Shown here: piece by piece, positions 1 through 42,317 of the stretch
Numbering within the stretch: the stretch's first letter is position 1
Layout of the letters: the number at the start of each line of letters is the position of its first letter
DNA from: Acidobacteria bacterium RIFCSPLOWO2_12_FULL_65_11
Lineage (GTDB): Bacteria > Acidobacteriota > Vicinamibacteria > Vicinamibacterales > CAVVIG01
NCBI GenBank assembly: GCA_001767495.1
Contig: MELA01000098.1
Location: forward strand, 409-42,725
DNA length: 42,317 nucleotides
Reading direction: 5' to 3'
Position numbers and translations under genes: made by a program
Notes under the pieces: generated by a model
What the model saw: the letters and a program-made list of their open reading frames with translations, nothing else
What the model was told of the DNA's origin: nothing
Databases searched by the model: none

Positions 1-873
1 ACGCCGGTGATGCTGAGTGTCCCTGCTGGCGAACACCGCGTCCGCCTTGTCAAGGATGGCTATCTTGAGAACTCACGCGTCGTCAGCGTCGATGAGGGCC
101 GGGCGACGAGCGTTCAAGTCAAGCTCACGCGCCAGGTCGGGTCTCAAGCCGCGCGGCTAGAGCAGGTACAGGTGGCGGTCGGACCCGCGCAGGGCGGAGG
201 CGGCTCCAAGCTGCCGTTGCTGCTGGTCGGCTTGGGCGGCGGTTTCGCCGGCGGTTACCTGTACCAAAAGTCCAAGTCGTCTGACGCACCCGCTGCACCC
301 GCCAACAGGGCCCCCACGGCGGGATCTGTCGCGGCCTCGCCTTCAATCGGACTCATGTCCGCCACCTCTATCAGCTTTTCGGTGGCGAGTGCGGCCGACG
401 CCGACGGTGATGCACTGACGTTTGCTTGGACCTTTGGTGACGGGTCGACGAGCACCAGCGCCAGTCCGACCCATACTTACAGCACGGCCGGTACTTTTAC
501 CGTGACGGTTTCCGTCGGTGACGGGAAGGGCGGCACGGTGTCGACAAGCGGGCAGGTCACCATCAAGAGCCTCGCTGGCACATGGACCGGCCCGCTGATT
601 GGGAATCAGACGTACAACACCATCTTGGTCATGGTCCAATCCGGCGCGAGTGTGACGAATGCTTCGACGTACTCGGATCAGTTCCAGAACGCCGGCACCC
701 TCACCGGCGCTGTCACGGCGACCGCTCCGATCGTGACGCTTTCGGTGACCGTGGGAACCAACACGCCATTCACGTTCACTGGGACTCCGACACTGACCGC
801 GGGGACAGACACACTCACCGGCACGGCCAACGGCTCCGGCTTCACGAACGCGTCCTGGGTCCTCACGCGGTAA
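1..873 (+). CDS. PEGA/PKD-domain envelope protein, 5' end missing
   Basis: The frame is open to the first base of the window, so the gene starts upstream and only its last ~290 codons are seen. The visible part begins inside a PEGA-like repeat (GEHRVRLVKDGY, residues ~9-20). A Gly-rich stretch follows, then a hydrophobic segment (LPLLLVGLGGGFAGGYLY, ~71-88) that is probably one membrane span. Next comes an Ala/Pro linker and a PKD domain (~100-190) with the typical core WTFGDGSTS and HTYSTAGTFTVTVSV. The last ~100 residues are Thr/Ser/Gly-rich beta-strand sequence of no family I recognise. PEGA and PKD domains are extracytoplasmic surface or carbohydrate-interaction modules, so an envelope role is likely. 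The N-terminal domain cannot be judged. Confidence 0.75.
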   Translation, partial: TPVMLSVPAGEHRVRLVKDGYLENSRVVSVDEGRATSVQVKLTRQVGSQAARLEQVQVAVGPAQGGGGSKLPLLLVGLGGGFAGGYLYQKSKSSDAPAAPANRAPTAGSVAASPSIGLMSATSISFSVASAADADGDALTFAWTFGDGSTSTSASPTHTYSTAGTFTVTVSVGDGKGGTVSTSGQVTIKSLAGTWTGPLIGNQTYNTILVMVQSGASVTNASTYSDQFQNAGTLTGAVTATAPIVTLSVTVGTNTPFTFTGTPTLTAGTDTLTGTANGSGFTNASWVLTR

Positions 874-890
874 CACAAGACCTGTTTTCA

Positions 891-963
891 TAGTCGTAGT
901 GCTCGGCTTCAGGCGGCCCCCTCCCATTTCATAGTCGTAGTGTCCGGCTTCAGCCGGACCCCT
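891..963. repeat. Two tandem copies of the GTAGTGTCCGGC palindromic repeat
   Basis: Two copies of the window's commonest intergenic repeat lie about 40 bp apart. The first (891-920) is degenerate. The second (932-963) holds the perfect core GTCCGGCTTCAGCCGGAC at 942-959, preceded by GTCGTAGT. They fill the gap between the PEGA/PKD gene and the tolC-like gene. The core can fold into a short hairpin. Confidence 0.85.
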
Positions 964-1052
964 CCATGTGTGAGGCTGAAGCGTGTTCAAGGTGTGACAC
1001 ACTTGACGCCTGCAACCTTGTGGACTCAAGAAACCTGAATCGGAGTTCGCCC

Positions 1053-2585
1053 ATGAGATTCCTTAGCGAATGGCACGCGCGCAGTCTACTGCGCGGAGAG
1101 CACAACGAAAACGACTTGGCTCGCAGGACCCGCCGGAGACTGATCCTGCAACGCGCTTGTGGTTGTCTCTTGACAGGTGTCGTGGTCACTGCAGGTGTGT
1201 CGGCGCAGGGGCCGCCCCGTCTGACCCTCGCGCAGGCGGTGCAGGGCGCACTCGTCATGAACGACCGCATGATCGCCCAGAACGACACCGCCGAGCAGGC
1301 CAACCTCGGTGTGCGCCTCGCCCGAAATAATTTCCAGCCCAAGCTGGTGCCGAACGTCCTGGGCTCGTTCGGTCAGTCCGACGTCAGCAACCAGACGTAT
1401 CGACTGGATCTCACGCAGAAGCTGACGACGGGGACCGAGCTGCGCGCCGGCGTGGGCACGACGAGCGCGCAGATCCCTGGCGCATCCGGGATTCCGGGCC
1501 AGAGCGACATCCGCTTCTACAACACCGACACGACGCTGACGGTAAGCCAGCCGCTTCTGCGCGGCTTCGGTCCGACCGTGTCGCGGCGCAATCTGACGAG
1601 CGCCGAACAGAAGGAAATCGACGCCAGGCGGCAGCGGACGCTCGCCGAACAGCAGGTGACAGTCGAAGTAGCTTCGGCCTACTATCGCCTGGTGGCGCAG
1701 CAGACGCTCGTCGAGGTCGCCAGGAAAAGCCTGGACCGCGCGCGCCGGCTGCGCGACGCCTCGGAGGCCAAGCTCGACGCGGGCCTCGTCAGCCAGCTCG
1801 ACGTCTTCCGCGCCCAGCAGCTCGTCGCCCAGGCCGAGATTCAGCTCTTCGACGCCGAGTCGTCCGTCGAGGACGCGCACGACCAGCTCGCGTTTCTGAT
1901 CGGTCGCGAATCGGGCGTGGCCTTCGATGTCGCGACGGACATCCCGAAGGCCGTCGATCCGATCGCGGCCGACGAAGCGGTGGCGACGGCACTCGAGAGG
2001 CGCCTCGATCTCCAGAGCGCGATGGCCGCCGCGGCCGAAGCCGACCGTGCCACCGCCTACGCGCGCAACCAGCTCCTGCCGCAGGTGGACGTCAACCTGG
2101 CGATGACCCGCCGGCAGACGGCCGACAGTTTTACCAACAGCTTCGGTCTCGACAAGTTCCAGGCCGTGACGTTTTTCTCGATCTCGATGCCGGTGGATCG
2201 CACGCCTGGCTTGATTGACTATCAGAACGCGCTCATCGATCGCGACCGCCGGCGTCGCGAGATCGAAACGCTCCAGCGACGAATCCGAGACGATGTGAAG
2301 CGTGCGGTCCGGGAGCGGGACCGTGTGATTCGCAGTCTGGCGGCGGCCGAGACGAGCGTCGAGATTGGGCAGAAGGAAGTGGAAGTGGCCCAGCTCCGCT
2401 ACGAGCGCGGCCTCTCAAACAACCTCGATGTCGTGACGGCGGAAGCAAGCCTGCTGTCGGCAGAGGCGCGGCGCATCTCGGCGCTGGCCGACGCGGCCAC
2501 CTCGCGCATCGGCCTGCGGGCCGTCCTGGGCCTGCTCGATCCCCGGAAGGACATCGTCGAAGTGGCCGACGCCTCTGGGCGATAA
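1053..2585 (+). CDS. TolC-family outer-membrane efflux protein
   Basis: Product of ~510 residues, the usual size for TolC/OprM-type channels that carry substrates from an inner-membrane pump across the outer membrane. The sequence shows an Arg-rich n-region and a hydrophobic signal segment ending near VSAQG. The mature start PPRLTLAQAVQGALVMN is the classic first OEP helix. There are two long helical OEP repeats with the typical LLRGFGPTVSRRNL and RYERGLSNNLDVVTAEASLLSAEARR signatures (the latter split by two strands in the structure). The frame is open from 966, but the first codons there are read from repeat DNA. ATG 1053 has GGAG at 1042-1045 and is preferred. A toxin-antitoxin pair separates it from the adaptor and permease genes downstream, with which it probably forms a tripartite exporter. 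Confidence 0.9.
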   Translation: MRFLSEWHARSLLRGEHNENDLARRTRRRLILQRACGCLLTGVVVTAGVSAQGPPRLTLAQAVQGALVMNDRMIAQNDTAEQANLGVRLARNNFQPKLVPNVLGSFGQSDVSNQTYRLDLTQKLTTGTELRAGVGTTSAQIPGASGIPGQSDIRFYNTDTTLTVSQPLLRGFGPTVSRRNLTSAEQKEIDARRQRTLAEQQVTVEVASAYYRLVAQQTLVEVARKSLDRARRLRDASEAKLDAGLVSQLDVFRAQQLVAQAEIQLFDAESSVEDAHDQLAFLIGRESGVAFDVATDIPKAVDPIAADEAVATALERRLDLQSAMAAAAEADRATAYARNQLLPQVDVNLAMTRRQTADSFTNSFGLDKFQAVTFFSISMPVDRTPGLIDYQNALIDRDRRRREIETLQRRIRDDVKRAVRERDRVIRSLAAAETSVEIGQKEVEVAQLRYERGLSNNLDVVTAEASLLSAEARRISALADAATSRIGLRAVLGLLDPRKDIVEVADASGR

Positions 2586-2605
2586 GCAGCCAGGGTGTGT
2601 GCTAA

Positions 2606-2617
2606 GTTACATGTAAC
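2606..2617. promoter_or_regulatory. Palindrome upstream of the antitoxin gene, candidate autoregulatory operator
   Basis: GTTACATGTAAC is a perfect 12-bp palindrome located 18 bp before the antitoxin ATG, in the only spacer available for a promoter of the toxin-antitoxin pair. Type II antitoxins usually repress their own promoter by binding such palindromes. The assignment is inference from position and symmetry. Confidence 0.45.
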
Positions 2618-2635
2618 CAAAGCGAGGCAATCCCC

Positions 2636-2857
2636 ATGGCCACTGCTCAAGCACTGAAGTCCCGCGACAAGGTTCGCGCTCATCGGGAGCGCCTGCGCCG
2701 TCGGGGGTTGCGTCCGATTCAAATTTGGGTGCCCGATGTCGGCTCGCGCGCATTCGCGCGTGAGGCGCATCGTCAATCGCTGCTCATTGCGAGCGAGGCA
2801 TTGGCGCGTGAAGACCAGGAGTTCGTTGACGCGGTCTCTGAATGGCCCTCTGAGTGA
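2636..2857 (+). CDS. DUF3018 / MazE-like antitoxin
   Basis: A 73-residue protein with an Arg-rich N-terminus (SRDKVRAHRERLRRRGLRPIQ) followed by IWVPDVGSRAFAREAHRQS, the pattern of the DUF3018 family of antitoxin MazE-like proteins. It should bind DNA and neutralise the MazF-type toxin encoded immediately downstream. ATG 2636 is preceded by GAGG at 2624-2627. Its stop codon overlaps the toxin's GTG start by four bases, so the two are translationally coupled in the antitoxin-first order usual for type II modules. It sits between genes of an efflux system, with no sign of recent transfer apart from that odd position. Confidence 0.85.
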   Translation: MATAQALKSRDKVRAHRERLRRRGLRPIQIWVPDVGSRAFAREAHRQSLLIASEALAREDQEFVDAVSEWPSE

Positions 2858-3192
2858 AACGAGGAGAGGTATGGACGGTCGCCGGCGGACCCGACGACGC
2901 AGGCAAGCCGCGGCCCTCTGTCGTCCTGCAGGACGACGCGTTTGACGCCACGGCTTCTGTCACCATCTGCCCCTTCACGACGCATGCAATCGACGCACCG
3001 CTGCTGCGGCTGCCGGTCGAACCCTCGGAGGGCAACGGGCTCCGGGCGACGAGTCAGTTGATGATCGACAAGATCACGACGGTGTCGAAGACCAAGCTGC
3101 AAACGCGCGTGGGCCGTCTCTCGGATGAGGACATCGTTCGGTTGAATCGCGCCGTTCTCGTGTTTCTTGGCCTGGCGGGGCGGGGAGCCTAG
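2854..3192 (+). CDS. MazF/PemK-family toxin (endoribonuclease)
   Basis: A 112-residue protein starting MKRGEVWTVAGGPDDAGKPRP, the MazF/PemK opening strand and loop (RGEVW; KPRPSVVLQ). The core follows with TICPFTTH and LRATSQLMIDKITTVSKTKL, which contains the family's SQLMIDKI segment. The C-terminus has the usual L-x-DEDI-x-x-LN helix. MazF toxins are small ribonucleases that cut mRNA at short motifs and arrest growth. GTG 2854 overlaps the antitoxin stop (GTGA). The fold residues look intact, so the toxin is probably functional. The partner antitoxin is DUF3018-type rather than classical MazE. Confidence 0.9.
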   Translation: MKRGEVWTVAGGPDDAGKPRPSVVLQDDAFDATASVTICPFTTHAIDAPLLRLPVEPSEGNGLRATSQLMIDKITTVSKTKLQTRVGRLSDEDIVRLNRAVLVFLGLAGRGA

Positions 3193-3204
3193 CGGCCAGC
3201 TTGA

Positions 3205-3244
3205 TTTCTTCGTGTCTTCGTGAGCTTCGTGGTTATTCTGTAGC
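3205..3244. repeat. Copy of the ACGAAGACACGAAG-type intergenic repeat
   Basis: The gap between the toxin gene and the adaptor gene carries a copy of a second intergenic repeat family (CTTCGTGTCTTCGTG on this strand). Relatives occur at 14057-14100 and 15386-15420. No promoter or terminator is evident. Confidence 0.6.
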
Positions 3245-3250
3245 GTGCAC

Positions 3251-4669
3251 ATGCAGTTTCTCCTTGACCTGTTCGGCCGGCGAACCACACGCGGTGCGGT
3301 TATCGCCGCAGCTGTGGTCGTCCTTGTGGCCGTGGCGGTGCTGTGGCGGGGCACAACCGCCGACGAGGCGCTGACGGCGACCGTCAAGCGAGGCGACCTG
3401 GCCGTCCGGCTGACAGCCACCGGCGTCCTCAAGCCGACGCAATCGATCACGTACCGATCGCCGCTTGCCGGACGCGAGACCGAGATCACCTTCCTGGTCA
3501 CCGAAGGGACGCGCGTTAACGACGGCGACCTGCTCGTGCGGCTCGACACGACCGATCTGCAGCGCGAGCTCGAGCGCTCGCGTCAGGAGCTGCGCCAGGC
3601 CCAGGTGGATCTGCAGGTCGCCGAGATCGATCGGCAGGAAGGGCAGGCCGCCGTCGAGTCGCTCGCCGCGGGCGAGGGCGCGCTGGGCGTCGAAGAGGCG
3701 CGGACGCGGCTCCAGCTCGCCGAAAAGAAGGCCGCCGGGTTGCGCGAGGAGCAGCAGACCCTCCAGCCCCTTCTCGAGAAGGGGTTCATCACGCGCGAGG
3801 AGCTGAGAAAGACGGCCGACGCGCTGGAGCAAGCCGAGGAGGATCTGGTGCTGGCCCGCCGCCGCGCGGAAATCCTCATCGAACAGACGCACCCGCGCGA
3901 CCGGCAGCGGGCCGACCTCCAGCTCGCGCAGAAAGACGCGCAGCTCGAGAACGCGCGGACACGGCTCCAGGAGGCGCAGGCCCGCGTCGCGCTGCTTCAA
4001 GAGCAGATTGAAGGGTGCAGCCTCTACGCGCGGCGCCCGGGCATGGTGGTCTACGAGGAGTACCTCGGCGCGAATCCACGCCGGAAGATTCGCACCGGCG
4101 ACCGAGTGACCGGCAGCCTTGGACTCGTCACGATCCCAGAGGTCAACAGCATGCTGGTCGAAGCCTCGCTGAGCGAGGCCGATGTGCACCGCGTCCAACC
4201 GGGCCAGGGCGCGACCGTTCGACTCGAAGCCTTCCCGGACCTCTCGCTCACGGGCAAAGTCGCACGGGTCGGCACGCTGGCGCGCTCGTCGGCCGACCGT
4301 CCCTTCGAGGAAAAGCGCTTCGACCTGGTCGTCGAGCTGGATCGGTCGGATGCCGAGCTGCGGCCCGAGATGACCGCTCGCGTCGACATCCTCCTCGGAG
4401 AACGCGCGAACGTGCTGCTCCTGCCCGTGAATGCCGTGTTCGATCGCCAGGGACAGTTCGTTGTGAACCTCATCGGTCCGCTCGGCATCGAGGCGAGGCC
4501 CGTCGAGCTCGGCCAGTCGAGCGACACCTTCGTCGAGGTCGTGTCCGGCCTCAAGGATGGCGACCGCGTCTCGCTCACCGATGTGGGAGGCTCGCCGTCA
4601 TCGAGCGCGCCCCCTCCCACCGGAAACTTCAACAGGGCGCGCAGCCAGTCCTCCCTTGACCCTCGCTGA
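3251..4669 (+). CDS. HlyD/RND-type periplasmic adaptor subunit
   Basis: About 472 residues. It has a short cytoplasmic start and one N-terminal membrane span (AVIAAAVVVLVAVAVLW, ~17-33). A beta-barrel/lipoyl half follows (TVKRGDLAVRLTATGVLKP). A long alpha-helical coiled coil (~95-255) has many Glu/Arg/Gln heptads (for example LERSRQELRQAQVDLQVAE). The second lipoyl half and a membrane-proximal domain come last. This is the layout of MacA/HlyD adaptors, which bridge an inner-membrane transporter to a TolC channel. The start may be GTG 3245 or ATG 3251; neither has a good ribosome site. The end overlaps the permease gene by 14 bases, so the two are coupled. The Pro/Ser-rich tail looks disordered. 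Confidence 0.88.
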   Translation: MQFLLDLFGRRTTRGAVIAAAVVVLVAVAVLWRGTTADEALTATVKRGDLAVRLTATGVLKPTQSITYRSPLAGRETEITFLVTEGTRVNDGDLLVRLDTTDLQRELERSRQELRQAQVDLQVAEIDRQEGQAAVESLAAGEGALGVEEARTRLQLAEKKAAGLREEQQTLQPLLEKGFITREELRKTADALEQAEEDLVLARRRAEILIEQTHPRDRQRADLQLAQKDAQLENARTRLQEAQARVALLQEQIEGCSLYARRPGMVVYEEYLGANPRRKIRTGDRVTGSLGLVTIPEVNSMLVEASLSEADVHRVQPGQGATVRLEAFPDLSLTGKVARVGTLARSSADRPFEEKRFDLVVELDRSDAELRPEMTARVDILLGERANVLLLPVNAVFDRQGQFVVNLIGPLGIEARPVELGQSSDTFVEVVSGLKDGDRVSLTDVGGSPSSSAPPPTGNFNRARSQSSLDPR

Positions 4670-5891
4670 GATCGGCGGGTTTTTCGCCATCGCGGCCGAA
4701 GCGCTGGGCCGCTACAAGCTCCGCACGTCACTGAGCGTCCTTGGCGTGATTCTCGGCGTGGCCGCCGTCATCGCCATGATGTCGGTCAGCGACGGCGCCA
4801 GGCGCGAGGCCTTGCGGCAGGTCGAGCAGCTCGGCCTCGACAACCTCGTCGTGCGCAATCGTGGATTCACTGCCGCCGAGGCGATGGCCAGCCGCCGCGT
4901 CGGGCTGAGAGCCGCCGACGCGGCCAAGCTCGCGAGCGCGGTGCCTCTCGTCAGGGCGGCCTCGCCGCTCGTCGAGCGCTACGTGCCGGTCGCGCGCGGC
5001 GGCAAAGGACTGATGGCGCGTGTCCTGGGCGTCGGCTCCAGCTATGCGTCGATCCTGCGCCTGCAACTCGATCGCGGACGACTGCTTTCGCCCGTGGACG
5101 AGCAGCAGGGCGCGCGTGTCTGCGTCTTGGGGTCGGCGCTCGCGCAGCTCCTCTTCGGTTTCCGCGATCCCATTGGCGAGAGCGTGCAGGTGCAGACCGA
5201 GTACTACGAGGTCGTCGGAGTCTTGAGGGAGCAGGGCGCCGACCTGCGGACGCCGGGCACGCTGGCCTGGCGCGATCTCAACCAGGCGGCGCTCGTCCCG
5301 CTCGCGGCCCTCTCTGGACGGAGCCTCGAGATCGATCCGGCGATGCGCGTGGACGAGATCTGGGTGCAGGCCGAAGACGGCGAGCGCGTCGAGGCGATCG
5401 GCCAAGTGCTCGCCCGCACGTTGACGAGCCTCCATCGCGGCGTTGTGGATTTCGACGTCGTGATCCCCCGGGAGCTTCTCGCCCAGCGCTACCGCACCCA
5501 GCAAACCTTCAGCGTCGTCGTCGGCAGCGTCGCGGCCCTGGCGCTGCTCGTCGGCGGGATCGGGATCATGAACATCATGCTGACCTCGGTGATGGAGCGC
5601 ACGCACGAGATTGGCATCCGCCGGACGGTGGGGGCGACGCGCCGGCACGTGACGCTGCAGTTTCTCAGTGAGAGCCTGCTGATGACGCTTGGCGGCGGCC
5701 TGCTCGGCATCGCCGCCGGCGTGGGTGCGTCGTGGGGCATCACCGCCTATGCGGGCTGGAGCACGCACATCTCGCCCGCCGCCATCGCGCTCGCGTTTTT
5801 CGTGTCGTTCCTCGTCGGCGTCGTCTTCGGCCTGTATCCCGCCGTCAAAGCTGCGCACCTCGAACCGGTCGACGCGGTACGTTACGAGTAA
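4656..5891 (+). CDS. MacB-like ABC transporter permease (FtsX superfamily)
   Basis: About 411 residues with the MacB architecture minus the ATPase. The first helix (SLSVLGVILGVAAVIAMMSV) is preceded by the conserved LGRYKLRTSLS. A large periplasmic MacB_PCD domain (~55-285) follows. Three C-terminal helices form an FtsX domain that includes the hallmark GGIGIMNIMLTSVMERTHEI and GIRRTVGATRRHV. A TTG at 4656 gives the expected N-terminus; the frame is open further upstream (ATG 4557) but that part is shadow of the adaptor gene. Such permeases need a MacB/LolD-type ATPase, and none is encoded next to it. It is presumably the inner-membrane part of the exporter with the adaptor and TolC-like genes. 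Confidence 0.88.
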   Translation: MTLAEIGGFFAIAAEALGRYKLRTSLSVLGVILGVAAVIAMMSVSDGARREALRQVEQLGLDNLVVRNRGFTAAEAMASRRVGLRAADAAKLASAVPLVRAASPLVERYVPVARGGKGLMARVLGVGSSYASILRLQLDRGRLLSPVDEQQGARVCVLGSALAQLLFGFRDPIGESVQVQTEYYEVVGVLREQGADLRTPGTLAWRDLNQAALVPLAALSGRSLEIDPAMRVDEIWVQAEDGERVEAIGQVLARTLTSLHRGVVDFDVVIPRELLAQRYRTQQTFSVVVGSVAALALLVGGIGIMNIMLTSVMERTHEIGIRRTVGATRRHVTLQFLSESLLMTLGGGLLGIAAGVGASWGITAYAGWSTHISPAAIALAFFVSFLVGVVFGLYPAVKAAHLEPVDAVRYE

Positions 5892-5939
5892 GTCTCAAGG
5901 CTCAAGTTCGGCCGGATTTGAGACTTCACACCTGAGACT
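5892..5939. repeat. GTCTCAAG-type inverted repeat between converging genes
   Basis: The 48-bp gap between the permease (plus) and the beta-barrel gene (minus) contains GTCTCAAG and TTGAGAC / CTGAGAC words in opposite orientation, able to form a hairpin. A relative (AAGTCTCAAGCC) occurs near 24767. It could act as a two-way terminator, but no T-run is seen. Confidence 0.45.
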
Positions 5940-6722
5940 TTACTGTCCCAACGCGAAGCGTAACCCTCCTCCCACCTGCAGCCCGCCGACCGTCGTGCTC
6001 ACGTTGTTGCCCGCCGACGGCGTGAGCCTTGCCGATCCGCGCGCGTACCGGACGAGCGCGCCGACGCCAACCCTTCTCGAGGCCTTCCACGTCAGGTCGG
6101 CGCCGAGATTGAAGCCGAGGGTAGTGGCGGACATGCGCGTGGTTGGTACGGAGGTGAACGTGGCCGTGTCGTACGGGTATGAATCCGTGTAGGTGATGTC
6201 GCTCACGAGATCCTGTGTCACCCTGAAGATCGACGGTCCGATGAAGCAGAGGAGATCGAAGCGGGCGGACGTCCGCAGCTCGTACGTCGCGTCGAGGTGC
6301 ACCGCGGCCTCCGTGTTGAGCAGCCGCGCGACCGACCCGCTCACGGGCCGAGGCGTGTTGAAGAAGAACGGATGCGGGATCTGCGCCGTGACGTCGCCGC
6401 CGAACCGCCGCGAGGCCGACGACACGCTGACGCTCGCGCCAAGGCGGCCCTGCACGAGCATCACCGTCAGGCCCACGTCGTAGACCGCAGCGCGCGCCAG
6501 GTCGAGGCTCGCAGCGATCGGCGCGTCTTCGAGATTCTTCTGGACGACAAAATGCTGCGCCTCGGTCCTGCCGATCGTCTGGACGCCGCCGCTCACGCCG
6601 ATCGTGCCGCGCCACTGCGGGGGTGTCGGCGCCGGCGTCCGCACCTGCGCCTCCGCCGCGCCAGCCAGGACGATCACGCAAGTGCTCAAGAACCCGATCG
6701 CCCTGCACCCTGCACCCTGCAC
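5940..6722 (-). CDS. Outer-membrane beta-barrel protein, unknown function
   Basis: About 260 residues. An N-terminal signal peptide (GFLSTCVIVLAGAAEAQ) is followed by alternating hydrophobic/polar strands with turns. It ends in a strand typical of outer-membrane proteins (VGGLQVGGGLRFALGQ). This is the pattern of small 8-12-stranded porin-like barrels. No catalytic motif is visible. The start is uncertain: the frame has no ATG. Candidate GTG codons (6743, 6722) lie inside a six-unit, 7-bp tandem repeat, and a TTG lies at 6689. GTG 6722 gives a normal signal peptide with a basic residue, so it is used here. The gene lies just downstream of the M4 protease on the same strand. A frame overlapping it at 5926-6729 is a shadow. 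Confidence 0.65.
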   Translation of the reverse strand: MQGAGCRAIGFLSTCVIVLAGAAEAQVRTPAPTPPQWRGTIGVSGGVQTIGRTEAQHFVVQKNLEDAPIAASLDLARAAVYDVGLTVMLVQGRLGASVSVSSASRRFGGDVTAQIPHPFFFNTPRPVSGSVARLLNTEAAVHLDATYELRTSARFDLLCFIGPSIFRVTQDLVSDITYTDSYPYDTATFTSVPTTRMSATTLGFNLGADLTWKASRRVGVGALVRYARGSARLTPSAGNNVSTTVGGLQVGGGLRFALGQ

Positions 6723-6742
6723 CCTGCACCTTGCACCTTGCA
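6701..6742. repeat. Six 7-bp tandem repeats at the start of the beta-barrel gene
   Basis: Six contiguous 7-bp units, four CCCTGCA then two CCTTGCA (42 bp in all), cover the first candidate start codons of the minus-strand beta-barrel gene. They end five bases before the stop of the protease gene. A related 14-bp repeat lies inside the VWA gene at 41552-41593. Confidence 0.9.
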
Positions 6743-6747
6743 CCCAG

Positions 6748-8811
6748 CTAGTTCACGCCCACGGCGGTCCAGGCTTGCGCGATCGCCTGTTCAACGGCGC
6801 TCCCGACCCCGTACAGATCTTGCGCGGCCTGAATCGTTACCGCGCGCGCCACCGAGAACGTCGCGTTGGGCGGCATCATCTCGGTGAAGGCGCGGTAGAA
6901 GACATTCTCGATCTGGGCGCGGTTGGTGCCGCCCACACCAGACACGGTAAGCCCCGAGGTGGCGTTGGTGCCCCCCTCGATCGCGAGGTAGTACGCGTGG
7001 GCGACGATGGCCGAGTTGGTGTGGACGCCGCCGCTGTCCGCGGTGCCGGTGAATCGATTGCTGTAGTGATCGGGGTCGCCGTACGCGATCGGGTTGGCCA
7101 TCGACCGCAGGCCGCCCGGCGTCACGACGTCTTCGCCAATCAGATAGTCGGCCTTGAGAAATCCGGTTCCCGGCGGCTGATAGTAGAACTCCACAGAGGT
7201 GCCGATGATGTCGGAGAACGCCTCGTTGAGCGCGCCCGATTCGTCCTGGTAGATCAGGTTCGACGTGAACTGCGTGAGCCCGTGCGTCAGCTCGTGCGCC
7301 AGGACGTCGAGGCCGCCCGCCAGGTAGTTCCAGTACTGGTTCGTCCCCGACACGACGGCGCCCGGGGGCAGGCCTTCGCCGTAGACCATCACGCCGCCGC
7401 CCGCGTAAAAGGCGTTGAGATAGAAGAGCCCCACGACGCTCGAAGGCGCCGTGAACACGTCGGTGCGCCGCACCGGGTGCACGATGTTCACGAGGTTGAT
7501 GTTGTTGTTGTCGAGACCCTGGCGGCCGAATCGCTTGAAGTAGAAGTCGTACACGAGTCCCGAGTAGGCTTGCGCGTCCACGGCCGCCGCGTCGTTCCAG
7601 ACAGTGGACGTGTTGGTGGCGAGGTCGGACATCGTCAGCGGAATCGCGCCGTTCAAGAAGTTGAGCGTCTTGGTGAGGTCGCCGCGCATGTCGTACGTCT
7701 GGAGCGAGGGCGGCCGCAGCAGGTCCGAGGCGAAGAACGACCCGGACTGACTCATCACGCTGATCTTCTTGTCGTCGCCGAGCACGCCCAGGCCGCGTCC
7801 AATCGCCGAGACGCTCTGTCGCTCGGTGGCGTCCCGCTCTTCCACGATGGCCCCGCTCGTCGCGTCGATGAAGTACTCGGTGCCACCCTCCGCGGTGAAC
7901 GCCACCACGCGATACACGAGGCGGTACTCAACGGCATTGGGGACACCTGAAAGCCCGGAGAGTGCCGGAACCCTTGGAATGACGACGAGCTCCGGTGTCC
8001 GCGAGAGACCGATCGTCACGTTGCGCACCTGCTCGACCATCACCCGCACCTCGTCGGCCGAGAGTCGCGGCGTGGGATCGAGATCGATGTCCGGATAGAT
8101 CGTGCCGAAGACCGACACCGTCGTCCCTCGATCGGTCTGACGGGTCAGACCGCCGCCGTCCACGGGAACGCCCTTGTAGTACTGGACGAATCGCTCGTGC
8201 GCGCGCCCTGCGACGAGCGGATCGCCGGAGGCCCGGCGCAGGCGAAGCACGCCCTCGTTCGACATCTGCGCGATCGCCGCGTCCCACGGCTCGACGGCGC
8301 GCTCCGAGGTCGCCACGACCGTGGTGCCCACAGCCTGGAGGCTGCCTGAATTGACTGACGCGCGAGCCCGCTCTTCGAACAGCGCCGTTGTCCTACTCGC
8401 TGCATTTCGCGGCGGCGCCAAGGCCAGGAACGCCGTCTGCGCTTTCGCTCGATCGAGCCCGCGGATGGCGCTCGCCTCGGCGACTTCAGTAAGGGTGTCA
8501 CACGCCCCGCACGTTGAAAGTCCTTGGTTCCTGGTTCTTTGTCCGTCCCTGGTCCTTGGTTCTTCGTCCCGGACCGCGGCGGGCGCACCAGGGACCAGGA
8601 ACCAAGGACGGACCAAGGACAAGGGACGGACCAAGGACAAGGGACGGACCAGGGACGAAGAACGAGGGACCAGGGACTGATGAGTCTCGCTCCGGCGTCC
8701 GACAGCATCGTCAGAAGTCGGCGAGCGTTGGTCGTGCCGGCGGGGCGATCCGCCCAGCCCGATCGCCGCAGCGGTCGCCAGCAGGAGGGGGAGATTCACG
8801 CGCACGCGCAT
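6748..8811 (-). CDS. M4-family (thermolysin-like) zinc metallopeptidase
   Basis: 687-residue secreted protease. It has a signal peptide (VNLPLLLATAAAIGLG), then a propeptide with the FTP/PepSY-like region (~210-345). The catalytic domain carries HELTH at ~506-510 and the third zinc ligand plus its conserved surround in GALNEAFSDIIG. Further on, DSGGVHTNSAIVAHAYY carries the catalytic His equivalent. All residues expected for thermolysin-type hydrolysis on the hydrophobic-residue side are present. The unusual feature is at residues ~44-97. There the frame runs through an imperfect inverted and tandem repeat (8521-8679) that encodes SLVRPL three times between signal peptide and propeptide. The start (GTG 8811) gives a plausible signal peptide, so the insertion seems to be tolerated rather than upstream of the true start. 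Confidence 0.9.
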   Translation of the reverse strand: MRVRVNLPLLLATAAAIGLGGSPRRHDQRSPTSDDAVGRRSETHQSLVPRSSSLVRPLSLVRPLSLVRPWFLVPGAPAAVRDEEPRTRDGQRTRNQGLSTCGACDTLTEVAEASAIRGLDRAKAQTAFLALAPPRNAASRTTALFEERARASVNSGSLQAVGTTVVATSERAVEPWDAAIAQMSNEGVLRLRRASGDPLVAGRAHERFVQYYKGVPVDGGGLTRQTDRGTTVSVFGTIYPDIDLDPTPRLSADEVRVMVEQVRNVTIGLSRTPELVVIPRVPALSGLSGVPNAVEYRLVYRVVAFTAEGGTEYFIDATSGAIVEERDATERQSVSAIGRGLGVLGDDKKISVMSQSGSFFASDLLRPPSLQTYDMRGDLTKTLNFLNGAIPLTMSDLATNTSTVWNDAAAVDAQAYSGLVYDFYFKRFGRQGLDNNNINLVNIVHPVRRTDVFTAPSSVVGLFYLNAFYAGGGVMVYGEGLPPGAVVSGTNQYWNYLAGGLDVLAHELTHGLTQFTSNLIYQDESGALNEAFSDIIGTSVEFYYQPPGTGFLKADYLIGEDVVTPGGLRSMANPIAYGDPDHYSNRFTGTADSGGVHTNSAIVAHAYYLAIEGGTNATSGLTVSGVGGTNRAQIENVFYRAFTEMMPPNATFSVARAVTIQAAQDLYGVGSAVEQAIAQAWTAVGVN
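8521..8679. repeat. GGACCAAGGAC-type repeat inside the protease gene
   Basis: On the plus strand two perfect 18-bp units (GGACCAAGGACAAGGGAC, 8610-8627 and 8628-8645) and a degenerate third are preceded by inverted relatives (CCTTGGTTC, GTCCCTGG) at 8521-8570. The whole could form a long imperfect hairpin. The 18-bp period equals six codons, so the protease frame is kept. Confidence 0.85.
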
Positions 8812-8832
8812 TGGACGTACGACGTACGTAGT

Positions 8833-8880
8833 GTCCGGCTTCAGCCGGACCGGTGCACTGCGGTCCGCCTCAAGGCGGAC
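8833..8880. repeat. Paired palindromic repeats (CCGGCTTCAGCCGG and CCGCCTCAAGGCGG types)
   Basis: Core GTCCGGCTTCAGCCGGAC at 8833-8850 and the variant GTCCGCCTCAAGGCGGAC at 8863-8880 stand 12 bp apart, with GTAGT before the first and ACTAC after the second. The two copies are therefore in opposite orientation. A similar doublet lies at 12647-12685. They fill the gap between the HD-GYP gene's end and the protease start. Confidence 0.88.
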
Positions 8881-8912
8881 ACTACATCAAGGTCCATCAA
8901 GGTCCGTCCAGT

Positions 8913-10271
8913 CTACATGAGCATGAGTGGGTCGAAGTTGTAGTTGGCCGGATCGAGCGGCGCGACAACCGAGGCGGACGGGCGATCGGGACTCGTCTCC
9001 CACAGATTCAGTTCGTAGGGGATGTCGAGGCGCTGGCCGTTGCCGCTGATGAGGACGCGCACCTGCGGCCGGTACGGATCCGGGGCGTACACCTTCCGGA
9101 CCACCGCCACTTCTCCTGTGGTGAGCCGGACGAGGTTGCCCGCCGGATAGATGCCGATGAGCTGCACGAAGCGGCGGACCAGAGGCTGATCGAACTGCAG
9201 GCCGTCGTTGCGCTTGAGGACGGCCAGAATGCGATCGGTCGGCATGGAATCCTGATACGCCCGCACCGACCGCATGGCGTCGTAGACGTCCGCGATGCTG
9301 CAGAGCATCGTGCCGACGTTGAGCACCGGGCGTCGGACCCGTTCCGGATAGCCCGAGCCGTCGGTGCGCAGGTGATGCTCGAAGGCGACGACCGGCGCGA
9401 GCGCCGGCATGTCCGGCGTCTTGCGCAGAATCTCGGCGCCGTCGACCACGTGGCGCTTCATGATGGCGAACTCGGCCTCGGTCAGCTTGTCGGGCTTGGT
9501 GAGAATCTCGGCCGGCGTCCGCACTTTGCCGATGTCGTGCATGAGTCCCGCAAGACCGAATTCGCGCAAAAGCGACCCGTCGATGCCGAGGCCCCGTGCC
9601 TGGCCCATCGTGAGAATCGACACGTTCACCATGTGCGTGAACGTGTAGTTGTCGTAGTTCTTGAGCGTGGTCAGCGCGAGCAGTGCCGTCCGATTCTGCG
9701 CGACGGCCTGCGCGAGACCGTCGATCATGGTTCGCGCCACCGTCGCATCGGGCTTGTGCTCGGTGGTCGCGCTGTCCCAGATGCTCTGGGCGGCCGCGAC
9801 GGCGTCGTTGTACAGCCGCTTGATCTCGGCCATGTCGCTGACGTTGCCCTCGATGCGCGGTCCGACGGTCACGCGGCCGATGCGGATGTGGGCGAGCGTG
9901 GGAAACGCCGCCGTCGAGCCGCCCTCTTTCTGCTCGACGGCCGCCACCGCGTCGATAAACGTCGTCAGCTCGCTCCGGGTCATGCCTCGGTCGATCGTGA
10001 TGCGCTCAACGCCCCCCTGCTGCAGCCGCCTGACGACCGTGCCGTAGGCGTCGGCTTTGCCCACCGGCAGGTCGTCGACGATAACCTCGTCTCCGATGAG
10101 CCCGATGACGAGCGACGGCTGAAGCGTGTGGAGGAGCTGAATGGCGCCCGAGAGCGCTTCGACGTTGCGGGCGATGATCGGATGGCTCTTCGAGTAGAGC
10201 TGCATGGCGCGGAGCGTGGCGGTCAGCGCGCGGAGCAGTTCGTCGGCCAGTTGAAGCTTGGGTGCGGTCAT
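8913..10271 (-). CDS. HD-GYP-domain protein (probable cyclic di-GMP phosphodiesterase)
   Basis: About 452 residues. Residues ~1-150 form an N-terminal module that resembles the start of the neighbouring HEAT protein (LYSKSHP; IGDEVIVDDLP; ITIDRGMTRSELTTFI). The HD-GYP domain follows (~210-380) with HMVNVSILTMGQARGLG, the metal-binding HDIGK at ~244 and the signature HHLRTDGSGYP. The last ~70 residues are a beta-rich tail. HD-GYP proteins hydrolyse cyclic di-GMP in the cytoplasm. Here the usual HHE has Leu in place of Glu, which is seen in some active members but leaves activity unproven. ATG 10271 overlaps the stop of the HEAT gene (ATGA), so the two are coupled. The longer frame (to 10466) lies inside that gene and is rejected. 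Confidence 0.88.
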   Translation of the reverse strand: MTAPKLQLADELLRALTATLRAMQLYSKSHPIIARNVEALSGAIQLLHTLQPSLVIGLIGDEVIVDDLPVGKADAYGTVVRRLQQGGVERITIDRGMTRSELTTFIDAVAAVEQKEGGSTAAFPTLAHIRIGRVTVGPRIEGNVSDMAEIKRLYNDAVAAAQSIWDSATTEHKPDATVARTMIDGLAQAVAQNRTALLALTTLKNYDNYTFTHMVNVSILTMGQARGLGIDGSLLREFGLAGLMHDIGKVRTPAEILTKPDKLTEAEFAIMKRHVVDGAEILRKTPDMPALAPVVAFEHHLRTDGSGYPERVRRPVLNVGTMLCSIADVYDAMRSVRAYQDSMPTDRILAVLKRNDGLQFDQPLVRRFVQLIGIYPAGNLVRLTTGEVAVVRKVYAPDPYRPQVRVLISGNGQRLDIPYELNLWETSPDRPSASVVAPLDPANYNFDPLMLM

Positions 10272-12565
10272 GCGGCTCCTTTGCCGGCGCGGTGCCTGCT
10301 GCTGCTTTTCGCCGCGGTCAGATGGTCGCGGGCCGCCGATCGCACGCCGCGCGATCCGGCGGTGGCGGCTTCCTCGAGGACCTCGATCGCCTCGGTCGTG
10401 CCGATACGAGAGAGCGCCGCCGCCGCCGCATCCCGAAGCGCCCGGGTTCTCGCCGGCGCCCACCACTCGCCTTTGTTGTAGAGCACGTCTTTGAGCAGCG
10501 CGATGCCCTTCGGATCGCGCAGGGTCCCGAGGGCTTCGACGGTGCGCAGGTAGATCGGCCCCAGAGCACCGCGATGGCTGATGTGCCGCAGCAGATACGA
10601 CAATAGCGGCGTGACCTGCTCGTCGCGCAGCGCGCCGAGCGCCTGCATCAACGTCTCGCGCGACCGCGTCGTGCCCTTGACGAGGGCCTGTCCCAGTTCG
10701 CGATAGGCGCGTTCGGTGCCGATCTTCGCAATGGCCCGCACCGCATCACCCTGGACCTGCGCCTCGTTGTCGTTGAGGAGCTCGGTGAGGTCGGGAAGGG
10801 CGTCGGTGCCGCCGAATTCGCGCAGCAGATACACGGCGGTCCGGCGCACGGCGGCGTTGGGCGATCCCTTCAGCCGCTCGACCTGCCGCCGCCCGATGGC
10901 GCCAAACGCGATGAGGATCTTCGTCAGCCGCTCGCGCGCCCGGCCGCGCTCCTCGCTCGCCAGCGCCTCGGCCAGCGGGCGAACGAGCACCTCGCCGAGC
11001 GACACACACATGCTCTTGACGCGATCGAACTGCGCCTCGTCTATCGTCGCCAGATGCGACGTGATGTGATGGAGCATGGGCCCGGCCACGAGCGTGTCGA
11101 TGGCGATCATGGCGTGCTGCCGCCGTTCTTTGCCGCCGCCGGGTGCCGCCTGGCGCACGATGACGTTCAGCAGTTCCGCCGCGGCGTCGAAATCGCCGAC
11201 GAGCAGCAGATCGTCGACGAGCGAGACCACCGGGGTCATCAACTCGCCCCAGAGCTCGTCGTCTTCCTCAATGCGCAGCAGATCGAGCAGCAGCGTCATG
11301 TCGAGCGCCCGCACAGCGTTCGTGGCAACCGTGCCAATCCAGGCGCTGAGCCGCTCGGGCGGATCGTCGCTGACCGCCTCGACCTGGATGGCCTGCGTCC
11401 GCGCGCCCGACAGCTCGCGGCTGTACGCGGCGGGTACGTACGAGGCGTCGGAATACGACGTCAGCAGCTTCTCCGCGACGTGGTTCCAGACCTGCTCGAA
11501 CCCTTCGGTCTGGCCGAGCGGTGAGTCCGCCACTTCGTCTTTCGCCAGCTTGAGCAGCCGCTGGCGCTGGTCGTCTTCGCGCACCAGCGACTGGAACGCT
11601 TGCGCCAGCCGGTCGGTCGCCGATCCGTCGGCCATCACGTTGGTCGAGACGAACTTGGCGATCGTGCCGTCGGACATCCGGCCGACGACGGCCTGCATCA
11701 GCGTGGGCCCTTCGGCGCTTGCGGCGTCCTCTGTCAGCAGCCCCAACAGCATCTCGGGCGTCAGACTGCCCACGGCCGCGGCGGCGTTACGCAGCAGTGC
11801 GTCGACCTTCTCGGGCTGACTCTTCGTCACCGTATCGACGATGCCCCGGAGCATGCGGATGAGGGCGGCGGCCCTCGGGCCGACGCCGCCGCCCTTGGCG
11901 GCCGCGTGCTGGTCGAGCGTCGCCACGAGATGGGCGAGGCGGTCCGGTCCTTCGCTGCCAAGCAGTTCCTTGAGCTCGTCGTCGGAAAGCTCGAAGGTCT
12001 CGCCCTGGAGGCACCGGGCGATCAGCTCCTCCCACTTGAGGTCGCTCTCGCCGGCGCGTTCTTTCAAGACCTCGCTGTAGTCGATCTCGCGCAGCTCGAT
12101 GTGCCGGCCTGCCATCGCGGCCCAGGCGCGTGCGATGCCGCCCTCGGCGCGGACGACGTCCGGCGCGCGCCCGAGCAGGGTGAGAAACCGGCGCCAGCCT
12201 TCCGTGTCGCCGCCGGTCTGAATCGTCAGCTCGCCGATCAGATGGTTGTGGAGGAGCGCCGCCAGCTCGGCGATGGCCGCATCGGGGCGGTCGGGCGCGC
12301 GATCCTCGACGAGCAGCCGGTCGGGCAGCACCCGGAGCGTGAGCGCCTGCGGCAGGTTGGCCGCCGAGGTGATCTGCGCGATGCGGCCGAGGGTGGCCGT
12401 GACCGCCGGGTGAGCCGGCGGATAGAGGACGACAGCGCGCGCGGCCGCTTTCATGGCGCGGGCAAACTCGGTCAGGCGCGCGGCCGCCTCGGGCGCGAGC
12501 GGAGGCGCGGGCTCGGCAGCCGGCTGGCTGGGCGACTGGGTAGTCGGAGAGGTGCCGTCGGCCAT
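10268..12565 (-). CDS. HEAT-repeat protein sharing an N-terminal module with the HD-GYP protein
   Basis: 765 residues. It has a Pro/Ala-rich disordered start, then a ~150-residue module (~28-175; VVLYPPAHPAVTATL, RVLPDRLLVEDRAP, LTIQTGGDTEGWRRFLTLL). This is matched feature by feature in the partner HD-GYP protein. A long all-helical middle follows. Clear HEAT/PBS-lyase-type repeats come near the C-terminus (~575-745; for example VRRTAVYLLREFGGTDALP, VQGDAVRAIAKIGTERA, LRDAAAAALSRIGTTEAI). HEAT arrays are protein-binding scaffolds; no enzyme motif is visible. The ATGA overlap with the HD-GYP gene suggests that the two products act together, perhaps with the shared module reading the same cue or pairing. 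The basic tail (SSSRHRAGKGAA) is short. Function is not known. Confidence 0.8.
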   Translation of the reverse strand: MADGTSPTTQSPSQPAAEPAPPLAPEAAARLTEFARAMKAAARAVVLYPPAHPAVTATLGRIAQITSAANLPQALTLRVLPDRLLVEDRAPDRPDAAIAELAALLHNHLIGELTIQTGGDTEGWRRFLTLLGRAPDVVRAEGGIARAWAAMAGRHIELREIDYSEVLKERAGESDLKWEELIARCLQGETFELSDDELKELLGSEGPDRLAHLVATLDQHAAAKGGGVGPRAAALIRMLRGIVDTVTKSQPEKVDALLRNAAAAVGSLTPEMLLGLLTEDAASAEGPTLMQAVVGRMSDGTIAKFVSTNVMADGSATDRLAQAFQSLVREDDQRQRLLKLAKDEVADSPLGQTEGFEQVWNHVAEKLLTSYSDASYVPAAYSRELSGARTQAIQVEAVSDDPPERLSAWIGTVATNAVRALDMTLLLDLLRIEEDDELWGELMTPVVSLVDDLLLVGDFDAAAELLNVIVRQAAPGGGKERRQHAMIAIDTLVAGPMLHHITSHLATIDEAQFDRVKSMCVSLGEVLVRPLAEALASEERGRARERLTKILIAFGAIGRRQVERLKGSPNAAVRRTAVYLLREFGGTDALPDLTELLNDNEAQVQGDAVRAIAKIGTERAYRELGQALVKGTTRSRETLMQALGALRDEQVTPLLSYLLRHISHRGALGPIYLRTVEALGTLRDPKGIALLKDVLYNKGEWWAPARTRALRDAAAAALSRIGTTEAIEVLEEAATAGSRGVRSAARDHLTAAKSSSRHRAGKGAA

Positions 12566-12580
12566 CCGGATGATTATGCG

Positions 12581-12719
12581 GTGGCCGGTGGCTGGTGGCT
12601 AGTGGCTGGGGACTAGCTGGTGACTAGCTGGTGACTAGTACGTAGTGTCCGGCTTTAGCCGGACCAAGTCCGCCTGAAGGCGGACACTACGTACTTCCGA
12701 GCCGCCAGTGACCAGCCAC
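12581..12719. repeat. Repeat cluster: paired palindromes between GGTGACTAG/CTGGTGGCT arrays
   Basis: The gap between two divergent genes is almost all repeat. It has short direct repeats (CTAGCTGGTGA, twice, 12614-12637). Then come GTCCGGCTTTAGCCGGAC (12647-12664) and GTCCGCCTGAAGGCGGAC (12668-12685), enclosed by TACGTAGT and ACTACGTA. Last is AGTGACCAGCCACCAGTCACC, an inverted relative of the first part, at 12708 onward. No operator was recognised. Confidence 0.8.
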
Positions 12720-12734
12720 CAGTCACCGATCCGA

Positions 12735-12740
12735 TATACT
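12735..12740 (+). promoter_or_regulatory. -10-like TATACT immediately before the nucleoside phosphorylase start
   Basis: TATACT stands nine bases before the GTG at 12750, which would put the transcript start at or within a few bases of the start codon (leaderless). No convincing -35 hexamer is seen. Similar spacing is found before the genes at 32375 and 39087. Confidence 0.35.
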
Positions 12741-12749
12741 GCCCGCCTC

Positions 12750-14054
12750 GTGCGCGCGGTCGATATCATCCTGCACAAGCGAGACGGAGGGGCGCTCAGC
12801 CGCGAGGAGATCCGCTTCGTCGTTCAGGGCGCGACCGACAGCACGCTCCCCGACTATCAGACCTCGGCCCTCCTGATGGCCATCGTGCTGCGCGGGATGA
12901 CGGCCGAGGAGACCACCTGGCTGACCGAGGCCATGGTCGATTCGGGCGTGCGGGTCGATCTGGGCGACGTGACCGGCCGAAAAGTCGACAAGCACAGCAC
13001 GGGCGGTGTGGGCGACAAGACTTCGCTCGTCCTCGCGCCGCTTGCCGCCGCGTGCGGCGTGATGGTGCCGATGATGTCGGGGCGCGGGCTCGGCCATACG
13101 GGCGGGACGCTCGACAAGCTGGAGGCCATCCCGGGATTCCGGATCGGCCTGTCGATCGAGGAGATGAAAGCGACGCTCGCGCGCGTCGGCTGCGCGATGG
13201 TTGGCCAGACCGATCGGATCGCGCCGGCCGACAAGAAGCTCTACGCCTTGCGAGACGTCACCGGCACGGTCGAGAGCATTCCGCTCATCACCGCGTCGAT
13301 CATGAGCAAGAAGATTGCCGAGGGCATCGACGCGCTCGTCCTCGACGTGAAGAGCGGGTCGGGGGCCTTCATGGCGACCGAGGCCGACGCGCGCCGGCTG
13401 GCCGGCTCGCTCGTCTCGATCGGCAACGCCTCAGGGGTCAAGACCGAAGCGATCGTGACATCGATGGAGGCGCCGCTCGGACGCGCCGTGGGCAACGCCC
13501 TCGAGGTTGTCGAATGCCTCGAGGTACTCAAGGGTCGAGGGCCGGGAGATGTGGTTGACGTGTCGGTCGAGTTGACCGCACGGATGCTCGTGTTGGGCGG
13601 CGTGGCGGCCGATCGCGCGGAGGGGGAGCGGCGGGCGCGCGGCGCGCTCGCCTCGGGTGCGGGCCTCGATCGGTTCCGGCAGATCATCGAAGCGCAGGGC
13701 GGCGACCCGCGCGTGGTGGACGAGTACGGCCGCCTGCCGTCGGCGCCGGACCGTTACGTCGTCAAGGCGCCGCGGACTGGCTACGTCACGACGATCGACG
13801 CGAGGCTCGTCGGGCAGGCATCGGTCGCGCTCGGCGCGGGACGCGACCGCGTCGACGACCGCATCGATCCGGCGGTCGGAATCGTGCTGGCCGCTCGTCC
13901 GGGCGATCGGGTGCGCGAGGGCGACGCCGTGCTTGAGTTGCACTATCGCGACCGCAGCCGCCTCGGAGCGGCGATCGCGCTGGTGGAGCGTTCGATCGGG
14001 ATCGGTGAGGAGCGCCCGGTCCTTGGTCCGCTCATCCTTGGCCAGGTGGAATGA
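12750..14054 (+). CDS. pdp: Pyrimidine-nucleoside (thymidine) phosphorylase
   Basis: 434 residues, matching the ~433 of Bacillus-type Pdp. It cleaves uridine, thymidine or deoxyuridine with phosphate to base and (deoxy)ribose-1-phosphate. The start RAVDIILHKRDGGALS aligns with the family N-terminus, so GTG 12750 is chosen over the open frame from 12708, whose first codons are repeat DNA. Family signatures are intact: KVDKHSTGGVGDKTSLVLAP (phosphate site), MSGRGLGHTGGTLDKLEAIPG, and DVKSGSGAFM with the pyrimidine-binding Lys/Ser region. The C-terminal biotin-fold-like domain follows. It heads a plus-strand cluster with a nucleoside transporter, purine-nucleoside phosphorylase and cytidine deaminase. 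The symbol could equally be deoA; the sequence favours the broad-specificity Pdp type. Confidence 0.92.
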   Translation: MRAVDIILHKRDGGALSREEIRFVVQGATDSTLPDYQTSALLMAIVLRGMTAEETTWLTEAMVDSGVRVDLGDVTGRKVDKHSTGGVGDKTSLVLAPLAAACGVMVPMMSGRGLGHTGGTLDKLEAIPGFRIGLSIEEMKATLARVGCAMVGQTDRIAPADKKLYALRDVTGTVESIPLITASIMSKKIAEGIDALVLDVKSGSGAFMATEADARRLAGSLVSIGNASGVKTEAIVTSMEAPLGRAVGNALEVVECLEVLKGRGPGDVVDVSVELTARMLVLGGVAADRAEGERRARGALASGAGLDRFRQIIEAQGGDPRVVDEYGRLPSAPDRYVVKAPRTGYVTTIDARLVGQASVALGAGRDRVDDRIDPAVGIVLAARPGDRVREGDAVLELHYRDRSRLGAAIALVERSIGIGEERPVLGPLILGQVE

Positions 14055-14056
14055 CT

Positions 14057-14100
14057 GTTCACCACGAAGACACGAAGCGCACGTTATAACCTCTGCGTTG
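14057..14100. repeat. ACGAAGACACGAAG-type repeat between pdp and the transporter gene
   Basis: CACCACGAAGACACGAAG and the companion GTTATAACCTCTGCGTT occupy the spacer. The same GTTTATAACCTCTGCGTT words follow the hairpin repeat at 15501-15520. Confidence 0.65.
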
Positions 14101-14149
14101 GTTGTGGCTCTTGAGTCACGGCGAGAAGAGCAGTGAGAAAGGTTCATCG

Positions 14150-15382
14150 GTGATCGCGAAGCTGCAACCCTTCGTCGGCATGGTCGTGATTCTGGGCCTC
14201 GCCTACGCCTTCTCGACCAATCGGCGGGCGATCGACGTCCGCACCGTGGTGTGGGGGCTGGTGCTGCAGTTTGTCTTCGCGCTCATCGTCCTCAACACCA
14301 CGGCCGGCGCGGCGCTCTTCACGACCTTGGGCGATGGGTTCAACCGCCTGGTGAGCTTTGCCGGCGTCGGCGCGACGTTCGTGTTCGGCCCGCTGGCCGA
14401 CACGACCGCCTGGGGGCGCATCACGAGCGTCCTCGGTCCCGGTGCGTCGGGCGTGCTCATCGCCTTCCAGGTGCTGCCGATCATCATCTTCGTGGCGGCG
14501 CTCATGGCCGTCCTGTATCACGTGGGCGTCATGCAGCTCATCGTGCGGTTCTTTGCCCTGCTCATGCACCGCGTGATGCGCGCGAGCGGTGCCGAGTCGC
14601 TCAACATCGCGGCGAGCGTGTTTCTGAGCATGACGGAGGCGCCGCTCACGATCCGCCCGTATCTGGCCCGCCTGACCGAGTCGGAGCTGATGACGATCAT
14701 GACCTGCGGCATGGCGCATATCTCGGGCGGCATGATGGCGGCCTACACGATCTTTGGTGTCGAGGCGAAGTTTCTGCTGGCGGCGGTCATCATGACCGCG
14801 CCGGGGACTCTCGTCATCGCCAAGATGCTCGTGCCCGAAACGGGCATGCCACAGACGATGGGGACGGTGAAGCTCGAGACGGAGCGGACCGATGTGAACA
14901 TCATCGACGCGGCCGCGCGGGGGACAGGCGAGGGTCTGATGCTGGCGCTCAACGTCGGTGCGATGCTCATCTCGTTTATCGCGCTCATCGCGCTCGTCAA
15001 CGCCGTGCTCGGCCTTGCCGGCACGAGCCTCCAACAGATTTTTGGCTTCGTGCTCGCGCCCATTGCGTGGAGCATGGGCGTGCCGTGGCGCGACGCGCCG
15101 GCCATTGGCAACCTGCTCGGCACGCGCATGGTGCTCAACGAGTTCATCGCGTATTCGCAGCTGGGCCCGCTCAAGGAGATGCTCGATCCCCGGTCGTTCA
15201 CGATTGCGACCTTCGCGCTGTGCGGTTTTGCCAACCTCGGCTCGATTGGCATTCAGATTGGCGGCATTGGCGCGCTCGTGCCGAATCGGCGCCACGATCT
15301 GGCGCGTCTCGGCCTGCGTGCGATGTTCGCCGGCTCGCTCGCGAATTTCATGACCGCGACGATTGCGGGCTTCTTGCTGTGA
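14150..15382 (+). CDS. CNT-family concentrative nucleoside transporter (NupC-like)
   Basis: About 410 residues with some eight to ten predicted membrane helices, the normal bacterial CNT length. These proteins import nucleosides with protons or sodium. The family order is clear: N-terminal helices (FVGMVVILGLAYAFS), the gate domain (FVFGPLAD and FQVLPIIIFVAALMAVLYHVGVMQ), and the core motifs GAESLNIAASVFLSMTEAPL and ISGGMMAAYTIFG. The C-terminal part carries GTRMVLNEFIAY and CGFANLGSIGIQIGGIGALVP, which line the substrate and ion sites. GTG 14150 has GAGAAAGG seven bases upstream and is preferred to the frame's earlier GTG at 14102. Its place between pdp and punA supports nucleoside uptake for salvage. 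Confidence 0.92.
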   Translation: MIAKLQPFVGMVVILGLAYAFSTNRRAIDVRTVVWGLVLQFVFALIVLNTTAGAALFTTLGDGFNRLVSFAGVGATFVFGPLADTTAWGRITSVLGPGASGVLIAFQVLPIIIFVAALMAVLYHVGVMQLIVRFFALLMHRVMRASGAESLNIAASVFLSMTEAPLTIRPYLARLTESELMTIMTCGMAHISGGMMAAYTIFGVEAKFLLAAVIMTAPGTLVIAKMLVPETGMPQTMGTVKLETERTDVNIIDAAARGTGEGLMLALNVGAMLISFIALIALVNAVLGLAGTSLQQIFGFVLAPIAWSMGVPWRDAPAIGNLLGTRMVLNEFIAYSQLGPLKEMLDPRSFTIATFALCGFANLGSIGIQIGGIGALVPNRRHDLARLGLRAMFAGSLANFMTATIAGFLL

Positions 15383-15385
15383 GCG

Positions 15386-15548
15386 ACGTTAACCACGAAG
15401 ACACGAGGGCTACGAAGACGAAGAGGATCAAACCACAGAGTCACCGGGACACAGAGGCGCTCGATCAAGGTGTCTTAGCTCCGTGACCCTGTGGCTCTGT
15501 GGTTTATAACCTCTGCGTTCTCCGCGTTCGCCGTGGTGGGGCTGTTGA
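15386..15548. repeat. Repeat hairpin AACCACAGAG...CTCTGTGGTT between transporter and punA
   Basis: The gap carries ACCACGAAGACACGAGG, then AAACCACAGAGTCAC (from 15430) and, after a ~40-bp loop, its approximate complement GTGACCCTGTGGCTCTG (from 15483) with GTTTATAACCTCTGCGTT after it. It can fold as a long imperfect hairpin. No T-run follows it, so a terminator role is doubtful. Confidence 0.7.
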
Positions 15549-15551
15549 TAG

Positions 15552-16370
15552 ATGGAGTATTTCGACCAGGTCAACGAAGCGGCTGACGCGATCAAGGCGC
15601 GCGTCCGCGAGGTGCCGTCGATTGGCGTGGTGCTCGGGTCGGGTCTCGGCGGCTTCGCCAGCCGCGTGAGCGACGCGGTCTCACTGTCGTACGACGGGCT
15701 GCCCCACTGGCCCGCCTCGCGCGTCGCCGGCCACGAGGGCCGTCTGGTGGTGGGAAGCGTACGTGGCCGCACGGTCGCCGTGCTGGCCGGCCGCAGCCAC
15801 TTCTACGAGGGCCACGACCTGCGCGCGGTGACGTTCGCCGTTCGCGTCCTGGGCCTGCTCGGGACCAAGGTCCTCATGCTCACCAACGCGGCCGGCGGGA
15901 TTAACACGGAATTGGCCCGCGGGGATCTGATGGTGGTCGACGATCACATCAACCTGATGGGAGGCAATCCACTCGTCGGGTCCAACGATGACCGCTTTGG
16001 CCCGCGTTTTCCCGATATGACAGACGTGTACTCGCCACGGCTGCGCACGATTGCCGATCGAGCGGCCCTCGATGCGAACGTGCCGCTCCGACATGGGGTC
16101 TACGCGGCGCTCACCGGCCCCAGTTACGAAACACCCGCCGAGATCCGATACCTAAGGGTAATTGGCGCCGACGCGGTCGGCATGTCCACGGTGCCCGAGG
16201 CCATCGTCGCGCGTCACATGGGAGTCGAGGTGCTCGCCGTCTCCTGTATCAGCAACATGGCCGCCGGCATCGAGCATCGGAAACTGGACCACACGGAGGT
16301 CGTCGAGACGACCAGGCGCGCTGGCAACAGACTCGCGGCGCTGCTGGAGGGGACGATTGGCCATCTCTGA
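15552..16370 (+). CDS. punA: Purine-nucleoside phosphorylase
   Basis: 272 residues, typical for trimeric PNP, which splits inosine, guanosine and deoxy forms to base and ribose-1-phosphate. Motifs in order: GVVLGSGLGGFASRV (phosphate loop), GRSHFYEGHDLRAVTFAVRV, MLTNAAGGIN, GDLMVVDDHINLMGGNPLVGSN (purine-site Asn near its end), TGPSYETPAEIR, and DAVGMSTVPEAIVARHMG. All expected active-site residues are visible. Its last 14 bases overlap the TTG start of the fused deaminase gene, and a GGAGG for that gene lies within the punA coding end, so the two are coupled. An MTA-type specificity cannot be excluded, but the Asn in the purine loop favours PNP. Confidence 0.93.
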   Translation: MEYFDQVNEAADAIKARVREVPSIGVVLGSGLGGFASRVSDAVSLSYDGLPHWPASRVAGHEGRLVVGSVRGRTVAVLAGRSHFYEGHDLRAVTFAVRVLGLLGTKVLMLTNAAGGINTELARGDLMVVDDHINLMGGNPLVGSNDDRFGPRFPDMTDVYSPRLRTIADRAALDANVPLRHGVYAALTGPSYETPAEIRYLRVIGADAVGMSTVPEAIVARHMGVEVLAVSCISNMAAGIEHRKLDHTEVVETTRRAGNRLAALLEGTIGHL

Positions 16371-17202
16371 GCGTGAACGCCTGTCGGTGGCGCTCGTTGA
16401 CGTTGCCGAAGGCCGGGAAGCGGAGTTCGTCGCGCTCCTGGGCGAGTTCGAGGTGCTCCTGGCCCGCCAGAAGTACGGCCGCTCTGAGACGTTTCGGGAC
16501 GAGGGACGGCCGCGCCGGTTTTACGCCCTGTGGTACTGGACGGATGCCGCGGCGGCCGCGGCGTGCCACGCGGATCCGGCCGTACAAGCGCTGACACGGA
16601 AGCTGTATCGGATCGCCCGCGTCATTCACGTCGTCAATGGCGCGAGGTCAGGGCCCCCCGATGGTCTGCTGCTCGTCGACGAGCGCCGCGGGCGCGCGGA
16701 AGCGGATCGCCGCACCGGCTTCGATCGCCGCCGCCGTGACGTCGGGCGCGCGGAAGGCGAGCGCCGGGCCGGTCGCGATCGTCGACTTGGGCCGACGCGC
16801 CTGCGAGACCGTCCAGGCGAGGTCGACCTGGTGGCCGCCGCCCGCCGGGCGCGCGAGCACGCCGACGCCGCCTTCTCACACTTCAAGGTCGGCGCCGCGC
16901 TCGAGGCTGTCGATGGCACCGTGATCGCGGGTTGCAATATCGAGAACGCGTCGTTCGGCCTCACGGTCTGCGCCGAGCGCGTCGCGATGTTCAAGGCGCT
17001 CTCCGAAGGCCACCGCGCCTTCACGCGCATCGCGATTGTGGCCGACACCGAGGCGCCCACGCCGCCCTGCGGCGCGTGCCGCCAGATCCTCTGGGAATTC
17101 GGCGGCAACCTCGAGGTGCTTCTCGCCAACCTCACCAAGCCCACCGGCACGCATCGGCTGAAGGATCTTCTGCCGCTGCCCTTCGATGCGCGGCTGCTCT
17201 AA
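16357..17202 (+). CDS. Fusion: small alpha/beta-barrel domain, Arg-rich linker, cytidine deaminase
   Basis: About 281 residues. TTG 16357 has GGAGGGG at 16346-16352. Residues ~1-92 resemble an antibiotic-biosynthesis-monooxygenase-like dimeric alpha/beta barrel (VALVDVAEGREAEFVALLGEFE, RRFYALWYWTDAAAAAACH). A strongly basic linker (~95-155) has the repeated motif RRTGFDRR / ERRAGRDRR. The C-terminal ~125 residues are a complete homotetrameric-type cytidine deaminase with GCNIENASFGLTVCAERVA and the zinc pair PPCGACRQ. It should convert cytidine to uridine for the nucleoside phosphorylase upstream. Cdd alone could start at GTG 16831 (AGGCGAGG upstream), so two products are possible. The fusion is unusual for this family; the role of the first domain is unknown. 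Confidence 0.8.
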   Translation: MAISERERLSVALVDVAEGREAEFVALLGEFEVLLARQKYGRSETFRDEGRPRRFYALWYWTDAAAAAACHADPAVQALTRKLYRIARVIHVVNGARSGPPDGLLLVDERRGRAEADRRTGFDRRRRDVGRAEGERRAGRDRRLGPTRLRDRPGEVDLVAAARRAREHADAAFSHFKVGAALEAVDGTVIAGCNIENASFGLTVCAERVAMFKALSEGHRAFTRIAIVADTEAPTPPCGACRQILWEFGGNLEVLLANLTKPTGTHRLKDLLPLPFDARLL

Positions 17203-17208
17203 CCGCCT

Positions 17209-17218
17209 GCCGTAGTGT
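17209..17218 (+). repeat. Left 10-bp target-site duplication of the insertion sequence
   Basis: GCCGTAGTGT directly left of the insertion sequence is repeated exactly at 18697-18706 on its right. It is the start of a GTAGTGTCCGGC palindromic repeat. Confidence 0.93.
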
Positions 17219-18696
17219 CAATGCCTTTCGGAAATTCGGTGACGTGAGAATCCGCTTGTACATTTCGCGAGAAGTCGGTACGTACGCTGGGCATGACACG
17301 CCCTTCCAGACGCCGCTCGGCGGATGGCGCCCGTGCGCCGAATTCTCTCAGAGCCTCGGCAGTACCCGTGGGGTTTCTCGACGCGTGGGGCCAACTCGTG
17401 CGCGGCTGGGAGCTGCCCCCCCTGCCGACTCGTCGGGGGCGCAAGCCTCGGGTCCCGGTGACCGATCTGCTGGCGGGCCTGACGTTTCATGTGCTGAGCG
17501 GGGCGGGCACGCTGGCCGAGCATTTTGGCCAATTGTTCGATCAACCGCTGGCCGACAGTTCGTGGGCCGATCGGCGCGGTCGCCTGCCGTGGGAGGTCTT
17601 TGCCGACTTGATGCGCCGCGTGCTGCGTCCGCGCGCCACGCAAGCCGAGCACCGCGAGGCCTTCTGGCGGGGATGGCGGCTCGTGGCGCTCGATGGGACG
17701 CAATTCAGTCTGATCAACACGCCGCAGGTTGCCGCCGCGATCGACAAAGCCCGTACCCGTCGCGGCCGGGCGGCCTTCGCCAAGATCACGAGTGTCGTGC
17801 TGTTGGAACTGGGCCTGCACAATCCGCTGGCCGCCGCGATCGGCCGCCAGGGCGAGTCGGAGTGGGCGTTGGGCCAAGGCCTGTTGGCGCAGTTGCCCCG
17901 GCGCGCGTTGCTGCTGGCCGACCGTTTGTATGGCGTCGTCGCATTTGCGCGCTTGGCGCAGGCCGCGTGCCGGCGCGTCGGCAGTCACTTCTTGCTGCGC
18001 GCCTCCCGCAGCGTCAAACCCCGTCTGATCAAATCGCTCCGCGATGGCACGCGACTCGTCGGACTCCCCGTACGGCAGCCGAACAATCCGAACCGCGTGA
18101 TCGATTGGATCGAGGTGCGCGAGATTCGCGTCCGCGTCGGGCGGCCGGGCCACCGCGCGTCCGAGCTGCGGCTGTGGACCAGCTTGGTCGACCCCGCCGT
18201 GGCGCCTGCCCTGGAACTCGCGCGAGTGTATGCCAGCCGATGGGAGCACGAACTCTATTTTCGGGATCTCAAGCGCCAACTGCGCAAAACCGAACTGTTA
18301 CAGAGTCATACGGTCGAGACTGGCGCGCAAGAAATCGCGGCCGTCGTCATCGCCAGCGCCTTGCTGGCGACGGAGCGTGCGCGGGCCGCGGCCGGGCAGG
18401 TGCCCGTCTTGCGCGTGAGCTTCCCGAAACTCCTCGATTGGGTGCGCGCGTCGTGGCTCACGCTGACGCAATTCGACGATGTGCTGACCGGTCGCCAGAT
18501 GCAGACCTTTCTGCGCCGGGTCTACACGCAGATGGGACAGTGCGTTACCGCCGAACGGCGACCGCGCAGCTATCCCCGGGCGGTCCGCCAGCCGATTCGG
18601 CGCTGGCCACGCCTGCTGCACAACGCGTCGATCACCGGTCCGTGGCACTTTGAAATCCTGTGACCTCAGGCCACGCGGAATTTCCGAAAGGCATTG
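17219..18696 (+). mobile_element. Complete IS4-family insertion sequence, 1478 bp
   Basis: Perfect 19-bp terminal inverted repeats (CAATGCCTTTCGGAAATTC at 17219-17237 and its complement at 18678-18696) bound one transposase gene. A perfect 10-bp duplication (GCCGTAGTGT) flanks them. Removing the element and one duplicate restores an uninterrupted repeat reading GCCGTAGTGTCCGGCTTCAG. Intact ends, target duplication and open frame point to a fairly recent insertion. It lies between the deaminase gene and mtnA and disrupts no coding sequence. Confidence 0.95.
17293..18663 (+). CDS. IS4-family DDE transposase
   Basis: 456 residues with the DDE fold of IS4-type transposases, which cut and rejoin the element's ends. 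The N-terminal region has TRRGRKPRVPVTDLLAGLTFHVL. The catalytic residues are placed as follows: first Asp in RLVALDGTQFSL (~136), second Asp in LLLADRLYGVV (~215), and Glu in the Y-x-x-R-W-x-x-E motif (YASRWEHELYFRDLK, ~313-327). All three are present and the frame is unbroken, so it is likely active. ATG 17293 lies 55 bp inside the left inverted repeat and the stop is 15 bp before the right one, as expected for a one-gene IS. Confidence 0.95.
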   Translation: MTRPSRRRSADGARAPNSLRASAVPVGFLDAWGQLVRGWELPPLPTRRGRKPRVPVTDLLAGLTFHVLSGAGTLAEHFGQLFDQPLADSSWADRRGRLPWEVFADLMRRVLRPRATQAEHREAFWRGWRLVALDGTQFSLINTPQVAAAIDKARTRRGRAAFAKITSVVLLELGLHNPLAAAIGRQGESEWALGQGLLAQLPRRALLLADRLYGVVAFARLAQAACRRVGSHFLLRASRSVKPRLIKSLRDGTRLVGLPVRQPNNPNRVIDWIEVREIRVRVGRPGHRASELRLWTSLVDPAVAPALELARVYASRWEHELYFRDLKRQLRKTELLQSHTVETGAQEIAAVVIASALLATERARAAAGQVPVLRVSFPKLLDWVRASWLTLTQFDDVLTGRQMQTFLRRVYTQMGQCVTAERRPRSYPRAVRQPIRRWPRLLHNASITGPWHFEIL

Positions 18697-18783
18697 GCCG
18701 TAGTGTCCGGCTTCAGCCCGACGCCACATTCCGTCGCAGTGTAGGTCGTAGTGTCCGTCGTAGTGTCCGGCTTTAGCCGGACC
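18697..18783. repeat. Palindromic repeats right of the IS, including the interrupted copy
   Basis: The interrupted repeat resumes here (core GTCCGGCTTCAGCCCGAC, one mismatch, 18705-18722), followed by partial words (GTAGTGTCCGTCGTAGTGTCC). A second core, GTCCGGCTTTAGCCGGAC, is at 18765-18782. GCCGTAGTGT at 18697-18706 is the right target duplicate. Confidence 0.88.
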
Positions 18784-18806
18784 CTGCATTGTGCAAGAAT
18801 CGCTTC

Positions 18807-19877
18807 ATGCTTCCGACCATCGCCCGCGAAGCCGACGCCATCGTGATGATCGATCAGCGGAAACTCCCCGCTGAAGAGGTCTACGTTCGTTGTTGCACCG
18901 CGGCCGAAGTCGCCCGCGCGATCAAGACGATGGTTATTCGCGGGGCGCCGGCGATTGGCGTGGCGGCGGCCATGGGCATCGCCTTGGGCATGCGGAACAG
19001 CAAGGCGACCGGGACGCAGAAGTTCGCGGCCGAGTTCGCCAAGGCCTGCGACCTGATGGCCGGCACCAGGCCGACCGCCGTCAATTTGTTCTGGGCGATC
19101 GATCGGATGAAGCGGGCCCTCGCGGCTGCCGTGCAGGCCGGCGAGTCGGTGGAGCAGGTCAAGGATCGCCTCGATCGCGAAGCGCAGGCGATTCACGACG
19201 AGGATGTGGCGAGCTGTCGGGCGATGGGCGCGTTTGGCGCCGAGGTCGTGCCCGTGGACGCGCGCATTCTGACACACTGCAACGCCGGGGCGCTCGCGAC
19301 GGCCGGCTACGGCACGGCCCTCGGCGTCATCCGCGGCGCTGTCGAGCAGGGGAAGCGTGTGGTGGTATTCGCCGACGAGACGAGGCCGTTGCTGCAGGGC
19401 GCCCGCCTGACGGCGTGGGAGCTCGTCAAGGACGGCATTCAGACGACCGTCATCACCGACAACATGGCCGGGGCCCTGATGCGCCAGGGCGGCGTCAACT
19501 TCGTCGTTGTCGGCGCCGATCGGATTGCCCGTAACGGCGACACGGCCAACAAGATCGGCACGTACGGCGTGGCGGTGCTCGCCCGCGAGCACAAGATCCC
19601 GTTTTACGTCGCAGCCCCGCTCTCGACGATCGATCTCAACACCCCGGATGGTTCGAGGATTCCAATCGAAGAGCGAAGCGCAAAGGAAGTGACGCACGTC
19701 GGCGGCGCGCAGCTCGCGCCACCGGGCGCGCTCGTCTGGAACCCAGCGTTCGACATCACCCCGCATCACCTCATCACCGGCATCATCACCGAGCGCGGCA
19801 TCTGTCGTCCGCCGTACATCGAATCGCTGGCCCGCGCGTTCGAGGATGAAAAGCGCTACCACGGAGTTCACGGATGA
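18807..19877 (+). CDS. mtnA: S-methyl-5-thioribose-1-phosphate isomerase
   Basis: About 356 residues. It isomerises methylthioribose-1-phosphate to methylthioribulose-1-phosphate in methionine salvage. Family signatures: [14 protein letters not shown] near the start, [54 protein letters not shown] (catalytic Cys), the catalytic Asp in [32 protein letters not shown], and [12 protein letters not shown]. All are intact. ATG 18807 gives the usual N-terminus; GTG 18789 would add six residues. Its neighbour upstream of the IS is a nucleoside-salvage cluster that also yields sugar-1-phosphates, but no other methionine-salvage gene is in the window. Confidence 0.93.
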
Positions 19878-19966
19878 CGAGCGGAGGTCACGGATACTTT
19901 AGTTGTGCTCTCTGTGTCCTCGGTTCGGTTCCGTGTCCTCCGTGGTAGTGCTCTTTGGGCAGCAAC
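19862..19966. repeat. Repeat of the ACGGAGTTCACGGA / TCCGTGTCCTCCGTGG type between mtnA and tsaD
   Basis: CACGGAGTTCACGGA overlaps the mtnA end. The words CTCTGTGTCCTCGG and CCGTGTCCTCCGTGG before tsaD are inverted relatives, so the gap forms a loose hairpin repeat of the same style as 15386-15548. The open frame from 19905 is produced by this repeat. Confidence 0.55.
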
Positions 19967-19967
19967 C

Positions 19968-21044
19968 ATGCTGATTCTCGGCATCGAGACCTCCTGCGAC
20001 GAAACATCGGCCGCCGTCGTCGAAGAAACCGGCGACGCGGCGCGTCCGTGGGCCATCCGGTCCAACGTGATTGCCTCGCAGGTGTCCATCCATCGCGAAT
20101 GGGGCGGCGTCGTCCCCGAGCTGGCCTCGCGCCAGCACATCCGCGACATCTGCGGCGTCGTCGAGCGCGCGTGTGACGAAGCGAAGGCGACGTGGCGCGA
20201 TCTGGGCGCGGTCGCCGTGACCCAGGGCCCGGGGCTCGTGGGATCGCTCTTGGTCGGCGTCGCGTTTGCGAAGGCCGCCGCGGCGGCTGCCGGCCTTCCG
20301 CTGGTGGCCGTGCATCACCTGGCCGGGCACATCGAGTCGCTCGTGCTGGAAAACGGCGAGATGCCGTTGCCGGCCATCGTGCTCGTCGTGTCCGGCGGCC
20401 ATACGAGCCTGTATCTGGTCGATCGTCCGGGCCACTACGAACTGCTGAGCCGCACGCGAGACGATGCGGCGGGTGAGGCGTACGACAAGGTGGCGAAGTT
20501 GCTGGGGCTCGGGTATCCGGGCGGGCCGATCGTCGATCGTCTGGCGCAGAGCGGTAACGATCGCGCCATTGCGCTGCCGACGACGCGGTTGACGCATGCC
20601 GATCGAAACGCGCCCGAGCTCAAGGGCGATCTCGATTTCAGTTTCAGCGGCTTGAAGACCGCCGTGCTGCGCCATGTGCGCGAGCGCGAGAAGGCCCTCA
20701 GTTCCAGCCAGGAGTCACGGCCGCCTTTTTCGGGGCAGGAGGTCGCCGACATCTGTGCGACCTTCCAGCGCGTGGTGGTCACGGTGCTCATCGAACGGTT
20801 GTTTGACGCGGCGCGGCGCTTTCAAGCCAAGAGCGTTGGGATTGCCGGCGGCGTGTCGGCCAACAGTCGGCTGCGTGCTGAGCTGCTCGGTCGTGGCGAG
20901 CGCCGCGAGGTTCCGACGTTCCTGCCGAGCCTCCAGCTTTCGACCGACAACGCCGCGATGATCGCCGCCGCGGGTCTCAGGAAGTTTCGCGCGGGTGTCA
21001 TCGCGCCACCGGATCTCAATGCTGACGCGGCGCTCGTTCTGTAA
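19968..21044 (+). CDS. tsaD: tRNA N6-adenosine threonylcarbamoyltransferase
   Basis: About 358 residues, the standard bacterial TsaD length. With TsaB/TsaE it transfers threonylcarbamoyl to A37 of ANN-decoding tRNAs. Signatures: ILGIETSCDETSAAVVE at the N-terminus, VTQGPGLVGSLLVGVAFAK, the metal-binding VHHLAGHIES, VSGGHTSLYLV, GEAYDKVAKLLGLGYPGGP, the family's SFSGLKTAV, GIAGGVSANSRLR and the C-terminal metal-site region STDNAAMIAAAG. ATG 19968 is chosen because the upstream open frame is repeat-derived. Essential in most bacteria. The neighbours (mtnA, YjbQ, NUDIX) show no obvious pathway link. Confidence 0.96.
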   Translation: MLILGIETSCDETSAAVVEETGDAARPWAIRSNVIASQVSIHREWGGVVPELASRQHIRDICGVVERACDEAKATWRDLGAVAVTQGPGLVGSLLVGVAFAKAAAAAAGLPLVAVHHLAGHIESLVLENGEMPLPAIVLVVSGGHTSLYLVDRPGHYELLSRTRDDAAGEAYDKVAKLLGLGYPGGPIVDRLAQSGNDRAIALPTTRLTHADRNAPELKGDLDFSFSGLKTAVLRHVREREKALSSSQESRPPFSGQEVADICATFQRVVVTVLIERLFDAARRFQAKSVGIAGGVSANSRLRAELLGRGERREVPTFLPSLQLSTDNAAMIAAAGLRKFRAGVIAPPDLNADAALVL

Positions 21045-21113
21045 GGACTCTGTCAGGCGTCGGTGCGTCGGTTCATGTACGCACCTACGAACCTTAGAAC
21101 CTACGCACCGACA
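21045..21113. repeat. GCGTCGGTGCGTCGGTTC...GAACC...CGCACCGAC hairpin repeat
   Basis: Between tsaD and the YjbQ gene, GTCGGTGCGTCGGTTC and, after a short loop, ACGAACC...CTACGCACCGAC are inverted copies. Related words (GCACCTACGAACC) occur near 40882, at the start side of the VWA/LON interval. Confidence 0.65.
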
Positions 21114-21527
21114 ATGATCGTCTTCACCGACTACCTCTGGTTCAACACCAAGAAGCACCAGGAGTTCATCCGCATTACCGACGACATCGCCGCGATCGTG
21201 AGGAAGAGCGGCGTCAAGGAAGGGACCGTGCTCGTCTCGGCCATGCACATCACGGCCGGCGTGTACGTGAACGACTGGGAGAACGGGCTCATCCACGACT
21301 TTCAGGAATGGGTCGAGAAGCTCGCGCCCGCGGGCCTGAACTACCGGCACCATCAGACCGGTGAGGACAACGGGGACGCGCACTTGAAGCGCACGATCAT
21401 GGGCCACCAAGTCACTCTGCCGATCACCGACGGCAAGCTGGATCTCGGTCCGTGGGAGCAGGTCTTTTACGCCGAGTTCGACGGCCAACGGAAGAAGCGA
21501 GTCGTCGTCAAAGTGATGGGGATCTAG
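21114..21527 (+). CDS. YjbQ/UPF0047-family protein (secondary thiamine-phosphate synthase-like)
   Basis: About 137 residues, a complete UPF0047 protein. Family features: [18 protein letters not shown], a substrate-region strand with His, then [44 protein letters not shown] and the C-terminal strand [11 protein letters not shown]. Members have weak thiamine-phosphate synthase activity in vitro, but their main role in cells is not settled, so the name should be taken lightly. ATG 21114 follows the hairpin repeat; the open frame upstream (from 21063) is repeat-derived. The NUDIX gene starts 4 bp after its stop, probably in the same transcript. Confidence 0.9.
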
Positions 21528-21530
21528 AAA

Positions 21531-21995
21531 TTGCAGAATGGCAGGATTGCGGGATTGAAAGACCCCAGAACCTTTCCGGCGCGGCCGATTGTCGGCGTGG
21601 GCGCGGTGATCTTCGACGGCGACCGCGTGCTGCTCGTGAAGCGCGCGCACGAGCCGCTCAAAGGCGACTGGAGCCTGCCCGGGGGCGCAGTGGACGTGGG
21701 CGAGACGCTCGAGCAGGCGGTCGCCCGCGAGGTTAAGGAAGAGACGGGCCTTGACGTTGAGGTTGGTCCAGTCGTCGAGGTCCTCGATCGAATCCACCGC
21801 GACGCGTCCGGTCGCGTCGAGTACCACTTCGTGATCGTCGACTACCTCTGCCGCGTCGTCGGCGGACGGGTGGTCGCCGGGTCGGATGCTGATGAGGTTC
21901 GATGGGTCGACCGCAACAATCTCGCGAGCTGCAACGTTGCCGACCCCGTCGCCCGCGTCATTCAGAAAGCGGCCGCGCTGTCGGACCTGTGTTGA
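21531..21995 (+). CDS. NUDIX hydrolase (MutT family)
   Basis: About 154 residues (146 if TTG 21555 is used). The Nudix box is complete: GGAVDVGETLEQAV then AREVKEETGLDV, with the metal-binding REVKEE glutamates. It is preceded by VGAVIFDGDRVLLVKRAHEPLKGDWSLP and followed by a beta-sheet with WVDRNNLA. Such enzymes cleave nucleoside diphosphates linked to another group; the substrate is not predictable. The form resembles ADP-ribose-pyrophosphatase-like proteins. The first TTG (21531) lies in a TTGCAGAATGGCAGGATTG repeat that also occurs near 30130-30165, so the N-terminus is uncertain. The minus-strand frame that overlaps the gene end is part of the M1 relic's run-on. Confidence 0.88.
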   Translation: MQNGRIAGLKDPRTFPARPIVGVGAVIFDGDRVLLVKRAHEPLKGDWSLPGGAVDVGETLEQAVAREVKEETGLDVEVGPVVEVLDRIHRDASGRVEYHFVIVDYLCRVVGGRVVAGSDADEVRWVDRNNLASCNVADPVARVIQKAAALSDLC

Positions 21996-21998
21996 GAC

Positions 21999-22135
21999 CG
22001 GTTTCATAACCGGAACGGGGCCCGTCGCCGAACAGCCCCACCGGGTGCTCGACCGAAAAACAGCCTGTCACGGGACGCGGCCTCCGCGCCCGGCGGGGCG
22101 CCCCGTTCGGCGCCACCCGCGAGGTTATGAAACCG
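21999..22135. repeat. 137-bp element with perfect 13-bp inverted ends, copy A
   Basis: CGGTTTCATAACC at 21999-22011 and its exact complement at 22123-22135 bound a GC-rich interior sharing words with copy B (34499-34630): ACAGCCC-ACC then GTGCTC, GGCGGG, and CCACCCGC near the right end. It sits four bases after the NUDIX stop and six bases from the end of the M1 peptidase remnant, so it lies between converging genes. It has no coding capacity. It may be a MITE-like element or a structured two-way terminator. Confidence 0.85.
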
Positions 22136-22141
22136 CTTCTA

Positions 22142-22944
22142 CTATTTCTTCGCTGACGTCTTCTCGGACAGCACCCACATGTCGGGATCGAGGCCCACGG
22201 ACTCCGGTAGAGGATGCCGGAGTAGACGGCAAACCCCTCGCTCAGCCACTGGTCGCGATACGAGCGCCAGCCGACGACATTTCCCCACCATTGATGGCTG
22301 GCTTCGTGAGAGAGGAAGCGATAGGTGTTCTTGGTGGCACTGTCGATGTTCGGAACAACGAGCATCGACGCGAAACTCTGTCCGAACCCAAAGGGATGAA
22401 ACGCCGCCCGGAGGATCGGATAGGGATAGGCGCCGAACAGCAGGCGGCTCGCGGGATTCGCGCCTGTTTCCTTCACCATCCGCGTCCCGAACTGTGCCGC
22501 CAGCTCCTGGAGCGCGCGCGGGGCCGCCGGCCCGCCCCGCTGTGCGGCGCCGATGAGATCGGCAGAATCATCGGTGAAGCGCAGCACGGCCGTCGTGAAG
22601 TCTGACTCGAAGGACTCGGTGTTCAGCAGCCGCTGCAGATTCTGACGTTCAAACAGGCTGGGCGGGGGCTCGGCACGGAATCGGCCCTGGCCGACGAAGA
22701 CGGCGCCGGTGACTCTTCCGAGGACGGGTGTCGTGAAGTGGAACGTTCCCGTGAAGGTCATCTCGGCGCGGTCGCGCGTGAGCCGCAGGTTGGACACGGT
22801 CGCGCTACCGCCGTCAAGCAGGAACGCGCGCAGCGCCTCGTACGCCGCCATCGTGTCGGCGGTCGAGGCCGTCTGCGCCCGCGCGGGGGCGGCAAGTGAA
22901 GCGAGGATCCCGAGGAGAACGAAGACCCTGATGGGCTTGGTCAC
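22142..22944 (-). pseudogene. M1-family aminopeptidase-like gene with two internal deletions
   Basis: Read from 22944, a signal peptide (FVLLGILASLAAPARAQ) leads to the ~150-residue N-terminal domain seen in acidobacterial M1 peptidases (VSNLRLTRDRAEMTFTG, RVTGAVFVGQGRF, FTTAVLRFTDDSADLIG). After VKETGANPASRLL it jumps straight to the catalytic region FGAYPYPILRAAF, HEASHQWWG and DQWLSEGFAVYSGILY. This skips the expected beta-domain. After that Tyr the original frame is lost, while another frame gives a typical M1 ending (VGLDPDMWVLSEKTSAKK) stopping at 22142-22144. So the middle of the protein and most of the C-terminal half are gone, the second loss out of frame. The annotated frame runs on to 21958 through the repeat element. 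The family comparison is from memory. Confidence 0.7.
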
Positions 22945-22953
22945 AGTTCCTCC

Positions 22954-23181
22954 TTACCCTGTCCTTCGCCGGACGGCATCCACCGCTTCTTTCCCCTTCG
23001 CCTTCATCTTTTCCAGGAGCCGGTGCGCCCAGACGTACTCGGTGGCGAGGATCGCGAGCGCCGCCATGATCGTCAGGATGCCCTGACCCGGCAGCACGAG
23101 CATCGCGATGCCGGCGACGAGCAGCGTGAAGCCGACGACGATCTTGATGAGGCGCTTGGCGCGTTGCAGGGGGGTCAGCAT
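22954..23181 (-). CDS. Small PGPGW-type transmembrane protein
   Basis: 75 residues. A basic start (MLTPLQRAKRLIK), a first membrane helix (IVVGFTLLVAGIAMLVLP), a short PGQG turn, a second helix (ILTIMAALAILATEYVWA), and a charged tail. This matches the putative transmembrane PGPGW family (PF09656), of unknown role. The longer frame upstream (to 23451) is repeat and shadow; ATG 23181 is the natural start. It lies 9 bp before the M1 remnant, downstream of the amino-acid permease on the same strand and separated from it by a palindromic repeat. Confidence 0.8.
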   Translation of the reverse strand: MLTPLQRAKRLIKIVVGFTLLVAGIAMLVLPGQGILTIMAALAILATEYVWAHRLLEKMKAKGKEAVDAVRRRTG

Positions 23182-23190
23182 TGAGACACG

Positions 23191-23208
23191 GTCCGGCTGA
23201 AGCCGGAC
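23191..23208. repeat. Palindromic repeat core GTCCGGCTGAAGCCGGAC
   Basis: One copy in reverse orientation (followed by ACTAC), between the PGPGW gene and the permease gene. Confidence 0.88.
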
Positions 23209-23230
23209 ACTACGACTGGAAACGACATCG

Positions 23231-24748
23231 CTATTTAGGCCTCCAGAGAAAGTATACGGGCACACCGAGCAGCACGATGACGAGCCCGGGCCACGTCGTC
23301 GCCGTCCGGTACACGAAGAGCACCAGCAGGATCGTCGAGGCGCCGACGATGTACAGCGCCGGGACGGCGGGATAGCCCAACGCGCGGTACGGACGCTCGG
23401 CGTCGGGCTGCGTGCGGCGCAGGCGGAAGAGCCCCGCGATGGTGAGGACATAGAAGATGAGCGCCGCGGAGATGACGTAGTCCAGCAGGTTGCTGTAAAG
23501 GTTGCCGTACGTGCGCGTGGCCGGGTCGTAGGTTCGCGGCAGCACGAGAAACGCCGCCCACAGCCCTTCGAGCGCCAGCCCCCACCCGGGCACTTTCGCG
23601 TCGTTCAACCGGCCGGCCGCTCGAAAGAAGAGCCCATCGCGCGCCATCGCGTAGGAAGCGCGGGCGCCGGCTAGGATGAGTCCGTTGTTGCAGCCGAAGG
23701 TCGAGATCATGATCCCGACGGCCATCAGCGTCGCCCCAAGGCCCGGGAAGACGGCATCGAGCGTCGCGGTGGCGACGCGATCGGAGGGCGCGTGCTGCAC
23801 CTGGTCGAAGGGCAGCGTCACCAGATAGGCGATGTTGGCCAACAGATACAGGCCGATCACCGTACAGGTGCCGAGTGCGAGCGACAGCGGAATGTTCCGG
23901 TGCGGCTCTTTCACCTCGCCGGCCGTAAACGTGATGTTGTTCCACGCGTCGGCCGAAAAAAGCGATCCGGTCTGCGACACGCAGAGCGCGACGAAGAGGC
24001 CGAAGGAGGTCGCCGCCGTCAGGCCGGGCACGATGTCGACGTTGCCGCGAGGTGTCCACAGGTCTCCGAAATTGCCGGCCACCGCACCCGAGTTCCAGCC
24101 GAGGACGACACCGGCCAGAATCAGTCCGATCACGGCTCCGGTCTTGGCCGTCGTGAAGATGTTCTGGATGATGCGTCCCCACTCGAGACCGCGCGTGTTG
24201 GTCCACGTCAGAAGCGCAATGAGCGCGATGCCGACGAGCTGCGTCGTTGAGAGCGACAGCGCGTAGCCGGTCGAGAAATGAATCGGCGAGACGAGGTACC
24301 GATCCTCGGCGATCCACGGGACGAGCACGCCGAAGTATCGTGCGAAGCCCACCGCGACCGCCGCGATCGTACCGGTCTGAATCACGAGCAGCAGCGTCCA
24401 CCCATACAGGAAGCCCCAAAGCGGCGAAAACGCCTCCCGCAGGTAGACGTACTGGCCGCCCGCGCGAGGCATCATGGCGGCGAGCTCGCCGTACGAGAGC
24501 GCGCCCACGACGGTCAGCAGGCCCGTGAGCGCCCAGGCGGCCAAGAGCCACCCTGGGCTGCCGAGCGTCCGCGACATGTCGGCCGACACAATGAAGATGC
24601 CCGAGCCAATCATCGATCCCACGACGACCATCGTCGAATCGTAGAGGCCGAGGCCGCGGCGAAATTCAGTGTCGAGCGCGGTGGCCCCAGTGGAGAATGC
24701 GGCGCGTGCGGCTTCTGCCGTCGGGTTGGTCATCAGCGGCTCCTGCAT
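23231..24748 (-). CDS. APC-family amino acid permease
   Basis: 505 residues with about twelve hydrophobic helices. The first has the APC signature GLYDSTMVVVGSMIGSGIFIV (split by a short loop), with the GSGIF substrate turn. ELAAMMPRAGGQYVYLREAFSP and the helix-8 region FNNG-type ISTFGCNNGLILAGARASYAMARDG follow. It ends in two helices and a short tail. Members import amino acids by proton coupling or act as exchangers (LAT-like); the substrate is unknown. ATG 24748 or ATG 24733 are both possible starts. It is alone on its strand except for the small PGPGW gene downstream. Confidence 0.9.
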   Translation of the reverse strand: MQEPLMTNPTAEAARAAFSTGATALDTEFRRGLGLYDSTMVVVGSMIGSGIFIVSADMSRTLGSPGWLLAAWALTGLLTVVGALSYGELAAMMPRAGGQYVYLREAFSPLWGFLYGWTLLLVIQTGTIAAVAVGFARYFGVLVPWIAEDRYLVSPIHFSTGYALSLSTTQLVGIALIALLTWTNTRGLEWGRIIQNIFTTAKTGAVIGLILAGVVLGWNSGAVAGNFGDLWTPRGNVDIVPGLTAATSFGLFVALCVSQTGSLFSADAWNNITFTAGEVKEPHRNIPLSLALGTCTVIGLYLLANIAYLVTLPFDQVQHAPSDRVATATLDAVFPGLGATLMAVGIMISTFGCNNGLILAGARASYAMARDGLFFRAAGRLNDAKVPGWGLALEGLWAAFLVLPRTYDPATRTYGNLYSNLLDYVISAALIFYVLTIAGLFRLRRTQPDAERPYRALGYPAVPALYIVGASTILLVLFVYRTATTWPGLVIVLLGVPVYFLWRPK

Positions 24749-24761
24749 TAGAAGCAGGTTT

Positions 24762-24840
24762 CGAAATAAGTCTCAAGCCTACAGTCTGAAGTCTGGCACA
24801 CTTGACACCTCAAACCTGAGACTGGCCGCAAGGCGGGCGC
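24762..24840. repeat. GTCTCAAG / CTGAGAC repeat upstream of the ABC operon
   Basis: AAGTCTCAAGCCTACAGTC and, after ~30 bp, CACTTGACACC with CAAACCTGAGACT are inverted relatives of the repeat at 5892-5939. The region separates the divergent permease and ABC genes. No clear promoter hexamers stand out. Confidence 0.5.
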
Positions 24841-24879
24841 GGCGAACATCGCTCGCCATGCCCGCGTATATCGATCTAC

Positions 24880-25821
24880 ATGTCTGACGTCTCTCTCTCG
24901 CCCGTTGTCACGCTCGAAGATGTGTCGGTGGCGTACGGCCGCCACCCGGCGCTCCGCAGCGTGACCACGTCGTTCGCGGTTGGCGCTGTGGGCCTGCTCG
25001 GGCCGAACGGTGCGGGTAAGAGCACGATGCTCAAGGCGCTTCTTGGCTTCCTTGTCCCCCAGCGCGGCCGGATGCGCGTGCTCGGACTGGACGTGGCCGC
25101 CTCGCCGCTCGAGATTCGCGCGCGCATTGGCTATATGCCGGAGAGCGACGCGCATATTCCGGGGATGAATGCCGTCTCGTTTGTCGCCTACTGCGGCGAG
25201 CTGGCCGGTCTGCCGCGCGTCGACGCGATGCAGCGCGCCCACGAGGTCTTGTACTACGTCGGGCTGGGCGAGGCGCGGTACCGCAACGTCGAGACCTACT
25301 CGGCCGGCATGAAGCAGCGCATCAAGCTGGCCCAGGCGCTCGTGCACGATCCGGACCTGCTCTTTCTCGACGAGCCGACCAACGGCATGGATCCCAAGGG
25401 ACGCGACGAGATGCTCGATCTCATCCGCGATCTGGGACACAACAAGGGCATGAACCTGGTGTTGTCGTCGCACCTGCTGCCCGACGTCGAATTCGCCTGC
25501 GACCACGTCGTGGTCATGGACAAGGGTTCGGTCGTGGCGGCCGGACCGATTGCCGCCCTCAAGCAGCCGCGCGGCCAGGTGTTCGAATTGCGCGTCAAGA
25601 TCGCGGTCGGCGAGCTTGACGGCTTCCTCGACCGGCTGCGCGCGGCCGGCATCGAGTGTTACGCAACCGACGACGACGTGATGCGAGCGCTCGTGCCGGG
25701 CGAGGGAGGTGCGCGCGATCTGTTCGCCTTCGCCGCCGCCGAGCACGTGCAAGTGCGTCACTTGCGGCCGAGTGTGCCGACGCTCGAAGACGTGTTCGCG
25801 AAGGCGGTGGGAGAGAAATGA
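24880..25821 (+). CDS. ABC transporter ATP-binding protein (first of two)
   Basis: 313 residues. Walker A GLLGPNGAGKSTML (~39-52), Q-loop region RIGYMPESDAHIPGMN, signature helix TYSAGMKQRIKLAQALVHDP (YSAGM variant of LSGGQ), Walker B LLFLDEPTNGMDP, and the switch His in LVLSSHLL. A ~90-residue C-terminal extension follows. It is the energy unit of an ABC-2-type exporter with the permease encoded 65 bp downstream. The overall form resembles gene pairs such as the Gld/NatA or Yhi types; the substrate is not predictable. It heads a four-gene plus-strand operon. Confidence 0.9.
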   Translation: MSDVSLSPVVTLEDVSVAYGRHPALRSVTTSFAVGAVGLLGPNGAGKSTMLKALLGFLVPQRGRMRVLGLDVAASPLEIRARIGYMPESDAHIPGMNAVSFVAYCGELAGLPRVDAMQRAHEVLYYVGLGEARYRNVETYSAGMKQRIKLAQALVHDPDLLFLDEPTNGMDPKGRDEMLDLIRDLGHNKGMNLVLSSHLLPDVEFACDHVVVMDKGSVVAAGPIAALKQPRGQVFELRVKIAVGELDGFLDRLRAAGIECYATDDDVMRALVPGEGGARDLFAFAAAEHVQVRHLRPSVPTLEDVFAKAVGEK

Positions 25822-25886
25822 TGGGGTTCTAAAGGTACTAGAGGTTCCTAGCACCTTTAGCACCCCTAGAACCTTGAACCTTTTTT
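25822..25886. repeat. Hairpin repeat ending in a T-run inside the ABC operon
   Basis: GGTTCTAAAGGT (from 25825) and ACCTTTAG / TAGAACC (to ~25872) are inverted, and the spacer ends in TTTTTT directly before the permease ATG. It resembles an intrinsic terminator placed between two genes that should be co-expressed. The words are repeat-like (GGTTCTA, GGTTCCTAG) and may come from another repeat family. Confidence 0.6.
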
Positions 25887-26726
25887 ATGCCAATCCACGA
25901 TCAGGGTTATCGCCGTTACGGCGGCGCACGAGGCAGGCGCGGCCATGGGTGGGCGGTCATCGCGGCGGCCGGCCTCCGGACGTTTTTCGCACGGCGCATC
26001 TTCCTGGGGCTGCTGCTGATGGCGTGGCTCCCGGCCATCGTCCGCGCCGTCCAGTTCTATGCCGTCGCCAATTTTCCACAGGCCTCGGTGCTGGCGCCGA
26101 CGCCGGACACCTTCCGTCAGTTTCTCGATCAGCAGACGAATTTTGTGTTCTTCATGACCGTGTACGCCGGCGCCGGTCTGATCGCGAACGATCGCCGCGC
26201 CAACGCCCTGCAGATCTATCTCTCGAAACCGCTGACGCGATCCGACTACGTGTTCGGGAAGCTCGCCATCCTGACAACGTGCCTGCTGATGGTGACGTGG
26301 GTGCCGGCCATGGCGCTCCTTGCCCTGCAGGCGGCCTTCGCCGGCAACGTCACGTTCCTCCGGGGCCACATCTACCTGATTCCGGCCATCACCGTTTTCT
26401 CCACCCTTCAGGTGGTGACCGTGTCGGCCGCGATGCTGGCGCTGTCGTCGCTCTCGAAGAGCAGCCGCTATGTGGCTCTCCTGTACGCGGCGCTTGTCTT
26501 CTTCAGCGTGGCGCTCTTTGGCGTGCTCCGGTTCGTGACCCGCGACACGAGCCTCTCGTGGATCTCGCTGCCGAACGACTTGGCACAGCTCGGCGACGCC
26601 ATCTTCCGCGTGCCGCTGCGCTTTGCGACGCCGTGGCCCGTGGCGCTCATGATGATCGTCGCGCTCCTTGTCGCCTCGGGGTTGGTGCTCGAGCGCAGGG
26701 TGCGCGGTGTGGAGGTGGTCGGGTGA
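25887..26726 (+). CDS. ABC-2-type transporter permease (first of two)
   Basis: About 279 residues with six predicted membrane helices (for example IFLGLLLMAWLPAIVRAV, FVFFMTVYAGAGLI, ILTTCLLMVTWVPAMALL, VALMMIVALLVASGLVL). The cytoplasmic motif LIANDRRANALQIYLSKPLTRSDYVFGK is the ABC-2 coupling segment. It should pair with the ATPase upstream. The ATG 25887 follows a T-run and has no visible ribosome site. The end overlaps the next ATPase gene by four bases (GTGA). Substrate unknown. Confidence 0.85.
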   Translation: MPIHDQGYRRYGGARGRRGHGWAVIAAAGLRTFFARRIFLGLLLMAWLPAIVRAVQFYAVANFPQASVLAPTPDTFRQFLDQQTNFVFFMTVYAGAGLIANDRRANALQIYLSKPLTRSDYVFGKLAILTTCLLMVTWVPAMALLALQAAFAGNVTFLRGHIYLIPAITVFSTLQVVTVSAAMLALSSLSKSSRYVALLYAALVFFSVALFGVLRFVTRDTSLSWISLPNDLAQLGDAIFRVPLRFATPWPVALMMIVALLVASGLVLERRVRGVEVVG

Positions 26727-27649
26727 GTGCGCCGGTCATCGCTGCCGAGCATCTGTCGAAGTGGTACGGACAGGTCATCGGCCTCAACGACGTTACGCTG
26801 GCCGTGCCATCCGGCGTCACGGGACTGCTTGGCCCCAACGGCGCCGGCAAGTCCACGCTGATGAAGCTCGTCACCGGGCAGCTCAAGCCGAGCAAAGGGT
26901 CGCTCACCGTGCTGGGCGAGCCGATCTGGAGAAATCCGGCGCTTTTCTTCCGCATCGGGTTCTGTCCCGAGCAGGACGCCTTCTACGACCGGATGAGCGG
27001 GCTGGAGTGGGTGGCCTCGCTCGTGCGACTGCACGGCTTCGCCGACGATGAGGCGCTCGTGCTGGCCCGCCGCGCGCTCGACCAGGTGGAGCTGGCCGAT
27101 GCGGCCGGCAAGAAGATTGGCGCCTACAGCAAAGGCATGCGCCAGCGCGTGAAGATGGCTCAGGCGATTGCGCACGATCCGGAGCTCTTGATCCTCGACG
27201 AGCCGCTCTCGGGCATGGACCCGATCGCGCGCCGCAAGACCATCCGCATGATCAAGGACTGGGGGCGCGAGGGCAAGAGCGTCGTCGTGTCGAGCCATAT
27301 CCTTCACGAAATCGAAGCGATGACCTCCGACATCCTGCTCATCAATCACGGCCGCATACTGGCCGAGGGGAACGTCCACCAGATTCGCGACCTCATCGAC
27401 GAACACCCGCACACCGTCTCTATCAGGGCCGATCAAACGCGCGCCCTGGCGAGAGAGTTCTTGGCCTTTGACCACGTGCTCAGCCTGAAGTTCGAGGGCG
27501 AATCGGTGGTCGTCGAGACCGGGCGTCCCGATGTGTTTTACACGCGGCTGACCGAGCTGGCGGCCTCTGGCGAGCTCGGCGCCATCCACGAGGTCACGTC
27601 GCCCGACGATAACCTGCAGGCCGTCTTCGAGTACTTGGTGAAGCCATGA
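26723..27649 (+). CDS. ABC transporter ATP-binding protein (second of two)
   Basis: 308 residues. Walker A GLLGPNGAGKSTLM, Q-loop region IGFCPEQDAFYDRMSG, signature AYSKGMRQRVKMAQAIAHDP, Walker B LLILDEPLSGMDP, and switch His in VVSSHILHEIE. A C-terminal ~80-residue extension follows. GTG 26723 overlaps the previous permease's stop (GTGA), and its own stop overlaps the next ATG (ATGA). The open frame upstream, from 25709, is shadow. It should drive the permease downstream. The two ATPases resemble each other, so the operon looks like a duplicated ATPase-permease pair or one heteromeric exporter. Confidence 0.9.
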   Translation: MSAPVIAAEHLSKWYGQVIGLNDVTLAVPSGVTGLLGPNGAGKSTLMKLVTGQLKPSKGSLTVLGEPIWRNPALFFRIGFCPEQDAFYDRMSGLEWVASLVRLHGFADDEALVLARRALDQVELADAAGKKIGAYSKGMRQRVKMAQAIAHDPELLILDEPLSGMDPIARRKTIRMIKDWGREGKSVVVSSHILHEIEAMTSDILLINHGRILAEGNVHQIRDLIDEHPHTVSIRADQTRALAREFLAFDHVLSLKFEGESVVVETGRPDVFYTRLTELAASGELGAIHEVTSPDDNLQAVFEYLVKP

Positions 27650-28500
27650 TCCCGCCCTCTGTTGCTCCTCCGACACGGCGCGCGCCGACGCTGGCGGCCT
27701 CGACCTTACGCGTGTTCGATCTCTCGCTGGGACAGATGCTGTGGTCGCGGCGCTCGGCGTTTCTCGCCGTCTTGCTCGGCGGCCCGGTGCTCGTCGCGGC
27801 GGCGCTTCGCCTGGCGTCGATCTCGTACGGGTGGGGGTTCAGGTTTCGCAGCCAGCAGGTGGCGGGCGATGCCGTGTTCGGGATGATGATCTGGCTCCTC
27901 TACGTCCGGTTCATCATTCCAGTCCTTGGCGTGTTCTATGGAACATCGCTTGTCGCCGACGAAGTCGAGGACAAGACGATTACGTACTTGTTCACGCGGC
28001 CGATGCCGAGAAGCGCGGTGCTCCTTGGCAAGTTCCTCGCGTACCTTGTGTGCACCTTGCTCCTCGTGCTGCCGTCGGTGATGCTCGTGTTCTTTCTCGT
28101 CGTGCCGACCGGAGGCGGCTCGATCGCCGAGACGTTTCCGTCTCTCGTCGTCGATCTCGGCATGCTGGCCGTGGGACTGACCGCTTACGGCGCGGTGTTC
28201 GCCATGGTTGGAACCTATCTGAAGCGGCCGCTCGTCATCGGCCTGGCCTTTGCTCTGGGGTGGGAGCCGGCGGCGCTCCTCATACCGGGGTACTTGAAGC
28301 AGCTGACCGTCGCCCACTATCTGCAGGGGCTCGTGACCCACGAGATGCCGCAGGATTCGCCCATCGCCATCCTGCTGCAGGTGGTCCGTGAGGTGCCGTC
28401 GGTGGCGACGAGTCTCACGGCGCTCTCCGTCATCATCGTCGTCACGCTGTGGCTGGCTGCCTGGGCGGTCGAACGGCGCGAGTACGTCTTAGAGCAGTAG
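27646..28500 (+). CDS. ABC-2-type transporter permease (second of two)
   Basis: 284 residues, about six membrane helices (AFLAVLLGGPVLVAAAL, FIIPVLGVFYGTSLV, FLAYLVCTLLLVLPSVMLVFF, LGMLAVGLTAYGAVFAMV, SLTALSVIIVVTLWLAAWA). The ABC-2 segment VADEVEDKTITYLFTRPMPRSAVLLGKF is clear. It overlaps the ATPase gene by four bases. The Pro/Ala-rich N-terminal tail is cytoplasmic. A strong hairpin two bases after its stop (28503-28524) closes the operon. Substrate unknown. Confidence 0.87.
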   Translation: MIPPSVAPPTRRAPTLAASTLRVFDLSLGQMLWSRRSAFLAVLLGGPVLVAAALRLASISYGWGFRFRSQQVAGDAVFGMMIWLLYVRFIIPVLGVFYGTSLVADEVEDKTITYLFTRPMPRSAVLLGKFLAYLVCTLLLVLPSVMLVFFLVVPTGGGSIAETFPSLVVDLGMLAVGLTAYGAVFAMVGTYLKRPLVIGLAFALGWEPAALLIPGYLKQLTVAHYLQGLVTHEMPQDSPIAILLQVVREVPSVATSLTALSVIIVVTLWLAAWAVERREYVLEQ

Positions 28501-28502
28501 AC

Positions 28503-28524
28503 GCCGGACCCAAAAGGGTCCGGC
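28503..28524 (+). terminator. Perfect hairpin after the ABC operon
   Basis: GCCGGACCC and GGGTCCGGC, nine-base arms separated by AAAA, lie two bases after the operon's stop codon. The arms are strong enough to end transcription, but there is no T-run, so this may be a repeat-derived hairpin rather than a standard terminator. Confidence 0.55.
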
Positions 28525-28565
28525 CTACGTACGTAGGGCGGGTCCGTTGGACTTAGAGCAGTAGT

Positions 28566-28583
28566 GTCCGGCTTCAGCCGGAC
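28566..28583. repeat. Palindromic repeat core GTCCGGCTTCAGCCGGAC
   Basis: A perfect copy with GTAGT immediately before it, between the ABC operon and the gene at 28631. Confidence 0.9.
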
Positions 28584-28630
28584 CGATAGGGAACACACCC
28601 CGCGCGTTTCCGTATAAGCTCTTTGTAGTT

Positions 28631-29641
28631 GTGTCACTGACCGCCAGAACCCGCCATTTCGTTGTCGCTTCGCTGCTCGTACTGCTGGCCGGCATCGGCG
28701 CCGGCCTCGCGGCGTACTACATGCGGGTGCCGCTCGGTGTGTTTCAGAGCGGCGAGCCCCAGGACCTGCGGTACGTTCCGGAGGACGCGGCGCTCGTCGC
28801 GTACGCCAATGTGCACGACGTGATGGCCTCGGAGATCCGGCAGCGGATTCGCCGAGCGGTGCCAATGCCCGAGAACGGGCAGCGCCAGTTTCAGAACGAG
28901 ACCGGCATCAACATCGAGACCGACATCGATCGAGTGCTCGCCTATCTCGGACCTGCGAGCGCTGGCGGCTCCGGTGCCAATGCCGATGCGAGGCCGAGCG
29001 GCGGACTGGTGCTGGCCCGTGGGCGGTTCGACGAAGTGAAGATCGAGACGCTCATGCGGGACCATGGTGCGAGCGTCGAGGAGTACAACGGCATCCGGCT
29101 GATCGCCAATCCGGCTGCCGCCGGCCCGATGGGTGACGGCTTCGCGCTGGCGTTCATCGAGCCCGGGCTCGCGGCGGTCGGCAGCACGCCGATGGTGCGG
29201 GCGGTCATCGACCGGATGACGGGCGGGAGCAACGTGACGGCCAACGAGGAGCTGATGAGTCAGATCCGCGCGCTCGATGACGGCACCGCCTGGGCCGTCG
29301 GCCGCTTCGATGAGCTGGGCGCGAATGCCAGACTGCCGCAGCAGATCGCGAGTCAGATCCCGCCGATTACCTGGTTCTCCCTGAGCAGTCGCATCGGCAC
29401 CGACCTGCGCGGCACGGTGCGCGCCGACACCCGCGACGAGGCGGCCGCCGCCAACCTCCGCGACGTCGTGCGGGGCTTTGTTGCTCTGGCCAAGCTTCAG
29501 GCAGGCAGCCGGCCGGAATTCCAGGCCGTCGTCCAGTCGCTCGAGCTTGGTGGCAGCGATAAGACGGTCACCCTGTCGTTCTCGGTTTCCGGCGAAGTGT
29601 TCGACGCCATCGGCGCGGCCGCGCGCCCACCGCAGCGTTGA
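28631..29641 (+). CDS. Membrane-anchored protein of unknown function
   Basis: 336 residues. One N-terminal membrane span (VASLLVLLAGIGAGLAAYYM) precedes a large extracytoplasmic domain with mixed helix and strand. The segment YVPEDAALVAYANVHDVMAS is of the DUF3352-like style (surface proteins beginning VPADA-x-x-x-YAN). A Gly/Ala loop (GPASAGGSGANADARPSGG) lies in the middle. No catalytic motif is seen. GTG 28631 is the first usable start; a TATAAG lies 13 bases upstream. I cannot name it. The same strand and spacing suggest its own transcript, downstream of the ABC operon. Confidence 0.7.
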   Translation: MSLTARTRHFVVASLLVLLAGIGAGLAAYYMRVPLGVFQSGEPQDLRYVPEDAALVAYANVHDVMASEIRQRIRRAVPMPENGQRQFQNETGINIETDIDRVLAYLGPASAGGSGANADARPSGGLVLARGRFDEVKIETLMRDHGASVEEYNGIRLIANPAAAGPMGDGFALAFIEPGLAAVGSTPMVRAVIDRMTGGSNVTANEELMSQIRALDDGTAWAVGRFDELGANARLPQQIASQIPPITWFSLSSRIGTDLRGTVRADTRDEAAAANLRDVVRGFVALAKLQAGSRPEFQAVVQSLELGGSDKTVTLSFSVSGEVFDAIGAAARPPQR

Positions 29642-29649
29642 CGGGTGGC

Positions 29650-29703
29650 TGGCTTATGGCTCAGGGCTCGGGCCCTGAGCCTTGAGCCCTGGGCCGTAAG
29701 CCG
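29650..29703. repeat. GGCTTATGGCTCAGGG...CCTGAGCC...GTAAGCC hairpin repeat
   Basis: GGCTTATGGCTCAGGGC and, after a short loop, GCCCTGGGCCGTAAGCC form a long hairpin after the stop of the membrane protein gene, with an inner CTCAGGGCTCGGGCCCTGAG. It may serve as a terminator, with no T-run. It is another repeat-like insert. Confidence 0.6.
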
Positions 29704-29721
29704 CTACACTTCTCGCGAGCA

Positions 29722-30123
29722 GTGACCAGCCTGGTGTTCTTCTACGGGACGCTGATGACCGGCTTCAAGCGGCGTGGGCGGTCGCGCATCGAGGCGAAAC
29801 TCGCACCGCAGGGCCGCGGCTCGATTCCGGCGGCGCTGTTCGACCTCGGCATCTATCCCGCCGCAGTACCCGCTTCAGACAGCTGCGTCTGGGGGGAAGT
29901 GCATCGCATGCTGGATCCGGACGGTGTGCTCGCTGCGCTCGACGAGATTGAAGGCGTTCGCCCCGGCGAGCCGGACGCCAGCTTGTACACCCGCGCCGAG
30001 GTGCCGGTCACCTTCGATAACGGGCACACCGACACCGCCTGGGTGTACTTCTACAACGCCCCGCTCGGCCGAGCGCAGCGGATTGAGTCGGGCGACTACC
30101 TGGAGCACTTGAAGGTGAAGTGA
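29722..30123 (+). CDS. Gamma-glutamylcyclotransferase-like (GGCT/AIG2) protein
   Basis: 133 residues. It starts with the family signature VFFYGTLMTGF (Y-G-T/S-L) after GTG 29722. It has the central acidic region MLDPDGVLAALDEIEGV, with the conserved Leu-Asp-x-x-Glu containing the catalytic Glu, and a final YTRAEVPVTF / VYFYNAPL strand pair. Members form 5-oxoproline from gamma-glutamyl compounds or act as related cyclotransferases. The exact substrate is open. The last codons run directly into an intergenic repeat (ATTGCAGCTTC). Confidence 0.85.
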   Translation: MTSLVFFYGTLMTGFKRRGRSRIEAKLAPQGRGSIPAALFDLGIYPAAVPASDSCVWGEVHRMLDPDGVLAALDEIEGVRPGEPDASLYTRAEVPVTFDNGHTDTAWVYFYNAPLGRAQRIESGDYLEHLKVK

Positions 30124-30133
30124 AATTGCAGCT

Positions 30134-30508
30134 TCAATTCTGCAATCCTGCCATCCTGAAATCCTGCCATTCAGAGTCGGATTCAGATTCGTCCTCGGTC
30201 GTGAAGGTGACGACGGGGATGTCGCGCGTCTCCTTGTCGAGCTTCAGCATCGAGAGCACCTGGAAGCCCTGCACATTCTCGACACGCATGCAGAGGATGA
30301 CGAGATTCGGCTGGATGCGCTTGATCTCCGAGTACGCGTGGGCGCTCGATTCAAGGAACACGAGGTTGTAACGCCCCGGATTGAGCACCGTCTCGACCAT
30401 CGCGAGTATCGCCTGGCTGCCGTTGACGACCACGACTTGCTGTGTCGCCGACCTCCGAGCCGCGATGGGCTGGAGGGTGGTGCGAGTCGCCGCGGTGCGT
30501 GTTCGCAT
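30134..30508 (-). CDS. Degenerate receiver-domain (CheY-like) protein
   Basis: About 124 residues. ATG 30508 has GGGGAGG upstream on its strand. After a basic start (MRTRTAATRTTLQPIAARR) comes a receiver fold: QVVVVNGSQAILAMVETVLN, LVFLESSAHAYSEIKRIQPN, LVILCMRVENVQGFQVLSML, DIPVVTFTTED. The acidic pair after strand 1 is Asn-Gly, the phospho-acceptor Asp at the end of strand 3 is Cys (VILC), and the strand-5 Lys is missing. It therefore should not be phosphorylated in the usual way. It ends in a short tail (DESESDSEWQDFRMAGLQN) whose last codons read a repeat. The frame's earlier start at 30661 is not needed. It may work as an unphosphorylated protein partner. Confidence 0.7.
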   Translation of the reverse strand: MRTRTAATRTTLQPIAARRSATQQVVVVNGSQAILAMVETVLNPGRYNLVFLESSAHAYSEIKRIQPNLVILCMRVENVQGFQVLSMLKLDKETRDIPVVTFTTEDESESDSEWQDFRMAGLQN

Positions 30509-30742
30509 GGCAGTCCGCCTCCCCTGGACGATTGTGACTCGTCGTATCTTCAGGAATCGTGCCACGTCAGGCGCTGCACATTCTCGGGATTTCCAACCGT
30601 TTAGGCGACCAGTGCGAAACCGTGTGTCATGTTGACCACGGAGGGTGCCAATTGTCGGCACACCCGCCGACTACCTCACGCGTACTGACTGGCTGGAAGC
30701 GTCGTTGGTTTCTGACGGATCCACGTAGACCGACTCTATGTG

Positions 30743-30766
30743 GGGGACGGTCTTAAGACCGTCCCC
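30743..30766. repeat. Perfect 24-bp palindrome at the end of the minus-strand gene
   Basis: GGGGACGGTCTT and its exact complement AAGACCGTCCCC are directly joined. The last base overlaps the TAG stop of the minus-strand gene (30766-30768). This is a plausible terminator-like hairpin or repeat. The rest of 30509-30742 holds no gene I can support. Confidence 0.8.
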
Positions 30767-31638
30767 TACTGGATCTTCTCGTCTGTGGTGATCTGGAACC
30801 GGCGCAAGCGCGTGTACGTTGCCCGTCCCTTGATCTCGAGCGTGCCGTTTCTCGTCCCCACCGACTCGCGCATCTCGGTCGGTACGAAAAAACCGAGCGT
30901 GGCGTTCAGTTCGTAGGTGACGGTCACGTCGGCGTGGACGGCTTCGTTCTCCGCGACGAGCTCGCTCATCAAGACGCGACCAGAGACCGGCTCGATCCGG
31001 AACCGGCCGCGCACCGGCAGATCGCGGCCTCCGGTGGTGCGAATCAGCGTGTCCGGCTGGACCTCGCGGTACTCGATCTCCCACGGCTGTCCGGTTCGGC
31101 CGGTCCCTTCGAGGGTGAAGGCGAATCGTGGCTGGTGCTCCGGATGAAGGAACATCAAGGCGAGCACCGGGACGTTGAGGTCGCGCGAAATGTTGCCGAG
31201 GTTGTAGCGCGCGCTGTCTTCCCTGATCTCCTGCAGCTGCTCGGTTGCGGACGGCGCCGGGTGGAGAAACAGCGTCGCCAGCCTGTCGTCGCGATCGCGC
31301 ACGGGCTTGCCGTCCACTTCGAACACGTCGCGAAACTGAATGTACCGGTCGGCGCCTTCGGGGCGCACGAGCAGGACGTCCGATTTCAGTTCCCGATGCT
31401 CCCGCGTGGTCTGAATCCCTGGCCCCCTCGCCGGAAGACCTCCGCCCAGGCGCGTTAGGTCCTGAATGTAGTGCTCTTCGACGACGGTGCCGGATATATT
31501 GCGCTCGAGCTGAAGCACGTACGCGCCCGCCCGCGCGAGCACATCGGCGAGCGTGGGTGACTGTGCGGCGGGGCGTATCCCTGCGGCTGCCGCGAGCAGG
31601 ATCGCGACACGCCAAGCGGTTCGTCGGCGTACAGGCAT
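30766..31638 (-). CDS. Secreted protein of unknown function
   Basis: 290 residues with a signal peptide ([23 protein letters not shown]). The mature part starts [34 protein letters not shown]. Beta-rich sequence follows, with conserved-looking patches ([48 protein letters not shown]). No enzyme motif was recognised. The pattern LEEERYVQ...RLVRSDFLLVR...W is common among acidobacterial secreted unknowns, as far as I remember. Its ATG (31638) is about 100 bp from the folE start, on the opposite strand. Role unknown. Confidence 0.7.
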
Positions 31639-31741
31639 GACAGCGCTACCATCCTGCCTGCCGGCCTGCTCGCGGTCAAGGATGATCTGTCGGCCGAGGC
31701 CGAGAGTCTACGCCAGAGAGAATGATGTGCAGATATACAAT

Positions 31742-32353
31742 ATGCCGATGCAGGACTTAATCAGACAGCTGCTGGCGGAAATCGGCGAGGATCCGAGCCG
31801 CGACGGCCTGCTCGACACGCCCAAGCGCGTCGAGAAGGCGTACCGCTTTCTGACGAGCGGATATGACGCGGACATCGATCAGGTGCTCAACGGCGCCTTG
31901 TTCGCCGTCGATTATAGCGAGATGGTGATCGTCAAGGACATCGACTTCTACAGCCTCTGCGAGCACCATCTGCTGCCGTTTTTCGGTAAGTGCCACGTCG
32001 CCTATATTCAAAGAGACCGCGTCATCGGCCTGAGCAAGATTCCGCGACTGGTCGATGTGTTCAGCCGCCGGCTGCAGGTGCAGGAGCGGCTCACCAATCA
32101 GATCGCTGAAACCATCCAGGCCAAGATCGTGCCCCTTGGAGTGGCGGTGGTCATGGAAGCCACGCACCTGTGCATGTCGATGCGGGGAGTCGAGAAGCAG
32201 AATTCGTTTGCCGTCACGAGCGCCATGCTCGGCGCGTTCCGCACCGCGTCCCGTACGCGGATGGAATTTCTCGAGCTCATCAAGCTCCGCAGCGCCACGC
32301 CCGTCCTTGGACGTGGCACGCCGGCCGGTCTGGCGTGCGTGGGTGAAGACTGA
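31742..32353 (+). CDS. folE: GTP cyclohydrolase I
   Basis: About 203 residues (201 from ATG 31748). It opens the imidazole ring of GTP to give dihydroneopterin triphosphate, the first step to folates. Motifs: [48 protein letters not shown] (zinc Cys and His in SLCEHH), [30 protein letters not shown], and [17 protein letters not shown] (second zinc Cys in HLC). All are intact. The frame is open upstream but that part is shadow. GTG 31727, ATG 31742 and ATG 31748 are possible starts. The sequence TATACAAT just before ATG 31742 looks -10-like, which would favour 31748 in a short-leader transcript. Confidence 0.95.
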
Positions 32354-32360
32354 ACCGTAC

Positions 32361-32366
32361 TATACT
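32361..32366 (+). promoter_or_regulatory. -10-like TATACT just before the gene at 32375
   Basis: TATACT lies eight bases before the ATG, predicting a transcript with almost no leader. There is no good -35 hexamer. The spacing matches that before the nucleoside phosphorylase gene and ypdA. Confidence 0.35.
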
Positions 32367-32374
32367 TGATCGCA

Positions 32375-33097
32375 ATGCGGCGTCTATTGACTCTCGGCTT
32401 GGTGGCCGTTCTTGTGGTATCGGTATCCGCGCAGACGCGACGGCCGGCTCAACGTGGGTCGGCGCCGGCTCCTGCCGCTCCGGCGCCGCCGCCAGCGCCC
32501 GAGGTCATTGCCCCTGAGGTCACCTGTCCGACGCCGCTTGGCGTCGGCGTCAAGACGCAACTGGCCTTCTGCGACGTGATGACTGGCCGCGATCCCGCCC
32601 AAGGCATCATCGTCAAGCTCCCGCCTCACGACGGCTCGGTGACGCTGACCTTCGATCTCCACAACCGCCACACGTACTCCGAAGAGCAGGTGAGGGCGCG
32701 CCGCGCCTTTGCCCGATACACCGCCACCATCGGCGTGTTGACGATGGACAACACGCTCATCAGCCGGGCCGTGGTGCAGAACGAGTTCCGGACCGAAGCG
32801 GATCTTGTCGATCGCATCCGCGGGTCGGGTCCAGGCGGCGTCAAGACGGTGGCCCCCACCGGCGCTGAGTCGATTACGATCATCATCCCCGAAGGGGAGG
32901 ACCAGGTCAGCATCCTGGGTGAGAAAGTGACGATCGAGCGGCTCGACGGCAGCGCAACGTACCCGCAACCCGGGCGGCCGATTGCCGACATCAGCAATGT
33001 CTTGATCACGTACACGCTTCCGGCACCGCCTCCTCCGCCTCCGCCCCCAGCCAGGTCCACGCCGCCCAGGCCCACGACCCCCAGACGGGGCCGCTAG
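32375..33097 (+). CDS. Secreted Pro-rich protein of unknown function
   Basis: About 240 residues. It has a clear signal peptide (RRLLTLGLVAVLVVSVSAQ), a Pro/Ala tract (~23-50), and a compact beta domain containing CPTPLGVGVKTQLAFCDVMTG with two Cys that could form a disulfide. The C-terminal segment is very Pro-rich (APPPPPPPPARSTPPRPTTP). No family recognised. ATG 32375 is used; TTG 32366 would add three residues. It lies 21 bp after folE but encodes an exported protein, so a link with folate is unlikely. Confidence 0.7.
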   Translation: MRRLLTLGLVAVLVVSVSAQTRRPAQRGSAPAPAAPAPPPAPEVIAPEVTCPTPLGVGVKTQLAFCDVMTGRDPAQGIIVKLPPHDGSVTLTFDLHNRHTYSEEQVRARRAFARYTATIGVLTMDNTLISRAVVQNEFRTEADLVDRIRGSGPGGVKTVAPTGAESITIIIPEGEDQVSILGEKVTIERLDGSATYPQPGRPIADISNVLITYTLPAPPPPPPPPARSTPPRPTTPRRGR

Positions 33098-33182
33098 GGC
33101 CCGCCCCAGGCGGAAGGAAAAAGTCAGAAGTTAGAACTAAAAAGTGGCAGAATGCCTCCGAGCAGTCGTCAAGGAGGTCGCC

Positions 33183-34496
33183 ATGAATCGCCGTCAATTA
33201 CTGACCGGCATCGGAACCGCGGCAGCCGTCGGTGTGGTCCGCTCTTACTCGGGTGCGTGGTTCGAAGCGCTTCACGCCCAGGTGGCGCCGCCCGATTGGC
33301 CCGCGCGCATCGCGGCCTTGCCTCGTCCCGCCGCGGGCGAGATCGTCGTGACGGCAGTCGGCGACATGATCATCAGCAACCCGGCGACGGGCCGGACGGC
33401 TCCAGACGTCCAGCAGATGTATCGCGTGCTGCGCGAGTCGGACGCCGCCTTCGGCAACTGCGAAGAGCCCATCGCGTCGGTCGGTTTCATGTATCAGAAG
33501 ACGTCGCAGATGGCCTGGCCGCCGATCCTCGACGATTTCAAGGCCGCCGGCTTCAACATGCTCTCGGGCGCCAACAACCACTACATGGACCTTGGTCCGG
33601 CTGGATTGCTGCAGGGACTCGAGGAGTCGCGCTCGCGCGGGTTCGCGATCGCCGGTGCCGGAAAGGACCTCGACGAAGCGCTGGCGCCGGCCGTCAGGAC
33701 GGTAAAGGGCGTGCGGGTGGGTCTCCTGGCGTTCTGGTGTAATCAGGCGGGGAGCGCCTACGTGGACTACGCGCGAGCCGGCAGGGACAAGCCGGGCGTG
33801 GCCATGATCACCGGGGCGCAGGTCATCGTTCCTGACGGTACTGCGACGAGAACCGCAGCGCTGCCGCAAGCCGCCGATCTGCAGATGCTCGCCGATGCCA
33901 TCCGGCGCGCCCGATCGCAGGCTGATTTCCTGATGGTCTCGTTCCATCAGCATTGGGGCGGCGGCGGTCTCGCGTTCTCGCCCGGCAACCCGCCTCCCAA
34001 TCGCAACATTGTTCCGGCCAATCTCGGTTCCGCCCGGAACGAGGTCGCCGAAGGCCGCAGAATCATCTGTCGCGCGGCCATCGACGCAGGCGCCGACGTC
34101 ATCATCGGCCACGGCCCGCACGTGTTGAACGGCGTCGAGATCTACAAGGGCAAACCGATCGTCTACAGCCTCGGCCACTACTACATGGAAATCACGCACG
34201 ACGGGAAGGCGCTGCCGCAATTTGGATTCAATCCCGGCATGGTGTTTAGTGTCGAGAACAACTGGTTCCTCGAAGAGCATCGGTGGGCGGCCATCGCGCG
34301 GATGTTCGTCCGTGGCGGGCGCGTCACCAGGCTGCAGATCCTGCCGGTGTACATGGATGTCCAGAAAGACGGCTTCCCGTTCCTGCCGAGCGACGCCGAT
34401 TGCCGCAAGATCACGGGCGCGATGGCGGAGCTGTCGAAGCCTTTCGGCGCCCAGGTAGTGACGCAGGGCTGGTACTCGGACGTCCAGGGAATCTAG
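33183..34496 (+). CDS. CapA-family (PGA_cap) metallophosphatase-like protein
   Basis: 437 residues. ATG 33183 has AAGGAGG at 33171-33177. A twin-arginine-like signal (NRRQLLTGIGTAAAVGVV) leads to a calcineurin-like fold of the CapA type: EIVVTAVGDMIISNP (metal Asp), FGNCEEPIAS, MLSGANNHYMDLGPAGL (Asn-His), ADFLMVSFHQHWGGG (His), and VIIGHGPHVLNGVEIYKGKPIVYSLGHYY. Such proteins are implicated in poly-gamma-glutamate or capsule attachment, but many are of unknown use. Motifs expected for metal binding are present. The stop is followed by repeat copy B and a glycosyltransferase gene running the other way. A shared role in surface polymers is a guess. Confidence 0.85.
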   Translation: MNRRQLLTGIGTAAAVGVVRSYSGAWFEALHAQVAPPDWPARIAALPRPAAGEIVVTAVGDMIISNPATGRTAPDVQQMYRVLRESDAAFGNCEEPIASVGFMYQKTSQMAWPPILDDFKAAGFNMLSGANNHYMDLGPAGLLQGLEESRSRGFAIAGAGKDLDEALAPAVRTVKGVRVGLLAFWCNQAGSAYVDYARAGRDKPGVAMITGAQVIVPDGTATRTAALPQAADLQMLADAIRRARSQADFLMVSFHQHWGGGGLAFSPGNPPPNRNIVPANLGSARNEVAEGRRIICRAAIDAGADVIIGHGPHVLNGVEIYKGKPIVYSLGHYYMEITHDGKALPQFGFNPGMVFSVENNWFLEEHRWAAIARMFVRGGRVTRLQILPVYMDVQKDGFPFLPSDADCRKITGAMAELSKPFGAQVVTQGWYSDVQGI

Positions 34497-34498
34497 GA

Positions 34499-34630
34499 CG
34501 GTTTCATAACCGACCGGGTCCTGTCCGCGCACAGCCCACCCGTGCTCAGGCCTCTTTCACGATGCGACGAGGGGCGGCCTTCCGCTCGGGCGGGCGCCCG
34601 TAGGCGGCCACCCGCTGGGTTATGAAACCG
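34499..34630. repeat. 132-bp element with perfect 13-bp inverted ends, copy B
   Basis: CGGTTTCATAACC at 34499-34511 and its exact complement at 34618-34630. Interior words ACAGCCC-ACC, GTGCTC, GGCGGG and CCACCCGC occur in the same order as in copy A (21999-22135). It lies between the CapA gene (stop 34494-34496) and the convergent glycosyltransferase, whose TAA (34620-34622) falls inside its right end. Confidence 0.87.
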
Positions 34631-35669
34631 GTTGAGCGATCTTCCTGAACAGCGACTCGACCTTGTCCAACATCGCGGATAGGGGGAAGGTTTCTTCCGC
34701 TCTTCGTGCGCCGGCTCGACCAAGAGATTCTCGCAGCGTCACGTCATCTGCTAGAGCAAGGATGGCCTCCGCGAGCTTTGCGGATGTCCTTGGGGGAACG
34801 AGAATGCCTGTCGTTCCATCCTGCACGATCTCCGGAAGACTGCTCACGTTGGTGGCAATCACGGGTTTCCCCGCTGCCATCGCTTCAGCCGCCGAATAGC
34901 CAAAACCTTCCCAGTTTGACGGCATGACCAGAAAGTCGACGGCTTTCATGAACGCCGGAATGTCCTCTCTGAATCCCGCCAGGACGATGTGCTCGCCCAG
35001 CCGACGGTCGCTGCAAAATGTTGCGATCGTGTCCCTCAGGGATCCCTCGCCGGCCATGACGAGCACGACCTTGTCGTTGCGCTGAACGACGAGTGACATC
35101 GCCTCGAGGAGCGTGGCGATTCCTTTTTGTTCTTCGAGCCTGCCGACGAAGCCGGCGATAACGGCGTCTTCGCCGAGTCTGAACTCTTTCTTCAGATTGA
35201 GTGGCTGGGCGCGTGTGAATGCATCGATGTCAATGCCTTTCCAGACAACCGTAATCCGATCGCGATGCAGCCACGGTGCGCTTGCGAGCAGCGTGTTCAT
35301 CGTGGCGAACGAGTTCACCATGACGGCCGACGCGACCTTTGTATAGAAGAATCTGTTGAGGCGCGTATTCTTGATCGGCAGGTCGATCTCTCGGCTGATC
35401 ACAGTCGGCACATGAGCCAGCGACGCGGCAATCCCGCCCACGCGGAGCTCCTTATTCGTATGCACGCACACGACGTCCACCTTGTTGTGCGTGATCAGCC
35501 GATGGATCCTCCAGATCGTGACGGGATCGATGTCGCCGGCAATTCTTAGCGGGATAATTGCGCTGTGAAGAGAAGGCGCTCGTCGATGCAGCGCCGAATC
35601 CGGCCGGCACACAATCGTGACGCGATGGCCGCGACCGACGAGACCCTCACCGATCGCGGTCAGCGACAC
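34620..35669 (-). CDS. GT4-family glycosyltransferase
   Basis: 349 residues from GTG 35669. It has a GT-B fold: VSLTAIGEGLVGRGHRVTIVCRPDSALHRRA in the N-domain, then KGIDIDAFTRAQPL, AGFVGRLEEQKGIATLLEAM, and the GT4 donor motif EGFGYSAAEAMAAGKPVIATNVSSLPEIV with its nucleotide-sugar Glu pair. It transfers a sugar from a nucleotide donor; acceptor unknown. In the same frame upstream of the GTG the sequence reads NILFLHTYPGWGGGE, the expected first strand and Gly loop of GT4 enzymes. Only CTG/ATT codons lie between it and the Uma2 stop at 35721, so the gene may begin at CTG 35717. Its TAA comes from repeat copy B. Confidence 0.87.
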   Translation of the reverse strand: MSLTAIGEGLVGRGHRVTIVCRPDSALHRRAPSLHSAIIPLRIAGDIDPVTIWRIHRLITHNKVDVVCVHTNKELRVGGIAASLAHVPTVISREIDLPIKNTRLNRFFYTKVASAVMVNSFATMNTLLASAPWLHRDRITVVWKGIDIDAFTRAQPLNLKKEFRLGEDAVIAGFVGRLEEQKGIATLLEAMSLVVQRNDKVVLVMAGEGSLRDTIATFCSDRRLGEHIVLAGFREDIPAFMKAVDFLVMPSNWEGFGYSAAEAMAAGKPVIATNVSSLPEIVQDGTTGILVPPRTSAKLAEAILALADDVTLRESLGRAGARRAEETFPLSAMLDKVESLFRKIAQPVS

Positions 35670-35720
35670 CTCGCCGCCGCCCCAGCCCGGATAGGTGTGG
35701 AGAAACAGAATGTTCAGACG

Positions 35721-36305
35721 TTACTTTCTGAACACGCGAGTGAGCGGCATCTCGAGCCCGGGCAGGAGCCGCGTCGTTAGCACATCGCCAGCCTCGCGCG
35801 ACAGCTCGGTGACGCGGCCGAAGCGATCGCCGTCGCGCCGGTAGACTCTCACCACGTCGATCTTGGGGTCGATCACCCAGTACTCGATTGTGCCGGTGCG
35901 CTCGTACAGGGTGCGTTTGATGGTTTCGTCGCGCTTGCGTGTTCCCGGCGAGGCAATCTCCACGACGATGTCAGGCGCGCCGCGCGCGTGTAGCTGCGTC
36001 AGTACCTCGGCCGCACGCTCGGCCGAAAAGTAGAGCAGGTCGGGCTCGACGATGTCGAAGTGCGAGAGGACGACATCGTAGGGCGCGAAGAACACCTCTC
36101 CGATCGGATGGGTCTCCAGCCAGGAACCCATCATCAGGTGCAGGTTGGCCAACACTCGTTGATGCTTCGTATTGGGCGACGGCGTCACATAATGCTCCCC
36201 GTCGATCAACTCGTGGCGTCGCCCATCGTCTGGGAACAGCACGAAGTCGTCGTAGGTGAGCTTCACGCCCGCGGAGGCCGGCCTCACTTCATCGCTCCTG
36301 GACAC
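35721..36305 (-). CDS. Uma2-family (DUF820) putative nuclease
   Basis: 194 residues from GTG 36305. Family pattern: LTYDDFVLFPDDGRRHELIDGEHYVTPSPNTKHQRVLANLH, then FAPYDVVLSHFDIVEPDLLYFSAERA (catalytic Asp in VEPDLLYF), APDIVVEIASPGTRKRDE (Glu-x-x-S), and EYWVIDPKIDVVRVYRR. The residues of a PD-(D/E)XK-like site are present. Uma2 proteins are abundant in cyanobacteria and acidobacteria; their role is unproven. Its stop is in the same frame as, and just two codons before, the possible CTG start of the glycosyltransferase. Confidence 0.88.
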   Translation of the reverse strand: MSRSDEVRPASAGVKLTYDDFVLFPDDGRRHELIDGEHYVTPSPNTKHQRVLANLHLMMGSWLETHPIGEVFFAPYDVVLSHFDIVEPDLLYFSAERAAEVLTQLHARGAPDIVVEIASPGTRKRDETIKRTLYERTGTIEYWVIDPKIDVVRVYRRDGDRFGRVTELSREAGDVLTTRLLPGLEMPLTRVFRK

Positions 36306-36442
36306 GAGCTCATTGTAAACGTCCTAGCGACGACCGTGCCAGTCGGAAATGGCGGGAATGCGCGCAAACAGGCGAGGCGAGGCTGAAAACGTTGCAGAAT
36401 GTTCAATCGAGACAGAGGCTTCTATGGCAAGATTCGCCTGCC

Positions 36443-36661
36443 ACGTCGCTCAACGACAGGCACTCGCCTGGGTCCCAATGAGATCGTCTCGCTCCTCGGG
36501 GTAGGCGATCAAGCAGGCGTGGGCTGGTGGTGGCAGCGAGCTCCGCTGGCGGCGAGATGGGTGGCGCCTGCGGCCGCCGTTTTCTCGTCCTCGATCCCGC
36601 CCAGGAGAGTCGACCGACGCCGATCACTGTGGTCCCGAACTGGACCGCGGCGATAAAGTGA
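36443..36661 (+). pseudogene. Scrap of a Ser/Thr protein kinase gene: first and last codons only
   Basis: TTGTRLGPNEIVSLLGVG reads like the start of acidobacterial Ser/Thr kinases (TGTRLGPYEIVSLLGAGGMGEVY), with ACG where the ATG should be (36443) and one extra base at ~36453. After ~70 bp a different frame gives GRRFLVLDPAQESRPTPITV and then NWTAAIK, stopping at 36659-36661. This resembles the usual C-terminus of the same kinases (ITVVLNWTAALKK after a beta-propeller). If right, the gene has lost nearly everything between. The comparison is from memory. The span 36306-36759 holds no other gene. Confidence 0.55.
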
Positions 36662-36755
36662 AAACTGAAAACTAAAAATGAAAAAGGACTGAGAGGCCAG
36701 GCGGCCCGCTCAGTCCTTGCTCAGTCCTTTTAAGTTTTAACTTTTGAATTCTAAC
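36662..36755. repeat. AAAACTGAAAACT...AGTTTTAACTTTT hairpin repeat around a GGACTGAG stem
   Basis: AAAAAGGACTGAG (from ~36679) and CTCAGTCCTT are inverted around a 15-bp loop. A second copy of GCTCAGTCCTTTT follows, then AAGTTTTAACTTTTG. Being AT-rich, it differs from the rest of the window. It lies next to the stop of the radical SAM gene on the minus strand and may end its transcript (its T/A-rich flanks look right for that). Confidence 0.6.
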
Positions 36756-36759
36756 TTTC

Positions 36760-38877
36760 TCAGACCACCGGCTTGTGCAGCACGGCCTGCGGCTCGTGTG
36801 ACTTCTTTTTCCCGCCGAGCCCCTGAATCTGCAGCGTCGGCTGCTCCTTAAGTACTTCCTGCCGGTAGAGCCGGGCCATTTCTTCGTGGTACCGGGCATC
36901 TTTCTCGACGTCCGGCTCAAGCCGGACACTACTCTTGGCCTTGAGCTTCTCTTCGCGCGCATTTTTCGCGATGCCCAACTCGTCGAGATCGGTCTGCGCG
37001 CCCTTGCGGACGGCTTCCTCGTTGAGCGTGAGCGAGTGCGCGGTCGAGTCGAGCGCCACCGCCTTCCCACCGGCGAAGATCTCGTGACGGCCGTGCTTCT
37101 CGTACCACTTGGTGAGCGTCGCGGTCATGTGCATCTTTTCAATAATATTTCTCCAGCCGATGCCGGTGTTGTAGGCGCAGAAGGAGATCTCGCCCTGCTG
37201 CGTCGCGTACGGAATGATGCACATCTCGGTGCGGCGGAAGTCGTAGTTGAACAGATCCTGGAACCACATGCCGGCGATGAACAGGAAATTCCACCGATCG
37301 GCGCGGCGCTTCGCGATGTCGGCCGCCGTCCGATCCCCTTCGACCTTGCCGTAGCCGCCCGACTGCGCCTTCTTGGTCGCGCCGAATGTCTTGTCGAACT
37401 TCTTGAGGAGATCGGTGAGCTTGAAGTGGGTCGGGGCCTTGAACGGGTCGTAGTTTCGCATGACGGCCAGCGTCATCCCGAGCACCGACAGTTTCTTGCC
37501 GCGGCCCGCGTCGTTGACCTTGGCGACGTCCTTCGCGAGCTGCTCGGCGTGCAGGAACGCCGTCACCGGCACGGCTTCCCTGGTTTCCTTGTCGATCATC
37601 ACCGCCATGCCGACGCCACAGTTCGGATGGCAGCCGCAGGTGAGCTGGCCCCACGGCGCGTCCGGGCCGTGGACGACGTCGGCCCAGTCGGTGAAGGTGG
37701 CCATGAACGAGATCGGGAACCAGTCGCGCGTGGGCTCGCCGAGCCCCGTCTGGCCTTTCACGTCGTGCGCGAGGTGCGACAAGGTATAGCGCTGCGCGTG
37801 TCGGCGTTCGTCGGTGATCTCTTCGTCTCGGCCGGTGAAGCTGACCGGCTGGAACGACAGGAAGTTGATCTTTTTCGGGTTGTCGAGCGCAAACTCGACG
37901 ATCCGGCCGACCTGCTCGTTGTTCACACCGTTGACAATGGTGATGACCGGCACGATGTCGACGCCCGCGCTGTGCAGATTCTCGATCGCGCGCAGCTTGA
38001 CGTCGAAGAGGTTGCCGACGCGGCGGTGCGCGTTGGCCGCGTTGCCGATGCCGTCAAACTGCAGGTACGCGTACCGCAGGCCGGCCTCGGCTGCGGCCTT
38101 GGCAAACTCCGGGCTCTTGGCGAACTCGATGCCGTTGGTGGCCGCCTGCACGCTGTTGTAGCCGACGGTGCGCGCGTAGCGGACCGCGTCGAGGAAGTAG
38201 GGCGAAATCGTCGGCTCGCCGCCCGAGAACTGCACCGACATCTGCCGCTTCGGCTTGATGCTGATGGCGTTGTCGAGCACGGTCTTGATGTCTTCCCACG
38301 AGAGCTCGTGCACGAACCCGACCTGGTTCGCGTCCATGAAGCACGGGTCGCACATCATGTTGCAGCGGTTCGTCAGGTCGACGGTCAAGACCGCCCCGCG
38401 GCCGTGCTTGATCGTGCTGCTGCCGTGGTTGTGAAGCTTTTCGTCGCTGTGCGCGCGGATGTCGCGCCCCGGAAAGACTTCCTCGAGGTGCTTGAAGAAG
38501 GCCGTGTCCATCGCCATCACGTCCTCGAAGTGGCCGTGGAGGGGGCAGTCCTTGACCATCAGGATCTTGCCGTCGCGCTCGAGAATGGTGGCCTTGATCT
38601 CGCCAACTTTCTCGCTCAGCAGCACGCTGACGTCCTTCTTGCCGTCGAGAATCGCCTGCCTCGCCTCGCGCGTGCACGTCGGGCAGAGCGAGTCGGTCTC
38701 GCGCGGCCAGCCGAGCGGCGGCTTGGTCTTCTCGTAGGACTTGAGCAGCGGCTTCTCCGACCACCTGGGGATGAACGACGGGCGCTGACCGATCTGGTTC
38801 AGACCGTTGAACACATTCCAGGCGCCGTTGGCGGCGACCGAAAGCCCCTTCTCGAAGTACTTAATGGGCGCGTGCAT
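36760..38877 (-). CDS. Radical SAM protein of the Tes/MJ0619 (tetraether/membrane-spanning lipid synthase) superfamily
   Basis: 705 residues. A Cys-x-x-Cys start (SLCPTCTREARQAIL), RDGKILMVKDCPLHGHFEDV, then the iron-sulfur motif TVDLTNRCNMMCDPCF (C-x3-C-x2-C), MSVQFSGGEPTISPYF (SAM site), ATNGIEFAKSPEF, YLQFDGIGN, GVNNEQVGRIVEFALDN and FLSFQPVSFTGR. All match Tes and MJ0619-type enzymes, which join lipid chains or methylate pterins. An N-terminal cluster motif (GCPxxCGLC) of Tes is absent, while LTCGCHPNCGVG is kept. The C-terminal ~350 residues extend beyond Tes. Near ~651-656 a palindromic repeat reads in frame as SSVRLEPD. ATG 38877 is used. It may make membrane-spanning lipids; function is inference. 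Confidence 0.85.
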   Translation of the reverse strand: MHAPIKYFEKGLSVAANGAWNVFNGLNQIGQRPSFIPRWSEKPLLKSYEKTKPPLGWPRETDSLCPTCTREARQAILDGKKDVSVLLSEKVGEIKATILERDGKILMVKDCPLHGHFEDVMAMDTAFFKHLEEVFPGRDIRAHSDEKLHNHGSSTIKHGRGAVLTVDLTNRCNMMCDPCFMDANQVGFVHELSWEDIKTVLDNAISIKPKRQMSVQFSGGEPTISPYFLDAVRYARTVGYNSVQAATNGIEFAKSPEFAKAAAEAGLRYAYLQFDGIGNAANAHRRVGNLFDVKLRAIENLHSAGVDIVPVITIVNGVNNEQVGRIVEFALDNPKKINFLSFQPVSFTGRDEEITDERRHAQRYTLSHLAHDVKGQTGLGEPTRDWFPISFMATFTDWADVVHGPDAPWGQLTCGCHPNCGVGMAVMIDKETREAVPVTAFLHAEQLAKDVAKVNDAGRGKKLSVLGMTLAVMRNYDPFKAPTHFKLTDLLKKFDKTFGATKKAQSGGYGKVEGDRTAADIAKRRADRWNFLFIAGMWFQDLFNYDFRRTEMCIIPYATQQGEISFCAYNTGIGWRNIIEKMHMTATLTKWYEKHGRHEIFAGGKAVALDSTAHSLTLNEEAVRKGAQTDLDELGIAKNAREEKLKAKSSVRLEPDVEKDARYHEEMARLYRQEVLKEQPTLQIQGLGGKKKSHEPQAVLHKPVV
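36910..36927. repeat. Palindromic repeat core inside the radical SAM gene
   Basis: GTCCGGCTCAAGCCGGAC with ACTACT after it, in reverse orientation, inside codons near 651-656 of the radical SAM gene. It adds SVRLEPDV to the protein without a frameshift. Confidence 0.9.
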
Positions 38878-38943
38878 GCCTTCGTCTCCTCTTGAAGAAT
38901 TTCGGGTGAGCCCGCGCTGGCAGACAGGTTCCCCGTAAGCGCT

Positions 38944-38951
38944 AAATTATA
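38944..38951 (-). promoter_or_regulatory. TATAAT-like -10 upstream of the radical SAM gene
   Basis: On the minus strand the sequence reads CTCTATAATTTAGCG, about 70 bp upstream of the radical SAM ATG. It is a good -10 match, but no convincing -35 is found. The 209-bp gap 38878-39086 serves both divergent genes. Confidence 0.4.
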
Positions 38952-39049
38952 GAGGAGAAATGGGTTGGCTACCTCAGATTTCGGCGAAATGGCCGTCCCG
39001 TACGCCGAACGGGCAGATGAGGGAACCGAACGGCCAAATGCCGATTCAT

Positions 39050-39077
39050 TTGATCCTATATCCACAGCCGATATGAT
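39050..39077 (+). promoter_or_regulatory. Candidate promoter of ypdA, TTGATC-16-TATGAT
   Basis: TTGATC (39050-39055), a 16-bp spacer and TATGAT (39072-39077) lie nine bases before the ypdA ATG, so the transcript would have nearly no leader. Of the three -10 sites noted with this spacing, only this one has a -35-like partner. Confidence 0.45.
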
Positions 39078-39086
39078 CGGACGCTC

Positions 39087-40175
39087 ATGGCCATTCGCGA
39101 CCTGCTCATCATTGGCGCCGGGCCTTCGGGCCTCTCGGCGGCCGTCGCGGCCAAGCGCCACGGTCTCGACTATCAGGTCGTCGAGCAAGGCGTGCTCGTC
39201 AATTCGATCTACCGCTTCCCCCCACAGATCGTCTTCTTCACGACACCGGAACTGCTCGAGGTGGGCGGCCTGCCGTTTGTCTCGCCCTACGACAAGCCCA
39301 CGCGTCCCGAGGCGCTGCGGTACTACCGTAAAGTCGTCGACACCTACGATCTGCAGATAGCGTTTGACGAGAAAGTCTTGGCCGTCGCGCGGGAACAACA
39401 CGGGCCGGAAGAATCGGAAGAGGTATTCGCGATCGAGACCGAGACGTCGCGCCGCGTGCGGCGAGTGCGCCACGCGCGGTACGTCATCATTGCGATCGGC
39501 TACTTCGATCGTCCCAACCTCCTCGGCGTCCCGGGCGAGGATCTGCCGCACGTGTCGCACTATTACGGCGAGCCTTACCCCTACTACCGCCGGCGCGTCG
39601 TCGTCGTCGGCGGCGCCAATTCGGCCGCCGAATGGGCGCTGGATCTGTTTCGCGCCGGCGCGCACGTGACGCTCGTGCATCGCGCGGCGGAGCTCGACGC
39701 CACCATCAAGTACTGGGTCAGGCCCGACATCGAGAACCGCATCAGGGAAGGCTCGATCGCCGCGCACTTCAACACGTGCGTGTCCGAAATCCGGCCGACC
39801 TCCGTCAGCATTTCTTATTCTCGTGGGGCCCCACCCCCACTCGCCACAGCGGCTTCGCCGTCCCTCGGCCTCGAGCGTAGACTCTCGGCCTCGGGTGAGG
39901 GCCGCGAAACTCTCGAGGTGCCGGCCGATGCCGTCTTTCTGCTGACCGGCTACCGGGCCGACACCACGCTGATGCGCGAGGCCGGCATCGTGCTCACCGG
40001 GCGCGAGGGACCAACCTACGATCGGGAAACGTTCGAGACCAACGTGCCGGGGCTCTTCGTCGCAGGAGGTGCGGTGGCGGGGGTTGATACGGGGACGATC
40101 TTCATCGAGAACGGCCGCTTCCACGGGGAGCGGATCGTTCAAGTGATCGCGGATCGGATGGGAAGCCGTACGTAG
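39087..40175 (+). CDS. ypdA: YpdA-type bacillithiol disulfide reductase
   Basis: 362 residues, a flavoprotein that uses NADPH to regenerate bacillithiol from its disulfide. It has the FAD motif DLLIIGAGPSGLSAAVAAKR (Rossmann GxGxxG), VNSIYRFP and FFTTPELLEVGGLPF typical of YpdA, ATG in VIIAIGYFDRP, NADPH motif VVVVGGANSAAEWALDLF, and the C-terminal GLFVAGGAVAGVD / IFIENGRFHG. At residues ~245-272 it carries an extra Pro/Ala/Ser-rich stretch (RGAPPPLATAASPSLGLE) that looks like repeat DNA (39821-39903). The stop TAG (40173-40175) is the TAG of a GTAGTGTCC repeat. It is divergent from the radical SAM gene. Confidence 0.88.
   Translation: MAIRDLLIIGAGPSGLSAAVAAKRHGLDYQVVEQGVLVNSIYRFPPQIVFFTTPELLEVGGLPFVSPYDKPTRPEALRYYRKVVDTYDLQIAFDEKVLAVAREQHGPEESEEVFAIETETSRRVRRVRHARYVIIAIGYFDRPNLLGVPGEDLPHVSHYYGEPYPYYRRRVVVVGGANSAAEWALDLFRAGAHVTLVHRAAELDATIKYWVRPDIENRIREGSIAAHFNTCVSEIRPTSVSISYSRGAPPPLATAASPSLGLERRLSASGEGRETLEVPADAVFLLTGYRADTTLMREAGIVLTGREGPTYDRETFETNVPGLFVAGGAVAGVDTGTIFIENGRFHGERIVQVIADRMGSRT
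39821..39903. repeat. Repeat-like insert in the ypdA frame
   Basis: Contains the palindrome GTGGGGCCCCAC and inverted CTCGGCCTCGAG and CTCGGCCTCGGGTGAGG words, unlike the rest of the gene. It keeps the frame (about 28 extra codons). Confidence 0.55.
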
Positions 40176-40197
40176 TGTCCGGCTTCAGCCGGACCGT
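40168..40197. repeat. Palindromic repeat core GTCCGGCTTCAGCCGGAC at the end of ypdA
   Basis: Core at 40177-40194, preceded by TACGTAGT whose TAG is the ypdA stop. It separates the convergent ypdA and LON-domain genes. Confidence 0.9.
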
Positions 40198-40201
40198 GCG
40201 A

Positions 40202-40831
40202 TCAATGGGCGACTTTCGACCGGCCCGGCGATCGCGCGACGATCGTCTTCATCTCGAGCAGTTCGACCAGGGACTCAGCGCGGGCGCGCAGACTCTGACG
40301 CTCGATCAGCGCCTGTTTTTCGAGCGGCTCGAGATCGAGATACTGGGCCAGCGCGTGAATCAGATCTTCATCGCCCATCGAGGCCGGAATCTTCACATCG
40401 ACAATTCTCGAGTCGCCCGCCGTGGTGAGCATCGCCTCGAGTTTTTCGCGATAGCGGCGGATCGCGGCCCTGTCGTCGGCCTGGAGTGGCGTGTCCAAGA
40501 GAGGCTCGACGGCTGCCCGCCGGTAGCTGCGGGTATGGTCCTCCTGCAGAATCCGGACGCGCTCGAGACCCCGCAGCACGATGTTGTACCGTCCGTCGGC
40601 GAGCGCATCGACATGCGTGATGAGCCCGCTGCACCCGACGGCATACACGGGCGGACGCCCCGGCTCCATCTCCACGCCAGGGCGAAGCAGCACCATCCCG
40701 ATCATCCGATCGCCGGCGATGGCATCGGCGACCATCTCGCGGTAGCGCGGCTCGAAGATGTGCAGTGGGAGGAACACGTTCGGAAAGAGAACAACGTTCG
40801 GCAGGGGGAAGAGGGGGAGAAGATCGGACAT
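40202..40831 (-). CDS. LON substrate-binding-domain protein
   Basis: 209 residues covering the N-terminal domain of Lon protease alone: LLPLFPLPNVVLFPNVFLPLHIFEPRYREMV (signature), MVLLRPGV, VGCSGLITHVDALADGRYNIVLRGLERVRI, YRRAAVEPL, and a helical end. It has no ATPase or protease part. Stand-alone members are of unproven role, perhaps binding misfolded proteins. ATG 40831 is 80 bp downstream of the VWA gene's end on the same strand, separated by a CACCGAAGCACC repeat, so a shared transcript is possible. Confidence 0.9.
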   Translation of the reverse strand: MSDLLPLFPLPNVVLFPNVFLPLHIFEPRYREMVADAIAGDRMIGMVLLRPGVEMEPGRPPVYAVGCSGLITHVDALADGRYNIVLRGLERVRILQEDHTRSYRRAAVEPLLDTPLQADDRAAIRRYREKLEAMLTTAGDSRIVDVKIPASMGDEDLIHALAQYLDLEPLEKQALIERQSLRARAESLVELLEMKTIVARSPGRSKVAH

Positions 40832-40861
40832 GATGGCGTCGTGCTGAGGTGCTTAGGTTTC

Positions 40862-40913
40862 TGGGTTCTTGAGTGCACCGAAGCACCTACGAACCGAAGC
40901 ACCCACGCACCTT
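40862..40913. repeat. GCACCGAAGCACCTACGAACCGAAGCACC repeat region
   Basis: Direct repeats GAAGCACC between the VWA gene's stop and the LON-domain gene, related to the words at 21060-21110. Confidence 0.6.
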
Positions 40914-42201
40914 AATGAATCGTCTTGGTCTTCTTGTCCATGTAATCCATGAGCACGTACTGACCGAGCGTGTACGGCGTCGTGAAATACGCCTTGCCCT
41001 TGCAGATCTCTGCCACGCGCCGCACGAAGCTCACCAGATCCGGGTCGCGCGCCAGCATGAACGTGTTGATCATGATCCCGTCCTTCCGGCAGGCCGCGAC
41101 CTCCGCGCAAGTCTCAGAGACGATGAAGGGATCGAGGCCGAAGGCGTTCTTGTAGATGCGGCCGTCGGGCTGCGTGAGCGCCGACGGCTTGCCGTCGGTG
41201 ATCATGACGATTTGGCGCATGTCCTTGCGCTGCCGGTCGAGGATTCGCCGCGCCAGCTGCAGGCCCGCTCGGGTGTTGGTGTAGTAGGGGCCGACGCGGA
41301 CCCGTCCGAGCTCGGCGAGCGGAATCTCCTCGGCGGAATCGTGAAACAACACGACCTTCAGCGCGTCTCCCGGGTACTGGATCTTGATGAGCTGCGCGAG
41401 AGCGAGCGCGACGCGTTTGGCCGGCGTGAAGCGATCCTCGCCATAGAGAATCATGCTGTGGCTGCAGTCGAGCATCAGGACCGTGGCGCAGGAGCTCTGA
41501 TACTCGCCCTGGACGACCATCAGATCTTCATGGGTCACGTTGATCGAAACCGGTGCTGGGTGCAGGGTGCTGGGTGCAGGGTGCTGGGTGCGGGCCTCGC
41601 GCTGCACGGCGTTGAGGAGCGTGCTCACGGCATCGAGGTTGAGCGTGTCGCCGAATTCGTAAGTCTTGGGCGCACCGGTGGTTTCTACGCCCGTCGCCTG
41701 TTCGCGCGTGTCGTGGCGGCCGAAGCTGCTCTTGCCGAGCGATCCGAGCAGATCCCGGAGCGCGCGATATCCGAGAAAGTCGAGCGCCTTGTCGGTGACC
41801 TCGAACTTGACCGGCGGCTGATCGGGCCCCCGCCCGCTGCGACCCTGACGATGTTCACGCTCCGGCTGAAGGTCGGGCGGCGTGGTGATGTAGCCTTCCT
41901 GTCCCATGCGCTCGATGAGCTTCTGGATCAGCTCTTCGAGCGTCGAGCGGGCGTCAGCCTGATCGGCGTCGGCCGGATCGCCGAGCAGCTGCTCGAGCAT
42001 CTCGTCCGACAGCATGCCACCGTTCAGCAGGGCCTCGAGAATCGCGTCGTGCAGCGCCTGCATCGTCCGGTCTTCAGCGTCCGATCCGTAAGGGTTGCCG
42101 AAGCCGCTGGCGAGCAGCAGGTCCGAGAGCTTGGCGACCAGATCCTCGAGGTCGAGGCCGTCGAGATCTTCGCCGACGTACTTGGTGTATCTGTACTTCA
42201 C
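40912..42201 (-). CDS. VWA-domain protein (MoxR/magnesium-chelatase-associated type)
   Basis: 429 residues from GTG 42201. A helical N-terminal region with acidic patches (GEDLDGLDLEDLVAKLSDLLL) is followed by a basic linker, then a VWA domain (~225-425). The MIDAS metal motif DCSHSM, with Asp-x-Ser-x-Ser in TVLMLDCSHSMILYG, and Thr/Asp sites in VMITDGKPSAL are present. Such proteins often work with an AAA ATPase of the MoxR or magnesium-chelatase type, normally encoded just upstream; the upstream gene is cut by the window end. A 42-bp tandem repeat (41552-41593) inside the linker reads TQHPAPSTLHPAP. Confidence 0.85.
   Translation of the reverse strand: MKYRYTKYVGEDLDGLDLEDLVAKLSDLLLASGFGNPYGSDAEDRTMQALHDAILEALLNGGMLSDEMLEQLLGDPADADQADARSTLEELIQKLIERMGQEGYITTPPDLQPEREHRQGRSGRGPDQPPVKFEVTDKALDFLGYRALRDLLGSLGKSSFGRHDTREQATGVETTGAPKTYEFGDTLNLDAVSTLLNAVQREARTQHPAPSTLHPAPVSINVTHEDLMVVQGEYQSSCATVLMLDCSHSMILYGEDRFTPAKRVALALAQLIKIQYPGDALKVVLFHDSAEEIPLAELGRVRVGPYYTNTRAGLQLARRILDRQRKDMRQIVMITDGKPSALTQPDGRIYKNAFGLDPFIVSETCAEVAACRKDGIMINTFMLARDPDLVSFVRRVAEICKGKAYFTTPYTLGQYVLMDYMDKKTKTIH
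41552..41593. repeat. Three 14-bp tandem repeats inside the VWA gene
   Basis: GGTGCTGGGTGCAG, twice perfect (41552-41565, 41566-41579) and once with one change (41580-41593). Three units make 42 bp, so the frame is kept. One unit more or less would shift it. Confidence 0.92.
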
Positions 42202-42231
42202 AAGTCCCGAATCCCCAATCCCGAATCCCTA
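42201..42231. repeat. CCCGAATCCCCAATCCCGAATCCC repeat at the VWA gene start
   Basis: Short direct repeats (CCCGAATCCC, twice) fill the upstream spacer of the minus-strand VWA gene, taking the place of a normal ribosome site. Confidence 0.75.
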
Positions 42232-42274
42232 GGAGTCTTGAGCCGGTGAATTGTGAGTAGTTGAGTCAAGTTTT

Positions 42275-42317
42275 TCAGGCAACAAGTTGGGCCTCCTGAA
42301 GGAAGGTGGCGAGCGCG
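42275..42317 (-). CDS. Possible last codons of another minus-strand gene
   Basis: The minus strand reads ALATFLQEAQLVA and a TGA at 42275-42277 before the VWA gene. A protein end here would fit the usual ATPase partner of VWA proteins, but 14 codons do not allow a call. Confidence 0.25.
   Translation of the reverse strand, partial: ALATFLQEAQLVA

Follow-up and report, generated by a model that had tools for sequence, protein, structure and literature searches.

In the window analysed here, a stretch of 42,317 nucleotides from Acidobacteria bacterium RIFCSPLOWO2_12_FULL_65_11, the gene of a HEAT-repeat protein overlaps that of an HD-GYP protein. The original prediction held that both proteins begin with the same undescribed module, which raises the question whether they form a two-protein signalling unit. 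HD-GYP enzymes are common but their inputs are often unknown. A linked partner carrying a homologous domain, conserved in two phyla, offers an input or output partner that is open to direct testing.

Gene pair and overlap

The features of the locus are compiled in Table 1. The range 10268–12565, originally given for both proteins, covers the HEAT gene only, and the HD-GYP gene is located at 8913–10271. The claimed ATGA overlap is readily seen in the letters of the junction (GCATGACC), where the HEAT stop codon TGA (10270–10268) and the HD-GYP start codon ATG (10271–10269, minus strand) share these four letters and AAAGGAG sits just upstream of the start codon. From this overlap in the sequence we infer that the two genes are translationally coupled. 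The source genome, a 3.55-Mb draft of 98 % completeness from the order Vicinamibacterales (Acidobacteriota), contains 11 HD_5 matches, and its only module copies are these two. At window positions 12637–12695 we furthermore observed a long palindrome (CGTAGTGTCCGGCTTTAGCCGGAC...GTCCGCCTGAAGGCGGACACTACG) with a fold z-score of −7.6, a dispersed REP-like element whose core pattern occurs in 123 copies in the genome versus 0 for the reversed control.

Table 1. Features of the HEAT/HD-GYP locus (positions in the window).
Feature	Position	Strand	Details and basis
HEAT-repeat protein gene (P0001)	10268..12565	-	765 aa; HEAT_2 E 2.7e-18, HEAT_PBS E 8.7e-16 (Pfam)
HD-GYP protein gene (P0002)	8913..10271	-	452 aa; HD_5 E 8.1e-19 (Pfam)
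N-terminal module of HEAT protein	12068..12502	-	residues ~22-166; hhalign, profile test, genome search
N-terminal module of HD-GYP protein	9846..10271	-	residues 1-142; hhalign, profile test, genome search
ATGA stop/start overlap	10268..10271	-	sequence read; -4 overlap in 55/110 homologous pairs (start nearest -4 picked)
HD-GYP catalytic domain	9147..9659	-	residues ~205-375; Pfam; closest solved structures Bd1817, PmGH
Pfam-recognised HEAT repeats	10325..10879	-	residues ~563-747; Pfam

Shared N-terminal module

Both N-termini display the motifs in the order originally described, namely LYxxxHP (LYPPAHP at residues 47–53 of the HEAT protein, LYSKSHP at 25–31 of the HD-GYP protein), a strand resembling I/VLPDRLLVEDxP (VLPDRLLVEDRAP and LIGDEVIVDDLP), an L/ITIxxGxxxxE-like stretch (LTIQTGGDTEGWRRFL and ITIDRGMTRSELTTFI) and a last strand (HIELREID and HIRIGRVTV). 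Profile-profile comparison of the HEAT protein (32 sequences) with the HD-GYP protein (38 sequences) by hhalign gave a single match, confined to the N-terminal region, which aligns HEAT residues 33–169 with HD-GYP residues 11–142 over 133 columns (E 1.5e-9, probability 96.3). With the HEAT protein as query, phmmer matched the HD-GYP protein of a relative at E 9e-7, likewise in the N-terminal region only, and BLASTP of the two window proteins against each other gave a weak match (E 0.003). Built solely from HEAT N-termini, a profile recognised 88 of 121 HD-GYP proteins (E<1e-3), and its counterpart from HD-GYP N-termini recognised 85 of 108 HEAT proteins, counts that express recognition and not prevalence, as the loci were fetched by similarity. 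No reversed decoy was among the matches of either class-specific profile, and the one match among 6,395 other frames came from a locus itself holding the HEAT gene. Over 270 module copies, conservation peaks within LYxxxHP, with Y at 92 %, H at 81 % and P at 79 %. The hhalign, phmmer and cross-profile results bear out a module of ~140 residues common to both proteins, and judged from their sequences the two N-termini are homologous. That the motif resemblance stems from chance or composition, as the weak BLASTP match might suggest, has next to no probability, and is already refuted at the sequence level by the hhalign E value, the lack of reversed decoys and the co-linearity over the whole module.

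No family recognises the N-termini in Pfam or NCBIfam searches and nothing convincing matched among PDB sequences, so the module may still be called undescribed, and it represents an uncatalogued domain family. The best PDB match, a designed repeat protein, was dismissed, as its best stretch alone reached E 0.32. One weak NCBIfam match to SglT (NF058544, E 0.066) was dropped because it matches elsewhere and under the cut-off; a search for SglT in 16 genomes gave nothing over the cut-off, and the places listed differ from the module loci.

AF2 models of the two window proteins (mean pLDDT 86) show both modules as helix-helix-strand-strand-helix-strand-helix-...-strand, an agreement in the order of elements alone, with an extra short strand in the HD-GYP protein and two extra helices in the HEAT protein. 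The conserved Y and HP residues are located in the loop that links helix 1 to helix 2 in the models, where they could simply be structural. Foldseek and VIA searches with the whole HD-GYP model returned matches over the HD-GYP part only, which filled the list and are not evidence of a new module fold.

Distribution and linkage

The shared module and the overlapping pair are far more widespread than the window. The module profile detects copies in 101 of 297 Acidobacteriota genomes. In a second phylum, probably Myxococcota and reached via a MAG deposited as Myxococcales (G315, locus L083), it matches 56 of 141 genomes. It is worth mentioning that the three matches of this MAG itself share a single 5-kb contig, which carries a Vicinamibacterales-like array and is probably Acidobacteriota contamination.

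In 42 of 60 Acidobacteriota loci from this search, a module-HEAT gene (or one for a module protein without recognised repeat) lies beside a module-HD-GYP gene on one strand; this count includes one locus printed in the opposite order only because its stop-to-stop frame begins earlier and one in which the second module gene is truncated ahead of the HD domain. The remaining loci include 2 cut by contig ends and 13 with the HEAT gene alone. The 40 loci of the second phylum comprise 27 pairs, 1 fusion, 3 with a second module gene without recognised HD domain and 9 single or cut cases. Divergent HD-GYP proteins that seemed single at first are mostly preceded by a module-bearing gene as well. With 110 pairs in total (83 from Acidobacteriota and 27 from the second phylum), all as module-HEAT followed by module-HD-GYP on the same strand, the expected conservation of the pair in other genomes was found in most module-bearing loci examined, which were the better matches and not a random choice. 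Module-HEAT genes without HD-GYP partner also occur, in 13 of 60 Acidobacteriota loci and in about 8 of 40 loci of the second phylum, so that the HEAT protein must be able to work in another way too.

An exact 4-nt start/stop overlap is present at 55 of the 110 junctions, 42 of them with ATG. By our own rough estimate, chance would yield this overlap in about 20 % of cases when any start codon counts and in 7 % when only ATG does, whereby our script picked the start nearest −4 and thus favours this offset. Vicinamibacterales often carry a tandem HEAT-A/HDGYP-A/HEAT-B/HDGYP-B array, of which only pair B remains in the window genome. Separate HEAT and HD-GYP trees divide the loci into the identical partition of 18 A and 33 B, with support of 0.999 and 0.997 for A and of 0.87 and 0.55 for B, respectively, showing that both genes of the pair were duplicated together and did not exchange partners. 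The nearest conserved neighbours of the pair in Vicinamibacterales, a nucleoside transporter and a nucleoside phosphorylase, do not point clearly to a function.

Several further arrangements were observed. In locus L243 (3490–7035), the partner in HEAT position is joined to a degenerate HD-GYP partner within a single 1182-aa frame, a fusion that might stem from a sequencing error. The loci L164 (582–4859) and L169 (2933–7219) encode GGDEF-AAA_16-module-module-HEAT fusions of 1426–1429 aa, and in L255 (4113–6869) a Ser/Thr protein kinase domain precedes the module of the protein in HEAT position. These fusions to GGDEF or protein kinase domains tie the module to signalling. A PAS-GGDEF gene lies near the pair in L153 and L162, and PAS-HisKA-HATPase-receiver hybrid kinases are encoded near solo module-HEAT genes in L134, L138, L141, L156, L157, L159, L165, L179 and L180.

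HD-GYP and HEAT domains

In the HD-GYP protein, Pfam recognises the HD domain only (about residues 210–362). The protein combines the HD-GYP family fold and the Pfam HD_5/HD match with all seven metal ligands tested (H213, H245, D246, H274, H299, H300 and D328), GYP at 307–309 (G307, Y308, P309) and K249, and its HHLRTDGSGYP differs from the consensus HHExxDGxGYP by the exchange of E for L (L301). Its model matches the structure of Bd1817 with a Z of 24.7 over 224 residues and that of PmGH with a Z of 18.3. The carboxylate ligand E185 of the trinuclear PmGH site is Y209 here, and the position of K317 is taken by Q340. A Y or F at the E185 site has been assigned to a likely binuclear HD-GYP subfamily (PMC4159591), and with Y209 the window protein falls into this 'Y/F' group. 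Hydrolysis of a cyclic dinucleotide, most likely c-di-GMP, is a reasonable assumption.

All metal ligands are complete in 86 of 92 Acidobacteriota members versus only 11 of 28 in the second phylum, where many HD-GYP partners lack metal ligands or GYP. Hydrolysis is thus not the universal role of these proteins, and the association outlasts catalysis. The HDGYP-A copies (L040–L060) mostly read DLSGYP versus DG(S/T)GYP in the B copies, a consistent difference in the active-site loop.

In the HEAT protein, Pfam recognises HEAT repeats only, at residues 563–746, with HEAT_2 scoring 66.4 bits versus a gathering cut-off of 27.7. Its 36.9 bits against an NCBIfam equivalog cut-off of 300 place it outside the phycobilin lyase/NblB proteins. 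Neither PADLOC nor a search of plasmids for the HEAT protein gave a match.

Proposed mechanism and alternatives

Taken together, we consider it probable that the locus encodes a co-translated two-protein signalling unit of a HEAT partner and a cyclic-dinucleotide phosphodiesterase, with the module most likely mediating their contact. The signalling unit originally proposed gains support from the gene order kept across two phyla, the duplication of the unit, the congruent trees, the one partner fusion and the GGDEF and kinase fusions or neighbours. That the module could sense or dimerise, as was also suggested originally, is a reasonable proposal. The HEAT protein would serve as scaffold or input partner of a binuclear-metal 'Y/F'-type phosphodiesterase, most likely for c-di-GMP; module-module contact would join the two in a heterodimer or mixed oligomer, and a ligand bound by the HEAT solenoid would alter, or read out, the state of the phosphodiesterase. 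Here, physical contact, the module as its interface, the direction of control and the substrate are what we infer. The dimer of PmGH is built by its N-terminal GAF domain together with the helix that follows (PMC4159591), a precedent for a dimerising module at the N-terminus. Speaking against the proposed unit are the module-HEAT genes without HD-GYP partner, the incomplete metal ligands of 17 of the 28 second-phylum members and, in the window protein, the replacement of K317 and of the E of HHE. Evenly balanced, in our view, is the broader proposal of an unrecognised signalling system, in which this adaptor module defines widespread two-component-like pairs of HEAT and HD-GYP (or pseudo-phosphodiesterase) proteins that associate via their homologous N-termini, and serves GGDEF and protein-kinase proteins as well.

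Sensory domains of HD-GYP proteins typically occupy the N-terminus, and this position, the strongly conserved Y and HP and the solo module-HEAT genes would also suit a small-ligand or signal sensor that two co-expressed proteins use separately, each reacting to one common signal without contact between them. We regard this as unlikely, since the absence of partner swapping and the L243 fusion fit contact better and the conserved residues of the helix 1–2 loop could simply be structural. Quite improbable is that each module homodimerises its own protein and that stoichiometry or chromosomal reasons preserve the gene pair; homodimers formed via the N-terminal part do occur among HD-GYP enzymes, as in PmGH (PMC4159591), but module order and homology are kept across two phyla and the partners are fused in L243. 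A doubtful but somewhat more plausible alternative is compatible with module contact and differs in the direction of control: the HD-GYP member would mainly be a cyclic-dinucleotide receptor or structural partner, with the HEAT protein as output. The many second-phylum members without metal ligands or GYP and the DLSGYP of the A-type members speak for such a role, whereas the window protein and most of its Acidobacteriota relatives keep all seven ligands and GYP. The naturally degenerate HD-GYP versions separate catalysis from association.

Comparison with known systems

Papers joining HD-GYP, HEAT repeat and Acidobacteria or Myxococcus yielded none of relevance, which is weak evidence of novelty as most subscription journals were outside the scope of the search. 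HD-GYP and HEAT proteins belong to known kinds; neither the module they share nor their conserved pairing turned up in the families and papers searched. The HEAT protein resembles HEAT and PBS-lyase HEAT-like repeat proteins in that its HEAT_2 and HEAT_PBS repeats exceed the Pfam cut-offs, but differs by the N-terminal module and a long helical middle part, and it scores far under the equivalog cut-offs of NblB and CpcE. The HD-GYP protein shares fold, metal ligands and GYP with Bd1817 (Bdellovibrio), PA4781 and PmGH, our comparison for the binuclear 'Y/F' group. It differs from PmGH by the undescribed module in place of the N-terminal GAF domain and by Y209, HHL and Q340 for E185, HHE and K317, and from the binuclear HD-GYP enzymes by the adjoining gene for a HEAT partner. 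SiaC-SiaD (PMC8457831) and, as far as cited in PMC4877007, RpfG complexes likewise involve a partner protein with an effect on a c-di-GMP enzyme or on the network of such an enzyme; compared with these systems as described there, the partner here is a HEAT protein, and both proteins carry a homologous N-terminal module.
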